The notes beneath the pieces were generated by a model. That model was not told the DNA's origin. It saw only the letters and a program-made list of their open reading frames with translations, and searched no databases. Below, in pieces: positions 1 to 64,000 of a DNA stretch of 64,000 nt. This stretch comes from Meiothermus sp. Lineage in GTDB: Bacteria > Deinococcota > Deinococci > Deinococcales > Thermaceae. The DNA is taken from positions 1,240,001-1,304,000 of the forward strand of contig NZ_BPIM01000001.1 in NCBI RefSeq assembly GCF_026004115.1. Direction: 5' to 3'. A program made the position numbers and the translations under genes. Each line of letters starts with the position of its first letter. Within the stretch, counting starts at the first letter, position 1.

Positions 1-568
1 CAGGATCGCGGCTGGGGATGACGCCATTGACCCGCACGTTGGTGGGGAAAATGCGGGTGGCCCCTTCAATCAAACCGGCCACCGCCCCGCGAATCGCTGC
101 CACATGGGGCTGCTCCCGTTGCAAGGGGGGCAGTACCAGGGTTACGAAGCCCCCGCCGCTCAGGTAGCGAAGGCCCTGCTGCAATACGTACAGGCTGGAT
201 TTCACGTCGGCGTTGAGCAGATCGTACCACTCCCCCTCCAGGAGCTCCACAAACGGGGTTTTGCTCTCGGCGCTGGTGACGTGCACAATCCCGTCGAGCA
301 TCCCAAACAGCTCTTCGATTTTCTCGAAGGTGTTCATCACATCGAGCACCAGCGACATATCCCCCCGGATGGGAATGGCCGTAGCCCCCAACTGCTCGAC
401 CTCGGAGGCAATCGCGGTGGCCATTTCCACATCGGGGTCTACGGTGATGACCGTGGCCCCATTGCGGGCATAGGAGCGGGCCACCGAACGCCCAAACCCC
501 CGCCCGGCCCCCGTCACCATTACGATGCGCTGCTCCAGACCCAACAAATCTCGTGAAAATTCGACCAT
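1..568 (-). CDS. SDR-fold protein, catalytically degenerate, C-terminus outside window
   Basis: Rossmann-fold short-chain dehydrogenase/reductase family protein; the window shows the first 189 residues and the 3' end lies beyond base 1. The nucleotide-binding glycine motif TGAGRGFG is at about residues 19-26, followed by the usual beta-alpha repeats and an aspartate (VITVDPD) after strand 2. The canonical YxxxK pair is absent: the segment normally reading YAASKGAVAGL reads HVAAIRGAVAGL, so the Tyr position is Val and the Lys position is Arg, and the catalytic Ser strand reads LVLPP. I infer an NAD(P)-binding protein that may not be an active oxidoreductase. The ATG at 568 follows a second overlapping ATG in another frame. 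Family assignment is firm, function unknown. Confidence 0.8.
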   Translation of the reverse strand, partial: MVEFSRDLLGLEQRIVMVTGAGRGFGRSVARSYARNGATVITVDPDVEMATAIASEVEQLGATAIPIRGDMSLVLDVMNTFEKIEELFGMLDGIVHVTSAESKTPFVELLEGEWYDLLNADVKSSLYVLQQGLRYLSGGGFVTLVLPPLQREQPHVAAIRGAVAGLIEGATRIFPTNVRVNGVIPSRDP

Positions 569-649
569 TGAACTCCATCATAGCGCAAAAAGCCGTGTGG
601 AGCGTAATGTTGATAACGCTGGGGCTTTCCCCTGGGCAACCCACCCCCA

Positions 650-3394
650 TCAGTCGGCAGCCTGGGAGACCCGCATGGCGTCTTCCAACCCCTGGATTTT
701 GAGGAAAACTTCCACCAGATGGCGATCCAGATGGCCGTGGTGGACGCTGCGCCATAGCTCCTGGGCCGCCATTTCGGGCGGCATGGCGGCTTTGTAAGGC
801 CGCTCGGAGCAAAGCGCATCGAACACATCGCAGATGGCAAAAATGCGGGCCGATAGCGGAATGTGTTCGGCGGCCAGACCATCCGGGTAGCCGCGCCCAT
901 CCCAGCGCTCGTGGTGGTGGCGTACCACCTGACGGGCTGCCAGGGGCACAAAAGGTAGGTTGCGTACCAGGTCGTCACCTAAAGGGGCATGGGTTTTCAT
1001 GGTACTGAACTCTTCCGGGGTGAGCTTGCCTGGTTTGAGCAGGATGGCATCGGGGATGGTGAGCTTGCCCACATCGTGCAGATAGGCCCCCCAGCGCAAA
1101 TCGCGCAACTCGGTCTCGCTCATACCTAAGGCACGGCCCAACTGCTCGGCCATGGCCGCCACCCGGTCGGTGTGGCCGGCGGTTTCGCGGTCGCGGGCCT
1201 CCAAGGCCAGACCGATGGCCCGCAAGGCCCCGTCGTAGGCGGCCTCGAGCTGCCGGGTGCGCTCCAGACGCAAGAGCAAAGCCCCAAGAATCTGAGCGGC
1301 TCCCTTGAGCAAGCGATTTTCCGAGGTATTCCAGCCCTGGCTGGGCTCGAGGCGAAAAATAGCCAGCCCGGCCTGGAGCTCTGGATCGCGCACCACCTCA
1401 ATCAGGTAAAGGCCCCTTATGCCCACCTTGGCATAGACCTTCAGCAACGGGTGGCTGAGCGTATCGCCGACCTGAAACACCTCCTGTTGCTGCACCAGGC
1501 GTGCTAAGTGCTCACGCGGAATGGGATTCTGCAGAAGATGCATCGCTTCCGACCGAAGGTGCCCGGCCACCGAGCGAACGTGAAAGGCATCTCCCTCCAG
1601 GATGCCCAGGGCTACGGCATCGGCCTGGGCCATGCTGCGAATTTTGTCCAACGCCAGCGGCAGGAGTGAGGCGTCGTTGCCGCCCAGCATCTGCGATAGC
1701 TCCAGCAGGGCTGTTTTTTCAGCAATCTCGGCCTCGAGGCTCTCGTTGGCCCGTACCCGCTCCAAGGTGTTGGCGGCGATGTTGGCAATAACCTGCATCA
1801 AGCGCATATCCCGATCCAGGTAGGCGTATGCACCGTTGCGAGCGGAAATCAGCACCCCCAGGGGATGTCCTTTGGAGCTGAACAATGGCATCACGATTTC
1901 CGAGTAGGGCGGACGGGGTGTTTTGAATGGACCAAAGGCCCGCTTGTCGAGATGGGCTTGCTGGCTCCAGACAGGCGCTCGGCTTTCCACCGCAGCCCAG
2001 CTAAGACCCTGGCCCTGGGGCACCAGCACGTCTTTGATCTCCAGGAAAAAGCCCGCCGCCGCATAGCACCGCAGGTGTTTGCCGTCCGGCTCAATTAGGA
2101 GCAACGCCGCGTGTTCTGAGTTCATCAGGCGGATGGTCTCGCGTACCAGCCGCTTGGTTATCTCGCCGGTACCCTTCAGGCCCCGCAAGGCTGCGCTGAG
2201 GGCCTCGATCACTTCGAACTCGTGGATGCGGGCCTCGAGCTCGGCCTGCTGGCGGTGGGCCGCCAGCAACACCGTGACCTGCAAAGCGTACTGGCGGGCC
2301 ACCTCCACCGATTGCTCGCTAAAAGCCCGATCGCGGAAGGCGTCCAGATTGATCTCGGCCACCACCTCGCCTCCTAGCAAGATGGGCATACAAAGGGTGG
2401 AGCGAATGCGGGCCACCAGATCCTGACTGGCCTGGTTGAGCTGGCTGGCCAGCCGCTCGTTCTCCTGGTGAACTGCATAAATGCGCTGAATGTCGGCGTG
2501 GTTGGCAATGCGGGGTTGGCCCTGCCGCCAGGCTGCCGGGTTGCCGTGCCAGGTTATGACCTCTAGCTCGCTACTATGCACCCCCAGGATGCCCTCGCCA
2601 AAGCCTTTCTGAGCCACAAAGACAAAATCTGAACCCTGGCGCAGACGAATGCTGCCGGCCTGGGCTCCCGGCACCACCCGCACCGCCGATTCCAGCAGGC
2701 GGGGCCAGAGTTCCTCTTTAGAACCCCTGGCCAAAGCTTCCACGGTACTCAGGAGGGCTGTGTAGGCCGTTTCGATGGGTCTGGTGTGCATCTGGCGGCG
2801 AGACCCCTCCAGATAAAGCCCCAGCAAAGGCCCGGTCAACACCGCCTGCAACAAAAAGCCGGCCACCAGTTCTCCCAGCCCCTCACGGGCCAACAGGAAC
2901 AAGAGCCCGATATTGAGCAGGCTTAAGACCCCCAGCGCTACCACCAGGGCCTGTATCCGGTTCCGCACTACCAGCCTGGGGTAAAGCCACCAGACCACCA
3001 GCCCCCCCAGCAGCAGGGCTAACCCCTGCACCCCCATGCGGAGGTTGACGGAGCTTGTGGTCTGCGCCACCTGGACAACCGGTATGTCCAGCAAACGCAA
3101 CAAAGTGTGCAGACCCAGGGCTAGCACGTTGATCAGCAACAGGCCCACCAGGGTGCTCCGCCAGCGTTTTTCGTCATCCAGGGCAGCGAGCAGCAAAAGC
3201 CCTACTTGCAATGCGAACAACAAGCTAGAGTAAAGCCCCAGCACATCCATAAAAAAAGCGCTCGAGAACGCTATAAGACCCATGGTCGAGGCCAGCATGG
3301 TGAATGGTGTCATGCCCCAACGCTCCCGACCACCGTGCGCTGCTATCAGCAAGGTTGTACAAATGATGGAGATGAGCACCCCTGCAAGTTCCAC
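650..3394 (-). CDS. Membrane-anchored GAF/HD-GYP c-di-GMP phosphodiesterase
   Basis: Predicted cyclic-di-GMP phosphodiesterase of 914 residues starting at a GTG. Residues about 1-200 form a run of hydrophobic segments (roughly seven membrane helices). They are followed by two or three GAF-like sensor domains (about 220-700) and a C-terminal HD-GYP domain (about 725-900). The catalytic signature is complete: HTDRVAAMAEQLG, HDVGKLTIPDAIL, HHHERWDGRGYPDGL, with the HD, HH and GYP residues intact. HD-GYP enzymes hydrolyse c-di-GMP to pGpG or GMP. The membrane and GAF parts suggest that an envelope or small-molecule signal controls turnover. It stands alone, 80 bp from the SDR gene, and a GGDEF cyclase at 40.5 kb could be a partner enzyme (inference). 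Confidence 0.93.
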   Translation of the reverse strand: MELAGVLISIICTTLLIAAHGGRERWGMTPFTMLASTMGLIAFSSAFFMDVLGLYSSLLFALQVGLLLLAALDDEKRWRSTLVGLLLINVLALGLHTLLRLLDIPVVQVAQTTSSVNLRMGVQGLALLLGGLVVWWLYPRLVVRNRIQALVVALGVLSLLNIGLLFLLAREGLGELVAGFLLQAVLTGPLLGLYLEGSRRQMHTRPIETAYTALLSTVEALARGSKEELWPRLLESAVRVVPGAQAGSIRLRQGSDFVFVAQKGFGEGILGVHSSELEVITWHGNPAAWRQGQPRIANHADIQRIYAVHQENERLASQLNQASQDLVARIRSTLCMPILLGGEVVAEINLDAFRDRAFSEQSVEVARQYALQVTVLLAAHRQQAELEARIHEFEVIEALSAALRGLKGTGEITKRLVRETIRLMNSEHAALLLIEPDGKHLRCYAAAGFFLEIKDVLVPQGQGLSWAAVESRAPVWSQQAHLDKRAFGPFKTPRPPYSEIVMPLFSSKGHPLGVLISARNGAYAYLDRDMRLMQVIANIAANTLERVRANESLEAEIAEKTALLELSQMLGGNDASLLPLALDKIRSMAQADAVALGILEGDAFHVRSVAGHLRSEAMHLLQNPIPREHLARLVQQQEVFQVGDTLSHPLLKVYAKVGIRGLYLIEVVRDPELQAGLAIFRLEPSQGWNTSENRLLKGAAQILGALLLRLERTRQLEAAYDGALRAIGLALEARDRETAGHTDRVAAMAEQLGRALGMSETELRDLRWGAYLHDVGKLTIPDAILLKPGKLTPEEFSTMKTHAPLGDDLVRNLPFVPLAARQVVRHHHERWDGRGYPDGLAAEHIPLSARIFAICDVFDALCSERPYKAAMPPEMAAQELWRSVHHGHLDRHLVEVFLKIQGLEDAMRVSQAAD

Positions 3395-3586
3395 AACACC
3401 TAGAGGTTAACTTGGAAACACATAAAACAGCGGATATTTGCACCAATTTTGCCAGGAAAGCGTTACGGAGCTTTGGTCGAGCCAAGCAACCATCGAAGAT
3501 TGAATGAAGACGGCATCAAGCACCCAGAACCCGGTCCCCCTATGTCCTGCGCCCTTCCTTGTGGGAGAACAAAAACCAAACCCGTC

Positions 3587-3616
3587 TTGCGGGGCTAGTG
3601 TGCCATGTGCTACACT
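3587..3616 (+). promoter_or_regulatory. Putative sigma-A promoter
   Basis: TTGCGG at 3587-3592 and TACACT at 3611-3616 are separated by 18 bp, a reasonable housekeeping promoter. It lies 42 bp before the small ORF at 3658 and would drive it and possibly the 3886 gene. Confidence 0.5.
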
Positions 3617-3657
3617 CCCGGGAGTAGAACAAATACCGCAAAGGAGGTGAAACCCTG

Positions 3658-3735
3658 ATGATGATCTTCTACTTTCTGCCTGCCCTTGGAGTCGCATCCG
3701 CGGTTTGCGGCCGAGCGGTTACGTTAATGCCATAA
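3658..3735 (+). CDS. Possible leader peptide or tiny hydrophobic protein, 25 aa
   Basis: A 25-codon ORF beginning MMIFYFLPALG, preceded by a strong Shine-Dalgarno AAAGGAGGTG spaced 8 nt from the ATG and by a good promoter at 3587-3616. A perfect stem-loop follows 16 bp after the stop. The arrangement of promoter, strong RBS, very short ORF, hairpin and next gene resembles a leader-peptide attenuator, but no run of a single regulatory amino acid is visible, so it may equally be a small membrane peptide with its own terminator. I do not recognise a family. Confidence 0.4.
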   Translation: MMIFYFLPALGVASAVCGRAVTLMP

Positions 3736-3751
3736 GTGCCAACGTATACCC

Positions 3752-3782
3752 AAGCTGGGGGCAAACCTAAAGCCCCCAGCTT
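3752..3782 (+). terminator. Stem-loop terminator or attenuator
   Basis: AAGCTGGGGGC pairs perfectly with GCCCCCAGCTT (11 bp, 9-nt loop) and is followed by TCTTGTGGTTTT. It lies between the 25-aa ORF and the gene at 3886, so it either ends the small transcript or attenuates readthrough. Confidence 0.65.
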
Positions 3783-3885
3783 TCTTGTGGTTTTACGAAA
3801 GGATTGTGCGATGACAATGATTCAAAACCCAACCCGTTCTCTATCCCACCCCAAGCCCCCGTTGATTGGTATTGCTGAGGTTCTA

Positions 3886-4197
3886 ATGTCTGTCAACAAC
3901 CCCAACCGGCCCCCGGCCACCTCCTGGCTCGAGGAAGAACTGGAAGCCCCCGGTTCCGACCGGCTTTCCGACGAAGCCAGTAGCCAGGAATATTTCGCCG
4001 ACCGCGCCCACCGCAAGGCCCGCAAGCCCCCCCGCCGCCAGACCGTCAAGAAGCTGCTCGAGTCCGGCCAGGCACAGGGCCGCACTTTTGGGCACCTGGG
4101 CTTGCATCCCCAGGGCTCTGAGGTGTTGCGCAGGGTCAGGCAGATTGCCCGTGAGAATGCTACGCCGTTCACCCCTGTGGAGGAGAGCTTGCTATGA
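3886..4197 (+). CDS. Hypothetical protein, 103 aa, coupled to GNAT gene
   Basis: Small, polar, basic-rich soluble protein of no family I recognise. The middle carries a basic stretch (HRKARKPPRRQTVKKLL) and the C-terminus (GSEVLRRVRQIAREN) looks helical. I chose the ATG at 3886 because codon use becomes typical of the host from there; an upstream in-frame ATG at 3811 has an AAAGGA sequence but the intervening codons look non-coding. The stop overlaps the next gene's ATG (ATGA), so the protein is probably translationally coupled to the acetyltransferase at 4194. Confidence 0.6.
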   Translation: MSVNNPNRPPATSWLEEELEAPGSDRLSDEASSQEYFADRAHRKARKPPRRQTVKKLLESGQAQGRTFGHLGLHPQGSEVLRRVRQIARENATPFTPVEESLL

Positions 4198-5141
4198 ATA
4201 TCCGCCCCTTCGACTTTTCCGAAGCCGACTACCAGGCTTTTGCCGCCGTGCGCGAGGCCGCCCACCCCGAGGCGCCGCTGGACATTGCCGGATTGCAGCA
4301 CCTGGATCGCACCCGGGCCCAAAACGACGTAATGGAACGCTTTTTGCTCGAGCAAGCCGGACAAATCGTAGGGATACTGGAGTACGCCACCCCCTACTAC
4401 GACCCCAAACCGGGGGCCCTCGAGATACGCTACCACCTGCACCCCGACGCCCAGGCCCTCGAAGCGCCGCTTTGGGAATTTTTACTGGCCCAACTGGCCC
4501 CCCACCAGCCTCGGGAGCTCCAGGCCCAGGTGCGGGAAAACTGGCCGGAGTACCGCTTCTTGCTGACCCAGGGCTTTGCCGAAGTGGAGCGGCGCTGGGA
4601 GTCGGTGCTGGATTTACAAAGCTTCGACCCCACCCCTTTTGTCCGCCCCTTACCTCCGGGTATCGCCCTACGGCCTCTGAGCGAGTTGCCCTGGCAGGAA
4701 GAGGCCTTCCTGCAAGCTTTATACGAACTGGAGATTGAATTGCTCGGGGATGTGCCCAGCCGCGAGCCCATCACCCCCTGGCCCTTCGAAGTCTGGCAGG
4801 CGCGCACCCTGGGCGACCCCAACCTGCTGCCCGAGGGGTATTTCCTGGCGCTGGAAGGCCCAAAGATGGTGGGGGTTACCACGCTGTTCAGATCCCACCG
4901 CCCCCAAACCCTGCGCACGGGGCTTACCGGGGTACGGGCCAGCCACCGCCGCCAGGGCCTTGCGCTGGCCCTCAAGCTGCGGGCCATCGAGTTTGCCCGA
5001 ACCTACGGGGTGCGCTACATCCGCACCTCCAACCACCAGATCAACCGCCCCATGCTGGCCATCAACGAGGCCCTGGGGTTTGTGAAGGAGCCGGCAGCGG
5101 TGTTCTTGCGCCTCAGTCCCGTACCCCAAAGGCCCGGCTAA
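4194..5141 (+). CDS. Double-GNAT acetyltransferase
   Basis: GNAT-family N-acetyltransferase of 315 residues, about twice the length of a single GNAT domain. The C-terminal half has the acetyl-CoA binding motif A around HRRQGLALALKLRAIEF (about residues 250-266) and the terminal NEALGF segment typical of GNAT strand 6. The N-terminal half keeps the fold pattern, but the RxxGxG/A loop is not recognisable, so it is probably a degenerate domain. It is a paralogue of the gene at 5339, with strong similarity in the C-terminal domain. The substrate is not predictable. Its start overlaps the stop of the upstream hypothetical gene, and its 3' end overlaps the convergent gene at 5113 by 29 bp. Confidence 0.85.
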   Translation: MNIRPFDFSEADYQAFAAVREAAHPEAPLDIAGLQHLDRTRAQNDVMERFLLEQAGQIVGILEYATPYYDPKPGALEIRYHLHPDAQALEAPLWEFLLAQLAPHQPRELQAQVRENWPEYRFLLTQGFAEVERRWESVLDLQSFDPTPFVRPLPPGIALRPLSELPWQEEAFLQALYELEIELLGDVPSREPITPWPFEVWQARTLGDPNLLPEGYFLALEGPKMVGVTTLFRSHRPQTLRTGLTGVRASHRRQGLALALKLRAIEFARTYGVRYIRTSNHQINRPMLAINEALGFVKEPAAVFLRLSPVPQRPG

Positions 5142-5310
5142 TGGTGTAATCGATGATCAGAAATAGCACAATCAGCATGAGCAGGGCCCCCCACCAGGGG
5201 GTGTTGACCCAGATTAGTACGAAAGTGCGCTCGAGCAGTTTCCACAGGATAAAACCAAATACCACCGTGGTCACGATGGCAGCCAACTTCTGGCGAATCT
5301 TTTGGCTCAC
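5113..5310 (-). CDS. Small two-helix membrane protein, 65 aa
   Basis: A 65-residue protein with two hydrophobic segments (about 11-27 and 40-55) separated by a short WVNTPWW loop, a positively charged N-terminus and a charged tail. No family is recognised. It lies between the two GNAT genes on the opposite strand; its 3' end overlaps the end of the first GNAT gene. Initiation is at ATG 5310, with no strong RBS visible. Confidence 0.6.
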   Translation of the reverse strand: MSQKIRQKLAAIVTTVVFGFILWKLLERTFVLIWVNTPWWGALLMLIVLFLIIDYTISRAFGVRD

Positions 5311-5338
5311 AGGCTTAGCTTAGCATCAGGAGCAGCGT

Positions 5339-6301
5339 ATGGTACCGAACCTGAACATTCGACCTTTTGAGGAGCGCGACTACCCCGCCATTGCCGCGGT
5401 GCTGATGGCCGCCTGGCCCGACGAAGTGCACACCGAAGCCGGGCTGCGCGAACACGATAAGCACGCCCCTGAGATCCGGTGGGGTCGCTTTGTGGCCGAG
5501 GTTGAGCACCAGATGGTGGGGGTGGGCGAGTACAGCCAGTTCGAGGGCATGTACCACCCACAAAAGTTCGCGGCCTGGGTCACGGTAAAGCCAGCTTTCC
5601 GCAGCCAGGGCATCGGCAAAGCGCTGTACCGGCGGGTTCTGGGAGCGATTGAACCCCACAACCCCATCTCGATCCTGAGCAGCACCCGCGAAGACCAGCC
5701 CCACGCCCTGGCCTGGCTCAAAAAACTGGGCTTTGCCGAGAAGATGCGCTACTGGGAGTCGCGGCTGGACGTAAAGCGCTTCGACTTTGGCCCCTGGGCC
5801 GGCAAGATTGAAGCTGTGGAAGCTGCGGGTTTCGAGCTTCGGAGCATGAAGGAGCTCGAGAGCGACCCAGCCTACAAGCAAAAGCTCTACGACCTCTGGC
5901 TCGAGGCCCGCCTGGACGTGCCACGCCCGGAGGAAATAAGCGAGGTGAGCTTCGAGGACTACTGCAAATGGGTGTTCGATAGCCGCTACTACCTGCCGGA
6001 AGGGCATTTTGTGGCCGTAGACCAGCACACCGGCCAGTACGTAGCCCTCTCCACCCTCTGGAAAACCGACAGCGACTACCTGCACACCGGCCTCACCGGC
6101 ACCCGCCGGGCCTACCGGCGCAAAGGGCTGGCCCTGGCCCTCAAGCTGAAGGGCATCCGCTTTGCCCAGGCCTACGGAGCCAGGGAGATTCGCACCGGCA
6201 ACGAGTCGAACAACCGCGCCATGCTCTCCATCAACGAAGCGCTGGGTTTTGTGAAGCAGCCCGCCTGGATCGACCTGGTCAAGGTTTTGAAGGAGGGTTA
6301 G
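5339..6301 (+). CDS. Double-GNAT acetyltransferase, paralogue of 4194
   Basis: GNAT-family acetyltransferase of 320 residues with two domains. The N-terminal domain has a canonical acetyl-CoA loop (FRSQGIGKALYRRVL, about residues 94-108) and the C-terminal domain a second one (YRRKGLALALKLKG). The C-terminal part is very similar to that of the 4194 product (TGLTG, ALALKL, NEALGFVK), so the pair looks like a local duplication in which this copy kept both acetyl-CoA sites. CAGGAGC precedes the ATG. Substrate unknown. Confidence 0.87.
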   Translation: MVPNLNIRPFEERDYPAIAAVLMAAWPDEVHTEAGLREHDKHAPEIRWGRFVAEVEHQMVGVGEYSQFEGMYHPQKFAAWVTVKPAFRSQGIGKALYRRVLGAIEPHNPISILSSTREDQPHALAWLKKLGFAEKMRYWESRLDVKRFDFGPWAGKIEAVEAAGFELRSMKELESDPAYKQKLYDLWLEARLDVPRPEEISEVSFEDYCKWVFDSRYYLPEGHFVAVDQHTGQYVALSTLWKTDSDYLHTGLTGTRRAYRRKGLALALKLKGIRFAQAYGAREIRTGNESNNRAMLSINEALGFVKQPAWIDLVKVLKEG

Positions 6302-6548
6302 AGCGGTCCCCACGAATACTCGGTACTGCGTGGGTTGCTGTGCCAAGTACATGTGGGAAACACAATAAGGCCCACCGAACCCCACCAACCCCAAACCAGG
6401 CCGCGCCGCGCTTCGCTTTGGAAGCTGCCAAGAAAAGCAAGGCTGCCGAGGCCGCTTGTAGCAAGCTCTCGAGCGAAAACATCGCACCAGCAGCGCTCAA
6501 AAGGCAACAAAGGCGAACAGTCTGGGATGTGCGCGGGTGATTTGTGTT
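6302..6548. other. Intergenic stretch left of the RM island
   Basis: About 250 bp without a credible gene. It ends exactly at the left 12-bp inverted repeat. Read on the minus strand, the sequence leaving the island starts GTCTAACAACAC, like the first bases of an integron attC site, but I could not find a matching second core site within 130 bp. Confidence 0.4.
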
Positions 6549-6560
6549 GTTAGACGCCCC
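6549..6560. repeat. Left 12-bp island inverted repeat
   Basis: GTTAGACGCCCC, the reverse complement of 16760-16771, starting 2 bp beyond the hsdR stop codon. Confidence 0.7.
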
Positions 6561-6562
6561 AT

Positions 6563-9705
<3,143 letters not shown>

Positions 9706-9709
<4 letters not shown>

Positions 9710-10598
9710 TCCTTCCTCTTTTGCGGCGCCTTGTCTTCTGGATGCTGAGCCTCATAGATCCAGAAGTTGATCGGCCTCTGCGGGTCGGGCGTCCACAGCC
9801 CCTGTTTTCTCTTTAGGCTCACCCCAAGTTTGTGCTTCTTGCACCTCGCGTCGAGATGTTGCAACACAGAAAATCGCTCACTTGAACTACGCGACGCGTC
9901 CGGTGCCTCGTTCTGATCGTCGAAAAGCCCAGATTGCGGCGACTTCGCCGTCAGCCACGCTTGATAAGCATCGAACTGGGTTCTGGAGAAGACTGCCATC
10001 CCGGCGAAAAGGTCGGCTAACTGAAGCAGTGGTTGTTCATGAGACAAGGCCGACCGTATCTCTTCCAAGCCGAAATCGCGGCGGAGTCTGACACGAAACT
10101 GACCCTCGTTGAAAAGCGAGCGTTCGATTTCCAGGCGATCAGCAACATTTTCAAGGCAGTCCTGAACAGTGCTCCAGTCCATCGCCGTGTGCTCGTCAGG
10201 ATGAAGCCGCCACACTGCACCGTGTGGCCACCGGCTCCGCAGCACGTTGCGAAAGAGGTGGTAGTACATCCGTTGAAGGTTGGCGATATCGTCCCGGCCG
10301 GGTATATCGTGCCGGCTATCTTGGATATCCCATATCAGGATATCTACCCGGAGTCTTCGATCAAGCGCATGTTTTATCGTGAACTCACACATCTTTTGGG
10401 CGCCGATCCGCTCTCTCGCCTGGCGTAGCTTCTCCCATTTGAACTCGCTAATACCTGATTCTGTGAGAAGACCCTTTAACTCGTTGTTAAGATCTTCTAA
10501 GGCATCAACCAGCACCGTTACCAATCCCAGGCTTCTAAAGCGCCCCGTGTTCCAGTTGGACTCGTCGCTGAAACCAACATGCGTAATGCTTTGGCTAT

Positions 10599-10602
<4 letters not shown>
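9706..10602 (-). CDS. DUF3800-like protein embedded in the RM operon
   Basis: A 298-residue protein resembling the DUF3800 family (RNase H-like fold, often in defence loci). It has the early acidic FSDES motif (about residues 10-14), an internal LIWD strand (about 109-112) and the late [11 protein letters not shown] motif (about 195-205) whose Asp is typical of the family's acidic active site. These residues suggest a metal-dependent nuclease, which is inference. It overlaps both neighbours by 4 bp (hsdS stop/its ATG and its stop/hsdR ATG), so it is made in step with the restriction complex. Base composition is less GC-rich than hsdR. Family call moderate, role unknown. Confidence 0.65.
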
Positions 10603-11930
<1,328 letters not shown>

Positions 11931-12011
11931 CCCCAACCTCCTTCAAATCAGCCTCCATCGCCCCATCCCTCCACGCGCCCCCACCCTGCCGTCTCGCCAG
12001 CGCCGAGTTTT

Positions 12012-13181
12012 TCATTCCGCCGCCTCCTCGAACAGCCGCAGGTAGGGGTCGAAGCGAAAGCGCCGGTTGCGGGCGTAGCCGGTGATCTCGCGCAACAAGC
12101 CGATGCCTTCGAGGCGCGCGACGATCTGGTTGGCCCCGGCCGGGGTGATGCCGAGCCACTCGCGCACGGTGGCGACACTGACGATGGGATGCTCGAACAG
12201 GCGGTCCATCACGCGCTGGCCGTTGGCGGCGGCGCGGCCCAGGTGCTCGGTGATCTTCGCGCGGTAGTCCTCGCGCATGCGCAGGATGGCCGCGGCGGTG
12301 GCCGTCGCCTCACGGCTGACGACCTCGACCCCCTTGAGAAAAAAGCCGAGCCACCCCTCCCAGTCGCCCGCGTCGCGCACGGCTTGCAGGCGTTCGTAGT
12401 ATTCGGCGCGATGTTGCTTGAAGTAGTGCGACAGATACAGCACGGGCTTGGCCAGCAGCCGCTTTTCGACGAGCAGGAAGGCGATGAGCAGTCGGCCAAT
12501 CCTTCCGTTGCCATCCAGAAACGGGTGGATGGTCTCGAACTGGGCGTGGGCGAGCCCCACTTGCACCAGCGGCGGCAGGCCGGCGCCGTCGTGGAGGAAC
12601 TTTTCCAGATCGGCGAGGGCTGGCGGCACTTCGTGCGGCGGCGGGGGTAAGAAGCGGGCGGTGTTCAGGGTGCAGCCCGCGGGGCCGATCCAGTTTTGGC
12701 TTGTGCGCAGCTCGCCGGGCGCAAGTCTTCCGCCGCGCACGCCGCGCATCAGTTCGGCGTGGATTTCGCGGATCAGCCGCACCGAGACAGGCAGCTCGGC
12801 CAGCCGCGCCAGCCCCAGGTTCATTGCCCGCACGTAGTTGGCGACCTCGTTCACGTCCTTGGGGGTGTCGGGGTCGAAGAGCTGCGCCTCGGCGGCCAGC
12901 AGGTTTTGCAGCGAGGACTGGGTACCCTCGATCTGGCTGGAGAGCACCGCCTCCTTGCGCACATACATGAAGACGAACAGATCGGGGTTGGGCAGCGTGA
13001 GCACCGCACCATCGAGACGGCCGAGGGCATGGTCGGCGGCCGAGAGCGCCTCGCGCAAGGCCCCACCGAAATCGAGCGGCGGGTTAGGCGGCAGCGGTGC
13101 CGGGATGAAGGCCCGATAGCCCGTCGGCTGGCGGAGGTAGCGCCCGGCACGGTCTGGCTTATTTTCACTTGCGTTGCTCAT
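12012..13181 (-). CDS. Fic family protein (class II, AMP-transferase type)
   Basis: Fic-domain protein of 389 residues, probably transferring AMP from ATP to a protein hydroxyl. The catalytic motif HPFLDGNGRIGR is complete at about residues 219-230. The N-terminal inhibitory helix motif SSQIEG (S/TxxxEG) is at 81-86, placing it in the self-inhibited class II. The N-terminal region resembles the Fic/DOC N domain and the last ~70 residues look like a winged helix (VREWLGITPAGANQIVARLEGIG). It sits between the hsdM-side and hsdS-side genes of the RM operon. Fic genes are known as optional passengers of type I loci, with possible regulatory or toxin roles. Confidence 0.92.
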   Translation of the reverse strand: MSNASENKPDRAGRYLRQPTGYRAFIPAPLPPNPPLDFGGALREALSAADHALGRLDGAVLTLPNPDLFVFMYVRKEAVLSSQIEGTQSSLQNLLAAEAQLFDPDTPKDVNEVANYVRAMNLGLARLAELPVSVRLIREIHAELMRGVRGGRLAPGELRTSQNWIGPAGCTLNTARFLPPPPHEVPPALADLEKFLHDGAGLPPLVQVGLAHAQFETIHPFLDGNGRIGRLLIAFLLVEKRLLAKPVLYLSHYFKQHRAEYYERLQAVRDAGDWEGWLGFFLKGVEVVSREATATAAAILRMREDYRAKITEHLGRAAANGQRVMDRLFEHPIVSVATVREWLGITPAGANQIVARLEGIGLLREITGYARNRRFRFDPYLRLFEEAAE

Positions 13182-13242
13182 GGCCCGAAGTTGACTGCTT
13201 GGTAAACGTTACGTTTATTTTGCTGACTTACTCCGGGCATAG

Positions 13243-13290
13243 TCAACGTTCCGTTGAGAACCCCAGCGCCTCCAGGTTGGCCTCGATCGC
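13243..13290 (-). pseudogene. Duplicated 3' tail of hsdM
   Basis: Reads [15 protein letters not shown] then stop, matching the hsdM C-terminus ([14 protein letters not shown]). The first 32 bp (13259-13290) are identical to 15117-15148 in hsdM. It lies between the Fic gene and the AlbA_2-type ATPase gene and marks a recombination junction. Confidence 0.75.
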
Positions 13291-13406
13291 CCTCCCATGC
13301 GGCGCCCGAACCACGGGCTCCAAAGCGCTCGCCAGACGAAATGCACGCGCCGCGCAAATAAATGCACGCGTGCATTTCCCGTGCATTGCCGTGCATTTAG
13401 TGTTCG

Positions 13407-15097
13407 TTACTGGGGTTTCCGATAGGCAACGCTGCGTCCCCGCTCGCCTTCACGCTCGATCACTCCTCGTTCTGCGAGCCGGTCTAGCAATCGGTAGGCT
13501 TGCGGGCCGGTGATCCGGCACAGCTCCGCCGCCTCGCGCCGAGTGATGCGCCCGTGCTTGTCCACGTATTGCAGCACCATCTGCTCCTGTTGCAGGGGTT
13601 CAAAGCCGCGGCTGCGCACATAGCCCGCCTTGTCGCCAAGCAGCCGGTAGGTCGCGGCGGAGAGGTGCCAGGTGCGGCCTTTTTTCTGCCCGCGCTCTTC
13701 GACGAGCCCGGCTTCGACCAGGCGGTGCAGCGCGGCGCGCGTGTCGGTCTCCGGCTTTTGCACGAGGTGGGCCGCTTCGTCCGTGGTGAGGCTGCGTGTC
13801 TGCCACAGGCTGTTGAGGATGAGCAGCTCGTCGAGCGCGAGGTCGCGCCCCTGTTGCGCTTCGGTCACCAGCAGGCGCACGAAGTCGAGGTTGGCCGCGC
13901 CGCCGGGGATGACGACGCTGACCGTGGCGTCGTTGCTGTGCGCATAGGAGGGGGCCGGACGGCCGTTGCGCAGTTGCTCAAAGAAGATGGTGTCGATGCC
14001 ACGCGCGGTGCGCTCGACGATGCCGGCGCGCTTGAAGGCATCGGCCAGCAGAGGGTTCCTGGGGCGCGGCGCGGTGACGAGCAGGTTGTCGAGCCGCACG
14101 CCCTCGGGAAAGCCGCCGGGGCTGGTAATCTCGATCTGGTCGGTCTGCCACTGGAAGTGCACGGCGCCGAGGCGTTGGTAGTCGCGGTGGATCAGCGCGT
14201 TGGCCAGCGCCTCGCGCAACGCGCGTTCCGGGTAGTCGGGCACGCCCACGCGCAGCAGCCCCACCATCAATTCCTGTTCGCGGTTGCGGGCGCGGATGCG
14301 TGCCTCGATTTCTTCCATCACCCGCAAGAGCGGCCAGCGGAAGAAGTCGTTGACTTCGACCTCCAGCCTGCGCAGCACCTGGAAAGCGACTTCGTGACTG
14401 GGAACGAAACGGCGCAGGGCATCCTCCTTGCCGAAGAGCAGCAGCGCCGCCAGCCGAACCCCGCGCACGACGCCGTTGGCCTCCACCACGCCGAGCGCCT
14501 TGGCCAGTTCCAGATCGGGCAGATCGAGGAGGGATTCGTCGCTGCGCCCGCGCCGCTCGCGCACGCTGCGGCGAAAGCGCTCGAACTCGAGCGGGTCGAG
14601 ATGTTCCCAGCGCGCCTCGGTGACGATCTGCGCGGATGGGTCGAGCAACCCGCGGTCGGCCTGCAACGACTGCACGGCGTAACCGTCCATCGGCACGCAG
14701 GCAGGTTTGCCGTCGCCACCCAGCACGCGCCGCAGAAAGACGCCTTCGCTGGTCGCCACGGGTTGCGGCTCGGGTGGAATTTCGATGGCGAGCACGGTCA
14801 GGCCATCGAGCTGCACGCTTTCGATCCGCACGGACAGCGATGGCCGAGTGCGGTTGGCGATCAGCGCGGCGATGCGGGCCAAGTCGGTTGCCGCGCCATG
14901 CCGGGGCCGCGCGCCGGTGATGCGGCCATCGTCTTCCACGCCGACGAGCAGATAGGCGGCTTCGCGGCCGACGCGATTGGCCAGGCAGGCGACGGCTTCG
15001 ATGAGCGGGCGGTCGGCCAGCGGCGCGCGTTCCTCGCCCTTGAATTCGACCGCGAGGGTCTCTCCGCCTGCGATGAGGGCGCGCAGCGTCTCCGGGC

Positions 15098-15101
<4 letters not shown>
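13407..15101 (-). CDS. AlbA_2/Schlafen-like ATP-binding transcriptional regulator-like protein
   Basis: A 564-residue protein of the COG2865 type. The N-terminal AlbA_2 domain (about 1-125; AVEFKGEE near the start, [10 protein letters not shown]) is the divergent Schlafen-like nucleic-acid-binding domain. The middle has a GHKL-like ATP-binding segment ([12 protein letters not shown], about 300; [19 protein letters not shown]). The C-terminus carries winged-helix repeats ([21 protein letters not shown]). Its ATG overlaps the hsdM stop (ATGA). Genes of this family occur inside type I RM operons (called rloA in Campylobacter); their role is not settled. Regulation of the operon or an auxiliary defence effector are both possible. 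Confidence 0.85.
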
Positions 15102-16720
<1,619 letters not shown>

Positions 16721-16759
16721 TGGCTACCTCATTCGATCGTTGCACTGCGGCGGTTGGCC

Positions 16760-16771
16760 GGGGCGTCTAAC
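16760..16771. repeat. Right 12-bp island inverted repeat
   Basis: GGGGCGTCTAAC, the exact reverse complement of 6549-6560, located 40 bp upstream of the hsdM start. Confidence 0.7.
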
Positions 16772-17091
16772 TAATATTTATACCGCACCTGCGGAATATA
16801 CCCCCGCCAAAAAGTAGTTATGCCGCAGTGACGAATGCCGACAAACCAACCATGCTTTACTCATCCAAAAACCTCCTTCTTTTTGATCGCTGCGCTTAGG
16901 TTCGTCTCCCTTGCTTTTTTCGAGTACCAGACAGTTGTATTTGCATTATCACAGGTTTTACCCAAGCGGCTGTTTAGTTGACCAGCAGCCCATCTTCAGG
17001 GCCAGGCGGATCCGGCGCTCGAGCGCCGGGCTTCTACCTTCGGCGTGGTGTGTTTGCGGCTCACCGGGACTGCGGGTAGCGGTGGAGGGGG
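16772..17091. other. Gene-free stretch with a dyad upstream of hsdM
   Basis: About 320 bp, AT-richer than its surroundings, without a credible gene. A 22-bp imperfect dyad at 16779-16800 (arms TATACCGCA / TGCGGAATATA) lies 60-80 bp before hsdM and could be an operator or a hairpin. With TAGTTATGCC at 16823-16832 pairing to GGCGTCTAACTA at 16762, the block can fold into one larger imperfect palindrome of about 70 bp, the size of an attC site. The rest shows nothing I recognise. Confidence 0.45.
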
Positions 17092-17619
17092 CTACCTGAG
17101 CGGCAAAAGCGCTGCAAACAGCCCCAGTGCCGCACCCCCACCAATCACCCAGACCACGTTCACCCCCCGGTAAATCAGGAACGTGGCGGCGGCCAGCAAC
17201 GCAAACCAGCCGAGCCCCTCTACCCCTAGCTGCACAAGTACCAGCACCATGCTGGCGCTAAGGCCCATGCTGATGGGCACCAGGGCCTTGCGCAAAGCCC
17301 GGCTCCAGCGCGCCCGGGCCATCCAGTCCCAGCCTTTTACCAGCCACATGGCCCCCAGCGCACCGGGCAAAAACATGCCCAGCATGGCCGCCAATGCGCC
17401 CGGCAAACCGGCGGCATTCAAGCCGTAAAACAGCACCGCCAGCATGTTGGGCCCCGGCACAAACTGCCCCAGGGCAAAGCCGTCGGCAAACTGCTGGCCC
17501 GTGACCCAGCCGTTGCCGATAATGATCCGGGCCATCTCCGGCAGGTTGGCCATCCCCCCGCCAAAGCTCAGCACCCCAAAGCGCAAGAAGGCCAGGAAGA
17601 CCGCCAGGGTTTCAGCCAC
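17092..17619 (-). CDS. Chromate transporter, C-terminal half protein
   Basis: Second half of a split (short-chain) CHR-family chromate/anion transporter, about 175 residues with some six hydrophobic segments. It contains the family signatures FLRFGVLSFGGGMANLP near the N-terminus and FVPGPN. The GTG start at 17619 overlaps the stop of the first-half gene (GTGGCTGA), so the two products are coupled and likely assemble as a heterodimer, as shown for paired ChrA proteins in other bacteria. Expected role: export of chromate or a related oxyanion from the cytoplasm. Start codon chosen from the overlap. Confidence 0.85.
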   Translation of the reverse strand: MAETLAVFLAFLRFGVLSFGGGMANLPEMARIIIGNGWVTGQQFADGFALGQFVPGPNMLAVLFYGLNAAGLPGALAAMLGMFLPGALGAMWLVKGWDWMARARWSRALRKALVPISMGLSASMVLVLVQLGVEGLGWFALLAAATFLIYRGVNVVWVIGGGAALGLFAALLPLR

Positions 17620-18187
17620 GGGGCTCCACCTCCGAGCCGGGCCAGGCTTCGGCGGCCTCCGGCCAGTAGAGGGCCATGCCCACCGGCACAAACATGAGCA
17701 ACACCAGGAGCAACGGCCAGTGCAGCAGACCATAGGTGGCAAAAACCCCCAGGGACAGCAAAACTGCCTTGAGCGAATCCAGCGCAATGGGGGCCTGGCG
17801 TAGCATGGTGGCCAGAATGAGCCCAATGGCCGCAGCCGCCACCCCGTTCAGGGCGCTTTCGGCCAGCGAGCCCGGCAGCGCGCCAAAGCGGAAGTAGGCG
17901 AGGCTCAGAAGCAGCATCAGCAGGGCGCCAGGGGTCAGCACGCCCAATAGGGCCAACACCCCCCCCACCACGCCCCCCAGGCGCATGCCCAGGTGGGCCG
18001 CGGTGTTTGCAAAGACAGGCCCCGGCAGGATGCGGCACAGTGCAGTAGTCTCCAGAAACTCCCGCTCGGCCATCCAGCCCCGCCGGAGCACCAGGGCCTG
18101 GTAGAGCTGGGCATTGCCCCCGCCCCCAAAAGCCACCAAGCCCACCTGCAAAAACGCCCAAAAAAGATGGCCAATGGGCACTTTCAT
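17612..18187 (-). CDS. Chromate transporter, N-terminal half protein
   Basis: First half of the split CHR-family transporter, 191 residues. It has the duplicated family motif VGLVAFGGGGNAQLYQ at about residues 16-31, the ILPGPVFANTA loop, and hydrophobic segments up to about residue 175. It is a partner of the gene at 17092, overlapping by 8 bp. The ATG at 18187 is only 25 bp from the divergent phosphoesterase start at 18213, so the two promoters must overlap. Confidence 0.87.
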   Translation of the reverse strand: MKVPIGHLFWAFLQVGLVAFGGGGNAQLYQALVLRRGWMAEREFLETTALCRILPGPVFANTAAHLGMRLGGVVGGVLALLGVLTPGALLMLLLSLAYFRFGALPGSLAESALNGVAAAAIGLILATMLRQAPIALDSLKAVLLSLGVFATYGLLHWPLLLVLLMFVPVGMALYWPEAAEAWPGSEVEPRG

Positions 18188-18212
18188 GCCCCGGATGATA
18201 CACTGTCCGGCG

Positions 18213-19007
18213 GTGCATTACGTTGTCGGTGACATTCACGGCTGCCTGCAAGCCCTCATCCGGCTCTTGCAGCGCGAGGGGTTGATAGGGGAGACGCTTC
18301 AGTGGACGGGTGGGGAGGCCCAGCTCTGGTTCCTGGGCGACTATGCCGACCGGGGCCCCAATGGCATTGGGGTGATTGAGCTTTTGATGAACCTCGAGCA
18401 CCAGGCAGCAGAAGCCGGGGGCGCGGTGCACGCCCTCCTGGGCAACCACGACCTGATGCTGCTGGCCGCACACCGCTTTACCCAGGTCGAAATTCCCAGC
18501 TTCAAGCGCCAGGGGCAGCGCATGACCTTTTACGAAATCTGGCAGCGGGTAGGCGGCAAAGAGCCCGATTTCGAGCGATTGAACGAGAGCCACATTGAAT
18601 GGCTGCAAAACCGCCCGGCCCTGGCCCGGGTCGAGGGCACCCTGCTGATGCACGCCGATAGTCTGTTCTACCTGGAGTACGGCGACAGCCTGGAGCAGAT
18701 CAACCAGAGCCTGCGCGATATTCTGCGCTCGGATAGCGTTGAGGCCTGGGACGCGCTGGCCGAGCAATTTGCCAGTCGGTTCTCGTTCCTGAACGGGGGC
18801 ATTGCCCTGACCGAAGAATTCCTGGGGCAACTCGGCGCAAGCCGCCTGATCCACGGCCACACCCCCATCTACAGCCTGATTGGCTATGCCCCCCAGATGG
18901 TGCTGTACCCGTTGGAATACAACGACGGCCTCTGCTTCAACGTGGATCACTGCTTGTGGAACGGAGGGCTGGGGTTTGTGCTAAACCTGAGCCAACTGAG
19001 CGCATAA
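18213..19007 (+). CDS. Calcineurin-like metallophosphoesterase
   Basis: Serine/threonine phosphatase-like or ApaH-like phosphoesterase of 264 residues. The dimetal motifs are in order: GDIHG (6-10), GDYADRGP (about 46-53), GNHDLM (about 80), and HGHTPI near the C-terminus. Closest in pattern to diadenosine tetraphosphatase/PPP phosphatases. I chose GTG 18213 because it begins directly with VHYVVGDIHG; frames upstream run into the divergent chromate gene. The C45 peptidase gene starts 9 bp after its stop, so they probably form an operon. Substrate not predictable. Confidence 0.88.
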   Translation: MHYVVGDIHGCLQALIRLLQREGLIGETLQWTGGEAQLWFLGDYADRGPNGIGVIELLMNLEHQAAEAGGAVHALLGNHDLMLLAAHRFTQVEIPSFKRQGQRMTFYEIWQRVGGKEPDFERLNESHIEWLQNRPALARVEGTLLMHADSLFYLEYGDSLEQINQSLRDILRSDSVEAWDALAEQFASRFSFLNGGIALTEEFLGQLGASRLIHGHTPIYSLIGYAPQMVLYPLEYNDGLCFNVDHCLWNGGLGFVLNLSQLSA

Positions 19008-19016
19008 TGACTGCAT

Positions 19017-20084
19017 ATGCTGCCCTACCTTCAACTTTCGGGTTCCCCCTACGATCAAGGCCTGAAGCAAGGCATTGCCTGGGCCGACCGGATTGACCAC
19101 AACCTGGGGCTCTATTTCCACCGCTTTGAGGTCGAGTGCAAGCTCTCCCCCCGCGAAGCCCGCGAACGGGGCGCGCGGTACTTGGAGGCCATCCGGCAGC
19201 AAAGTCCGGCCTATGCCCAGGGCCTCGAGGGCATAGCGGCGGGGTCGGGCCAGCCCCTAATCGACATTGCCACCCTCAACGTGCGCTACGAGATTGTCTA
19301 CCACCAGTTCGGCCACGAGGCCCCCAACGGCTGCACCGCGTTTGCCCTCATGCCAGCCCACAGCGCCGACGGCCACCTCTGGATGGGCCAGAACTGGGAC
19401 TGGATGGAGGGGGTGCAAGGCGCCCTCCAGCACATCACCGAGCCCGACGGTACAAGGGTGCTGGCCTTTACCGAGGCGGGCATCTTTGGCGGCAAGATTG
19501 GCCTTAACGCCCACGGACTGGGGCTTTGCATCAACGGCCTGGTCTCCAAGGGCGACCACTGGGCCGGGCTGGGCAAGCCTTTCCACCTGCGAACCTACGA
19601 GGCCCTGCGGCAAAAAACGCTTGATGATGCCAAAACGGCCATTGTCGAAAACCCCCGCACAGCTTCGGGCAACTTTCTGGTCGGCCAGGGGGGAAAGGCC
19701 CTGGACATAGAGGTTTCGCCCAGCGGCGTCGCCCTGTGGGAGGGCGAACGCCAGCTGGTACACGCCAACCACTACCTGGCCCCCGAGCGCTTTGGCATCG
19801 AGGTGCCGCCCATCGAGTGGCTCGACCGTTCGCACCACCGGGCCGAACGCCTCGACCTGCGGTTGCGCGAGGTCAACAAGCCCGGCCTAAAGGAGCTTCA
19901 GGCGGCCCTCTCCGACCGGGAGGGTGCTCCTTATGCGGTCTGCCGCACCGCCAGCCCCGAAGAATACGCGCTGGGTGAGCCCTACCGCACCATCGTTTCG
20001 GTCATCATGAACCTGGGCACCCTCGAGCTGTGGGTTTCCGACGGCCCGCCCCACGAGAACCCCTACACGCACTACCGGGTTTGA
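19017..20084 (+). CDS. C45 family autoproteolytic acyltransferase/hydrolase
   Basis: A 355-residue protein of the Ntn-hydrolase C45 family (acyl-CoA:6-aminopenicillanate acyltransferase type). The self-cleavage nucleophile lies in APNGCTAF, Cys about 106, followed by GQNWDW as in family members; the motif [17 protein letters not shown] is also typical. The precursor is expected to cut itself before the Cys to give alpha and beta chains and then hydrolyse or transfer acyl amides. No signal peptide is seen, so it is probably cytoplasmic. It follows the phosphoesterase by 9 bp. The natural substrate is unknown. Confidence 0.88.
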
Positions 20085-20128
20085 GCCACGCTCACCTCAT
20101 GTCGTTCATCGAGCGCTACCATGACCCT

Positions 20129-20620
20129 ATGGCCCACATCCAGGTAGCCCAGGGCGATATTACCGAGTTTGCGGGCGACGCCATCGTGAATGCCGCCAAC
20201 AACCACCTGATCCTGGGCGCTGGGGTCGCGGGGGCCATCCGGCGCAAAGGCGGGCCCCGCATCCAGGAAGAATGTGACAGACATGGGCCCATTCGGGTTG
20301 GTGAAGCGGCCCTCACCGGCGCCGGAGCGCTGCCGGTGCGCTTTGTGATTCATGCGGCCGTCTTGGGCGACCAGCCCGCCAGCCTGCAAACCGTTCGAAG
20401 TGCCACGCGGGCTGCGGTTCTTCTGGCGCTGCAGCATAACTTGCGCAGGGTGGCTTTTCCCCTGCTGGGAACTGGTGTGGGCGGATTGGCGCTAGACGAA
20501 GTGATCGAAGCGATGCTGGACGAGCTACAGAACGCTCCCAACACCCTGGAAATCACCCTGTTTGGCTACAGCCCCTCCGATGCAGAGGCCCTCCAGCAGG
20601 CTCTGGCCCGCCACGGCTAG
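20129..20620 (+). CDS. Macro domain protein (ADP-ribose-binding/hydrolase type)
   Basis: Macrodomain protein, about 163 residues. It has [32 protein letters not shown]-type signatures with the Asn pair that binds the distal ribose, and the GTGVGGL loop (about 118-124). The family binds or removes ADP-ribose or deacetylates O-acetyl-ADP-ribose. I chose ATG 20129, since family members usually begin just before the IxVxxGDIT strand and a TACCAT box lies 5 nt upstream, fitting a leaderless start. ATG 20099 is an alternative giving 10 extra residues. Its stop overlaps the convergent MFS gene by 4 bp. Confidence 0.87.
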
Positions 20621-21828
20621 CCTTTGCGCAGGCTGCGAAACAGCCGGGCGGTATTGGCCGCCGCCGTCGCATAGAGCAAAGCCCCCACAAAGAAGGGAAG
20701 CCCGAGGAGCCAGGGCGGAAGGCCAGGTTTCGCAACCCAGGAAAGCAGAACCCCACCCAGCAACCCGCCTGTGGCCAACGTAAGGCTTTGCAGCCCAGAG
20801 AGGGCCCCTTGTAGGGTTCCTTGTTCTTTCGGCGAGACCTCGCGGGTCAGAAAGGACTGGATCAAGGGCTGGCCCAGGTTGCTGAGGGCGGCCAGCGCAA
20901 TGGTGGCGTACATCATCCAGCCCTGGGTGGCCAGACCGTACAGGGTAAAGGCGAAAAAGCCCACGCTCTGGGCCAGGGTAAGCGCCCGTCGCTCGCCCAG
21001 TCGGCCCACTATGGGCCGAACCAGCCCGGCCTGCACAATCACACCGCCCAGGCCCACCAGAAACAGCGAAAAGCCCACCTCTAAGGGCTTCCAGTCGAAC
21101 TTGTAGGCCGTGTACAGCACCCACACGCTTTGCAAAGCCCCAAATGCCAGGAAGATGAGCGTAAGACTAAAGGTCAGGCCGCGCAAAATGGGGGTCTTGC
21201 CCAGAATCGAGAGGGCCGTGAAGGGATTGAGCGATTTGGCTTGGGTGCTGCGGTTTTCCGGCCTGAGCGACTCGGGCAGCACAAAATAGCCATATAGAAA
21301 GTTGAGAAAAGCCAGGCCCGCGGCGAAGTAGAAGGGCAGGCGCAGGTCTATGTTGCCCAGCAGCCCGCCCACCACCGGCCCCAGCACAAAGCCCATCCCG
21401 AAGGTGGCCCCAATCAGGCCAAAGTTGCGGGCCCGCTCCTCGGGCCTGGAAATATCGGCGATGTAGGCGTTGGCGGTGGAGAGGCTGGCACCCAGGGCCC
21501 CGGCGATGACTCGAGCCAAAAACAGCACCCAGATAGACTGCGTCAGGGCCGCAATCAGATAATCGATGCCGGTGCCCAAAAGCGAGGCCAGCAACACCGG
21601 GCGCCGCCCATAGCGGTCGGAGAGCATGCCCAGAATGGGGCCGCATGCAAACTGCATCACCGCATACACCGCAAAAAACAGGCCGTTGAGCCGCGCCCCG
21701 GCCTCCACGCTACCCGCCAGGGTCTCGATAAGCTTGGGCAGCACCGGTATGACCAGCCCCAGTCCCATCACGTTGATCAGCACCGAAATCAGAATGAACG
21801 GTATAGAGGCGGTTCGAGCAGAAGCCAT
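20617..21828 (-). CDS. MFS transporter, TetA-like drug efflux family
   Basis: Twelve-helix major facilitator of 403 residues. The motif A loop [14 protein letters not shown] is at about 66-79 and motif [11 protein letters not shown], at about 147-156. The overall pattern ([10 protein letters not shown] at the start, [23 protein letters not shown]) matches the tetracycline-resistance/multidrug DHA1 group. It is expected to export a hydrophobic drug or metabolite by proton antiport. It stands alone, convergent with the macrodomain gene. The resistance phenotype cannot be deduced from sequence. Confidence 0.88.
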
Positions 21829-22021
21829 AACCGCGCCATTATGTCACCTCAAGGTTCGGCCAATAAGGAGCGCGCATATCCTTCCATTTGAGTCGAAGAA
21901 GCAGCACGATGAAGAAGCCACCTGTACAGGTTTAGTTTGAGTGCATGGGGTCGGATCTTGAACCATTTGACTTTGGCCATGGACTATCGGCTATACGCTA
22001 TCGGCAGGGTAAGCTAAAAGC

Positions 22022-22447
22022 GTGCACCTGGAGAGCCTCGAGGACACCCGTACCCTGGGCCTAAAGCTCGCCAAGACCCTGCCCGAAGGCACCCTCGTAC
22101 TGCTGACGGGGCCCATGGGCGCGGGCAAGACCGCTTTGGTGAAATTTATCGCCGAGGGCCTGGGCTTCAAAGGCGAGGTGACCAGCCCCACCTACACCCT
22201 GATTCACGAGTACCCCACCCCAGCGGGCCTGGTAGTGCACATCGACGCCTACCGCATGGCCGATCAGGAGGAGCTTTATCACCTGGGCCTGGAGGACTAC
22301 CTGCCCGAGGCCCGCCTGGTGCTAATTGAGTGGGGTAAGCCCGAGGTATTTCCGGATAGCCTGGAAGTTCGCCTCGAGCCCACCGCGCAAGGGCGCAGCG
22401 TCGAGCTAATTCCCCACGGGCATGCACCAGCAATAGCTTTGCTATAG
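22022..22447 (+). CDS. tsaE: tRNA threonylcarbamoyladenosine biosynthesis ATPase
   Basis: TsaE, 141 residues, ATPase of the TsaBDE complex that makes the t6A modification at tRNA position 37. The P-loop GPMGAGKT is at about 30-37. The family signatures SPTYTLIHEY (about 59-68) and DAYRM follow, then LGLEDYL and IEWGKP. GTG start; TAAGCT lies 6 nt before it, matching a leaderless promoter, and TTGACT at 21967 with TATACG at 21992 offers a second promoter. It is a monocistronic gene here. Confidence 0.95.
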   Translation: MHLESLEDTRTLGLKLAKTLPEGTLVLLTGPMGAGKTALVKFIAEGLGFKGEVTSPTYTLIHEYPTPAGLVVHIDAYRMADQEELYHLGLEDYLPEARLVLIEWGKPEVFPDSLEVRLEPTAQGRSVELIPHGHAPAIALL

Positions 22448-22523
22448 CCCTGGAACGCAAAACTCCCACATCCTGACTGGCTTCTTCCTGCAGGCCGCGC
22501 ATTCTGGGGGGCATTGGCCGCTT

Positions 22524-22552
22524 CTGACAAGAACCGTTTTTCGTTTTATAAT
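22524..22552 (+). promoter_or_regulatory. Promoter of the sugar ABC operon
   Basis: CTGACA at 22524-22529 and a perfect TATAAT at 22547-22552, spacing 17 bp, 48 bp ahead of the binding-protein ATG. The best sigma-A type promoter in the window. Confidence 0.75.
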
Positions 22553-22600
22553 CCATCTCGACCCATCGAGGTTTGTGGCAAATCCCGAAGGAGGAAGTCT

Positions 22601-23845
22601 ATGAGAATAGTCCTGCTAACCCTGTTTGCCCTATGGGGTGCAGCCCTGGCCCAGGGTCAGATCACCATCACCTACTGGCAATATGATTTCAGGAGCAAGG
22701 TGGAGGCGGTCAACGAGCTGATCAAAAAGTTCGAGGCTGCCAACCCCGGCATCAAGGTACAGCACCAGACCTTTCCCTTTGACGCCTACCAGCAAAAAGT
22801 GGCTTCGTCTATTCCGGCCGGCCAGGGGCCCGATGTGGTCAACCTGTTCTATGGCTGGCTGCCCACCTGGGTCAAGGCCGGGTATTTGCAACCCATGCCC
22901 GCCGAATATACAAAGGTGCTGGATAGCGAGTTCTCGAGCCTGGCCCAGGCGGCCAAAGTAGGGGGCAAGCTCTACGGTATGCCCACCGCGGTGCGTTCGC
23001 TGGCTCTTTTCTACAACCGCGACCTGCTGAATGCCGCCGGCTTCAAGACCCCCCCTAAAACCTGGGATGAGTTCCTCAGCATGGCGGCCAAGCTGACCGT
23101 CAAGGACGGCAACAAGTTCACCCAACTGGGCTACGCCATGGCCCCCGATGGCCAGGACCACCACCTGGTGCGCGAGGTACTCATCCGGCAGTTTGGTGGG
23201 CGGCCTTACTCTGACGACGGCCGCAAAGTGCTCTACGACAACGCAGCCGGGCTCAAAGCCTTCACCTTCTACACCGACTGGCTCAAGAAGTACAACGTGG
23301 GAACCCTGGGCAACCAGTTCTTCCCCGGCAACAACGCCTACCGCGATGCTTTTATCGCTGGCAAGGTAGGCATGATTATTGATGGCTCTTTCGCCATCGG
23401 CACCATCCGCAATGGAGCCAAGTTCAACTGGGGTGTAGCCGAGTTGCCTATAGAAAAAGCCGGGGCCCGCAAAGTGAACTACGGTTCCTTCTGGATGCAC
23501 GGCCTGACCCCCCTGGCCACCGGGCCCAAACTGGCCGCTTCGCTCAAGTTCCTGGAGTTTCTGGTCTCCGAGGAGACCCAGCGCTACTGGCTCGAGAAGG
23601 TGGGCGAACTGCCCGCCCGCAAGAGCCTGATCAAAGACCCTAAACTCACCCTGGATAAGGTGTACGGCCCCTTTGTCATTTCGCTGTCCTATGCCAAAGC
23701 CACCCCGTTTGTGGACGAGATCGGGCAGCGCAAGGTGATGACCGACGCCATTAACCGGGTGCTCCTGGAAAACAAAGACCCGGCGGAATCCTGGCGTAGC
23801 GCAGCCGCCGAAGAGCAAAAGCTGCTGGACAACTTTTGGAAGTAA
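22601..23845 (+). CDS. ABC sugar transporter, substrate-binding protein
   Basis: Extracytoplasmic solute-binding protein family 1 (CUT1 carbohydrate importers), 414 residues. It has a signal peptide of about 18 residues ending in ALA-Q, then ITYWQYDF and FEAANPGIKVQ, the usual opening beta-strand/helix pattern; the YNRDLLNAAGF hinge motif is near residue 140. A GAAGGAGG RBS lies 7 nt before the chosen ATG. It captures an oligosaccharide for the two permeases that follow (72 bp gap). The specific sugar is unknown; the nearby glycosidase suggests an alpha- or beta-glucoside type oligomer (inference). No ATPase gene is in the operon. Confidence 0.92.
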   Translation: MRIVLLTLFALWGAALAQGQITITYWQYDFRSKVEAVNELIKKFEAANPGIKVQHQTFPFDAYQQKVASSIPAGQGPDVVNLFYGWLPTWVKAGYLQPMPAEYTKVLDSEFSSLAQAAKVGGKLYGMPTAVRSLALFYNRDLLNAAGFKTPPKTWDEFLSMAAKLTVKDGNKFTQLGYAMAPDGQDHHLVREVLIRQFGGRPYSDDGRKVLYDNAAGLKAFTFYTDWLKKYNVGTLGNQFFPGNNAYRDAFIAGKVGMIIDGSFAIGTIRNGAKFNWGVAELPIEKAGARKVNYGSFWMHGLTPLATGPKLAASLKFLEFLVSEETQRYWLEKVGELPARKSLIKDPKLTLDKVYGPFVISLSYAKATPFVDEIGQRKVMTDAINRVLLENKDPAESWRSAAAEEQKLLDNFWK

Positions 23846-23917
23846 ATGGTCTGAAGTTCATGGCTTGTAGCTTGTGGGTAAAGCACAGGCTGCAAGCTCT
23901 CTCTTATCCGCCTTTTT

Positions 23918-24832
23918 ATGAGACCACCTGAACCCGCCCAACGAAGGGTGTCGCTGGCGACCCGCGAAGCGCTATGGGCCTTTGCCTTTCTGGCCATCCC
24001 ACTGGCTTTCTTCCTGTTTATCCGCATCTGGCCAGCGTTTCAGGCGCTGTGGCTCTCGCTGTTCGACTGGCACGCCGACCCCAGCAAGCGGCCTTTTGTG
24101 GGGCTGGAACACTACGAGCAAATGTTGAGTGACCGGCTTTTGCTCAAAGCCCTGCAAAACACGCTGGCCTATACCCTGCTCGGCGTACCGCTACAACTGC
24201 TGCTGGGGCTTGGTATTGCCCTCCTGCTGAATGCCGTGACCCGGTTTCGGGATGTGTTTCGGGCCATCTATTTTGCCCCCTATGTCACCCCAGCCGCAGC
24301 CATTGCCTGGGTCTTTAGCTGGATGCTCTCGCCCAACTTTGGCATCGTCAACGAGATTTTGAGTGTGTTTGGCATTCCACCCCAGCCCTTTCTGACCAAG
24401 CCCTCCCAGGCCCTGGCCACCGTGACCCTGATTGTGGTGTGGCAAAACCTGGGCTTTCAGGTGGTGCTCTTTTTGGCGGGTTTGCAAAACATCCCGCGCG
24501 ACTACTACGAGGCCGCCCGCATCGATGGGGCCAGCAACTGGCAACTGTTCCGTCACATCACCTTTCCCCTTCTGAACCCGGTGATGGTCTTCTCGGCGGT
24601 GATTGGCACCATCGGCTTCTTGCAGCTTTTTACCCAGGTGGTGAACCTCAACTTCACTGACCAGGGCGGGCCGCTCGGTTCTACCTTGACGCTGGCCCTC
24701 TACATCTACCAGGTGGCCTTTGCCCGCTTTGAACTCGGCTACGCAGCGGCCATTACGGTTTTGCTGTTTGTGATCATCCTGAGCATTACCCTGGTGCAAC
24801 TGCGGCTGTTGTCGCGGCGGGTGGAGTACTGA
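23918..24832 (+). CDS. ABC sugar transporter permease 1 (MalF-like)
   Basis: Inner-membrane permease of 304 residues with about six helices. The EAA loop that contacts the ATPase is visible as YYEAARIDGASNWQLFRHITFPLL (split by its conserved G, about 195-218). It pairs with the next gene as heterodimer. Its TGA overlaps the next ATG (TGATG). Typical CUT1 family N-terminus with a cytoplasmic tail of about 20 residues. Confidence 0.92.
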   Translation: MRPPEPAQRRVSLATREALWAFAFLAIPLAFFLFIRIWPAFQALWLSLFDWHADPSKRPFVGLEHYEQMLSDRLLLKALQNTLAYTLLGVPLQLLLGLGIALLLNAVTRFRDVFRAIYFAPYVTPAAAIAWVFSWMLSPNFGIVNEILSVFGIPPQPFLTKPSQALATVTLIVVWQNLGFQVVLFLAGLQNIPRDYYEAARIDGASNWQLFRHITFPLLNPVMVFSAVIGTIGFLQLFTQVVNLNFTDQGGPLGSTLTLALYIYQVAFARFELGYAAAITVLLFVIILSITLVQLRLLSRRVEY

Positions 24833-25644
24833 TGAAGCGCCTGTCTACCTTCTTGATTTACGCCCTGCTGATTCTGGGCAGCCTGGTAATGTTTTTTCCG
24901 TTTGTGTGGATGTTCCTGACCTCCCTCAAACCTTTTGCCGAAATTTTCGAGCTCCAGGTATGGCCCCAGGCCCCCACCCTGGACAACTACCGCGAGGTGC
25001 TCTTCAAAACCCAGTTTCCCCGCTGGTTCTTGAACAGTCTGATTGTCGCGGGCATTACCACGCTCTCGGTGTTGTTCTTCGACTCGCTGGTCGGCTATGC
25101 CCTGGCCAAACTGCGCTTTCCCGGCAAGGGTCTGATTTTTGTGCTGATTCTGTCCACCCTGATGGTGCCTACCGAGATGCTTGTGATCCCCTGGTATGTG
25201 ATGAGCACCGAGTACGGCTGGAGCAACACCTACTGGGGCCTGTTGTTTCCGGGCATTATCAGCGCTTTTGGGGTGTTTTTGATGCGGCAGTTTTTCGAGA
25301 CCCTGCCCACCGACCTGCTGGACGCCGGGCGCATAGACGGGCTAAGTGAGTTTGGGGTGTTCTGGCGGATTGCTTTCCCGCTGGTGCGGCCGGCCCTGGC
25401 GGCTTTGGGTATTTTTACCTTCCTGGGCAACTGGAACGCTTTTTTGTGGCCGCTGATCGTGGTGCAGACCGCCGATATGCGCACCATACCGGTGGGGGTG
25501 GCGCTGTTCTCGAGCGAGGCCGGCACCGCCTGGAACCTGATCATGGCGGCCAGCAGCTTAGCGGTGCTGCCGGTGCTCTTGGTATTCCTGTTCTTCCAGC
25601 GCCAGATTATCGAGGGGGTGGTGCTGACGGGGGTAAAAGGCTAG
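24832..25644 (+). CDS. ABC sugar transporter permease 2 (MalG-like)
   Basis: Second CUT1 permease, 270 residues, six hydrophobic segments. The EAA motif appears as DLLDAGRIDGLSEFGVFWRI (about 160-180). It is translated from an ATG overlapping the stop of permease 1. Energy must come from an ATPase encoded elsewhere, as is common where one MsiK-like ATPase serves several sugar importers. Confidence 0.92.
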   Translation: MKRLSTFLIYALLILGSLVMFFPFVWMFLTSLKPFAEIFELQVWPQAPTLDNYREVLFKTQFPRWFLNSLIVAGITTLSVLFFDSLVGYALAKLRFPGKGLIFVLILSTLMVPTEMLVIPWYVMSTEYGWSNTYWGLLFPGIISAFGVFLMRQFFETLPTDLLDAGRIDGLSEFGVFWRIAFPLVRPALAALGIFTFLGNWNAFLWPLIVVQTADMRTIPVGVALFSSEAGTAWNLIMAASSLAVLPVLLVFLFFQRQIIEGVVLTGVKG

Positions 25645-25729
25645 AAAAGCCTTCGCAAACAAGCCGGCGCATTGTCTGCTACGAAAGCAACCTCTACCGT
25701 AGCACCTCGAAGGCGGTAATCTATTTTCC

Positions 25730-25921
25730 ATGAACAAAGCCATCGGGCGCTTCTTTGGGCAAAAGTACCGCTGGCAAGTGGTTTGCTTTGTGGCCGGAGT
25801 CCTGGTGGGCGTGATGTTTGCCAACTGGTTCCGTAGTATCGTCACCGTAGTGTTCGTAGCAGGGGTGTTGCTGGCGCTGTACTTCATCTGGGTCTACTTC
25901 GATAAGCTCAAAAAGCAGTAG
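25730..25921 (+). CDS. Small two-helix membrane protein, 63 aa
   Basis: A 63-residue protein with two predicted membrane helices (about 16-32 and 38-55) and a Lys-rich C-terminus. TAATCT lies 7 nt before the ATG, fitting a leaderless promoter. It lies between the transporter operon and the glycosidase gene. No family recognised; codon use and start context support it as a real gene. Confidence 0.6.
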   Translation: MNKAIGRFFGQKYRWQVVCFVAGVLVGVMFANWFRSIVTVVFVAGVLLALYFIWVYFDKLKKQ

Positions 25922-25955
25922 CGGCAGGCCCTTTGCTAGCTCCTTCCAACGCACG

Positions 25956-27668
25956 ATGATGGAACTCATGACCCCCGCCCCCATCCTGGACACCCCGCCC
26001 GCGCACCTGCCCACGGGCAACCTGGATATTCACGTGGAGGCCAGCCCCAACGCCCCTTCGATTGCCCGTATCGGGGTGGCCTCACTTGCACTGAATGGGC
26101 TTTTGGACTGGGTGGGGGAGCCGCTGCTGGAGGTCTCGGGGAAGGGCTGGAAGCTCTCGCGCACGGCGGACTGGATTCCGGTCTGGGAAAACGAACACCT
26201 CAGCGCAACGCTGCTGGCCCCTTTTGGCGAGCGGGGGCTGGCGCTGCGTTTGGAGCCCCGCACCCCCGGGCCTATTCAAGTGGCCGGCAACCTGGAATAC
26301 CTGGGCCTGCGGCGCTTTCGAGAGGAAAAACTGGACGCAACCTTCCGTGTTTCGCACGATGCCTGGACGGGCAGCTATGTACTCGAGGCCCGCACCGAGC
26401 GCACCCTGCTGGCCCTGGGCTTGCAGGCCGACACCGCCCCCAGCCGGGCCGACTGGGGGCCGCAGTTTGTGCTCGAGTGGGCGTCCGGCCCGGTCACGCT
26501 CTACCTGGGCCTGGCCCCCGAGGCCGACGGCGCCCGCACCACCGCCCTGCACTTGCGCCGGGTGGGCTGGGACAACCTGCTGCGCCAGACCCTGCACAAG
26601 CTGGCCTTGCTGGCAGGCCACTACAGCGGCCCGCTCTACGAGGTCTACCGGCGGCACCTGATTTTCAGCTACTTCTACGCCCAGGCCAATACTCTGGAGG
26701 GCGAGCCGGTGCTGCTCACCTCGCGCAGCCCGCACTACTACGTCTCGGGGGCCTACTGGGCGCGGGACGGGCTTTTGTGGTTCTTTCCGGCCTTGCTCAA
26801 GGCCGACCGCAAGCGGGCCAAAGAGGTACTCAAGGCGGTCTTCCGCCGCTTTGCCCGCTGGCCGGGGGAGCACGCCCAGTACCTGAGCGGGCCGCCTTTG
26901 TACCCGGGCTTCGAGCTCGACCAGGCCGCGGCCTATCCGTTAGCGCTGGCCCGCTACCTGGAAGCTACCGGCCCCAACCCCGAACTCGTCGCCGAGTTGC
27001 GCGAACCGCTGGAGTGGGTGTTTGAGCGTGTGGCCCAGGAAAAACACCCTTCCCTCTCGCTTTACCGCACCTTCCTCTCCCCCACCGACGACCCCGTGCC
27101 AGAGCCCTACCTAACCTACGACAACGCCCTGTGGGCGGTGGCCCTGGAGCGCCTTTCGCCCTACTGGCGGGAGTCCGAAACGCTCAAGCACGAGGCCCGC
27201 GCCCTGCGCGAGACCCTCTACCGCCAGGCCGAGCGCAACGGACGTTTTGTGTTTAGCTTTGAACCGGGGGGCAGCCACACCTTTGCCGACGAACCGGCAG
27301 GCAGCCTGCTCTTGCTGCCGCACCTGGGCTTTTGCAACCGCCAGGACCCCATCTGGCAGGCCACCGCGCTCTGGGTTCTGGGGAACGACAACCCCCACCA
27401 CTACAAAGGGCGCTTTCCCGGCGAGGGCTCGGCGCACTTTCCTTTTCCCTCGGGCTTTGGCCTAGCCAACCGGATTTTGTCGGGATTGATGCGGCCTGCG
27501 GGGGATGCCCTGATGGTGCTCGAGCAGGCCCCTTTAGACCAGGGCTACGCCTGTGAGTCCTTCGACCTCGAGACCGGCCAGGCCCGCACCGGGGTAGGGT
27601 TTGCTGCGCTGGCCGGTTTTATCGCCTATGCGCTCGCGGCCAGCAAAGAAGGCCGGTCTCCTGTCTAG
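25956..27668 (+). CDS. Putative six-hairpin glycosidase
   Basis: A cytoplasmic protein of about 570 residues with the Trp/Tyr-rich repeats of (alpha/alpha)6 six-hairpin glycosidases. Examples are GAYWARDGLLWFFPALLKA (about 265-283), YPGFELDQAAAYPLALARYL, FCNRQDPIWQATALWVLG, and the final ETGQARTGVGFAALAGF. The N-terminal 200 residues look like a beta-sandwich domain. Candidate acid/base residues are the Asp in WARDG and Glu/Asp in FELDQ, but I cannot fix the GH family. Location 35 bp after the small membrane gene and downstream of the sugar importer suggests that it degrades the imported oligosaccharide. Start uncertain among ATG 25956, 25959 and 25968. Confidence 0.65.
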   Translation: MMELMTPAPILDTPPAHLPTGNLDIHVEASPNAPSIARIGVASLALNGLLDWVGEPLLEVSGKGWKLSRTADWIPVWENEHLSATLLAPFGERGLALRLEPRTPGPIQVAGNLEYLGLRRFREEKLDATFRVSHDAWTGSYVLEARTERTLLALGLQADTAPSRADWGPQFVLEWASGPVTLYLGLAPEADGARTTALHLRRVGWDNLLRQTLHKLALLAGHYSGPLYEVYRRHLIFSYFYAQANTLEGEPVLLTSRSPHYYVSGAYWARDGLLWFFPALLKADRKRAKEVLKAVFRRFARWPGEHAQYLSGPPLYPGFELDQAAAYPLALARYLEATGPNPELVAELREPLEWVFERVAQEKHPSLSLYRTFLSPTDDPVPEPYLTYDNALWAVALERLSPYWRESETLKHEARALRETLYRQAERNGRFVFSFEPGGSHTFADEPAGSLLLLPHLGFCNRQDPIWQATALWVLGNDNPHHYKGRFPGEGSAHFPFPSGFGLANRILSGLMRPAGDALMVLEQAPLDQGYACESFDLETGQARTGVGFAALAGFIAYALAASKEGRSPV

Positions 27669-27678
27669 CGCATGGGTA

Positions 27679-27804
27679 ATACCAGATTCAAAAGAAAGTC
27701 ATTCAAAGCAAAAAATCCAGAGGCTATCTTTTTGAATCCTAGAGCACTCCTTTCAGTCGGGTTAGTTTGTCATTGAACAGTGACGAACTAACCGAATCTG
27801 GTAT
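27679..27804 (-). repeat. MITE-like repeat family 1, copy A (reverse orientation)
   Basis: 126 bp bounded by ATACCAGATTC and GAATCTGGTAT. Relative to the other copies it is inverted. It contains the internal stem GGTTAGTT/AACTAACC (7- to 12-bp stem) and GATTC boxes. It interrupts a copy of repeat family 3 at its GGGTA sequence, consistent with insertion at a TA target. Confidence 0.8.
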
Positions 27805-27901
27805 AGCTTGTTTTGCGGCATGTTTTGAAGCACGTTGCTTGCCCAAAATTGCATGTGCAGCTCTTTGGGAGGCACTGAAGTGCATACTGAATTCTTGGCT
27901 G
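27805..27901 (-). repeat. Repeat family 3, copy A (interrupted)
   Basis: Matches, in reverse, the sequences at 48749-48838 and 49554-49643 (shared core CAATTTTGGGCAATCAACG). Its outer 8 bases (27671-27678, GCATGGGT) lie on the other side of the inserted family 1 element. Confidence 0.65.
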
Positions 27902-28028
27902 CTAAGTACGACAACGTTAGGAATTTGCTCTACCCGAAAAGGGGAGCCCATAAGCCGCGCCGCTTTAAACACCGGCCACTTCTTTCGCCGAGACCGTCAC
28001 CGCAAAAATCTAATGTGGGCGCACTTAG
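27902..28028 (+). repeat. Repeat family 2, copy A (127 bp)
   Basis: Bounded by CTAAGTAC and GCACTTAG, about 93% identical to 48597-48723. It ends 12 bp before the stop codon of the PepSY gene. Non-coding, with no long ORF conserved between the copies. Confidence 0.8.
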
Positions 28029-28040
28029 ACCACTAGCCAT

Positions 28041-28667
28041 TCAGGCTGTTTGCCACATCATCAGCAACAGCACCGCGGTTCCGATCAGCGCCACCGTCAG
28101 GGCCGCCGTGCGGGTCTTGCGAAAAAAGAGCGAAAGCCCAAAACCGGTCAGGGCCACCAACAGCAAGAACCCGCCCGAAAGGTCGATTAGCCAGGCCCAG
28201 GCCCGGCCCGCGTCGCGCCCCCGGTGCAGGTCGTTAAGCACCGCCACCGGGCCCTGGGCCACCACCTTCAGGGTGTAGCTGCCGTCCTGGCGGTCGATAA
28301 AGGCGTCGGCAGCGTAGGCCGGCCCGCGGAAGCTGATGGAGGCTTCTTGCTGGTTGGCCTGGGTATCGCTGACCCGGCCTTTTAGGCCGTGGGCTGCCCG
28401 CAGGGCCTCGGCGGTTTGCAGCCAGTCTACCTGCCCATCCCGCTGCCAGTTGTGCGGCAGGGTACCGCTATAGGTGTGGGTGGTCTGGGCGGTGCCCCAC
28501 ACCCACTCGGGGTGGTTCAGGGTGATGCCGGTAGCAGCGAAAAAAAGCACCGCCAGCAGGCTCAGCATGGAGGCATACAGGTGCAGCCAGCGGGCCAGCG
28601 CGTAGGCCCGGGTACGCAGGGGCTTTGAGAGCTTCTCGCTGTGGGCAACTTCAACCCTGCCGATCAT
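28041..28667 (-). CDS. PepSY-associated membrane protein
   Basis: A 208-residue membrane protein: N-terminal helix (about 31-50, LYASMLSLLAVLFFAATGITLN), a periplasmic PepSY-like domain (about 55-150), then two C-terminal helices (about 160-182 and 187-205). The RWLHLYASM and DLHRGRDAGRAWAWLIDLSG motifs are those of PepSY transmembrane proteins, which serve as electron-transfer or flavin-carrying modules. It is the last gene of the apbE-DUF2271-PepSY operon; its start overlaps the DUF2271 gene by 17 bp. I infer a membrane electron conduit for a flavinylated partner. Confidence 0.82.
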   Translation of the reverse strand: MIGRVEVAHSEKLSKPLRTRAYALARWLHLYASMLSLLAVLFFAATGITLNHPEWVWGTAQTTHTYSGTLPHNWQRDGQVDWLQTAEALRAAHGLKGRVSDTQANQQEASISFRGPAYAADAFIDRQDGSYTLKVVAQGPVAVLNDLHRGRDAGRAWAWLIDLSGGFLLLVALTGFGLSLFFRKTRTAALTVALIGTAVLLLMMWQTA

Positions 28668-29187
28668 AGCTCAAGCTCACCTCCTTCAGTTCGCTGGCCA
28701 CGCTGTAGCTGCGTTTGAAGGGGGTCTGGGCCAGGGTAACTTTTTCGCGGAAGAGTTCGTAGGGACCGTGTTCGCGCACCAGCTCCACGCATACGTAGTA
28801 GTCGCCCTGGCTCACCAGGTTGCCCTTATCGTCCTTGCCGTCGAAGCTTAGGGTGTAGCGCCCCGGCATGCGGGTCGGGCCCGAGACGGTCTCGGTCAGT
28901 TCGTTGCTACGGTACCAGCGCTTGAGTTCGTTGAGCCAGCGCGGGCCCTTGCGGGACTGTTGAAACCAGACTGCCAGGGTACGCACGGGCAGGCCCTGGG
29001 CGTTTTCGAGCCAGACCGCCACATAGGGCGGACGGTAGCGAGACCCGCTACCCACATACTCAAAGGTGATGTCCAGCTTCATGCCGGCCCACTTAGCCTG
29101 GGCCAGGCCCCGCCCAGCCCACAGGGTCAGGAGCAAAGCGGCGGTGCGGTAGATGAAGTTTCGACGGCTAATAAAGCTGTGTTGCAT
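28651..29187 (-). CDS. DUF2271 family exported protein
   Basis: About 178 residues with a Tat-like signal (SRRNFIYRTAALLLTLWAG, cleavage after GLAQA) and a DUF2271 beta domain (LDITFEYVGSGSRYRPPYVAVWLEN; PGRYTLSFDGKDDKGN). The start at ATG 29187 is chosen for the GGAGGAGAT sequence 4 nt upstream. It is encoded between apbE and the PepSY gene. DUF2271 is known from flavinylation gene clusters and is expected to be a periplasmic partner or substrate of ApbE; which residue would be modified is not evident. Confidence 0.85.
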   Translation of the reverse strand: MQHSFISRRNFIYRTAALLLTLWAGRGLAQAKWAGMKLDITFEYVGSGSRYRPPYVAVWLENAQGLPVRTLAVWFQQSRKGPRWLNELKRWYRSNELTETVSGPTRMPGRYTLSFDGKDDKGNLVSQGDYYVCVELVREHGPYELFREKVTLAQTPFKRSYSVASELKEVSLSYDRQG

Positions 29188-29204
29188 GGGTATCTCCTCC
29201 ATGG

Positions 29205-30113
29205 TTAGTGAATTTGTTGTTGCTCAAAACGGGGGTTGCTGTGGGTCTGGCCGTTGGCTTCCACCAGCAAACAACCCACCCCGAAGACCTCGGCCAGGGC
29301 CAGGCTCAGCATGGGCTCGAGCACACAAAAAGCCGTGGCCAGCACATCGGCGGCGGCTGCGCTGGGGGCTACCACCGTAGCCTGCAGCACCTGGGTGGCG
29401 GGCCGGGCGGTGCGGGGGTCAAAGAGGTGGGCCCCCCGCTGTGAGCGTCCGCTGGTGGCCACGCCTTGGTTGCAGATCCAGAGCCGGGCCAGCGGCGGTG
29501 CATTGTCGGCAGGGCTATAGGGATGGGCCACCGCCACCCGCACCCGTTGCTGTCCCAGGTGCCGCAGGTCACCCCCCAGGCTGAGCAGTACCTCGAGCCC
29601 ACCCGCTTGCAAAGCTGCCTGGGCTGCCCGGTCGGCGATGAGCCCTTTGGCCAGGGCATTGAAGGTCAGGGGCAGGGGAGTGCGTTTGTGGGCTACGGGG
29701 CCCTCGAGGTGCCACAAAGGGCCCTGGAGGTTGGCCCGCAGGGCTTCGAGTTCGGCCTCGCTGGGCTGGGGGTTTGGCCGGTACAGGGCCTCAAGGGCAG
29801 CAGCCGCCGGGTTGAAAGCCCCGTAGGTATGGGCCATCCAGCTCTCGGCCTGGCGCAACAACTCCCGGAGTTCTGGCGAAAGCCGCGCCGTGCCCAGGGC
29901 CTGCCAGCGCGACAGCTCGGAGGTGGGCGAGAAACTGCTGTAGATGCCCTCGAGGCGCTCAATCTCGGCCAGCACAACCGCTTCTGCGGCGCGCGCCTTT
30001 GAGGGGCCATCGGACATTAGTTGCAGCTCGAGGGCCGTCCCCAAGACCCCTTCGTAGCGAACGAAGTAGCGTTGGGGGCGCGTCTTGAACAAGGTGTGGA
30101 AAGCCAAGGGCAT
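29205..30113 (-). CDS. apbE: FAD:protein FMN transferase (ApbE)
   Basis: ApbE family enzyme, 302 residues, transferring FMN from FAD to a Ser/Thr of exported redox proteins. Signatures: IYSSFSPTSELSRW (about 56-69), the LTFNALAKGLIAD motif (about 146-158), LLSLGGDLRH, and HLFDPRTARPA (metal/FAD site, about 228-238), plus AAADVLATAFCVL. No clear lipobox or signal peptide is seen, unlike many periplasmic homologues, so its location is uncertain. GGGAGA precedes the ATG. It is the first gene of the flavinylation operon; paired ATCTTCA boxes spaced 11 bp lie at 30174-30193. Confidence 0.93.
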   Translation of the reverse strand: MPLAFHTLFKTRPQRYFVRYEGVLGTALELQLMSDGPSKARAAEAVVLAEIERLEGIYSSFSPTSELSRWQALGTARLSPELRELLRQAESWMAHTYGAFNPAAAALEALYRPNPQPSEAELEALRANLQGPLWHLEGPVAHKRTPLPLTFNALAKGLIADRAAQAALQAGGLEVLLSLGGDLRHLGQQRVRVAVAHPYSPADNAPPLARLWICNQGVATSGRSQRGAHLFDPRTARPATQVLQATVVAPSAAAADVLATAFCVLEPMLSLALAEVFGVGCLLVEANGQTHSNPRFEQQQIH

Positions 30114-30173
30114 AGAATCTCCCGACCGTGGAGCAGCATCTCAAGAGGGCGCGATGGTTTGATAAACACCTTA

Positions 30174-30193
30174 TGAAGATTGAGTGAAGATCC
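30174..30193 (-). promoter_or_regulatory. Possible OmpR-type operator upstream of apbE
   Basis: On the minus strand, two ATCTTCA boxes 11 bp apart, a spacing typical of tandem response-regulator sites. A related pair (GAAGATTGAATGAAGAC) occurs at 3494-3510 upstream of the HD-GYP gene. Confidence 0.3.
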
Positions 30194-30262
30194 TACAGAA
30201 CGCATATCCTCCAAAGCACAGCTTGAAGGAGGCAGGTAACAAATTGCTAACAAGCAGTAGGG

Positions 30263-30520
30263 AACCCCCTTTCGGAAAAGGACTTGGAGCGGCGCCTGTG
30301 GCGAGGGCATCGGATCATCGAGAGCGCCTTTTCCAGCCTGGATCGACTGGGGCTGAGCGAACGCCCCTACCGCAAGACCCGGGGGCTGATCTTTCACATC
30401 TATGCGGTGTTGCTGGGCTATGGTCTGCGCATGCTGATGAAGCACGAACCCGCCTGGAGGCTCCTGATCTCTTATGGACGCAGGCTGGAGATCGGGTGGG
30501 GTCGTTTTTCCGAATTGGGG
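30263..30520 (+). pseudogene. Transposase C-terminal remnant
   Basis: An open segment reads RRLWRGHRIIESAFSSLDRL and GLSERPYRKTRGLIFHIYAV, the pattern of the C-terminal end of DDE transposases (RIIE.AFSSL.RLGL followed by a hydrophobic helix). It has no start codon in context, is preceded by an in-frame stop at 30248, and runs into the 3' end of the dioxygenase gene. About 85 codons survive of a gene that would normally have 250-400. It is a decayed insertion sequence; no terminal repeats were recognised. The rest of 30114-30262 holds the apbE promoter region. Confidence 0.65.
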
Positions 30521-30522
30521 TC

Positions 30523-31233
30523 CTACAGATTAAGCCCAATATCGAAGGTCGCGGCATAACCGGCCCCGTTCGAGGTCAGGTTGAGCAACAGTTGGCTCCC
30601 GCCGCTGCGGTAGATGCCGTCGTTGGCGTTGCGGGTGCGGGTGCCCACCTTAAGGTAGGGTGGGTTGGCAAAAATGCGGTCGCTCAGGGCGTCGTCGAAG
30701 AAGAGCTGGGAGGTGAAGTCGCGGTTCTGGTAGCGGATTTTGAAGTGGATGTGCACGGTGCGGCCCGGATACCAGCCGGGGTAGATGGTGGTGAACTGGG
30801 CTACCCCCTGGGCATCGGTGATCTGGTGGCCGCGCAGCCACTTCTGCCCCCGGGTATCGGCAAAGCGATCCTGTACGCCGGAGTAAATGCCCTGGGCGTC
30901 GCACTGCCAGATATCCACCATCGCGCCCGGTAGCAAGGTGCAGCCGCCGCTCGAGACCCTCGAGACCACAAAACGCAACACCAGCGGCACCCCAGGCTTT
31001 ACCAAGCCCGTGCTGGGGTCGGAGCGGATGTCCGAGCGGTTCAACTGGGTATCCACAAAGTAGGGCCCTTCGGTGAGGGCCGGGCGCACGATGCACGAGG
31101 GCAGCGGCGTGTTTTGCGCAGAGGCCCTGGGCCCGATGAGCGCGCCCACCCCAGCCAGGCCACCCAGTCCCAGCACCGAAAGCACCTCGCGGCGGCTCAA
31201 AATTCTTCCGATGGGTTTGTCATCGTTGTCCAT
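30523..31233 (-). CDS. Tat-exported intradiol ring-cleavage dioxygenase
   Basis: About 236 residues. A Tat signal (SRREVLSVLGLGGLAGVGAL, about 14-33) is followed by an intradiol dioxygenase beta-sandwich (TEGPYFVDTQLNRSDIR; DIWQCDAQGIYSGV; YPGWYPGRTVHIHFK). The Fe(III) ligands of the family are two Tyr and two His: the Tyr in GIYSGV and YPGWYPGR and the HxH pair are present. The family opens catechol-type rings between the hydroxyls; extracytoplasmic members are common in soil bacteria and their substrates are poorly known. ATG 31233 is chosen for AGGAGA upstream; the open frame extends further, but the Tat motif fixes the start. Confidence 0.88.
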   Translation of the reverse strand: MDNDDKPIGRILSRREVLSVLGLGGLAGVGALIGPRASAQNTPLPSCIVRPALTEGPYFVDTQLNRSDIRSDPSTGLVKPGVPLVLRFVVSRVSSGGCTLLPGAMVDIWQCDAQGIYSGVQDRFADTRGQKWLRGHQITDAQGVAQFTTIYPGWYPGRTVHIHFKIRYQNRDFTSQLFFDDALSDRIFANPPYLKVGTRTRNANDGIYRSGGSQLLLNLTSNGAGYAATFDIGLNL

Positions 31234-31315
31234 AGGGGTCTCCTGTACTGCATTCTTGTAGCAAACTGCGGTGAAATGGGTTAAGGCCGGATGCACCGCA
31301 CCCGGCCTGGTTCCA

Positions 31316-31579
31316 TCAGCCACCCAGGTTCTTCTTCAGGGTCTCGAACTCGGTTTGGCCAATCTCCCCTTTGGCATAGCGCTCGCGGGCAATCTCCAGG
31401 GCCCGGTCGGGGGTCGGCTGGGTTTGTCCCGAGGTGGGGCTGCGCAACAGCCGCACCATCAGCACCCCCACCAGCGCAATAAGCCCAAGCAGCAGCAGAA
31501 TCCACAGCAGGTCGTCTACCAGACCCCAGCCGTAGTGGCCAAAGCCATCCCAACGTCCGCGGTGATCGATCATCCACAT
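31316..31579 (-). CDS. SHOCT domain small membrane protein
   Basis: 87 residues: one strong helix (about 22-46, DDLLWILLLLGLIALVGVLMV), a short linker, then a C-terminal SHOCT domain (ALEIARERYAKGEIGQTEFETLKKNL, split by its conserved Gly). SHOCT modules are short C-terminal oligomerisation or interaction helices. AAAGGA precedes the ATG. It lies 82 bp upstream of the dioxygenase gene on the same strand, possibly co-transcribed. Confidence 0.85.
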   Translation of the reverse strand: MWMIDHRGRWDGFGHYGWGLVDDLLWILLLLGLIALVGVLMVRLLRSPTSGQTQPTPDRALEIARERYAKGEIGQTEFETLKKNLGG

Positions 31580-31599
31580 GGGTTTCCTTTACACATAGG

Positions 31600-31627
31600 G
31601 CGTGTGGTCGGTGGTTCTACCACACGC
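31600..31627. terminator. Strong hairpin, GCGTGTGGT arms
   Basis: GCGTGTGGT pairs perfectly with ACCACACGC around a 10-nt loop and is followed by TTTAT on the plus strand. It lies in the 5' region of the SHOCT gene, so it might instead act as a leader hairpin on the minus strand. Confidence 0.45.
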
Positions 31628-31642
31628 TTTATACCTCAACTC

Positions 31643-31760
31643 ATACCAGATTCGGTTGGTTCGTCACCCTTCGGTGACGAACCAACCCGACCGAAGGGAG
31701 TGCTCTAGGATTCAAAAAGACAACCTATGGGTTTTTGAACTGTCTTTTTGAATCCGGTAT
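31643..31760 (+). repeat. MITE-like repeat family 1, copy B (118 bp)
   Basis: Ends ATACCAGATTC / GAATCCGGTAT. Contains a perfect 15-bp stem (GGTTGGTTCGTCACC with GGTGACGAACCAACC, CTTC loop), then AGTGCTCTAGGATTC. No 38-bp internal unit. It ends 8 bp before the stop codon of the 31769 gene. Confidence 0.85.
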
Positions 31761-31768
31761 CAAAGGGC

Positions 31769-32224
31769 CTAGCGCCACCAACCCCTGGGCCCCCGTCCAT
31801 CGCGGCCGGCTAGGCCCATGCGCAGCTGTACCGGCTGGGCCGCAAAGGCTTTGGCCACCGCCTGGCTGCTGGCTTTGAGGGTGTTGGCCTCCTGGGCGGT
31901 CAGACGCCCGGTCTGCACGGCCTGGTCAATGGCCTGGTTGCGGGCCGTCACCAGGGCGGCCTCGAGGGCGGCGGGAGTTTTGCCGAGTTCGGTCGCAAGC
32001 TGGGCCAGGGTCTTGGTGCCGCCGCTCAGAACCGCGAGTTCGGCGGGGGTCACACCCAAAAACTGCGCCGCGCTAAAGTACAGGTTACCCATCGGACCCC
32101 TGGGCGCCTTCATCCGTTGCATGGGCTGGGCCGGTGCGGGCTGGGGGGCTGGGGTTTGCTGGGCAAAAGCGCCCGCCAAGGCCAGACTCGAAACCACCAA
32201 GAGGGTTTTCATGCTTTTGTTCAT
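31769..32224 (-). CDS. Exported Ala/Gln/Pro-rich hypothetical protein
   Basis: 151 residues with a signal peptide (about 1-21, cleavage after AGAFA) and a short Pro/Gln-rich linker. A helical region follows (AAQFLGVTPAELAVLSGG; ALEAALVTARNQAIDQAV), resembling small secreted proteins with predicted metal- or membrane-stress sensor relatives, but I cannot name a family. RBS GAAGGAGG lies 5 nt before ATG 32224. It is divergent from the two-component system at 32513, which may control it (inference). Confidence 0.7.
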   Translation of the reverse strand: MNKSMKTLLVVSSLALAGAFAQQTPAPQPAPAQPMQRMKAPRGPMGNLYFSAAQFLGVTPAELAVLSGGTKTLAQLATELGKTPAALEAALVTARNQAIDQAVQTGRLTAQEANTLKASSQAVAKAFAAQPVQLRMGLAGRDGRGPRGWWR

Positions 32225-32472
32225 ACTCGTCCTCCTTCTGGAAAGCCCTTCTTGCTTTCCCGTAAAGAAGTTTGCGGCAGGGCGGTTACCGGACAGTTAT
32301 GGCTTGCTGAGAGGGTTTCTCATCCAAAGAAGTGCCTTCTGCAGGGCTCCAGTAGGTCTTGCCCGAGGTGTTGCAAAAAACTATCGACGATTAAGGGTTA
32401 TGGAGCGGGGTCGGGCGCAAGGCCCAACAGGGGTTGGTGGGGCGGCGCATCTACGAAGTGGCCTCGAGCCCG

Positions 32473-32499
32473 CCATAACCCCCCCATAACCCCTAGAAT
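32473..32499 (+). promoter_or_regulatory. Direct-repeat operator and -10 box of the two-component operon
   Basis: CCATAACC at 32473-32480 and 32484-32491 (11-bp period), with TAGAAT at 32494-32499, 13 nt before the response-regulator ATG. An inverted half-site GGGTTATGG lies at 32395-32403. The 11-bp repeat is typical of OmpR-family binding, so autoregulation is likely. Confidence 0.5.
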
Positions 32500-32512
32500 G
32501 CAGACTGGAACC

Positions 32513-33175
32513 ATGCGGCTTTTGCTGGTTGAAGACGAACCCAACATTGCCCGCCCGGTCCTGCGGGCCCTGGAAGCCCAGGGCCACCAGGTTCGCCATG
32601 CAGCGGATCTGAGCACAGCACGGGCGCTTTTAGCCGAGGCCGAACCCGATTTGATGATCCTGGACGTGCGCCTGCCGGAGTCGGAGGACGGAGGGTTTAT
32701 CCTGGCCAAAGAGGCCCGCAGCGCCGGGTATAAGGGCCCCATCCTGTTCATGACCGCCCGCGATGCCCTTTCCGACCGGGTGATGGGCCTGGATGAAGGC
32801 GGCGACGACTACGTGGTCAAGCCCTTCGACCTGCCGGAGCTTTTGGCCCGGGTGCGGGCTTTGCTGCGCCGGGTGAGCGAGGTCAAGCAAAGCCGGGTGC
32901 AGCATGGCCCCCTCGAGCTCGACCTGACCGACCGGAGCGTGCGCTGGGCCGGGCGGGGGGTGGATTTGAGCCCCCGCGAGTATGCTTTGCTGGAGCGGCT
33001 GGCCCTGTTTCCGGGGCGGGTGTACAGCCCCGAGGAGCTGCTCGATCTGGTCTGGGGCGAGGAGGCCTCCGACCCGGGGGTGGTGAAGGTGTGCGTGCAC
33101 CACCTGCGCAATAAGCTAGACCCCCAGGTCGTGCGCACGGTGCCGGGGGGCTACAGGCTGGGGATAGAACCATGA
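32513..33175 (+). CDS. OmpR-family response regulator
   Basis: 220 residues. Receiver domain with acidic pair E7/D8, phosphoacceptor D51 (MILDVRLPE), T81 and K103 (VVKPFD), followed by a winged-helix DNA-binding domain (LSPREYALLERLALFPGR; VCVHHLRNKLDPQVVRTVPGGYRLG). ATG 32513 begins the canonical MRLLLVEDEP; ATG 32498 in the same frame is an alternative. Its stop overlaps the kinase start (ATGA). Cognate kinase is at 33172. Possible targets are itself and the divergent exported protein gene. Confidence 0.93.
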   Translation: MRLLLVEDEPNIARPVLRALEAQGHQVRHAADLSTARALLAEAEPDLMILDVRLPESEDGGFILAKEARSAGYKGPILFMTARDALSDRVMGLDEGGDDYVVKPFDLPELLARVRALLRRVSEVKQSRVQHGPLELDLTDRSVRWAGRGVDLSPREYALLERLALFPGRVYSPEELLDLVWGEEASDPGVVKVCVHHLRNKLDPQVVRTVPGGYRLGIEP

Positions 33176-34509
33176 GCCTGCGTCTGCGCCTGGCCCTGTT
33201 CATCGCCCTGGCCATCGCCCTGGCCCTGCTGGTGCAGGGGTTCTTGGGTTATGCCAGCTTCGAGCGCCTGCAGATGGGCAACCTCGAGCGCGAGCTAGGC
33301 GCCTATCTGGGCCGTATCACAGACCAGTTGGAAGGCCGCCGGGGCCCCCGCATGTTCCGGCGGGATCGGGATAGCGATGAAACCCGGTTTTTGCGCCCGC
33401 CGGAGCGCCTGCGCGAAAACGATCCACAGCTTTCCCTTCCCAACCCCGCCCCGCCCGGCACGGTCGCGAGTGCCCGGCTGGTGCGGGAGGGGCAGGTGTG
33501 GCGGGAGTGGGGGAGCTTTCCCGAGGCCATTCCACCGAGCGAAAGCCCCGAGCCCCGCCTCGAGCAAAACTGGCTCTACCAAAGCGTGCGCCTGGGGCCA
33601 GAGGTCTATCTGCAGGGGGCCATCGAGGCCAGCCAGGTTCGGGCCAGCCTGGCCGGCTACCAGCAGACGGTGCTGTTCACCGCACTGGTGGTGGCGCTGC
33701 TGGGGGCCTGGGTGGCCTGGCTGGTGAGCGGGCCGGCCCTGCGGCCCTTGCGCCATCTGCAAGAAGCCACCCGCCGGGTGGCCGACTCGGGCGACCTGAG
33801 CCTGCGGGTGCCCGCCGAGGGCAGCGGGGAGCTTTTGCAGCTCAGCCAGACCTTCAATCAGATGCTCGAGCGGCTCTCGGCCTTTCGAGAGCGCGAGACC
33901 CAGTTCACCCGCAACGCCGCCCACGAACTGCGCACACCCCTAACCGCTGTACGCCTGCAACTCGACTCTCAGCAGCAAGGGCTGGCCTCACCTGAAGAAA
34001 CCCTGGCCGTAGTGCGCGAAGAGGTCGAGCGGATGAGCCGCCTGAGCGAGTCGCTCCTGACCCTGGCGCGGGAGGGGCGGGGGCAGAAGGTGGGGCTGGA
34101 TCTGGCCCAGCTTGCCCAAGAGGTGGCCGCGCGGGCCGGCGCATCCTATCGAGGGCCCGAGACCCTGAAGCTCACCGGCGACCCCCTCCTGCTTGCCCAG
34201 GCGCTAGAAAACCTGTTGAACAACGCCCAAAAGTACGCACCCGGGGCGCCTGTGCAGGTGGAACTCGAGCCCGCTCCCGACCCGGCTTTTGTCATCCTGC
34301 GGGTGCGCGACGAGGGGCCCGGCATGCCTCCGGAGGTGCTGGCGCGGGCCACCGAGCCCTTTTACCGGGCGCCGGGGGTTCGCGTGCCCGGCCATGGGTT
34401 GGGCCTCTCGGTGGTGGCCCAGGTGGCCCAGGCCCACCAGGGCCGGCTGGTACTTTTGCCCAACCGTCCCCAGGGCCTCCAGGCCGAGCTCTGGATCAGG
34501 TGGGCTTGA
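33172..34509 (+). CDS. Sensor histidine kinase
   Basis: 445 residues. TM helix about 8-28, periplasmic sensor about 30-160, TM about 163-186, HAMP about 188-238, HisKA with phosphoacceptor H251 (NAAHELRTPLTAV), and an ATPase domain with N box (ENLLNNAQKY), G1 (DEGPGMP) and G2 (GLGLSVV). It transfers phosphate to the regulator at 32513, to which it is translationally coupled. The signal is unknown. Its last 14 bp overlap the 3' end of the second kinase gene, transcribed oppositely. Confidence 0.93.
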   Translation: MSLRLRLALFIALAIALALLVQGFLGYASFERLQMGNLERELGAYLGRITDQLEGRRGPRMFRRDRDSDETRFLRPPERLRENDPQLSLPNPAPPGTVASARLVREGQVWREWGSFPEAIPPSESPEPRLEQNWLYQSVRLGPEVYLQGAIEASQVRASLAGYQQTVLFTALVVALLGAWVAWLVSGPALRPLRHLQEATRRVADSGDLSLRVPAEGSGELLQLSQTFNQMLERLSAFRERETQFTRNAAHELRTPLTAVRLQLDSQQQGLASPEETLAVVREEVERMSRLSESLLTLAREGRGQKVGLDLAQLAQEVAARAGASYRGPETLKLTGDPLLLAQALENLLNNAQKYAPGAPVQVELEPAPDPAFVILRVRDEGPGMPPEVLARATEPFYRAPGVRVPGHGLGLSVVAQVAQAHQGRLVLLPNRPQGLQAELWIRWA

Positions 34510-35764
34510 GGGGTAGCTGCAACTCGAACAAGGCCCCCCCTTCGGGGCGGTTCTGGGCGCGCACCTGTCCGCCCTGCAGCTCTACCAGGGTCTTGACGAT
34601 GGAAAGCCCCAGGCCACTCCCACCGGTGGCCCTCGAGCGCGAGGCTTCGGCCCGGTAAAAGCGGTCGAACACCTTGTTCAGGGCCTCTTCGGGGATACCG
34701 GGGCCGCTGTCCAGCACCCGCAGGTAGGCCCGGGTGGTATCGGCCCTCACCTGAAGAACAATCTGCCCCCCCGCAGGGCTGTGTTCCAGGGCGTTGGACA
34801 GCAGATTGCCGATGACCTGAGCCAGCCGGTCGGGGTCGGCCTGAACCGGTACGGGCTGGTCGGGAAGCTCTAGCTCGAGCTGCACCTGCCTGGCCTCGAG
34901 CGCAGCCCGGAAGGTTGCGGCCATCCGGCCTGCCTGTTCGGCCAGGTTTAGCGGTTGCAGCAGCAGGTTGAGCCGTCCGGCATCGGCCAGCGAGAGGGTG
35001 CGCAGGTCTTCGACCAGGCGGGCCAACAGCCTGGCCTGGTGGTGCAGGCGGTCGATCTCGGCCATCTCCAAAGGCATCACCCCGTCCTGGATGGCCTCCA
35101 GACGGCCCTGCATCACCGTGAGGGGGGTGCGCAGTTCGTGGGCAATATCGGCAATCATGGCCCGCCGCTCGGCCTCGAGGCGCTCGAGCGAGGCGGCCAT
35201 GTGGTTAAAGTTACGGGCCAGCCGGGCCACTTCATCCTCGCCCTGGGGCGCGGGAATCCGCACCGAGAGGTTGCCCTGGGCCAGGTGGCTGGCCGCTGCC
35301 GAGATGGCCTCGATGGGGCGGGCCATGCGGCGGGCAAAGACCAGCGCCACCAACACCCCCAGGGCCGTAGCCACCAGGCCAGCAATCAGCAGGTTTTGCT
35401 GCAAGCGGGCCTCCAGGCTGGGCCGCCGCAGGCGGGGCGGGGCCTGAAGCCGCACCGCGGGTGCGCTGGGGTCATCGGTGGTAATCCAGAAGACCGGATT
35501 GGGGTTGTCGGGGCTCTCGGAAGGCCGCATCCGCACCCGAATTTCGCGACCTTCCGCCAACATCTGCCGCAGCTCAGGGGTCAGGCTCAGGCTGGGCGGG
35601 CGGCCCTCGTTGCGCCGCAGGAAGTCCCGCACCTCGGCCGGTAGTTCCCGAAAGGTACGCTCCCGCTGGAAGGTATTCAGGGCCACCGTCAGCAAGCTGG
35701 TGGCGACCGCCACCAGGGCCATCAGGAGGCTCAGGCGCACTTCGATGCGATTCAACCAATACAT
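34496..35764 (-). CDS. Sensor histidine kinase (second system)
   Basis: 422 residues from ATG 35764 (MYWLNRIEVRLSLLMAL); the open frame upstream overlaps the regulator gene and is not coding. TM about 8-29, periplasmic part about 30-120 (basic and Pro-rich), TM about 124-145, HAMP about 146-200, HisKA with H209 (DIAHELRTPLTVMQ), ATPase domain with NLLSNALEHS, DSGPGIP and GLGLSIV. It pairs with the regulator at 35793, 28 bp upstream. Confidence 0.92.
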   Translation of the reverse strand: MYWLNRIEVRLSLLMALVAVATSLLTVALNTFQRERTFRELPAEVRDFLRRNEGRPPSLSLTPELRQMLAEGREIRVRMRPSESPDNPNPVFWITTDDPSAPAVRLQAPPRLRRPSLEARLQQNLLIAGLVATALGVLVALVFARRMARPIEAISAAASHLAQGNLSVRIPAPQGEDEVARLARNFNHMAASLERLEAERRAMIADIAHELRTPLTVMQGRLEAIQDGVMPLEMAEIDRLHHQARLLARLVEDLRTLSLADAGRLNLLLQPLNLAEQAGRMAATFRAALEARQVQLELELPDQPVPVQADPDRLAQVIGNLLSNALEHSPAGGQIVLQVRADTTRAYLRVLDSGPGIPEEALNKVFDRFYRAEASRSRATGGSGLGLSIVKTLVELQGGQVRAQNRPEGGALFELQLPLKPT

Positions 35765-35792
35765 AGCCCAAGGTTTCGGCGCGCCAGTTGGT

Positions 35793-36500
35793 TCAGGCCT
35801 CGAGCCACAGCCGATACCCCACCCCCCGCACCGTCTGCAGAAGGTTAGCGCCCCCGGCGGCCTCGAGCTTCCTGCGCAGGTTCTTGAGGTGCACGTCCAC
35901 CACCCGCTCCAGGGCGTTGGACTCAGGTAAGGCCGCCTCCAGCAGTTCGGCCCGGGTAAAAGCCTTGCCCGGGGTGCGGGCCAGGGTCTCCAGCAGCCGG
36001 AACTCGGTGGGGGTGAGCTCCAGGCGTTCTCCCCCCAGCTTTGCCAGCACTTTTTCGCTATCAATCTCCAGAGGCCCCACCCGCACAATGGACTTATTTG
36101 CTTCGGGGGGCGCACTTCGGCGCAGCACCGCCTTGACCCGGGCCACCACCTCGCGGGGGCTGAAAGGCTTGGTGATGTAGTCGTCGGCGCCCAGCTCCAG
36201 GCCCAGCAGCTTGTCCAGGTCTTCGGTACGGGCGGTTAGCAGAATCACCGGGGTGTGGCCGTTATTCCGGATGCGGCGCAGCACCTCGAGGCCATCCATC
36301 TCCGGCAGCATGATGTCCAGAAGCACCAGGTCGGGCCGGGCCACCCGTATCAGGTTCAGGGCCTGTTTGCCATCCAAGGCCCGCTCGGTACGGAAGCCCT
36401 CCCGCCGCAGGTAGCCCTCGAGGATCTCGGCAATCTCTGGTTCGTCTTCGACCACCAGTACCAGTGCCACCGGTTCCAGTGTATCGGTAGACCCGGTCAT
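35793..36500 (-). CDS. OmpR-family response regulator (second system)
   Basis: 235 residues. Receiver with phosphoacceptor D62 (VLLDIMLPEMDG), T and K (ADDYITKPFSPREVV) in place, and a winged-helix output domain (LTPTEFRLLETLARTPGKA; VVDVHLKNLRRKLE; VRGVGYRLW). The N-terminal extension of about 12 residues before the first strand is slightly long. First gene of the second two-component pair, facing the first pair tail to tail. Confidence 0.93.
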   Translation of the reverse strand: MTGSTDTLEPVALVLVVEDEPEIAEILEGYLRREGFRTERALDGKQALNLIRVARPDLVLLDIMLPEMDGLEVLRRIRNNGHTPVILLTARTEDLDKLLGLELGADDYITKPFSPREVVARVKAVLRRSAPPEANKSIVRVGPLEIDSEKVLAKLGGERLELTPTEFRLLETLARTPGKAFTRAELLEAALPESNALERVVDVHLKNLRRKLEAAGGANLLQTVRGVGYRLWLEA

Positions 36501-36605
36501 GAAAACAGTCTGTGGGCAGGCTGTAAAGGGCTGCGGTGGAATTTATGTAGATTTCAAGAAGCCCACCCTTCCCAAACCTGACCCGCCGGTCAATAATGGG
36601 CTTTC

Positions 36606-37880
36606 GTGACGCTGCCCGCAGGCGAGCCCCGCCGTTCGCAAAACCTGGCCATCTGGGAGGGCATGCTGGCCATCCTGTTCATCAACTGGAGCGCCGGCGT
36701 GGTCATGACCGGCTACGCCCTGTGGCTGGGGGCGCCCCCGGCGGCCCTGGCCATTCTGGGTGCGCTGCCCATGGTGGGGCAGATGGCCGCCCCCCTGGCC
36801 CTTTTTTTTCGGGGCAGCCGCAAGGATCTGAGCGCCAACCTCTCGGTTTTCGGACGCGGCCTGTTTGTGTTGGTGCTGTTCGTACCGCTCATGCCCGAAC
36901 CCTGGCGCATTCCCGGCCTCTTGTTGATAGCCGCCCTATCGCAGCTCGCTGTCGCCCCCGTCAACGTGCTATGGACGGGCTGGATGGCCGATCTGGTGCC
37001 AGAAAAACAGCGGGGGCGCTACTTCGGTCTGCGCAACGGGGTGCTGGGCCTGGTCGGCACCCTGGGCAACCTGGTGGCGGGTAGCCTGATTGATGCGCTG
37101 GGCAAGCCCTGGGGGTTTTTGCTGGTGCTGGGGCTTGGGGTAGCGGCAGGCGTGAGTGCCACCTTCATTTTGCGAAAGCAGTACGAACCTCCCACTACTA
37201 GCGCACCCCCCCGCTTCGACGCATTTATCCACCCCCTTTCCGACCGGCGCTTTCGGGGGTTCCTGGGCTTTGTGGTGCTGTTTTTGGGCGCGGTGAGCGT
37301 GGGCGGGCCGTTTGTGTTTCCGCTTTTCCTGGAGCATGTCCGCATGAGCTTTACCCAGGTGGGCCTCTGGACGGTGATTGCTGCAAGCTGTGGGCTGGTG
37401 CTGAGCCCCTTGTGGGGCCGCCTGGCCGACCGGATTGGTCACTGGCAGGTGTTGCTCTTAAGCAGCAGTGTAGCCGCGCTGGTGCTCCCCCCGCTCTGGC
37501 TGCTGGGGGGGGCGGGCCGCCTCGAGACCATCTGGGCCGCCGCCGCCTTCGATGCGGTGGCCTGGGGCGGCATCGGCACCGCCCTCACCAACGTGGCGCT
37601 GCAAAGTGCGCCCCCCGAAAAGCGCAACCTCTATCTGGCCTGGTACTGGATGGCCTTTGCGGTAGGGGGCATTATGGGCTCTCTCTTAGGGGGGGTATTG
37701 GGCAGCCTGCACACCCAGTTAAAGCTCTTCCCCAGCCCCTACCACCTGCCCATCCTGGTCTCGATGCTTTTACGGGTGGTGGCCGTGTACTACCTGGGGT
37801 GGCGCATCCGGCGCGATAAAAGGCGAGCTGCGGGGCTCCTGGCCCCCACAGCAGGCTCTACAAATCGAGGGCCCACGTGA
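36606..37880 (+). CDS. MFS transporter
   Basis: About 424 residues with twelve hydrophobic segments. The loop between helices 2 and 3 is atypical (FFRGSRKDLSANL). A better motif A occurs in the second half (PLWGRLADRIGHWQVLL). WTGWMADLVPEKQRGRYFGLRNG between helices 4 and 5 is the pattern of an uncharacterised MFS group. GTG start with no clear Shine-Dalgarno, probably a leaderless or near-leaderless transcript. Substrate unknown. Followed by the convergent ferredoxin gene. Confidence 0.82.
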   Translation: MTLPAGEPRRSQNLAIWEGMLAILFINWSAGVVMTGYALWLGAPPAALAILGALPMVGQMAAPLALFFRGSRKDLSANLSVFGRGLFVLVLFVPLMPEPWRIPGLLLIAALSQLAVAPVNVLWTGWMADLVPEKQRGRYFGLRNGVLGLVGTLGNLVAGSLIDALGKPWGFLLVLGLGVAAGVSATFILRKQYEPPTTSAPPRFDAFIHPLSDRRFRGFLGFVVLFLGAVSVGGPFVFPLFLEHVRMSFTQVGLWTVIAASCGLVLSPLWGRLADRIGHWQVLLLSSSVAALVLPPLWLLGGAGRLETIWAAAAFDAVAWGGIGTALTNVALQSAPPEKRNLYLAWYWMAFAVGGIMGSLLGGVLGSLHTQLKLFPSPYHLPILVSMLLRVVAVYYLGWRIRRDKRRAAGLLAPTAGSTNRGPT

Positions 37881-37929
37881 AGTACCCCTGCCACCCAGGC
37901 ATCTTTGGTCTTTTCGCACCACAAGAAAA

Positions 37930-37945
37930 GCGGCCCTGGGGCCGC
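37930..37945 (-). terminator. Terminator after the ferredoxin gene (bidirectional)
   Basis: GCGGCCC and GGGCCGC with a 2-nt loop; on the minus strand it is followed by TTTTCTT, 20 bp after the ferredoxin stop. It could also end the MFS transcript. Confidence 0.75.
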
Positions 37946-37966
37946 CTTTCGCGATGAGTTGAGGGC

Positions 37967-38206
37967 TTACTCGAGGCCCGACAGCCTGCGGTTTTTGGCG
38001 ATGTAGTCATGCCACTGCTCGGGCACATCTTCTTCGGGGTAGATGGCCGAGACCGGGCAGGCCGGCACACAAGCGCCGCAGTCAATGCATTCGTCGGGGT
38101 GGATGTAGAACTGGTCTCCACCGTCGTAGATGCACTCCACCGGGCAGACTTCGACACAGGACTTGTCCTTGGTGCCGATGCAGGGTTCAACAATTACGTG
38201 GGGCAT
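37967..38206 (-). CDS. Seven-iron ferredoxin, Thermus type
   Basis: 79 residues. The first cysteine set C9-x7-C17-x3-C21-x3-CP holds the 3Fe-4S/4Fe-4S pair in the pattern CIGTKDKSCVEVCP, and the second set is CIDCGACVPACPV. This is the classic 7Fe ferredoxin of Thermus and relatives, a low-potential electron carrier for 2-oxoacid oxidoreductases and similar enzymes. AGGAAAACC precedes the ATG. Monocistronic with its own terminator. Confidence 0.96.
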   Translation of the reverse strand: MPHVIVEPCIGTKDKSCVEVCPVECIYDGGDQFYIHPDECIDCGACVPACPVSAIYPEEDVPEQWHDYIAKNRRLSGLE

Positions 38207-38324
38207 GGTTTTCCTCCATTGGTTGGCTTGGGGTTTTTGGACAAAGCAAAGCCGCCAAACTGAGCCTTATTCTAAGGAATTCTGGGAAAAGTCAAGGGGT
38301 ATGCGAAAGCTATTCCGCAAAATG

Positions 38325-38698
38325 TTATAGAAAAGAGGGGGTGTGGGGGAGCTATAAAACCCATCCCCTTCAGGGGTGGGATACATGGACTCCCCCACGT
38401 GCCCCGCAGGGGCACATAGCACGATGGGTGGCCGATCTGCTAGAATTGTGCCTGGAAACAAAAGTTTCCGGGGTTCTTGAGAGTACAGGTATGGGGTTCC
38501 GCCCACGAAGCGCTGGGCGGGTAAAACCTGTAGCGTAGACCTCGGACGTGTGCGGCGAAAACCAAGCCGTGCATCAACGTCCGAACTACCGTGGGGCACA
38601 CGGGAAGTCACGCTTGGGGAGAGGGTGTAAGACCTACACATCGTGGGCAGTCCTCGTTGAACCAAGAATCCCACCGGCTTTAGCTGTGGGAGTGTCAA
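38325..38698 (+). mobile_element. ORF-less IS200/IS605-like hairpin element with omega-RNA-like 3' end
   Basis: About 370 bp between the ferredoxin and lysK genes with no gene but densely folded. Features are: outer arms GTGGGGGAG (38343-38351) / CTCCCCCAC (38390-38398) enclosing CCCATCCCCT/AGGGGTGGG; GTGCCCC/GGGGCAC (38399-38415); TACAGGT/ACCTGTA (38484-38532) enclosing CCGCCCA/TGGGCGG; TCGGACGT/ACGTCCGA (38542-38584). At the 3' end, GAATCCC, a CTTTAG loop, GGGAG and GTCAA (38667-38698) match the right end/omega-RNA of TnpB-type IS200/IS605 elements. No tnpA or tnpB survives. Known ends are matched by memory, not by search. Confidence 0.5.
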
Positions 38699-38719
38699 TC
38701 TGTCGGAATGCGGCCCTAA

Positions 38720-39796
<1,077 letters not shown>

Positions 39797-39900
39797 GTGA
39801 GGGTGCCGAAAACCCAAAGCCGAAGGCTCAAGGCCAGCGAAAGCAGCCTATCTACCGTCCGTAGTCGATGGCTGTGCAGCGGATGTGCCGAACGGGGGCC

Positions 39901-40362
39901 TTAGGCTTCCGCTCCAAAACCCACCTGCCGCAGGGCTTCATAAAGCCCCACCCCCACCGCTACGGCCAGGTTGAGCGAGCGCCCGCCTTGGCCGGGCATA
40001 GGGATGGTGACGCTGGGAAAGCGCCCCAGCACCTCCGGCGGTAAGCCCCTGCTCTCCGGGCCAAAGAGCAGGTAATCGCCCGGCCGGTACTGCACCTCGG
40101 TGTAAAGCCGCGGCACCTTGCTGCTAAAAGCCCAGACCCGGCTGCCCTGGGGCAAAGCTTCCAGAAAAGCCTGCCAGGAGTCGTGCAGAACGTAGTCGAG
40201 CGCGGGCCAGTAATCCAGCCCGGCCCGCCTGAGCTTGGGGCTATTCCACTGGAAACCCAGCGGGCGCACCAGGTGCAGCGCGGCCCCCGTGGCTGCACAG
40301 GTGCGGGCAATGTTGCCGGCGTTTTGCGGGATTTCGGGCTGGTAGAGGACTACCTTGAACAT
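39901..40362 (-). CDS. trmL: tRNA (cytidine(34)-2'-O)-methyltransferase
   Basis: SPOUT methyltransferase of 153 residues (TrmL/YibK). Signatures: YQPEIPQNAGNIARTC (about 7-22, catalytic Arg), LHLVRPLGF, LLFGPESRGLP (about 98-108), and the knot motif SLNLAVAVGVGLYEALRQ (about 129-146) that binds SAM. It methylates the wobble nucleotide of certain leucine tRNAs. TAAATT lies 6 nt upstream of the ATG, fitting a leaderless promoter. Confidence 0.95.
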   Translation of the reverse strand: MFKVVLYQPEIPQNAGNIARTCAATGAALHLVRPLGFQWNSPKLRRAGLDYWPALDYVLHDSWQAFLEALPQGSRVWAFSSKVPRLYTEVQYRPGDYLLFGPESRGLPPEVLGRFPSVTIPMPGQGGRSLNLAVAVGVGLYEALRQVGFGAEA

Positions 40363-40461
40363 GCCCCGAATTTATCGCACTTAGGCCCCATACCCGGGGG
40401 CCATTTGATTAAGGTGCGGTGCGGCAGGTAACGGCAAAAAGGGGTAAAAGGTAACGTCTTG

Positions 40462-42144
40462 GTGTGCATTTTGCACCAGGATCACCCCCTGGCTGATGCT
40501 ACCTTCGAGGGAATGGCTGAGGGGTATCCCGAAATTGGGCTGATGCTGCTGGCAACTGCTGTCGGCCTGGTGCTGTGGTGGCTGGCCCAAGGTGAGCCGG
40601 TATGGCGCTGGGCCAGTTTGGGGATGCTGGCCTGGGGGCTTCAGACCGGGGTTGGGCTGCTCGAGCGCACCCAGGGCCTCGAGGCCCCCTTCACACCCTC
40701 CCAGGCGCTGCTGCTTGTTGCAGCCCTGGCCTGGAGCGCCAACCTGCGTCAGCTAAAGCCCACCGAGCCGCCCCGCCTGACCCTGGCCCTGATGCCCCTT
40801 CTGCTGGCAGCGTTGGCTGGAACGCTTTACTGGGTGCCCTCGCGTTTTGCTGAGGTCGTCTGGCTGGTCGATTGGCTACCGATGCTCTTTGCGCTGCCCT
40901 TACTGGAGGCTGCCCTGCGGGGGCGGGCCAGCGAGGCCCGGCTGGTATGGGGCTTGGGGCTGCTGCTCAAGGCAGGGGGTAGCCTGGCCCTGGGGTGGTT
41001 GGACGGGGCAGCGGGGTTTGTGTATGTTGCCTGGGCCCTGGGCTACATCCTGATCGGCTGGGGAGGCTACCTCGAGGCCAAAGACGAGCGTATCGGTAAG
41101 GTTTTGTTGGGGTTTATCCCGACCGCCCTGCTTTGCTGCCTGGTGCTGCTGGGCATAGGGCTGGGCCAGGCCAACCATGCCTTTGGGCCGCTCATCCTGG
41201 CCGGGTGGGGATATGCAGTTTTGCTGGCCCTGGGCGGGATTGGACTGGTCATCTACCAGCGCATCAGCAACGCTGAGCGCCAGCTGGAGTTGTGGATCAA
41301 CTTGCTCGAGACCCTCTCCAGCAAAAGTCAGTCTACCCAACACCTGATTCCCGAAGGGGTTTTACAAAGCGTTCTACACGGCCTGAAGCCGCTTTATGGC
41401 AACCTGGTGGGGCTGGAGGTACGTTCGGATGTGACCGTCCGGGCAGGCCAGAGCGGCCCTTACGTGCATACCTTTGAGCTGGCCCTCGAGCACCCCGCCG
41501 AAGGTCGGCTCTACTTTTCCGGCCCCCCCAGGGACGAGCGGGGGCTGGAAGCCCTGGCTCCTTTGCTCACCGAGCGACTGCGGCTCTCCCTGACCCTCAA
41601 CGAATGGCGCAGCAAAGCCTACACCGACCCCCTCACCGGCCTCTTGAACCGCCGGGGATTTGAGCGCCAGATGCAGCGGCTGATTCGCCTGGCGGGCGAG
41701 CGGGGCAAGCCCCTAACCCTAGCCCTGCTGGACATAGACCACTTCAAGCGGGTCAACGACACCTATGGTCACCCGTTGGGCGACGAGGTGCTCAAACAAC
41801 TGGCCGAGTTGCTGCGCAAGGCAAGCCGGAGCGACGACCTGGCCGTGCGGCTGGGGGGTGAAGAGTTTAGTCTGGTGTTGTTTGGGGCCGACCTCGAGGA
41901 TGCCTACCGTGTGTTGGAGCGCATCCGGGCCGAGGTGCGGGCCTTGCGCATTAACCCAATTGGCTGGAACCTGAGCATCTCGGGCGGTTTGGCCGGTGGG
42001 GAGATTCCTCCCTCGATGGCCACCGTGCAGCGCTGGCTCGAGCAAGCCGACCAGGCGCTTTACGAGGCCAAGCAAGCGGGCCGAGACCGGGTCTATCCCC
42101 TTCCCACCTCTACCCTGGTGTTGCAGGATTTGCTCGAGCAATAG
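40462..42144 (+). CDS. Membrane diguanylate cyclase (GGDEF)
   Basis: About 560 residues: an N-terminal half with about eight hydrophobic segments, a linker (about 260-375) of GAF-like length, then a GGDEF domain (about 385-545). The active-site loop reads GGEEF (about residue 465), an allowed active form, and the substrate motif DIDHFKRVNDTYGH is intact. An I-site RSDD lies 5 residues before GGEEF, so product inhibition by c-di-GMP is expected. Start is uncertain: GTG 40462, TTG 40459 or ATG 40513. It could oppose the HD-GYP enzyme at 650-3394. Confidence 0.92.
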   Translation: MCILHQDHPLADATFEGMAEGYPEIGLMLLATAVGLVLWWLAQGEPVWRWASLGMLAWGLQTGVGLLERTQGLEAPFTPSQALLLVAALAWSANLRQLKPTEPPRLTLALMPLLLAALAGTLYWVPSRFAEVVWLVDWLPMLFALPLLEAALRGRASEARLVWGLGLLLKAGGSLALGWLDGAAGFVYVAWALGYILIGWGGYLEAKDERIGKVLLGFIPTALLCCLVLLGIGLGQANHAFGPLILAGWGYAVLLALGGIGLVIYQRISNAERQLELWINLLETLSSKSQSTQHLIPEGVLQSVLHGLKPLYGNLVGLEVRSDVTVRAGQSGPYVHTFELALEHPAEGRLYFSGPPRDERGLEALAPLLTERLRLSLTLNEWRSKAYTDPLTGLLNRRGFERQMQRLIRLAGERGKPLTLALLDIDHFKRVNDTYGHPLGDEVLKQLAELLRKASRSDDLAVRLGGEEFSLVLFGADLEDAYRVLERIRAEVRALRINPIGWNLSISGGLAGGEIPPSMATVQRWLEQADQALYEAKQAGRDRVYPLPTSTLVLQDLLEQ

Positions 42145-42145
42145 G

Positions 42146-42196
42146 GCGCTCTTCACAAATATTGAGCCCCCAGGATAGGGAGTCCTTTGTCCCAGA
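42146..42196 (+). repeat. Repeat family 4, partial copy
   Basis: About 80% identical to 62400-62450, with the shared end GAGTCCTTTGTCCCAGA. Begins 2 bp after the stop of the GGDEF gene. Confidence 0.65.
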
Positions 42197-42471
42197 GCGG
42201 TTCTAACGAATGCCCAGCACGTCATTATTTGCCGTGCTCGGTACATTACAGTGCTTTTTGCGTAATGGTGGAAACTGCGGCACGGACTACGGTTGATAAG
42301 AAATCCGTTTATTTCGTTACCTAATTTTCTGAACAATCACCCAAAATGCTGATGCTCGAAAGAAGAGGTCATGACAGAGGGTTTCGCTTCAGATGAGCAC
42401 TGCCCCCACCCGACCTCCCCCGCTGGGGGAGGAAAAGGAGATTTTTCGCCAAGGTCAAATGGAACGAAATA
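42197..42471. other. Gene-free stretch after the GGDEF gene
   Basis: No gene seen. It contains a perfect CCTCCCCC/GGGGGAGG hairpin with a 3-nt loop at 42414-42432, followed by AAAAGG rather than T residues. Confidence 0.4.
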
Positions 42472-42669
42472 ATACCAGATTCGGTTAGTTCGGCGCCGGA
42501 TGGCGGCGAACTAACAGGGCCGAAGTTATCCGCGTAGCGGAGGGCGTAAGCCCCTTTGGAAGGGAGACGCTTTCTTCGCCGACCGTTCGGGAGGGGGGTG
42601 CTCTAGGATTCAAAAAAATAGCCTCTGGGGGATCTTTGGTTTGGATGATTATCTTTTTGAATCCGGTAT
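42472..42669 (+). repeat. MITE-like repeat family 1, copy C (198 bp)
   Basis: Ends ATACCAGATTC / GAATCCGGTAT. Stem GGTTAGTTCG / CGAACTAAC. One 37-bp variant of the internal hairpin unit (42523-42559) is followed by a CGCCGACCGTTCGGGAGG segment shared with copy D. Confidence 0.85.
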
Positions 42670-42790
42670 AAGCAGGTTTCCTAGTGATGCACGGAAACTC
42701 GCGTTTGTGCACTGGCCTGGCGCGGATAACCGTGCCACCCCGCTGCACGGCTAAGCAAGCCTATCACCTTGGTGAGGCAGGTCTCTTTAG

Positions 42791-42853
42791 TGCACGGGCA
42801 ACTTTTTTTGAAGCACGCTGATTGCCCGCAATTGCGATATGCGTCTCTCGCAT
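42791..42853 (-). repeat. Repeat family 3, shortened copy
   Basis: Reverse-oriented relative of 48749-48838 (GTGCACGGGCAACTT, TTGAAGCACG, GATTGCCC, AATTGC) lacking about 13 internal bases. The rest of 42670-42921 shows nothing recognisable. Confidence 0.55.
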
Positions 42854-42921
42854 ACCGAACTATTTATTACTAGCCCTTCTTGTTTTTTGCAGGCGCCACA
42901 TCTGTAAAGCGTACGATAGGG

Positions 42922-44025
42922 CTAGCCTCCAAGCCCTAAAACACTCTGGTCACCGCGCAAAATGCGCACCTGCACACCCTCGGCCACCAGATGAGCTCTC
43001 TTTTGCAGCAGTCGCTGCACCCCGTCGCTTAAACCAAATACCCGCCTTCCTTTTTCCCCTGGCCATAGAAAAAACCCCTCGGGCAAAGCCACCAGGTGTA
43101 CCTGGGATGCCCGGGCGCTGGCCCGTAATGCGCCCTCCAGAACCTTCCCGGAGGCCAGCATGGTTAGGAGAATCAGGTTGACGCCGGGGCCAGGCTCGGG
43201 TACCGGCATAGCGTCAACCTGAGGGTGGGCACGGCCCAGCTCGGCGAGCAGCCGCTGCTCGTGCACGGATCCATAGCCCGCAGGTAAGGTCTTTTTGCCC
43301 AACGATAGACCTACCGCCAGCCCCTCTTCGGCCGCAGCGCGTATCAGGCTGGCGGCCAGACTACAGGCGTGCTCGAGGTAAACCGCCCCAGACTTGCCGG
43401 TTCCCTGTAAGTCCAGGTGTAGCCAGACCGCGCTGCTCCTTACCCGCTCAAACTCCCTTAGCATTGGCCGGCCATGGCGGGCGGTAGCCTTCCAGTGGAG
43501 GTGTCGCAGGGGGTCACCAGGGGAGTACGCACGCACCCCCACAAACCGGGTGGCATCCTCCAGGCCCCCCGCGGCAGGTTGCCCATCGGCCAAGAGGATG
43601 CGCTTGAGGTCTGGTAGGAGCACCGGGTATACCTGGGGGTAAACCACCACCGAGGCCTGTGCTGGGTTGAGGGGCACTTCTCGCTCGAGCACGCCCAGCA
43701 CATCACGCAGGTACATCCGCACGCCCGGTAAAGCATGCTCACCTCGACGCCGGGCCAGCAGGTTAATAACTTTGTCTAATCGCCAGTTGCCCCACACCAA
43801 GGCCCGTCCGCCCCAGGGCAGCACCCCCAACGGGGCCGAACCTTCTCCTTCCAGCCTCACGTATAGGGGAATCCAGGTCTGAAGCACAACCTGGAGATGG
43901 GCTTCGGCCGTTTTCCCCATATGAAGAAATGGCCTGGGTGTAACAAGAGAAATCCGCGCACGCGCCCAACACGGCCCGAACACAAGCAGGCCCACAACGA
44001 GCAGTGGTAGCAACCATACCCCCAT
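42922..44025 (-). CDS. DUF58 domain protein
   Basis: 367 residues. One or two N-terminal helices (about 4-20) are followed by a beta region and the DUF58 core SPGDPLRHLHWKATARHGRP (about 167-186). A von Willebrand A-like part follows (VWLHLDLQGTGKSG). DUF58 proteins are encoded with MoxR ATPases and are thought to act in maturation or insertion of membrane or secreted proteins. It is the last gene of the DUF4129-MoxR-DUF58 operon, 9 bp after moxR. Confidence 0.87.
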   Translation of the reverse strand: MGVWLLPLLVVGLLVFGPCWARARISLVTPRPFLHMGKTAEAHLQVVLQTWIPLYVRLEGEGSAPLGVLPWGGRALVWGNWRLDKVINLLARRRGEHALPGVRMYLRDVLGVLEREVPLNPAQASVVVYPQVYPVLLPDLKRILLADGQPAAGGLEDATRFVGVRAYSPGDPLRHLHWKATARHGRPMLREFERVRSSAVWLHLDLQGTGKSGAVYLEHACSLAASLIRAAAEEGLAVGLSLGKKTLPAGYGSVHEQRLLAELGRAHPQVDAMPVPEPGPGVNLILLTMLASGKVLEGALRASARASQVHLVALPEGFFLWPGEKGRRVFGLSDGVQRLLQKRAHLVAEGVQVRILRGDQSVLGLGG

Positions 44026-44034
44026 GGCTATTGC

Positions 44035-44964
44035 TCAAGCCTCTACCGGTACCGGGAGGCTTTGCAAAATTTCCTCCAATATTCGCTCTGCCCGAACCCC
44101 CTCGAGCCTTGCCTCGTAGCGCAGCAGCAGACGGTGCGCCAGCACCGGCACAACCGCACTTTGCAGGTCGTCCGGTAATACAAAGTCGCGTCCGGCCAGG
44201 GCCGCCAAAGCCTGAGCAAAGCGCTGTAAAGCCAGGGCAGCCCTGGGGCTTGCCCCGAGTAGCACCTGGGGCGACTGCCGGGTGGCGTGGACAATGGCCA
44301 TGAGGTACTCCTCGAGGTCGGGCTCAATGTGCACCTGCCGTACTTCTCTTTGTAGGTGCAAAATCTCTTCAGCCTGGGTAAGGGGTTCTAGGGCTTCCTC
44401 GGGGTTTGCGTCCCGCAGCCGGCGTAGCATCTCGAGTTCAGCCTGAGGCTCGGGGTAGCGCAAGCTCAAGCGGCAGATGAAGCGGTCGAGCTGGGCCTCA
44501 GGAAGGCGATAGGTACCTTCTTGCTCGATGGGGTTTTGGGTGGCGATCACCCAGAAGGGTCGGGGCAGCAGGTGGGTTTGGCCTTCCAGCGTTACCTGCC
44601 CTTCCTGCATGGCTTCCAGCAGGGCCGACTGGGTTTTTGGGGTGGCCCGATTAAGCTCGTCAGCCAACAGCACCCCGGTGAAGATGGGCCCGGGCCGAAA
44701 GCGAAACTCACCGTTGTGATAGATGTAGACCCCGGTAAGGTCGCTGGGGAGCAGGTCGGGGGTCATCTGCACCCGCCGGTAGGCCAAGCCCAGGCTGCGG
44801 GCCAACGCCCGGGCCAGGGAGGTTTTGCCTGTTCCCGGCACATCCTCCAGCAACAAGTGTCCACCCGATAACAACGCGGCCAAGGCCTGCCGAATCACCT
44901 CGGCCTTTCCGACAATCACCTGCGCTACCTGTCGTTCGATGCGCTCGCACCACGCAGCAATCAT
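44035..44964 (-). CDS. MoxR-family AAA+ ATPase
   Basis: 309 residues. Walker A DVPGTGKTSLARALA (about 40-54), Walker B region LLADELNRATPKTQSALLEAM (split after the acidic pair, about 98-118), sensor 1 VIATQNPIEQEGTY (about 133-146), and the C-terminal lid with SPRAALAL. MoxR ATPases act as chaperone-like remodellers for the von Willebrand-type proteins encoded beside them. Its start overlaps the DUF4129 gene by 4 bp. ATG 44964. Confidence 0.95.
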   Translation of the reverse strand: MIAAWCERIERQVAQVIVGKAEVIRQALAALLSGGHLLLEDVPGTGKTSLARALARSLGLAYRRVQMTPDLLPSDLTGVYIYHNGEFRFRPGPIFTGVLLADELNRATPKTQSALLEAMQEGQVTLEGQTHLLPRPFWVIATQNPIEQEGTYRLPEAQLDRFICRLSLRYPEPQAELEMLRRLRDANPEEALEPLTQAEEILHLQREVRQVHIEPDLEEYLMAIVHATRQSPQVLLGASPRAALALQRFAQALAALAGRDFVLPDDLQSAVVPVLAHRLLLRYEARLEGVRAERILEEILQSLPVPVEA

Positions 44965-46370
44965 GAGGGGGAGAACCTCCGAGGTAGTTCTTCGGCCAAA
45001 CCCGTGGCTTCGTCGCCGTACTTTGCAAGCCGTCGCCCGCCGTAGCGCACCTGTTGGTAGAGCTCCAAGAGCCGTTGCAGGGAGACCTTATCCTCGGGCC
45101 GCTCTCTGGTGAGTCCATCTACGTAACGGCCTGGGCTCGCAAAGGGTGGCCGAGGCCAGCCCTGGCGCCCCATTTGCTGCTCGAAGCGGCGGTAGGCCTC
45201 GCGAATGGGGTCTTGCAAGGGCACATAGGGTGTAGCGGCATCGGCGTGCGGGTGAAGGGGCTTGGGCTGGCCGGCTTCGGTTTGCTGCAACCGCCAGGCG
45301 AGGTAGAGGAGTCCCATTAGCATCAAGAACCCCAAGCCAGCCATCAGAGTTGCCAGCAGATAGCCTGTCTCGGTGAAGCCGGGTGGTACCGGGCGATCTA
45401 ACCACTCCTGCGCTTCCAAGCCTAAGCCCTCGAGCCCCGTGGGAAGGGTAAAACCCCCCAGACCCTCTCCGCCTCGCAACCCCGCCAGCAGCACAACCCA
45501 GGTGAGGGTCACTGCCAGCACCGGTAGCAAGAAGGAGCCGCCGCTCGCACGGCGCTTAGCCCGATGCCCCCAAAAAACCAAGATCAGCACCAGGGCCAGC
45601 ACCAGCAACAACGTCATCTGCAACCCATTCAAAACTTGATCCAACCGAGGAAGCCAGGGCTCGAGGGCCGAGCTTGCGGGCCGCACCCAGCGCACCGGGG
45701 GCGCGGACGGGCCAGGGGCCTGGAGCACGTCACCTGCAGGAGCAGTCGGCATTGGCTGAACCAGCGCTGGGCTCGAGCTCGACGAAGGTGGTCCCACGCT
45801 CAGACTCCCAAATCCCACCCCAACCGCGGCGCACACCAACGCCAATGCAACCAACCCCGCAGGCCTCAGCCAGAACGGACGCCCCAGGCTCTGCGTCAGG
45901 GCCAATTCACGCACCAGCCCATACAAAAGGTGCAGCACCAGCAGCCAGCCCAGCAACCCGCCGGAGGGAAGCAGCGCCAGCAGCCCCAGCCCTGGCCACA
46001 TCGCCCAGCGCATGTTCCTTTGTGTGGTTCCAGCAATTGTGCCAAAAACCCACAGCACCAGGGTGGTTTGGAAGCAGTGCACCCAGGCTAGCTCCCAGGA
46101 GGCCGGAGAACCCGTAAAATGCAGCAAGCCCGGGAGGGCCGAAAACCATAAAAAGCCATCGCGGTAACGGCTGCGCCACAACAGGACGAACATACCCATT
46201 CCCAATAGCAGCGGAAAGCGTAGCTCGGGTGCTGATACCAGCAAAAAGACCACAGCTACCCAACCAATAAAAACCTGTTGAAGAGAGAAGCGAAGCGGGC
46301 CAAGCGGCTTGTGTAGATATGCTCGTGAGTACAGCGGCAAATCAAGGCCTTGAACATCCCAAACCTTCAT
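44961..46370 (-). CDS. DUF4129-containing membrane protein
   Basis: About 469 residues with many hydrophobic segments in two blocks (about 25-195 and 255-370). Between them is a Pro/Ser-rich external region (about 195-245), and at the end a cytoplasmic DUF4129 domain (IREAYRRFEQQMGRQGWPR; SPGRYVDGL; LQRLLELYQQVRYGGR). It is the first gene of the DUF4129-MoxR-DUF58 operon. No transglutaminase core is visible, although such proteins often carry one. ATG 46370 is chosen because a TACAAT box lies exactly 6 nt upstream. Confidence 0.82.
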   Translation of the reverse strand: MKVWDVQGLDLPLYSRAYLHKPLGPLRFSLQQVFIGWVAVVFLLVSAPELRFPLLLGMGMFVLLWRSRYRDGFLWFSALPGLLHFTGSPASWELAWVHCFQTTLVLWVFGTIAGTTQRNMRWAMWPGLGLLALLPSGGLLGWLLVLHLLYGLVRELALTQSLGRPFWLRPAGLVALALVCAAVGVGFGSLSVGPPSSSSSPALVQPMPTAPAGDVLQAPGPSAPPVRWVRPASSALEPWLPRLDQVLNGLQMTLLLVLALVLILVFWGHRAKRRASGGSFLLPVLAVTLTWVVLLAGLRGGEGLGGFTLPTGLEGLGLEAQEWLDRPVPPGFTETGYLLATLMAGLGFLMLMGLLYLAWRLQQTEAGQPKPLHPHADAATPYVPLQDPIREAYRRFEQQMGRQGWPRPPFASPGRYVDGLTRERPEDKVSLQRLLELYQQVRYGGRRLAKYGDEATGLAEELPRRFSPS

Positions 46371-46376
46371 ATTTTG

Positions 46377-46382
46377 ATTGTA
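46377..46382 (-). promoter_or_regulatory. Leaderless -10 box of the DUF4129 operon
   Basis: TACAAT on the minus strand ends 6 nt before the ATG, with a run of ten T residues in the spacer/-35 region. Confidence 0.5.
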
Positions 46383-46434
46383 GGCAATAGACAAAAAAAA
46401 AATAGGTGCCACCCTCTCCTAAAGGAGAACTGAG

Positions 46435-46629
46435 ATGAAAAAGATCGGTTTAATTTTCGTTTTGACGTTCTTGGCCTTCGGGGGCCTGGCCCGGTATTAC
46501 ACGCTCTCCCAATCCGACCAGACCGCCTGTATGCGCATTCGAGACTGCCATTTCCCAGAGAAGGGCCCGACCGGCAACAATTTGCCCAACACGAAGCTTC
46601 TACTTACGGGCGTGTATGACTGGCGGTAG
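46435..46629 (+). CDS. Small exported protein, 64 aa
   Basis: 64 residues: signal peptide (MKKIGLIFVLTFLAFGGLA) and a short mature part with two Cys (CMRIRDC) and the tail LLLTGVYDWR. AAAGGAG lies 9 nt before the ATG. Divergent from the DUF4129 operon, so the 65-bp gap must hold both promoters. No family recognised. The two cysteines five residues apart could form a disulfide. Confidence 0.65.
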   Translation: MKKIGLIFVLTFLAFGGLARYYTLSQSDQTACMRIRDCHFPEKGPTGNNLPNTKLLLTGVYDWR

Positions 46630-46800
46630 TGGTGGCTTTGCTACGAGTTTCATCTAAACTCGACCTGAGTTTGCCTTAGCAAAGCCTGGTCACTTCCGTC
46701 GGTTCAGGTAGCTCGGCCCCAATAGGCAACAGATGCCAGGGTTCGCACAAGATTGGAAAAGACGGGGCCCTATCCTCCTTCTTTCGGTGGCGGCCACTGT

Positions 46801-47088
46801 CTATTTTCGTAAAAGCCGCACCATCTCCACCAGTTGGGCAGGCGCGGGGGGCTCGAGGTCGGCCTGGCAGCGGGCCAGGTAGGCTTCCAGTATCTCCTCC
46901 CCTACCGATTCCAGCGCACTCCTGACCCCACTCAACAGGGTTAGAATATCGCGGCATTCCCGATCTTCTTCCACCATCTTCTGCAAACCGCGCACCTGGC
47001 CTTCCAGGCGGCGCAAGCGGTGGATAATCCGGGTCTTTTCGCTGGGGTCGAAGGGAGCGTTTGGGGTGGGTGCGGAGGCAGTGGGCAA
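46801..47088 (-). CDS. CsoR/CstR-family repressor, probably persulfide-sensing
   Basis: 95 residues, all-helical DUF156 family. TTG start with AAAGGAGG upstream. The copper-sensing CsoR triad is C-x24-H-x3-C; here C45 and C74 are kept at the right spacing but the His position is Tyr70 (EAYLARCQ). Loss of the His with both Cys kept is the pattern of CstR, which reacts with persulfides. The genes upstream in the same direction encode a rhodanese and a thiol oxidoreductase, and operator-like palindromes lie at 48163-48204. I infer a sulfane-sulfur-responsive repressor of this cluster. Confidence 0.82.
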   Translation of the reverse strand: MPTASAPTPNAPFDPSEKTRIIHRLRRLEGQVRGLQKMVEEDRECRDILTLLSGVRSALESVGEEILEAYLARCQADLEPPAPAQLVEMVRLLRK

Positions 47089-47100
47089 GGCAACCCTCCT

Positions 47101-47463
47101 TTAGCGGGTAATGGGGTATTTGCGCGACATCCAGGCCTGAATTCCCCCATTCACCAGGTTGAGGTTCTGGTAGCCCTTGCCCATCAGGTACTGCACCGCT
47201 ACGGCGCTGCGGTTCTGGGTGTTGCAGTGGATGTAGACCGGGCGATCCTTGGGCACCCGGCTCCACCAGCGCTCAATCTCTTGCAAGGGCCAGTTGATCG
47301 CGCCTTTGACGTGTCCCTGGGCAAACTCCTGGGGGGTGCGCACATCAATTACCAGCACCTTGGGGTTAGCAAGGGCCGCCTTCAGGTCGTCTACCGTGAC
47401 GATTCTGGGCTGGGCCAGACCCCAGGAGAATAGGGCCAGCAGCATGAGGGGGGCTATCCTCAT
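47101..47463 (-). CDS. Exported single-domain rhodanese
   Basis: 120 residues with a signal peptide (about 1-18, WGLAQ) and one rhodanese domain. Features: VIDVRTPQEFAQGHVKGAINWP (split around the G, about 37-58), active-site loop HCNTQNRS with the catalytic Cys, and the terminal GGIQAW. It transfers sulfane sulfur to thiols or cyanide; the export signal places it outside the cytoplasm. Its ATG region overlaps the stop of the PDO-like gene by 4 bp; the CstR-like gene follows 12 bp downstream. Confidence 0.92.
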   Translation of the reverse strand: MRIAPLMLLALFSWGLAQPRIVTVDDLKAALANPKVLVIDVRTPQEFAQGHVKGAINWPLQEIERWWSRVPKDRPVYIHCNTQNRSAVAVQYLMGKGYQNLNLVNGGIQAWMSRKYPITR

Positions 47464-48137
47464 GCCACCACCCCAGCGCTGGCTTTGATGGCCGCCTCCA
47501 CAAACACCCGGTCGGGCTGCCCACCCAGGATGCGCTGCTGGGTAGCCCCGCTGATGATGGTATCGGGCACCCCGGAGATGCTGTAGCGCCTGGAAAGCTG
47601 GGGAAACTCGCTGGCCTCCACCCCTTCGGCGATAACGTTGGGGTTGTGATAGGCCAGCTTGTAGGTCGCGAGCACGGCCTGGGGGCAGTAGGGGCAGGTG
47701 GGGGTCACGAAGGCCTGCATGCGCACCGGCGAGGTCACTTTTTGCAGGTCGGCCTGCGACTTTTCGCCCAGCTTGGTCTCGCCGGTGCCCAGCATCAGCA
47801 GGGTCTCGATAAGGGTGCTGAACTCGTAGCCGGCCGGCAGCCCCAAAAAGCGAATGTTGCTGCGCTGTGAACCTTTTTCGCGCAGCAGGATGGTAGGCGC
47901 ATAGCTCAGGCCCAGGGCCTGCGCCTCGGGGTCGGCGTGCAAGGAGCGCTGCTCGAGGCTGAGATTGGGGTTCAAAGCGACAACTTCCTTTAGCAAGCCC
48001 AGGGTCTCATCCTGAAGGCCCACTTCCTGCCCGGGAAGTTCGATACCCGAGGTAGTAAACACCACCAGCTCCACCGGGTTTTGAATAGGGGCCAGCATTT
48101 CACGCACCTGGGCTTGAATTTTCTCGTCTAAGAACAT
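47460..48137 (-). CDS. Thioredoxin-fold protein disulfide oxidoreductase
   Basis: 225 residues with two thioredoxin-fold halves. The C-terminal half has the active motif PTCPYCPQAV (Cys about 148 and 151), a glutaredoxin-like CPYC. The N-terminal half has no CxxC. This is the layout of PDO/glutaredoxin-like proteins of thermophiles. In this cluster it may reduce protein persulfides or disulfides. First gene of the leftward operon PDO, rhodanese, CstR-like. Confidence 0.88.
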   Translation of the reverse strand: MFLDEKIQAQVREMLAPIQNPVELVVFTTSGIELPGQEVGLQDETLGLLKEVVALNPNLSLEQRSLHADPEAQALGLSYAPTILLREKGSQRSNIRFLGLPAGYEFSTLIETLLMLGTGETKLGEKSQADLQKVTSPVRMQAFVTPTCPYCPQAVLATYKLAYHNPNVIAEGVEASEFPQLSRRYSISGVPDTIISGATQQRILGGQPDRVFVEAAIKASAGVVA

Positions 48138-48162
48138 GGTTTCTCCTTTGGCTGGGGGCCCT

Positions 48163-48204
48163 TATACCCCCACCGGTATATCAAGTATACCCCCTGGGGA
48201 TATA
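48163..48204. promoter_or_regulatory. Two CsoR/CstR-type operators in a divergent promoter
   Basis: TATACCCCCACCGGTATA at 48163-48180 and TATACCCCCTGGGGATATA at 48186-48204 are pseudo-palindromes of the AT-flanked, C-tract/G-tract kind bound by this repressor family. They lie between the divergent PDO and rhodanese genes and could control both. Confidence 0.75.
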
Positions 48205-48240
48205 TTTCGCAAGGGCGTCCGGCCCCTAAACTAAGGAGGT

Positions 48241-48600
48241 ATGTGGGGTTGGTTCAAAAGTCTGTTGGGTTTAGGGCCCAGGGTGCCCCGTATCACGGTC
48301 AAAGAGGCCCAGGAGAAGCTCAAGGCTGGAGCGGTGATGATTGACGTGCGCACCCCCCTCGAGCGCAAGATGAGCAAAATTCCCGGCTCCCAGGGCTTAC
48401 CGCTGGCCGAACTGGCCAAGCGTTGGGAGAGCCTGCCCAAGAACAAGCCCATCATCTGCCAGTGCGAAAGCGGCAGCCGCAGCCAGCAAGCCGCCGAGTT
48501 TTTGGCCAGTAAAGGTCTGGAGGTCTACAACCTGGCCGGGGGTATCTCGGCCTGGCAAGCCGCGGGTTTGCCGGTAAAAAAGGGTGATATTCAGCGCTAA
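48241..48600 (+). CDS. Cytoplasmic rhodanese-like protein
   Basis: 119 residues, one rhodanese domain. It has MIDVRTPLERKMSKIPGSQG, active loop CESGSRSQQAA with the catalytic Cys, and GGISAW near the end. No signal peptide, so it acts in the cytoplasm. The AAGGAGGT sequence directly abuts the ATG at 48241, an unusually short spacing, so initiation may be inefficient or at another codon. Divergent from the PDO operon across the two operators. Its stop codon overlaps the start of a family 2 repeat. Confidence 0.88.
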   Translation: MWGWFKSLLGLGPRVPRITVKEAQEKLKAGAVMIDVRTPLERKMSKIPGSQGLPLAELAKRWESLPKNKPIICQCESGSRSQQAAEFLASKGLEVYNLAGGISAWQAAGLPVKKGDIQR

Positions 48601-48723
48601 GTACAACAACGTTAGGAATTTGCTCTACCCGAAAAGGGGAGCCCATAAGCTGCGCCGCTCTAAAGACCGGCCACTTCTTTCACCGAGACCGTCACCACAA
48701 AAATCTAATGTGGGCGCACTTAG
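48597..48723 (+). repeat. Repeat family 2, copy B (127 bp)
   Basis: Begins inside the stop codon of the rhodanese gene (CTAAGTAC) and ends GCACTTAG; the same length as the copy at 27902-28028 with about ten differences. Confidence 0.8.
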
Positions 48724-48748
48724 TGGTCAGGTAACCAGGAAATCGATA

Positions 48749-48838
48749 TGCACTACAGTCCATCTCAATGAGGCGCACACCGCAATTTTGGGTAGTCAAC
48801 GTGCTTCAAAGCGCGCCGTAAAACAAGTTACCCGTGCA
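48749..48838 (+). repeat. Repeat family 3, copy C
   Basis: About 90 bp bounded by TGCA motifs (ATGCACTAC ... CCCGTGCA), touching the stop codon of the MBL gene. Uninterrupted relative of the copy split by family 1 at 27.7 kb. Confidence 0.65.
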
Positions 48839-49462
48839 TTAGACCCCTAGCTTTTCCGCTAGCGCTCGCACGGCCTCGAGGGTAGTGGGCGGCCCATGGC
48901 CCACAAAGATGGTGTGGGCCTCGAGGCGGGCTATCTTGCCCACCGTGCGCCGGGCTTCCTGGGTGTCGTGGTTGACCATCGCCGGTGAGACGATGGGCCC
49001 TTTAGGCCCAACGCGCAGGGCATCGGCGGCAATCAGCACCCCCTCGCGCAGCAGACCTATTTGTCCAGGCGTGTGACCCGGAAGATGAACCACCTGCCAG
49101 CCCATCACCATCGCACCCTGCTCCACCGGTGTCAGGGCTTCTTTAGGCACGGGTTTGGCGCTGTTAGCAATCCAGTCGCCCAGCCAGGGAATGGGCGGAA
49201 AGGGTGGGCGGCGCTGTTCTCCAGCAATAAAGGGAATATCGAGCGGGTGGGCATAGATGGGCAACCCGAAGCGCTCCCAGAGCATCCGAGCTCCACCCAC
49301 ATGGTCGAGGTGGTGGTGGGTCAGGAGCAGTGCAGCGGGTTTTTCCTCGCCCAGAAGGCCCAGAAGCTTGCGGTTTTCATTGGGCATGCCCGAGTCCACC
49401 AGCAGCGGGCCTTGGGGTGTGTCCAACCAATAGGTATTAGCTACCAGCGCAAAGCGTTTCAT
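48839..49462 (-). CDS. MBL-fold metallo-hydrolase
   Basis: 207 residues with the metallo-beta-lactamase fold. The zinc motif is HHHLDHVGG (about 49-57), with HLPGHTPGQ (about 125-133), the bridging Asp in AADALRVG, and a final His in GHGPPT. It belongs to the broad glyoxalase II-like group. It is near the sulfur cluster, but it is transcribed towards it and separated by repeats, so a link to persulfide metabolism is only a possibility. Confidence 0.9.
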   Translation of the reverse strand: MKRFALVANTYWLDTPQGPLLVDSGMPNENRKLLGLLGEEKPAALLLTHHHLDHVGGARMLWERFGLPIYAHPLDIPFIAGEQRRPPFPPIPWLGDWIANSAKPVPKEALTPVEQGAMVMGWQVVHLPGHTPGQIGLLREGVLIAADALRVGPKGPIVSPAMVNHDTQEARRTVGKIARLEAHTIFVGHGPPTTLEAVRALAEKLGV

Positions 49463-49553
49463 ACAGCCTACTTACTGCCTTGCAGGGCACAGGCCCGAAG
49501 GCCTCCCTAGGCGGTGCAGCATCCCTGGTGATCTGGTAACAAAGAATTCGGAG

Positions 49554-49643
49554 TACGCTACGATTCCTCTCAATAAGTCGCATAGGGCAATTTTGGGCAA
49601 TCAACGGGCTTCAAAACATGCCGCAAAACAAGTTGCCTGTGCA
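49554..49643 (+). repeat. Repeat family 3, copy D
   Basis: About 90 bp similar to 48749-48838 (core GCAATTTTGGGCAATCAACG). The remaining 49463-49723 spacer shows no gene. Confidence 0.65.
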
Positions 49644-49723
49644 CCAGGACTGAATCGGGTGGGGCCGGCGCAAGCCACGCGCACCAGCGGCAACCTCTTT
49701 GAAGGGCGCGACTATGGGAGCCC

Positions 49724-51583
49724 TCAAACCCAGTGGGTGGCAGTCTTAATCCCCACGCCCATCTCGGTCAGGGCCGCCCGGATGGCCTCGGTGTCAATGC
49801 CCGCCTCGCGGTGCATGCGGGGGATGGAGCCGTGGTCGAAAAAGCGGTCAGGTAGCCCTAGAACGCGAATATCGGGTTTCAGACCTAGTTCGTTAAGGGC
49901 CTCTAACACCGCGCTGCCAAAGCCCCCCATCCTCTGGTGGTCTTCGGTGGTGACCAGCTTATAGCCCTCCAGGGTCAGCCGCTCGAGCATCCCCTTATCG
50001 AGCGGCTTGATGAAGCGGGCGTTGATGACGCCCACCTCGGGGTTGTCCCCGGCGGCCTCGAGGGCATACTTAAGGGTCTTGCCAAAGCTAAGGATGTAGG
50101 CCTGACGGCCTTCCTTTAGCACCTCCCAGCGGCCCCACTCGATCTCGGGCCAAGCGCCTTCGGGGGCTTTTTCTACATTGTCGCGGGCATAGCGGATGGC
50201 GATAGGCCCACCTAGTTCCAGGGCCTTCTTGAGCATGGCGCGCAGTTCCAGGGCATCCTTGGGCGCGGCAATCTGCACGTTGGGCACTGTGCGCAAATAA
50301 GCAATGTCGAAAACCCCGTTGTGCGTAGCCCCATCGCCCCCCACAATCCCGGCCCGATCCACCGCGAACACCACCGGCACATTTTCGATGGCAATGTCGT
50401 GAACAATTTGGTCAAAGGCCCGCTGCATGAAGGTGGAGTAAATCGCCAGCACCGGCTTGAGCCCCCGCAAGGCCATGCCCGCCGCCACCGTAGCCGCCAC
50501 ATCCTCGCAGATGCCGGTGTCCAGGTAGCGCTCGGGGTGGGTCTGGGAGTAGCGCACCAGGCCCGAGCCCTCGCGCATGGCCGGGGTAATCACAAAGAGC
50601 TTGGGTTCCAGGTAGGCCAGCTCGGTCACGGCATCGCCAAAGGCTGCCGACCAGGAGTAGCCCTTGCTCACCTTGGTGGGGTTCTCCGGGTTGAAGCCGG
50701 GGGGGCCGTGCCAGTAGATGGGGTCTTCCTCGGCCACCCCGTAGCCTTTGCCTTTCTGGGTCACAATGTGCAGCAAGGTGGGACCATCGAGTTCCTTAAT
50801 TTGCTCGAGGATGTGAATCAGGCCCGGCAGGTCGTGCCCGTCCACCGGCCCCACATAGCGGATGCCCCAGGCGTAAAAGGGGTTCTCCTGGTGCAGCATC
50901 AGCTTGGCGGCCTCCTTGGCCCGGTCTACGAGGTTGAAAAGCCGGGGGGAGATACCCTCCAGCACCTGCTTGCCCCATTTCTGGGTGTCCTGCACCCATT
51001 TCTTGGTCTGGTACTCCTTGAAGTAGCGGTTCAGCGCCCCCACGTTCTCCGAGATGGACATCTCGTTGTCGTTCAGAATCATCAGGAGTTTGGGCTTGCG
51101 CTCCCCGATCACATTGAGGGCAGCTAGGGCCATCCCGCCCGTCAAGGCCCCGTCGCCAATAATGCCCACCACGTGATAGTCCTGGCCCAGTGTATCGCGG
51201 GCTATAGCCATACCCAGGGCGTTGGCCAGCGAGGTGGAGGCGTGGCCCACCGTAAGGGCGTCGTGCTCGCTCTCCGAGACCTTGGTAAAGCCCGAGATGC
51301 CCCCTTCCTGGCGGATGGTGTGGATGACATCCTTGCGCCCGGTGAGGATTTTGTGGGCGTAGGCCTGGTGGCCCACGTCAAAAAGCAGACGGTCACGGGG
51401 GGAGTCGAATACCTTGTGCAGGGCCACAATGAGCTCCACCGCCCCCAGCGAGGAGGCCAGGTGACCGCCGTTCTGGGCACAAACCCGGATAATCTCGCTG
51501 CGTAGCTCTTCTGCTAGTTGCAGCAGCTCTTCCTGCGAGAGGGTTTTGAGGTCTTGGGGTTGGTTAACTTTTTGCAGAATCAC
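49724..51583 (-). CDS. dxs: 1-deoxy-D-xylulose-5-phosphate synthase
   Basis: 619 residues, the usual Dxs length. Thiamine-diphosphate motif [15 protein letters not shown] (about 147-161) with [12 protein letters not shown]; transketolase central domain with [16 protein letters not shown]-terminal transketolase domain. It condenses pyruvate and glyceraldehyde-3-phosphate in the first step of the MEP isoprenoid pathway. I chose GTG 51583 (MILQKVNQP) because GGGAGG lies 5 nt upstream. A polyprenyl synthase lies 3.5 kb away but not in the same operon. Confidence 0.96.
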
Positions 51584-51702
51584 AGATGCCTCCCAAAACA
51601 ACCTGATGACAGCACAGTGGCTTTACACATATTGCTCTCAACTTTAGGGGTTTACAGGCCCGTTGCAGTACCCCAGAGAACAAAGGGGCGGGCTAAGGGG
51701 AT

Positions 51703-52383
51703 CTATTTGAAGTTACGGTCAATCAGCGAAAGTCCGCCCTGGTCGCTAAAATTCACCGAACTAAAAATTTCGCCCACCCCAGGGAAGAACCATAGCTCGA
51801 AGCTTTCACGCAGGTTAGGGTTGCGGGGGTCGCGGATCTCCCAGGCAATGCGAAAAACCTCAAAGCTACCAGCCGGCACCGTCACGTTGGACTTGCCCAG
51901 CACCGAATAGGTGTAATCCAGCACCCGGTCGCTTACCCGGGTCACGTTGTTGCCTGCTCGCAGCTCGACGACCTCGCGGGTCTGCCCACCCCAGCGGGCC
52001 CCGACCACGAGGTTGGCCTGGGGCGGATACTCCTGGATGGGCGGGGTGTAGCGGATCACTTGCAGCCGGTCGAAATCCTCCATGCCCAGAAGACGCACCC
52101 CACTGGCGTCTACCTGGCGGTAGTAGGAGCGCTCGAGGCCCCGCCCACTGAGGCGAAAGCGGATGGCCGGCTGGCCTTCAAAGGTAGTGGGGCCGATGAC
52201 CGAAAGCCGCACCGGCGGGTCGCCAATGGAGGCCCGGGGCGGGAGGTATACCCAGTCCAATCCTGGCTGGGAGGGATAGAAGCCCACCGAGCCTTGAATA
52301 ATGGCGGTGTTGGTCTGGGGTTCAGTGGCACGCGGTGCGCAGGCCACCAAAAGTAGCAGGAGCAGTGGAGCGATTCGTCGCAT
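51703..52383 (-). CDS. Putative lipoprotein, 226 aa
   Basis: Lipobox LLLVAC at about residues 10-15 (signal MRRIAPLLLLLLVAC), then a beta-rich mature part (WVYLPPRASIGDPPVRLSV; YTYSVLGKSNVTVPAGSFEVF; ELWFFPGVGEI). The VPAGSFEVF and FFPGVGEI phrases resemble lipoproteins with a repeated beta-sheet sensor fold, but no named family is recognised. Located between dxs and a small membrane protein, all on the minus strand, possibly co-transcribed with the latter. Confidence 0.75.
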   Translation of the reverse strand: MRRIAPLLLLLLVACAPRATEPQTNTAIIQGSVGFYPSQPGLDWVYLPPRASIGDPPVRLSVIGPTTFEGQPAIRFRLSGRGLERSYYRQVDASGVRLLGMEDFDRLQVIRYTPPIQEYPPQANLVVGARWGGQTREVVELRAGNNVTRVSDRVLDYTYSVLGKSNVTVPAGSFEVFRIAWEIRDPRNPNLRESFELWFFPGVGEIFSSVNFSDQGGLSLIDRNFK

Positions 52384-52392
52384 CGCTTCAAT

Positions 52393-52839
52393 TTACCTTC
52401 TGGCAGTGGCAGGCGGATGTAAAACCTCGCGCAATTCGATTAAGAACAAGGGCAGTTCGGCCAGGGCCGGGGGTTCTTCGATGTCCGAAACCAGCACCAG
52501 CTCGGCCCCCAGGCGCTCGAGGTACTCCACCCCCCGCTCGAAGCTCTGGTTTAGTTCGTGGTAGCGCGCCAGCAGGCGATCCCGGGTGGGGCCTTCGGTG
52601 CCCGGCTTGGCCAGAAAGTGCTCGAGTTCGGCCAGGTGCGGCAGCAGTTTGCGCAAATCCCGCCCATACTGCCGCACCTGTTTGAGCGGTTCGTGCAGGT
52701 GGGAAAGCCCCTGGCTCTGCTGCCTTATTTCGGCCAGGGCCAGTTCCAGCCGCTGGGCCTGTTCGCTTTGCGGCGGGGGCAGGCTGCGACCCGCACCCAA
52801 GGCCCAGGCCAAGAGCCCCACCACCAGCAACAGGAGCAT
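52393..52839 (-). CDS. Membrane-anchored coiled-coil hypothetical protein
   Basis: About 148 residues: one N-terminal helix (MLLLLVVGLLAWALGAG) and a long helical, charged region (about 25-110, QRLELALAEIRQQSQGL, RKLLPHLAELEHFLAKP), likely coiled coil. The start is uncertain: ATG 52839 is the conservative choice, while in-frame GTG codons at 52866 and 52884 would extend the anchor. It stops 9 bp before the lipoprotein ATG, so the two are probably an operon. No family recognised. Confidence 0.65.
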   Translation of the reverse strand: MLLLLVVGLLAWALGAGRSLPPPQSEQAQRLELALAEIRQQSQGLSHLHEPLKQVRQYGRDLRKLLPHLAELEHFLAKPGTEGPTRDRLLARYHELNQSFERGVEYLERLGAELVLVSDIEEPPALAELPLFLIELREVLHPPATARR

Positions 52840-52954
52840 CAACTCCAGCAACGCGATACCGGCCACCTTGTTTTCAGAATACGCCACCTTCGCCCATACG
52901 CAAGTCTCACATACCCAGGTAACCGCAGCGCTCAGGGATCCACAACCACAAACC

Positions 52955-53407
52955 CTAGGCCACCTCGTTGAGTGCTTCCAGCTCAAACAAGGGCTGCATG
53001 CCGCTTTTTTGTAGCCGCCGGTACCGTCGCAAGAGCTTTGGGTCGAGCCGTAGTGTTTCACATGGGGCCGCGGTTTTCGCCAGGCGCAGCTCAGCCAACA
53101 TCTGGGCCGCTTCGGACTCGCTGAGGCGGGCCGGCGGGGACTTGCGTAGGGTCGCTCGAGCGCGCACCCTGGGCGCCGCGCCCGACCCCAGCCACGGCCC
53201 CAATGGGGGGTAGGCAGGGACGGCATCCATTATCTGCCCCCGCCCCAGGAGCCTGTACCCTACCCAGGCCAGGCCCCCACCCAGCAAACCCAGCCCCAGC
53301 ACCCAGCCCAGACCCCACGGAGCCAGCGTGAGGGAAGCCAGGCCCAGCCCTATAGCCAGCGCCAGGGCCAGCTTGCCTGCCTGCAGGTACCACGAGCTCC
53401 GGTACAT
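52955..53407 (-). CDS. Small membrane protein, 150 aa
   Basis: Two close N-terminal hydrophobic segments (about 11-32 and 34-52) and a cytoplasmic tail (about 55-150) rich in Ala, Leu and Arg. No family recognised. ATG 53407 is preceded by TATCGT and 7 nt, fitting a leaderless start; ATG 53425 in frame is an alternative. It leads a run of minus-strand genes towards dxs. Confidence 0.65.
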   Translation of the reverse strand: MYRSSWYLQAGKLALALAIGLGLASLTLAPWGLGWVLGLGLLGGGLAWVGYRLLGRGQIMDAVPAYPPLGPWLGSGAAPRVRARATLRKSPPARLSESEAAQMLAELRLAKTAAPCETLRLDPKLLRRYRRLQKSGMQPLFELEALNEVA

Positions 53408-53628
53408 GGTTATAACGATACCCATGGGTCGTCAGGGCAGCGTCTGCATAGCTTCGCGGGTAATCCAGCTCTACCCCCTGGCCGGGGTTTGCTCGAGTAT
53501 TAAGAGCCCAGTTTAGCCACATTCGAACCAAAAGTAAGAAAATACGGCTGTTACAGATAAAAACGCCTTCTTGTCAGCCCGTTTTTTATCAAAAGATGAC
53601 GCAACAGCCCTAACTTCTATACATGATT

Positions 53629-53964
53629 ATGGGCATTTGCAAAGAAAAGCGCCTGCGCGATGCGGCCATTGCCGCCTACCGGGCCGAGGCCCTGCAGGCC
53701 GGCGAGGCCTGGTACAAAAGCGTGGCCTACGAGGAACTGCGACGCATTTTCGGCGAGGAGTGGCTGGGCCTGGGGTATTTCCGGCTGGTGGAGATCTGCA
53801 GCGCCCGCGAGGTCACGGTGGAGGTGGACGGGGAGCTTTTCTCAGTGGCAGAGGTGAGCAGAGCCCCCGGTGAAGCCTTGGCTGTGGTGGTGCGCCACCT
53901 GCCCAGCGGGCGGGCAGTAGGCAGCCTGGCCCAGTTGGGCGAGGTGTTTCTAAGCCAAAGCTGA
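53629..53964 (+). CDS. Hypothetical protein, 111 aa
   Basis: Soluble protein with an N-terminal helix (KEKRLRDAAIAAYRAEAL) and a C-terminal beta part (VTVEVDGELFSVAEV; ALAVVVRHLPSGRAVG). No family recognised. ATG 53629 is chosen because TATACA ends 5 nt upstream; ATG 53623 overlaps that box. A strong terminator follows 46 bp after the stop. Confidence 0.65.
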   Translation: MGICKEKRLRDAAIAAYRAEALQAGEAWYKSVAYEELRRIFGEEWLGLGYFRLVEICSAREVTVEVDGELFSVAEVSRAPGEALAVVVRHLPSGRAVGSLAQLGEVFLSQS

Positions 53965-54010
53965 CACTCAAAAGTTATCGTAAGCTTCGTAACCTGTAGA
54001 ACGTTCGCAC

Positions 54011-54039
54011 AAAACCCCCCGAGTCGATCGGGGGGTTTT
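54011..54039. terminator. Bidirectional rho-independent terminator
   Basis: Perfect 12-bp stem AAAACCCCCCGA / TCGGGGGGTTTT with a 5-nt loop between the convergent genes at 53629 and 54060. The A and T runs serve both strands. Confidence 0.9.
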
Positions 54040-54059
54040 GACTATGCCAAAGCCGCGGC

Positions 54060-54722
54060 TCAGGCCATGCCTAGCTCGCGCTTGAGGCGGGCCAGGTCGT
54101 CCTCGACTTCCTTGCTGCTGCCCAGGCTCTCGAGTTCCTTCTCGATGTTGTTCTTGTCCATCTCCGAGAGGGCTGCGTGCTTGTCTTCCATGGCCTCGAT
54201 GCGGCGCTCCATGTCCTCGAAGGCCTCCACCGCGCTGTGGGTATCCACCTTGGACTCGAACTTGCGCACCGTCTCGGCGGCCTCCACGCCCTTCTTGCGG
54301 GCAATCAGGAGGGCTTTCTTGGCCTCGGACTCCTGAATTTTGCCTTCCAGCGCCTTTAGCTGGGTGGTTAGCTGGTTAACCAGGGCCTGCTGCTGGGCCA
54401 CCTGTTGGGCAAAGCCGTCGGAAAGGGCGTGGGCCTGCTGTTTGCGCTTTAGGGCTTCGCGGGCCAGGTCTTCGCGTTCGCTCCGGAGGGCCTCGGCAGC
54501 TTTTTGTTCCCAGGCCCGCACCTGTTCGGCGTAGTTTTGTTGCTCGCGCTCGAGCTTCTTCAACTCGGCCATGGCCTCCGCCACTTCCATCCGAGCATCC
54601 CGCAGCGTAGCCCGCATGTCTTCCAGGGCCTGTTCGATGATCTTTTCGGGGTCTTCGGCCCGCTTGATGAGGTCGTTGATGTTGGCCCGAATCAGGCGGG
54701 AAAGGCGATCAAGAATACCCAT
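54060..54722 (-). CDS. pspA: PspA/IM30 family membrane-stress protein
   Basis: 220 residues, almost entirely helical coiled coil. The family N-terminus is MGILDRLSRLIRANINDLIK with DPEKIIEQALEDM (about 24-36), and the conserved ADxxSA-like region reads KVDTHSAVEAFEDMERRIE (about 157-175). PspA/Vipp1 proteins form ESCRT-III-like rings that protect or remodel the inner membrane. AGGAGG lies 7 nt before the ATG. No other psp gene is nearby. Confidence 0.93.
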   Translation of the reverse strand: MGILDRLSRLIRANINDLIKRAEDPEKIIEQALEDMRATLRDARMEVAEAMAELKKLEREQQNYAEQVRAWEQKAAEALRSEREDLAREALKRKQQAHALSDGFAQQVAQQQALVNQLTTQLKALEGKIQESEAKKALLIARKKGVEAAETVRKFESKVDTHSAVEAFEDMERRIEAMEDKHAALSEMDKNNIEKELESLGSSKEVEDDLARLKRELGMA

Positions 54723-55033
54723 GTTTGTGCCTCCTGTGGAGCTTTAGTGTAGCGCACCCATAGGGCGCACTCAACCGCTGACAAACACCAAATGTTGGCG
54801 GGCTATGCTCACCCTTAGCGCAGGCCCTGCTGCCATTGCAAGATTATATGATACAGATCGGCGCAGATAATGTAAAGCATAAACAGCAGAAAGAGTGGGG
54901 CAATCTGCGCGGAATCAGGGGCAGCAGGCGTTACATCCCCTCTTCACCTCTGGCAAAGAAAGAAGCGGAGGCAGCTCGTCCCTCGGCGACCCGGCTTTTT
55001 GTCCTCTGTGCGTTGTCGCCGTAGTATCTATCC
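54723..55033. other. Intergenic region between pspA and polyprenyl synthase
   Basis: About 310 bp between divergent genes. It holds the promoters; a short AT-rich stretch (54840-54895) is unlike its surroundings. No RNA gene or repeat recognised. Confidence 0.4.
55022..55027 (+). promoter_or_regulatory. Leaderless -10 box
   Basis: TAGTAT ends 6 nt before the ATG at 55034, the arrangement of leaderless transcripts in this phylum. Confidence 0.5.
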
Positions 55034-56044
55034 ATGACCGCAACCCTCTCCCCCGCTCAGGTACGCGCGGCGATTCAGCAATACCTTCTGGACGCCCTGC
55101 CCAACCCCGAGGCCGCCAGGCGACCCGAACTGGCCCTGTACGCCCGGATGCTGCGCGACTACCCCGAGCGCGGCGGCAAGATGCTGCGCGGGATGCTATT
55201 GGTCTATACCGGGCTGGCCTATGGAGCCGAGGTCAAGCAACTCCTGCCTGTTGCGGCGGCCCTCGAGCTCTTCCAGAACTGGGCCCTGATCCACGACGAC
55301 ATCGAGGACGCCTCCGATGAACGGCGGGGTAAGCCCGCTTTGCACAAGGTGTATGGGGTTCCGCTGGCCCTGAACGCAGGCGATGCGCTGCACGCCAAAC
55401 AGTGGGCCCTGCTCATCGAGGCCGGGGTCTCGCAGGCCGTGCTGCTGGAGTTTGTCCGGCTGGTGGAGCTCACAGCCCAGGGTCAGCACCTCGAGATGAC
55501 CTGGATGGAGCACCAGCGCTTCGATCTGCAGGAAGCCGACTACCTGGAAATGGTGGGGCAGAAGGCCGCTTACTACACCGCCGTAGCCCCCTTGCGGCTG
55601 GGCGCCCTGGCCGCCGGTGTGGAACCCCCTGCTGTTTTTGAAGGGGCTGGCATGAAGCTGGGCATCGGGTTTCAGATTGTGGACGACGTGCTCAACCTGG
55701 TAGGCGACCCGGTCAAGTACGGCAAGGAGATTGCTGGGGATTTGTGGGAGGGCAAGCGCACCCTGATCTTGCTACACTACCTGCAAAATGCCTCTGCAGA
55801 CGAGCGGATACGGGCCGAGCGCTTACTTTGCATTTCCAGAGAAGAAAAACCGGCTCCAGAGGTGGCCTGGCTGCACCAGCGGCTGTTGCAATCGGGCGCG
55901 GTGGCCTATGCCCAGGCTACGGCTGAGCAAATGCTGACCGAAGGAATGGGCATGCTCGAGCCCGTCTTGCGGACAGCCCCCAAGGCGGCCATCGGAACTG
56001 TGGTGCTGGAGGTACTGCAAAGCCTGGTTCGGCGTGAAGCGTGA
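55034..56044 (+). CDS. Polyprenyl (trans-isoprenyl) diphosphate synthase
   Basis: 336 residues, all-helical isoprenyl synthase. First Asp-rich motif DDIED (about 89-93, with LIHDDIED context), second motif DDVLN, where the last Asp is Asn, and the RxG-K start region GGKMLRGM. It elongates isoprenyl diphosphates with IPP; product length cannot be fixed by eye (geranylgeranyl or longer is likely, as a carotenoid or quinone precursor). The Asn in the second motif is a known tolerated variant. Leaderless start. Confidence 0.9.
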   Translation: MTATLSPAQVRAAIQQYLLDALPNPEAARRPELALYARMLRDYPERGGKMLRGMLLVYTGLAYGAEVKQLLPVAAALELFQNWALIHDDIEDASDERRGKPALHKVYGVPLALNAGDALHAKQWALLIEAGVSQAVLLEFVRLVELTAQGQHLEMTWMEHQRFDLQEADYLEMVGQKAAYYTAVAPLRLGALAAGVEPPAVFEGAGMKLGIGFQIVDDVLNLVGDPVKYGKEIAGDLWEGKRTLILLHYLQNASADERIRAERLLCISREEKPAPEVAWLHQRLLQSGAVAYAQATAEQMLTEGMGMLEPVLRTAPKAAIGTVVLEVLQSLVRREA

Positions 56045-56111
56045 AAGCCCCGTGCGGCCAACGTGTCCTGGCCCAGGGTTTGTTTCGCTATAAATAGTAT
56101 AGTGCTTTTTC

Positions 56112-57182
56112 ATGGAGCCTTCGCCTTTTGAGCTCGGGTTGTATACCTTCGTTGAAAACACCCCCGACCCCCACACCGGGCTGCTGCAAGACCCGGCACA
56201 GCGCATGAAAAACCTGCTCGAGACCGCCGAACTGGCCGACCAGGTGAGCCTGGATGTGTTTGCGGTGGGCGAACACCACCGCGAAGAGTACCTCGCAAGC
56301 GCCCCCGCTGTCATCCTGGCGGCCATGGCCTCCCGCACCCGGCGCATCCGCCTCTCCAGCGCCGTCACGGTGCTTAGTTCCGACGACCCGGTGCGGGTTT
56401 TCCAGCAGTTCGCCACCCTCGACCTGCTCTCGGGGGGCCGGGCCGAGATCATGGCCGGACGCGGCTCGTTCATCGAGTCGTTTCCCCTGTTTGGCTACGA
56501 TTTAGACGATTACAACGAGCTGTTCGAAGAGAAGCTGGGGCTTCTCCTGCAAATCCGCGCCCAGGAACGCGTCACCTGGAGCGGAAAGCACCGCCCCGCC
56601 ATCCAGGGCCAGCCCATCTACCCGCGCCCGGTGCAGAATCCGCTGCCGGTGTGGGTGGCGGTGGGCGGCACCCCGACCTCGGTGGTGCGGGCCGCCCGCC
56701 TGGGCCTGCCCATGGCCCTGGCCATCATCGGCGGCCTGCCCGAGCGCTTCGCTCCCCTTCTGGAGCTCTACCGCCAGACCGCCCGCCAGCTAGACCTGCC
56801 CCCCCAGCCCCTCTCCATCAATGCCCACGGCTTCATTGCCGACGACCCCAAAGAGGCCCTCGAGCTTTCCTATGCCACCAGCAGCCCGGTCATGAACCGC
56901 ATCGGGCGCGAACGCGGCTGGCCTCCCCAAAGCCGCGCCCAGTACGAGGCCAGCACCAACCTGCGCGGGGCGCTTTTTGTGGGCCACCCCGAGCAGATCA
57001 TCGAGAAAATCCTCTACCAGCACCAGATCTTCGGCCACCAGCGCTTCTTGCTGCAACTGAGTGTGGGCACCGTGCCCCACGCCAAGATGATGCGGGCCAT
57101 CGAGCTTTTCGGAACAAAGGTCGCGCCAGTGGTGCGGCGAGAAATTGCAAAGCGGGCAGCGCCATCGCTCACGGCCTCCTGA
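56112..57182 (+). CDS. LLM-class flavin-dependent oxidoreductase
   Basis: 356 residues, luciferase-like TIM barrel. Signatures: [17 protein letters not shown] (N-terminus), [16 protein letters not shown] (about 55-70), [27 protein letters not shown] (split by LSS, about 81-108), [27 protein letters not shown], and INAHGF. It uses FMN or F420; the substrate is unknown. The pattern of the second half ([21 protein letters not shown]) is typical of the flavin-dependent group found widely in Deinococcota. Confidence 0.92.
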
Positions 57183-57252
57183 AAGCCACCCGACCGCTCA
57201 TGCTTCTGTCTCGAGGACATGCTCGCGTCCGAGAAGCCATCTGCACGGGCTA

Positions 57253-57421
57253 ATACCAACTTTACTTGGACAGTTAGCTTTGAGGGTCGTCCCAACCCCC
57301 CTCAACCGGCGACACCCCAGGCGCAGTCAATCGTGTTCTTATCGCTGTTTGTAAATAGCGCGGTCGGGGTGTCGCCACCTTCTCCCACCGAGAAGGCACG
57401 GGGTTTATGTGGATTTGGTAT
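57253..57421. repeat. Palindrome-ended repeat, ATACCAA type (169 bp)
   Basis: Bounded by ATACCAA and TTGGTAT, flanked by TA on both sides, no ORF. Another small MITE-like element, distinct in its interior from family 1; only one copy seen here. Confidence 0.5.
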
Positions 57422-57442
57422 AAAGGCTGCAAGCAAAGCGTT

Positions 57443-58312
57443 TTAGCGCCGCACCACCAATGCCACCCCCACTGCCGCCAGCCCCATGCCCAGCAGGGCC
57501 CATCCCCCCAGCCGCTCACCAAACAAAAAGTAGGCTTCCAGCGCGGTAGCGGGCGGCACCAGGTAGAACAGGCTGGCTACCGCGCTGGCCGAGTTGTGGC
57601 GGATCAGGTACATCAGGAGCAAAATAGCCCCGACCGAGAGCACCAGAACCAGCCAGACCAGGGCAAACACAAACGGCGGGGTCCAGTGGATTTGCATGGT
57701 CTCGCGGAACAGCAGGCTCATTACAAAAAGCCCCACCGAGGCCGCGATGTACTGCACCACCGTCCCCCCCACCAGGGGCATCTGCACCGCAAAGCGCTTC
57801 TGGTAGAGGGTACCCAGGGTGGTGCAGAGCAAAGCCAGCACAATGGCCACAAAGGCCGAGGGCTCGATAGAGAGCAGGCGGGCCGAGAGGGCTTTCTCCC
57901 CGACCACCAGCCCCACCCCCGCAAAGCCCAGCAGCAGCCCGGCCCACTGCACCCCGCTCACCCGCTCGCGCAGCAAAAACTGGGCCAAAACAGCGGTCAG
58001 GATAGGCTGCAAGCCCACAATCAGCGCCGAGAGGCCCGCCGGGAGGCCCCTCGAGATCGCAAAGAACACCCCGCCCAGATAGCCCGCATGCAGCAAGAGC
58101 CCCGAGACGCCAATATGCAGGTTCAGGGCCCAGCCCTTCGGCCAGGGCGAGCGCACGAGCCCGGCCAGACCAGCCAGCAGTCCCACCACCAACAGCATCC
58201 GCACCCACAAAAAGGTGAAGGGCTCGGCATAGGGCAGGCCCAGCTTGGCCCCCACAAAACCGGTGCTCCACAGGAGCACGAACAGGATGGGGGCCAGGGT
58301 AGAAAGCCGCAC
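57443..58312 (-). CDS. EamA/DMT family transporter
   Basis: 289 residues with ten hydrophobic segments in two EamA repeats (about 5-140 and 150-285). Repeat motifs are PFTFLWVRMLLV and ASAVASLFYLVPPATALEAYF, with the final FGERLGGWALLGMGL. Drug/metabolite exporter family, often exporting amino acids or small metabolites. GTG 58312 begins 1 bp after the azlD stop, so it is the third gene of azlC-azlD-eamA and may also concern amino acid export. Confidence 0.9.
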   Translation of the reverse strand: MRLSTLAPILFVLLWSTGFVGAKLGLPYAEPFTFLWVRMLLVVGLLAGLAGLVRSPWPKGWALNLHIGVSGLLLHAGYLGGVFFAISRGLPAGLSALIVGLQPILTAVLAQFLLRERVSGVQWAGLLLGFAGVGLVVGEKALSARLLSIEPSAFVAIVLALLCTTLGTLYQKRFAVQMPLVGGTVVQYIAASVGLFVMSLLFRETMQIHWTPPFVFALVWLVLVLSVGAILLLMYLIRHNSASAVASLFYLVPPATALEAYFLFGERLGGWALLGMGLAAVGVALVVRR

Positions 58313-58313
58313 C

Positions 58314-58640
58314 CTAAACCCCCATCCATTGCAAGAGCCACAAAGCCCCCATGCCCACCAAAAGCGTGAGCAGGATGTTCCGAAAGCGCCAGGCCGCCAC
58401 GGCTGCAATAACTCCGGCCAACAAGCGCTCATTGTCGAGCCCTATAGCCCACTGGCCGCCCGGGGCCAGCAGGGTCGGAAACACCAGGCCGGCCAGGGTA
58501 GCCGCGGGTACGTAGCGCAGGGCCTGTTGCAGGTTGGGTGGTAGCTGAAAGCGCTCCAGCATCACCAGCGGCCCGTAGCGCAGCGCAAAAGCAATCAGGG
58601 TCATGCCCAGCAGGGTGATCCAGAGCTCGAGGTCGCTCAT
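58314..58640 (-). CDS. azlD: AzlD family branched-chain amino acid exporter subunit
   Basis: 108 residues, four hydrophobic segments, with the AzlD pattern LWITLLGMTLIAFALRYGPL, LRYVPAATLAGLVFPTLL and the terminal MGALWLLQWMGV. It forms the small subunit of the AzlCD exporter with the upstream gene. The start ATG 58640 overlaps the azlC stop. Confidence 0.9.
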   Translation of the reverse strand: MSDLELWITLLGMTLIAFALRYGPLVMLERFQLPPNLQQALRYVPAATLAGLVFPTLLAPGGQWAIGLDNERLLAGVIAAVAAWRFRNILLTLLVGMGALWLLQWMGV

Positions 58641-59350
58641 TCCCGGCCCGCTCCCATCCAGTTCTCCAGCCATACACCGGCCCCAATGCCCACCAGTGCC
58701 CCAATAAAAAGCCCCGAGCGGTAGGGTAGGCCGATCAGGGCTGTAGACACCAGGCCCCCCACCAGGGCCGCCGCCAGGCTGGGGCGGTCGTGCACCGCCG
58801 GCACCAACAACACCAGAAAACACAGCGGCACCGCAAAGTCCAGCGCCCAGGCCTCGGGCAAGCGCGCCCCCAGCAGTGCCCCCAGGTAGGTAGCAACCAC
58901 CCAGTTTAGCCACAGCAACGCACCTATACCCAGATAAAACCAGGGGGTGAGCCTTGGGCCCAGCACCCCGTACTGGTTCAGTGCCAGGGCGAAGTTCTGA
59001 TCCACCATCAAGAAAGCCGCCAGGAGTTTCATACGCCCGGACAGGGCTTCCAGGGGCTTGGCCAGGGCACTGCTGTACATGATGTAGCGCAGGTTCACCA
59101 CCAGGGTGGCCAGCCACACGAAGAAGATGGAGGCCCCCGCCCCCATCAGTTGCAGGGCCACCAGCTGGGCCGCCCCGGCGAACACCAGCACTGACATTAC
59201 GGTCACTTCCACTGCACTCAAGCCCACCTTCACGCCCGCGATGCCGGTGACCAGGCCAAAGGGCACGATGCCTACCGCAATGGGCAGCGAGACCAGCACC
59301 CCCCGCCAGAAAGCCGCCTGGGGTGTGGGGGGAAGGGCGTTTACAGCCAT
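58637..59350 (-). CDS. azlC: AzlC family branched-chain amino acid exporter subunit
   Basis: 237 residues, about six to seven helices. Family motifs AFWRGVLVSLPIAVGIVPFG (about 12-31), VFAGAAQLVALQL, NLRYIMYSSAL and VDQNFAL. With AzlD it exports branched-chain amino acids or analogues. ATG 59350 is chosen because AGGTGA lies 5 nt upstream. It overlaps the end of a dehydratase remnant and follows the GntR regulator gene in the same direction, which may control it (inference). Confidence 0.92.
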   Translation of the reverse strand: MAVNALPPTPQAAFWRGVLVSLPIAVGIVPFGLVTGIAGVKVGLSAVEVTVMSVLVFAGAAQLVALQLMGAGASIFFVWLATLVVNLRYIMYSSALAKPLEALSGRMKLLAAFLMVDQNFALALNQYGVLGPRLTPWFYLGIGALLWLNWVVATYLGALLGARLPEAWALDFAVPLCFLVLLVPAVHDRPSLAAALVGGLVSTALIGLPYRSGLFIGALVGIGAGVWLENWMGAGRE

Positions 59351-59511
59351 AATTTCACCTGCTCCTCGGTCAGGTTGCCCCCACACAGAACGGTAGTCGC
59401 TTTCTCTACAGGCTTGCTGGGCCAGCGTTCCGCTCGATTAAGGTTGTTGAGCAGGTGTTTGATGGCATTCATGAGCAAATCTTCCAAGAAGGGCCAACCC
59501 TCGGCGATGGC
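59341..59511 (-). pseudogene. C-terminal remnant resembling threonine/serine dehydratase
   Basis: 57 codons in frame directly after the GntR stop read EDLLMNAIKHLLNNLNRAER and then TTVLCGGNLTEEQVKLWL, stop. The VLCGGNL phrase resembles the end of the PLP domain of fold type II dehydratases (LSGGN). There is no start or upstream catalytic part; it runs into the azlC start. I infer that a threonine dehydratase-type gene was deleted between the regulator and azlC. Family call tentative. Confidence 0.45.
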
Positions 59512-60180
59512 TTAGCCCTGGGGCTCTATTTTCAGGCGGGCCAGGGCGTCCTGGAAATGGCGATACAAGCGTCGTTCGGCCTGCCGAACATCCCCCGCAA
59601 CCCCCGCTTCGATAATTCCAGCGTGCTCTTCTACCGAGACCAGCCCCAGTTTGAGGCTGCCAAAGTAGGCGAGCTCGAGGCGGTGGTGCTTAACCCGAAA
59701 ACCCTGGATGATTTCGATTAGCTCGAGGTTGCCGCAGGGACGAACATACACGTCGTGGAAGGCCGAATCGGCCTCGACCGCTCCAGGGATATCGCCTTTT
59801 TTTAGCGCGGCCTTGAGGCGGGCGTTGGCCTCCCGCATAGCCCTCAGGCTGGCTTTGCTCAGATGGGGGAATGAAAACTTCAGGGCCATGCTGTCCAGAA
59901 CGGCGCGGATCGGATAAATCTGTTCAGCCTCGTCCAGGTCAACCGGCCTGACCCGCGTCCAGCGGTTCTTGGCGGTCTCGACCAGCCCCTCGTCCTCCAG
60001 GCGGCGCAGGGCTTCGCGCACGGGGGTGCTGCTCACGCTCAGGCGCTCCGCGAGTTGCTGGTCGCGCAACTGCTCCCCGGGTTCCAGGACTCCCAGTACG
60101 ATCCAGTCGCGCAGTTGCGGGTAAACCGACTCCCGCAGGATAGGGCGCTGGAGGGTTGGGGCAAATTCCGGCACAGGCAT
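59512..60180 (-). CDS. GntR family transcriptional regulator (FCD type)
   Basis: 222 residues. N-terminal winged helix (LRESVYPQLRDWIVLGVLEPG; LAERLSVSSTPVREALRRLEDEGLV, about 12-60) and a C-terminal helical FCD ligand domain (about 75-215, AEQIYPIRAVLDSMAL; FHDVYVRPCGN; EEHAGIIEAGVAGD) with conserved Asp/His metal ligands. ATG 60180 has GAGGTGAGC upstream. Ligands are often carboxylates or amino acids; with azlCD downstream an amino acid signal is plausible (inference). Confidence 0.92.
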   Translation of the reverse strand: MPVPEFAPTLQRPILRESVYPQLRDWIVLGVLEPGEQLRDQQLAERLSVSSTPVREALRRLEDEGLVETAKNRWTRVRPVDLDEAEQIYPIRAVLDSMALKFSFPHLSKASLRAMREANARLKAALKKGDIPGAVEADSAFHDVYVRPCGNLELIEIIQGFRVKHHRLELAYFGSLKLGLVSVEEHAGIIEAGVAGDVRQAERRLYRHFQDALARLKIEPQG

Positions 60181-60433
60181 GCTCACCTCTTCAAGGAGTC
60201 TGTCGGCTACGAAAAAGATTGGCCGCCAGGGATTGCTCCACATCGTCGGCCGTAGCACGACACTTGCCGATAGCTTCTTCTCTTCCAGAGGATTCTTATC
60301 TCCACGAGGTTCACCAGGATGTAATATATCGCACGCCGGTTTCTGCCAAACAAAACCTGGCCCGCAGGTCTTTTCTACCCCTTGTCCTGGCCGATTGGCC
60401 ATATTCTACACTCGTAGTGATAGGCTGGGTTTT

Positions 60434-62089
60434 GTGGCCTTTAAACTTCCCGAAAGCCCATCTGGAGAGGCTGCCAAGGCTTTAGGAGCCTACTATACCG
60501 ACCCAACCATCGTCGGTTTCTTGGTGCGCTGGGCAATTCGCACGCCGAGCGATTCGGTTCTGGACCCCTCATTTGGCGGAGGTGTTTTTCTACAGGCTGC
60601 TGTCCAAAGACTGGAGCAACTCGGCGGCAACCCCCGAAGCCAGATCTTTGGGGTCGAAATTGACCCGCAGGTGCACGCGCGCACCCGGCTGTTTCTGGAA
60701 CACCGTGGAATTCGCCCATCCAATCTTATTTTGGGTGATTTTTTCGACCTGTTGCCAGGCCAGATACCCTCGCTCACTGCTGTTGTGGGCAATCCGCCGT
60801 TCATTCGTTACCAGCGCTTCACGGGCGAGGGGCGAGCCCGGGCCATGGCCCGGGCATCTTCGGAAGGCGTCGCGCTCAGCAAGCTATCTAGTTCGTGGGC
60901 TCCTTTTCTTGTGCACTCCGTGGCGATGCTCTGTAGCGGCGGGCGCCTGGGTATGGTAATTCCCATGGAGCTTGGGCACGCCGCATATGCGCGACCGCTG
61001 CTCGCATACCTGGCCCGAAGTTTTGAACAGATTGCTTTTCTCACCTTCAAAAAAAAGCTTTTCCCGAGCCTGAGCCAGGACACACTCCTTTTGCTTGCCG
61101 AGGGAAAAGGTGGTAAGGCTTCTCACTTCCATTTGCTGGATTTGGATAAACCTTCCGATTTGAACAACCTCGACCCTGCCCTTGAAAGGCAAAGCATCGA
61201 AGCGCAGGCATTAACTTCGGGCCGGCAAAGAATCATCGAATACTTCCTCCCACCGAAGGCCAGAGCGCTGTACCGTGAGTTGAGCCATTCTAAGCAGACC
61301 CGGCGCCTGGGCGAGCTGGCCGATGTGGGGATCGGCTATGTGACGGGCAACAACAGCTTCTTCCATTTGAGTCCTTTGCAGGTGGCCAGGTGGGGCATTT
61401 CATCCAGGTACCTCAAGCCCGCGGTTCGTAGGGCTCGAGGTTTATCGGGCCTGAGGTTTACCCCATCGGATTGGGAAGGGGGTCTTTTGCGTGGCGAGAG
61501 TGGCTACCTGTTGCACATCACCGGCCAGGACGATCTGCCCCTGGAGTTGCAAGCATACCTGGCTTACGGCGAATCCGAAGGCGCGCACCAGGCCCACAAA
61601 TGCCGGGTTCGTGACCCCTGGTATGCCGTACCCCACGTCTACCAGCCGGACGCTTTTCTCACCTACATGAGCGGTGAATATCCGCGTCTGGTAACCAATG
61701 AAGCGCATGTAGTGGCCCCAAATAGCCTGCACATTTTGCGCTTGCGTTCAACCAGCCCCCTGGGCGCAGCCGGCCTGGCCTGCTTATGGCAGACCTCCCT
61801 CACCCGATTGAGCGCTGAAATTGAAGGTCATGCGCTGGGGGGCGGGATGCTCAAAGTCGAGCCGAGAGAGGCTGAAAAAGTGGTGCTGGCAGCTCCAAAC
61901 CTGCCCCTGGATGCACTCGATGCCCTCCTGGCCGAGCTGGATTCGTTGTTACGCATAGGCCGTACAGAAGCCGCCCAAGATCTGGCGGATGATATTATCC
62001 TCATCCAGGGTCTGGGGCTAACCCGGGCAGAACAGCGCCTGTTGCGCAGGGCGGCGAATGTGCTCAAAGAGCGCCGGTCTGCCAGGTAA
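60434..62089 (+). CDS. Solitary N6-adenine DNA methyltransferase (TaqI/Eco57I-like)
   Basis: About 551 residues. SAM-binding motif I VLDPSFGGGVFL (about 35-46) and motif IV NPPFIRYQRF (about 121-130) identify a gamma-class adenine methyltransferase. The C-terminal half resembles a target-recognition domain (LGELADVGIGYVTGNNSFF; EIEGHALGGGMLKVEPREAE), as in M.TaqI-like or type IIG enzymes. No PD-(D/E)xK nuclease domain is apparent in the protein and no restriction gene is adjacent, so it may be an orphan or protective methylase. GTG 60434 is chosen as the first start before AFKLPESPSGEAAKALGAYYTDP. Its TAA touches a family 1 repeat. Confidence 0.85.
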   Translation: MAFKLPESPSGEAAKALGAYYTDPTIVGFLVRWAIRTPSDSVLDPSFGGGVFLQAAVQRLEQLGGNPRSQIFGVEIDPQVHARTRLFLEHRGIRPSNLILGDFFDLLPGQIPSLTAVVGNPPFIRYQRFTGEGRARAMARASSEGVALSKLSSSWAPFLVHSVAMLCSGGRLGMVIPMELGHAAYARPLLAYLARSFEQIAFLTFKKKLFPSLSQDTLLLLAEGKGGKASHFHLLDLDKPSDLNNLDPALERQSIEAQALTSGRQRIIEYFLPPKARALYRELSHSKQTRRLGELADVGIGYVTGNNSFFHLSPLQVARWGISSRYLKPAVRRARGLSGLRFTPSDWEGGLLRGESGYLLHITGQDDLPLELQAYLAYGESEGAHQAHKCRVRDPWYAVPHVYQPDAFLTYMSGEYPRLVTNEAHVVAPNSLHILRLRSTSPLGAAGLACLWQTSLTRLSAEIEGHALGGGMLKVEPREAEKVVLAAPNLPLDALDALLAELDSLLRIGRTEAAQDLADDIILIQGLGLTRAEQRLLRRAANVLKERRSAR

Positions 62090-62396
62090 TACCAGATTCG
62101 GTTGATTCGCTACCGAACAGTAACGAACCAACCCGACCGAAGTTATCCGCGTAGCGGAGGGCGATACCGCCCCTTGGAAGTTATCCGCGTAGCGGAGGGC
62201 GATACCGCCCCTTGGAAGTTATCCGCGTAGCGGAGGGCGATACCGCCCCTTGGAAGTTATCCGCGTAGCGGAGGGCGATACCGCCCCTTGGAAGTTATCC
62301 GCGTAGCGGAGGGCGATACCGCCCCTTGGAAGGGTGAGGCTTTTTTCGCCGACCATTCGGGAGGGGTGTGCACTAGGATTCAAAAAGACAACCTAT
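62089..62396 (+). repeat. MITE-like repeat family 1, copy D (3'-truncated, expanded)
   Basis: Starts with ATACCAGATTC at the stop codon of the methyltransferase gene and has the GGTTGATTCG/CGAACCAACC stem. It carries five tandem 38-bp units and the ACTAGGATTC box. The GAATCCGGTAT end is missing, cut off by the family 4 element. Confidence 0.85.
62140..62329 (+). repeat. Five perfect 38-bp tandem repeats (minisatellite)
   Basis: Units start at 62140, 62178, 62216, 62254 and 62292 and appear identical. Each has two small hairpins (CCGC GTA GCGG, and GGGCG ATAC CGCCC). The same unit occurs once in copy C and not in copies A and B. Confidence 0.95.
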
Positions 62397-62499
62397 AGAG
62401 TGCTTTCACAAAGATCGAGCCTCCCAGGGTAAGGAGTCCTTTGTCCCAGACAGAGCAGGTGCCGCTCATCTGGGCGGCAACGTCTGTGAAGGACGCTCT
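62397..62499 (+). repeat. Repeat family 4, full copy (103 bp)
   Basis: Inverted ends AGAGTGCTTTCACA and TGTGAAGGACGCTCT; inner part matches 42146-42196. It lies where the end of family 1 copy D should be. The rest of 62500-62542 shows nothing. Confidence 0.65.
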
Positions 62500-62542
62500 A
62501 AACCAGCCACTGGGGACGATGCGCTTTGGGTACAAAGCTCCT

Positions 62543-63691
62543 TCAGCGCGTTTCAAGCTTGATCCCTACCGTGGTGCGCGGTTTGAATCCGGGTAGGCTG
62601 GGGTTGAGGAAATTCCCGGCCTCGAGGTTCTTTTGCAAGAAGCGCAGGAAGAATGCGGCGGCAAAATGGCGGGCCAGATCGTGGGCGCGTTCCTGATCCC
62701 ACACCGGCTCCCAGCAACGCCAGTAGTCCTCTTCCCTGCTGCGCACCTCGGGTGTGCACTCCACAAAGGGGTTGTGCTGGGCGGCGGCCAGGGTCAGGAG
62801 GTACTTCTGGCTCGAGCCCGCCTTACGGAAATATTCCAGCCCGTCGCGGCGGTAGGTAGCCACGTCGTCGGCCTCGCCCACCGCCACGAACAATGGCAGC
62901 TTGAAGTTGGCCAGCGAGCGGGCTCCAATCCAGGGCTGGCCGTAGGGGGCCATGGCAAACACCGCCTGGATGCGGGGGTCGGGCTTAACCATATTCAAGC
63001 CACGTTGGGCCTCCAGTTGGGCAAAAAAAGGCAGAGCAAAACAGGGCCCCTCGTTGCTGCTGCGGCAGTACTCGCTCAGGGCACTGCCGTCAAGCCCGGC
63101 TCCAGCCGCATTAATGACGGAATAGCCGCCATAGCTGTAGCCCAGCAATCCCACATTGCTGGCATCTGCACTGGGCATTTGCCGGGCCACCTCGCCAATG
63201 GCGAACAGGATGTCCAGTGGACGGTCGGCAATGCTGGTGATGTAGTTTTGCTGCGTGAGGGTCTGGTAGGTCGAGCCGGGGTGCTCGAGGGCGGCTACCA
63301 CAAACCCCCAGCTGGCCAGGTGTTCGTTCAGGTAAGCAAACTGAAACCGGGTGCCGGGCTGTCCGTGCGAGGCCAGAATCAAGGGGAATCGGCCGTTTGC
63401 AGGGGTGGCATCGCGGTTGGCGCGCCCGCTGATTCGAACCGGGGTTTGTCCTACCACGCTTTCGTAAACAAGGTTCTGCTGGGTTCCGCTGGTGGGGTAC
63501 CAAACCTCAGCGGCAATGGTGCGGTTCTGACGGCTCGAGTCGGTCATTTGCAGGGTTTTGACCCCGACCACAAAATTCCCTCGCTGAGCCAGAGGAGGTG
63601 CGTCTGGACGTTTCATACTCACTCCTTGGGCCATAACCCCGGTCAAGGCCTGTAAAATCAAGATCAGCAAGGCTATTCGATAGTTGGGCAT
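62543..63691 (-). CDS. Exported alpha/beta hydrolase (PAF-acetylhydrolase/dienelactone hydrolase-like)
   Basis: About 382 residues. Signal peptide (MPNYRIALLILILQALTGVMAQ), N-terminal strand region (TIAAEVWYPTSG), oxyanion area (ILASHGQPGTRFQF), nucleophile elbow GYSYGGYS (Ser about 182), and later candidate Asp (VGEADD) and His (AAQHNPF). The layout matches bacterial PAF-acetylhydrolase-like or polyester-cleaving hydrolases. Cysteines (EYCRSSNEGPC; ECT and RCW) may form disulfides in the exported protein. ATG 63691 is chosen for AGAGGTGAT upstream; it follows pyk by 60 bp. Confidence 0.87.
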   Translation of the reverse strand: MPNYRIALLILILQALTGVMAQGVSMKRPDAPPLAQRGNFVVGVKTLQMTDSSRQNRTIAAEVWYPTSGTQQNLVYESVVGQTPVRISGRANRDATPANGRFPLILASHGQPGTRFQFAYLNEHLASWGFVVAALEHPGSTYQTLTQQNYITSIADRPLDILFAIGEVARQMPSADASNVGLLGYSYGGYSVINAAGAGLDGSALSEYCRSSNEGPCFALPFFAQLEAQRGLNMVKPDPRIQAVFAMAPYGQPWIGARSLANFKLPLFVAVGEADDVATYRRDGLEYFRKAGSSQKYLLTLAAAQHNPFVECTPEVRSREEDYWRCWEPVWDQERAHDLARHFAAAFFLRFLQKNLEAGNFLNPSLPGFKPRTTVGIKLETR

Positions 63692-63750
63692 ATCACCTCT
63701 GGAGCCCAGATTGCTGGGTGCAAGCCAGGCCCTATTGAGCAGGGTTTTCT

Positions 63751-64000
63751 TCAACTCACCCGCTCCACCCGGATCATATTGGTGGTGCCACGAACCCCAA
63801 AGGGCACGCCGGCAGCAATCACCACGTACTCACCTACCTCGGCCAGCCCGGTCTCCTTGGCCTTGGCCACGGCAATTTCCACCATGTCGTCGGTGTCTTT
63901 GGGGTCGGGAGCCAGAAGGGGCAATACGTCGGAAACTAAGGCCAGCTGGTTGCGCACGTGGGGGTTGGGGGTCAGGGCCAGAATGGGTACCGGTGGTCGG
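63751..64000 (-). CDS. pyk: Pyruvate kinase, C-terminal part (start outside window)
   Basis: The last 82 residues of pyruvate kinase, which converts phosphoenolpyruvate and ADP to pyruvate and ATP. The visible part is the C-terminal allosteric domain: RPPVPILALTPN, VRNQLALVSDVLPLL, DTDDMVEIAVAKAKETGL, and GEYVVIAAGVPFGVRGTTNMIRV, whose GxPxGxxGTTNxI ending is diagnostic. The upstream 5' part lies beyond base 64000. Confidence 0.95.
   Translation of the reverse strand, partial: RPPVPILALTPNPHVRNQLALVSDVLPLLAPDPKDTDDMVEIAVAKAKETGLAEVGEYVVIAAGVPFGVRGTTNMIRVERVS

Follow-up and report, generated by a model that had tools for sequence, protein, structure and literature searches.

A gene-free IS200/IS605 element in Meiothermus that probably encodes a stand-alone, omega-RNA-like guide RNA with its own conserved 5' domain

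Within the window analysed here, a stretch of 64,000 nucleotides (G000:C1:1240001-1304000) from a Thermaceae genome of 3.35 Mb, lysK is adjoined by a short insertion that is probably best explained as a non-autonomous IS200/IS605 element (of the PATE or MITE type) encoding a dedicated stand-alone guide RNA instead of a protein; gene-free elements of this kind probably supply the guide RNA themselves and rely on a borrowed nuclease. Judged by its sequence, it would be classed as an element among the PATEs, i.e. as a non-autonomous IS605 derivative, and as an RNA it would be omega-RNA-like. What appears, provisionally, to be new is a separate 5' RNA domain, conserved in two phyla, that is attached to various omega cores.

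The borders were established by comparison with relatives. A blastn search of 50 genomes of the family using a 421-bp query gave homology with 38325 as its first base and 38698 as its last, with relatives, either full-length or partial, in 34 of the 50 genomes; the best of these, in a second Meiothermus, is 83% identical across the whole length (E 1e-124), and many others gave E values of about 1e-29 to 1e-67. The first-pass annotation, which had placed an ORF-less IS200/IS605-like element at 38325-38698 and would have been undermined by a lack of related insertion sequences in the genome or databases, was thus right to the base, the first four nucleotides being the target. When the two flanks were joined as a single query, uninterrupted sites were found in four relatives (G007, G013, G020 and G014). 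In G007 (L091) the junction reads AAAATGTTAT/TCTGTCGGAATG, and the other three sites are near-identical to it, with ATAT. The empty site in the relatives being TTAT/TCTGTCGG, TTAT is the target, the element proper is 38329-38698, and no target duplication has occurred; insertion 3' of TTAT without duplication is the tetranucleotide-specific mode of IS200/IS605 elements. Parsing of the left flanks placed family-1 ORF-less elements after TTAT in all seven cases, and those of a second family (see below) after TTAG in 26 of 27.

There is no plus-strand ORF of at least 80 aa within the element, and the 155-aa ORF on the minus strand matches nothing in Pfam; autonomous IS200/IS605 members carry their own Y1 transposase TnpA, which is absent here, making the element a derivative. 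Both of its ends match those of autonomous elements (L051-L062). The left 118 bp are 85-89% identical to the left ends of elements that contain tnpA (143 aa) and tnpB (about 399 aa) within about 1.75 kb; for 38329-38442 against the left ends of L006, L051, L052 and L053 the identity is 86-89%. The right 110 bp, closing with GAATCCC-hairpin-GGGAG-GTGTCAA at 38666-38698, match the tnpB 3' end of autonomous elements at 88% identity, the right ends of these elements overlapping the last tnpB codons. As is characteristic of this group, the ends bear subterminal palindromes rather than inverted repeats and are held in common with tnpA-bearing elements. Being ORF-less, repeated (full-length relatives are L040-L043, L048 and L050) and provided with the ends of a known autonomous family, the element has the hallmarks of a PATE. 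Its middle, 38443-38588, has no counterpart in autonomous elements, and the 5' RNA domain described below is absent from all seven of those tested. Table 1 collects the features.

Table 1 Features of the element and its borders (positions within the window).
Feature	Position	Strand	Basis or detail
TTAT target tetranucleotide (TAM, left cleavage site)	38325-38328	+	part of the ancestral site
Non-autonomous element proper	38329-38698		370 bp; directly 3' of TTAT, adjoining lysK
Left end (LE); hairpins near the terminus at 38343-38398 (inner hairpin 38359-38380) and 38399-38415	38329-38442	+	identity to autonomous LEs
Extended -10-like box TGC-TAGAAT (putative promoter)	38438-38446	+	transcription start expected near 38452
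RNA hairpin P1 (CUGGAAAC AAAA GUUUCCGG)	38452-38471	+	pairing in 54 distinct copies
RNA arm P2	38484-38490 with 38526-38532	+	compensatory changes
RNA arm P3	38499-38505 with 38514-38520	+	compensatory changes
Internal loop of the P2/P3 arm	within 38484-38532	+	AUGGGGUU / GUAAA
RNA hairpin P4 (CGGACG...GCGGC GAAAACCAA GCCG...CGUCCG)	38543-38583	+	family-1 specific
Omega-RNA core / right end (RE)	38589-38698	+	homology to tnpB 3' ends and phage copy
Core hairpin CCGUGGGGCACACGG	38589-38603	+	first hairpin of the region common to tnpB-linked copies
Covarying core helix	38621-38626 with 38650-38655	+	compensatory changes
GAAT; RE hairpin; TCAA	38666-38669; 38670-38690; 38695-38698	+	in core/right end
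Expected guide TCTGTCGGAATGCGGC	38699-38714	+	same as flank at empty site of four closest relatives

Evidence as to the nature of the right end comes from aligning the ORF-less copies with those linked to tnpB and those from phages: the core helix is paired in 98.9% of cells and four of its six pairs show compensatory changes (compensated variants are GAGGGU/GUCCUC, GCCGCC/GGCGGC and GUCUCU/AGAGAC). The same core occurs, at 74.6% identity, in the Enterocloster phage CB473P3, where it begins 11 nt past the stop codon of a 363-aa TnpB (Pfam OrfB_IS605, 1.8e-29), and its 5' limit at 38589 is the exact limit of homology with tnpB-overlapping omega-RNA; the core is therefore homologous to, and folds in common with, RNA adjacent to tnpB, and it ends at the element border, as an omega-RNA should. 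Taken together, the covarying helix and the phage core beside TnpB are good evidence that the right end would serve as a TnpB guide-RNA scaffold rather than only as a transposase recognition site, much as the omega-RNA-like 3' end of the first-pass annotation had suggested. Recognition by TnpA should require only the last 35 or so nucleotides; here 110 nt of right end are kept, and sister elements retain the RNA while stop codons interrupt their tnpB frame (alignment A1). The guide start proposed earlier, at 38699, agrees with the border at 38698. TnpB guides are about 16 nt long; the flank-derived guide is matched within the window only at its own site, and the flank differs from copy to copy.

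The phage core loci are L311 (OP172753.1:2744-2860) and L312 (OP172757.1), in two Enterocloster phages; in one of these, CB457P1, no TnpB is annotated beside the core, which may there be a stand-alone guide RNA. Separately, L061/L031 (G019:C105) differ in their 5' half and have in common the GGCGAAAACCAGGC hairpin and the omega core, and are possibly a third ORF-less family.

Upstream of the core, the conserved domain P1-P3 was assessed by the extent of pairing, bearing in mind for all that follows that alignments fitted to a model lean towards that model and that shuffles break the relatedness between copies. Among 54 distinct Thermaceae copies, 95.0% of cells are paired, as against 82.1 +/- 0.6 when shuffled, with compensatory changes in 15 of the 21 pairs; for P1 alone the figures are 97.7% and three of six pairs. 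In 36 distinct cyanobacterial copies 98.4% of cells are paired (shuffled, 62.9 +/- 1.5), there are 182 double-change cells as opposed to 54 in shuffles, and sliding the columns by 1-3 leaves 24-51% paired. For P2-P3, compensatory changes were found in 11 of 14 pairs in Thermaceae and cyanobacteria together, and in 13 of 14 in cyanobacteria alone. Across the phyla, in an alignment not fitted to the model, pairing is 95.9 vs 75.3 shuffled, and this, together with the size of the effect, makes a chance origin of the pairing implausible. The fourth hairpin, P4, is conserved and partly compensated (alignment A1), and the fold z-score for 38452-38698 is -3.15. The unpaired segments AGGGGGUU and GUAAAA are nearly constant among copies, which argues for a function as RNA beyond that of DNA hairpins. 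Thus the nested hairpins without a gene that were originally described are indeed seen at the left end, but in part they belong to a separate RNA domain found in ORF-less elements of two phyla.

Of 57 distinct copies, 43 have a -10-like box (TANNNT) directly before P1 and 23 have TGNTANNNT at the box, compared with 0.3% of random 16-nt windows from the same loci, while no promoter passes a scan for consensus sigma-70 sequences. Given the position of the box just before P1, transcription would begin near 38452, cross the core and extend into the flank.

The domain is widely distributed. Full-length ORF-less relatives with the same middle are L040-L045, L048 and L050, and a second ORF-less family, with ends TTAG...GTCGTCA, has a diverged version of it (examples are L007 in the same genome, L143 in Thermus and L064 in Meiothermus). 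A covariance model of P1-P3 (R1) found 78 places in 19 of the 50 Thermaceae genomes, of which 22 are in Thermus scotoductus (DSM 8553), the highest copy number per genome, and gave no matches in other Deinococcota. Cyanobacterial copies came to light through a genome-wide pattern scan and were then confirmed by R1 (E down to 1e-7); pattern matches in Desulfobacteraceae, Nitrospirae and other non-cyanobacterial MAGs were not confirmed by the model. With a joint covariance model of the P2-P3 core (R2), that core was found in 28 of 390 sampled cyanobacterial genomes. In most of the cyanobacterial copies examined the domain is followed by an IS605 right end (GAATCCC-hairpin-GGGAGTGTCAA and variants) without a transposon ORF; inspected copies retaining both ends are ORF-less IS200/IS605 elements, and some copies lack one end or lie at contig ends. 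The domain is joined to two end types in Thermaceae and to further types in cyanobacteria. Of about 115 domain loci, none has a match to a TnpA profile nearby, and no more than two have one to a TnpB profile, in one case on the opposite strand and in the other a tnpB disrupted by the element. Family-2 TnpB is present in 15 of 19 genomes with the domain vs 13 of 31 without it (Fisher p = 0.018, uncorrected for shared ancestry), a modest co-occurrence.

On an IMG/VR viral contig (L326, about 5190-5570, minus strand) an intact family-1 ORF-less element lies inside a tnpB ORF; this insertion, and the presence of up to 22 copies per genome, point to mobility. Many of the elements in alignment A1 (L040, L042-L045, L048, L050, L163, L176 and L007), but not the window copy, carry GC-rich palindromes some 20-26 bp long (e.g. 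CCGCCCCGCCTTGGCGGGGCGGGG and TCGCCTCGCCACGGCGAGGCGA), nested at corresponding places in their loops; these resemble the small mobile repeats that, in Haloquadratum, are reported to target IS605-type elements. The genome that contains the window has a third copy of the RNA domain, now decayed (L190, G000:C1:3093078-3093196), from a branch in which the P3 hairpin is much longer (compare L171, L174 and L191). Matches of L082-L084 to the P3 stretch are due to chance, and lie in cysteine desulfurase-like genes.

The supply of proteins in this genome does not fit the window copy. There is one intact tnpA+tnpB element, L006, with target TTAG and right end GGGGAGTCGTCA (the TTAG/GTCGTCA type); the only Y1 TnpA found is of that end type, not TTAT/TGTCAA, no other TnpB was found at E 1e-20, and L039, a weak PF07282 match, offers no usable TnpB. 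Autonomous elements of the TTAT/TGTCAA type do exist in other Thermaceae (G001-G004, G006 and G018). Of the earlier proposal that a non-autonomous element is served by TnpB and TnpA encoded elsewhere, the non-autonomous part therefore stands, but no matching partner was found in this genome, full copies with matching ends being present in those others. A matching transposase in the same genome is usual for a PATE, though not strictly required; with its cognate TnpA/TnpB pair missing, the window copy is orphaned, and probably immobile at present.

Several other explanations were weighed. It is rather unlikely that the element is simply a passive PATE, an internal-deletion derivative of tnpA/tnpB moved by TnpA, in which the hairpins assist single-stranded DNA transposition or have no role, and the omega-like end has survived only because it includes the right end. 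PATEs formed by deletion of the core are known (PMC3119063, PMC7290912), the reading frame in the window is still TnpB-tail-like (CINVRTTVGHTGSHAWGEG...), and the RE hairpin sits within the omega core; however, a deletion derivative should hold pieces of LE, tnpA and tnpB, and the middle matches neither gene save for a short tnpB-like stretch, is conserved in two phyla with covarying helices and near-constant loops, and is followed by a core kept 110 nt deep even where the tnpB frame is broken in sisters. That stretch is a match of only about 21 nt around GCGAAAACCAAGC in tnpB (nhmmer, E 0.7-0.9), so tnpB was rejected as the source of P1-P3, though it may have contributed to P4. Much less probable is a catalytic 5' domain, an intron or self-cleaving ribozyme removing the element from transcripts in the manner of an IStron, with the omega-RNA as second module: IStrons join a group I intron to tnpB/omega-RNA (Zedaveinyte 2024, as cited in PMC11870625), and the conserved loops do resemble a functional site, but the domain is small (about 100-140 nt), its start lies not at the end of the element but behind the internal promoter-like box, and Rfam gave no match to an intron or ribozyme, even with E values of up to 3-10 admitted, the group I intron core included.

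We would give very little credence to co-option of the element here as promoter or leader of lysK. The insertion does split an ancestral TGTTATTCT, possibly an extended -10 of lysK (38319-38328 / 38699-38740), and the element's own -10-like box points towards lysK, whose transcription may now originate in the element, the guide region forming its leader; but the insertion is found in this genome only and other copies lie at unrelated places, so that conservation of the RNA would be left unexplained. The proximity to lysK, mentioned in the first-pass annotation for a kept structured RNA, is incidental. It is similarly improbable that the RNA guides a repressor-type (TldR-like) relative of TnpB or acts as an sRNA, for although other proteins could use stand-alone guide RNAs, the guide matches only its own site in the window and every copy has another flank.

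As to known systems, stand-alone IscB omega-RNAs (HEARO without an ORF) are likewise guide RNA loci without a nuclease gene and act in trans, but IscB is an HNH system. Searches of Rfam gave nothing above chance level at the element for any family, RAGATH-18 and HEARO among them. Like the PATEs of Haloquadratum walsbyi (PMC3119063) and Halanaerobium (PMC7290912), the element is ORF-less, has subterminal palindromes of the IS605-end kind, lacks a target duplication and would be moved in trans, and the Halanaerobium PATE also retains a tnpB tail and right end; unlike PATEs as described there, it has a covarying, cross-phylum RNA domain upstream of a complete omega core. With ISDra2-type omega-RNA (reRNA) it has in common the 3' core, the GAATCCC-hairpin-GGGAGTGTCAA end, a guide that would begin at the border and a TAM equal to the insertion tetranucleotide. 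That RNA is normally processed from tnpB mRNA and overlaps the ORF (PMC10278001), whereas the element here is ORF-less and has its own 5' domain and promoter-like box. The RAGATH-18-derived reRNA of IS607 TnpB is also a structured TnpB guide RNA independent of coding sequence, albeit of another transposon family; 64% of RAGATH-18 RNAs adjoin IS607 TnpB (PMC11061315), implying that about a third do not. No description of such an RNA in Thermus, Meiothermus or cyanobacteria was found in the open-access literature, and its novelty is to that extent provisional.

Returning to the guide-RNA reading that we favour, transcription, binding by TnpB, cleavage and action in trans are each predicted from sequence. 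A promoter at about 38438-38446 would give an RNA with its 5' end at about 38452 that spans the core and extends into the flank; TnpB supplied in trans would bind the core and take the first 16 or so nucleotides of flank, from 38699, as guide; TnpB so guided would cut TTAT-flanked empty sites, whereupon recombination would restore the element after its excision; and TnpA, also in trans, would excise and move it. This follows the known logic of TnpB, in which a flank-derived guide and cleavage of empty sites promote retention (PMC10278001; PMC11870625). The 5' domain probably stands in place of the tnpB mRNA, the usual precursor of omega-RNA, and might act as a 5' cap or have some role in stability or loading; this step is a guess, if the simplest one. 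A broader proposal, to which we would give an even chance, is that ORF-less IS200/IS605 elements of Deinococcota and Cyanobacteriota represent a widespread and undescribed class of stand-alone guide RNA: an ancient 5' RNA domain which they share would in each case be fused to the omega core of the TnpB being parasitised, and the elements, selfish and equipped with RNA alone, would borrow the transposase as well as the RNA-guided nuclease. If this is true, RNA alone would suffice for a transposon to persist, supplying its own homing guide and hijacking TnpB and TnpA; the conserved 5' domain would make it directly testable how TnpB can load a guide RNA with a source other than the TnpB mRNA, and the domain would be a candidate for use as a scaffold in thermophile omega-RNAs that act in trans.
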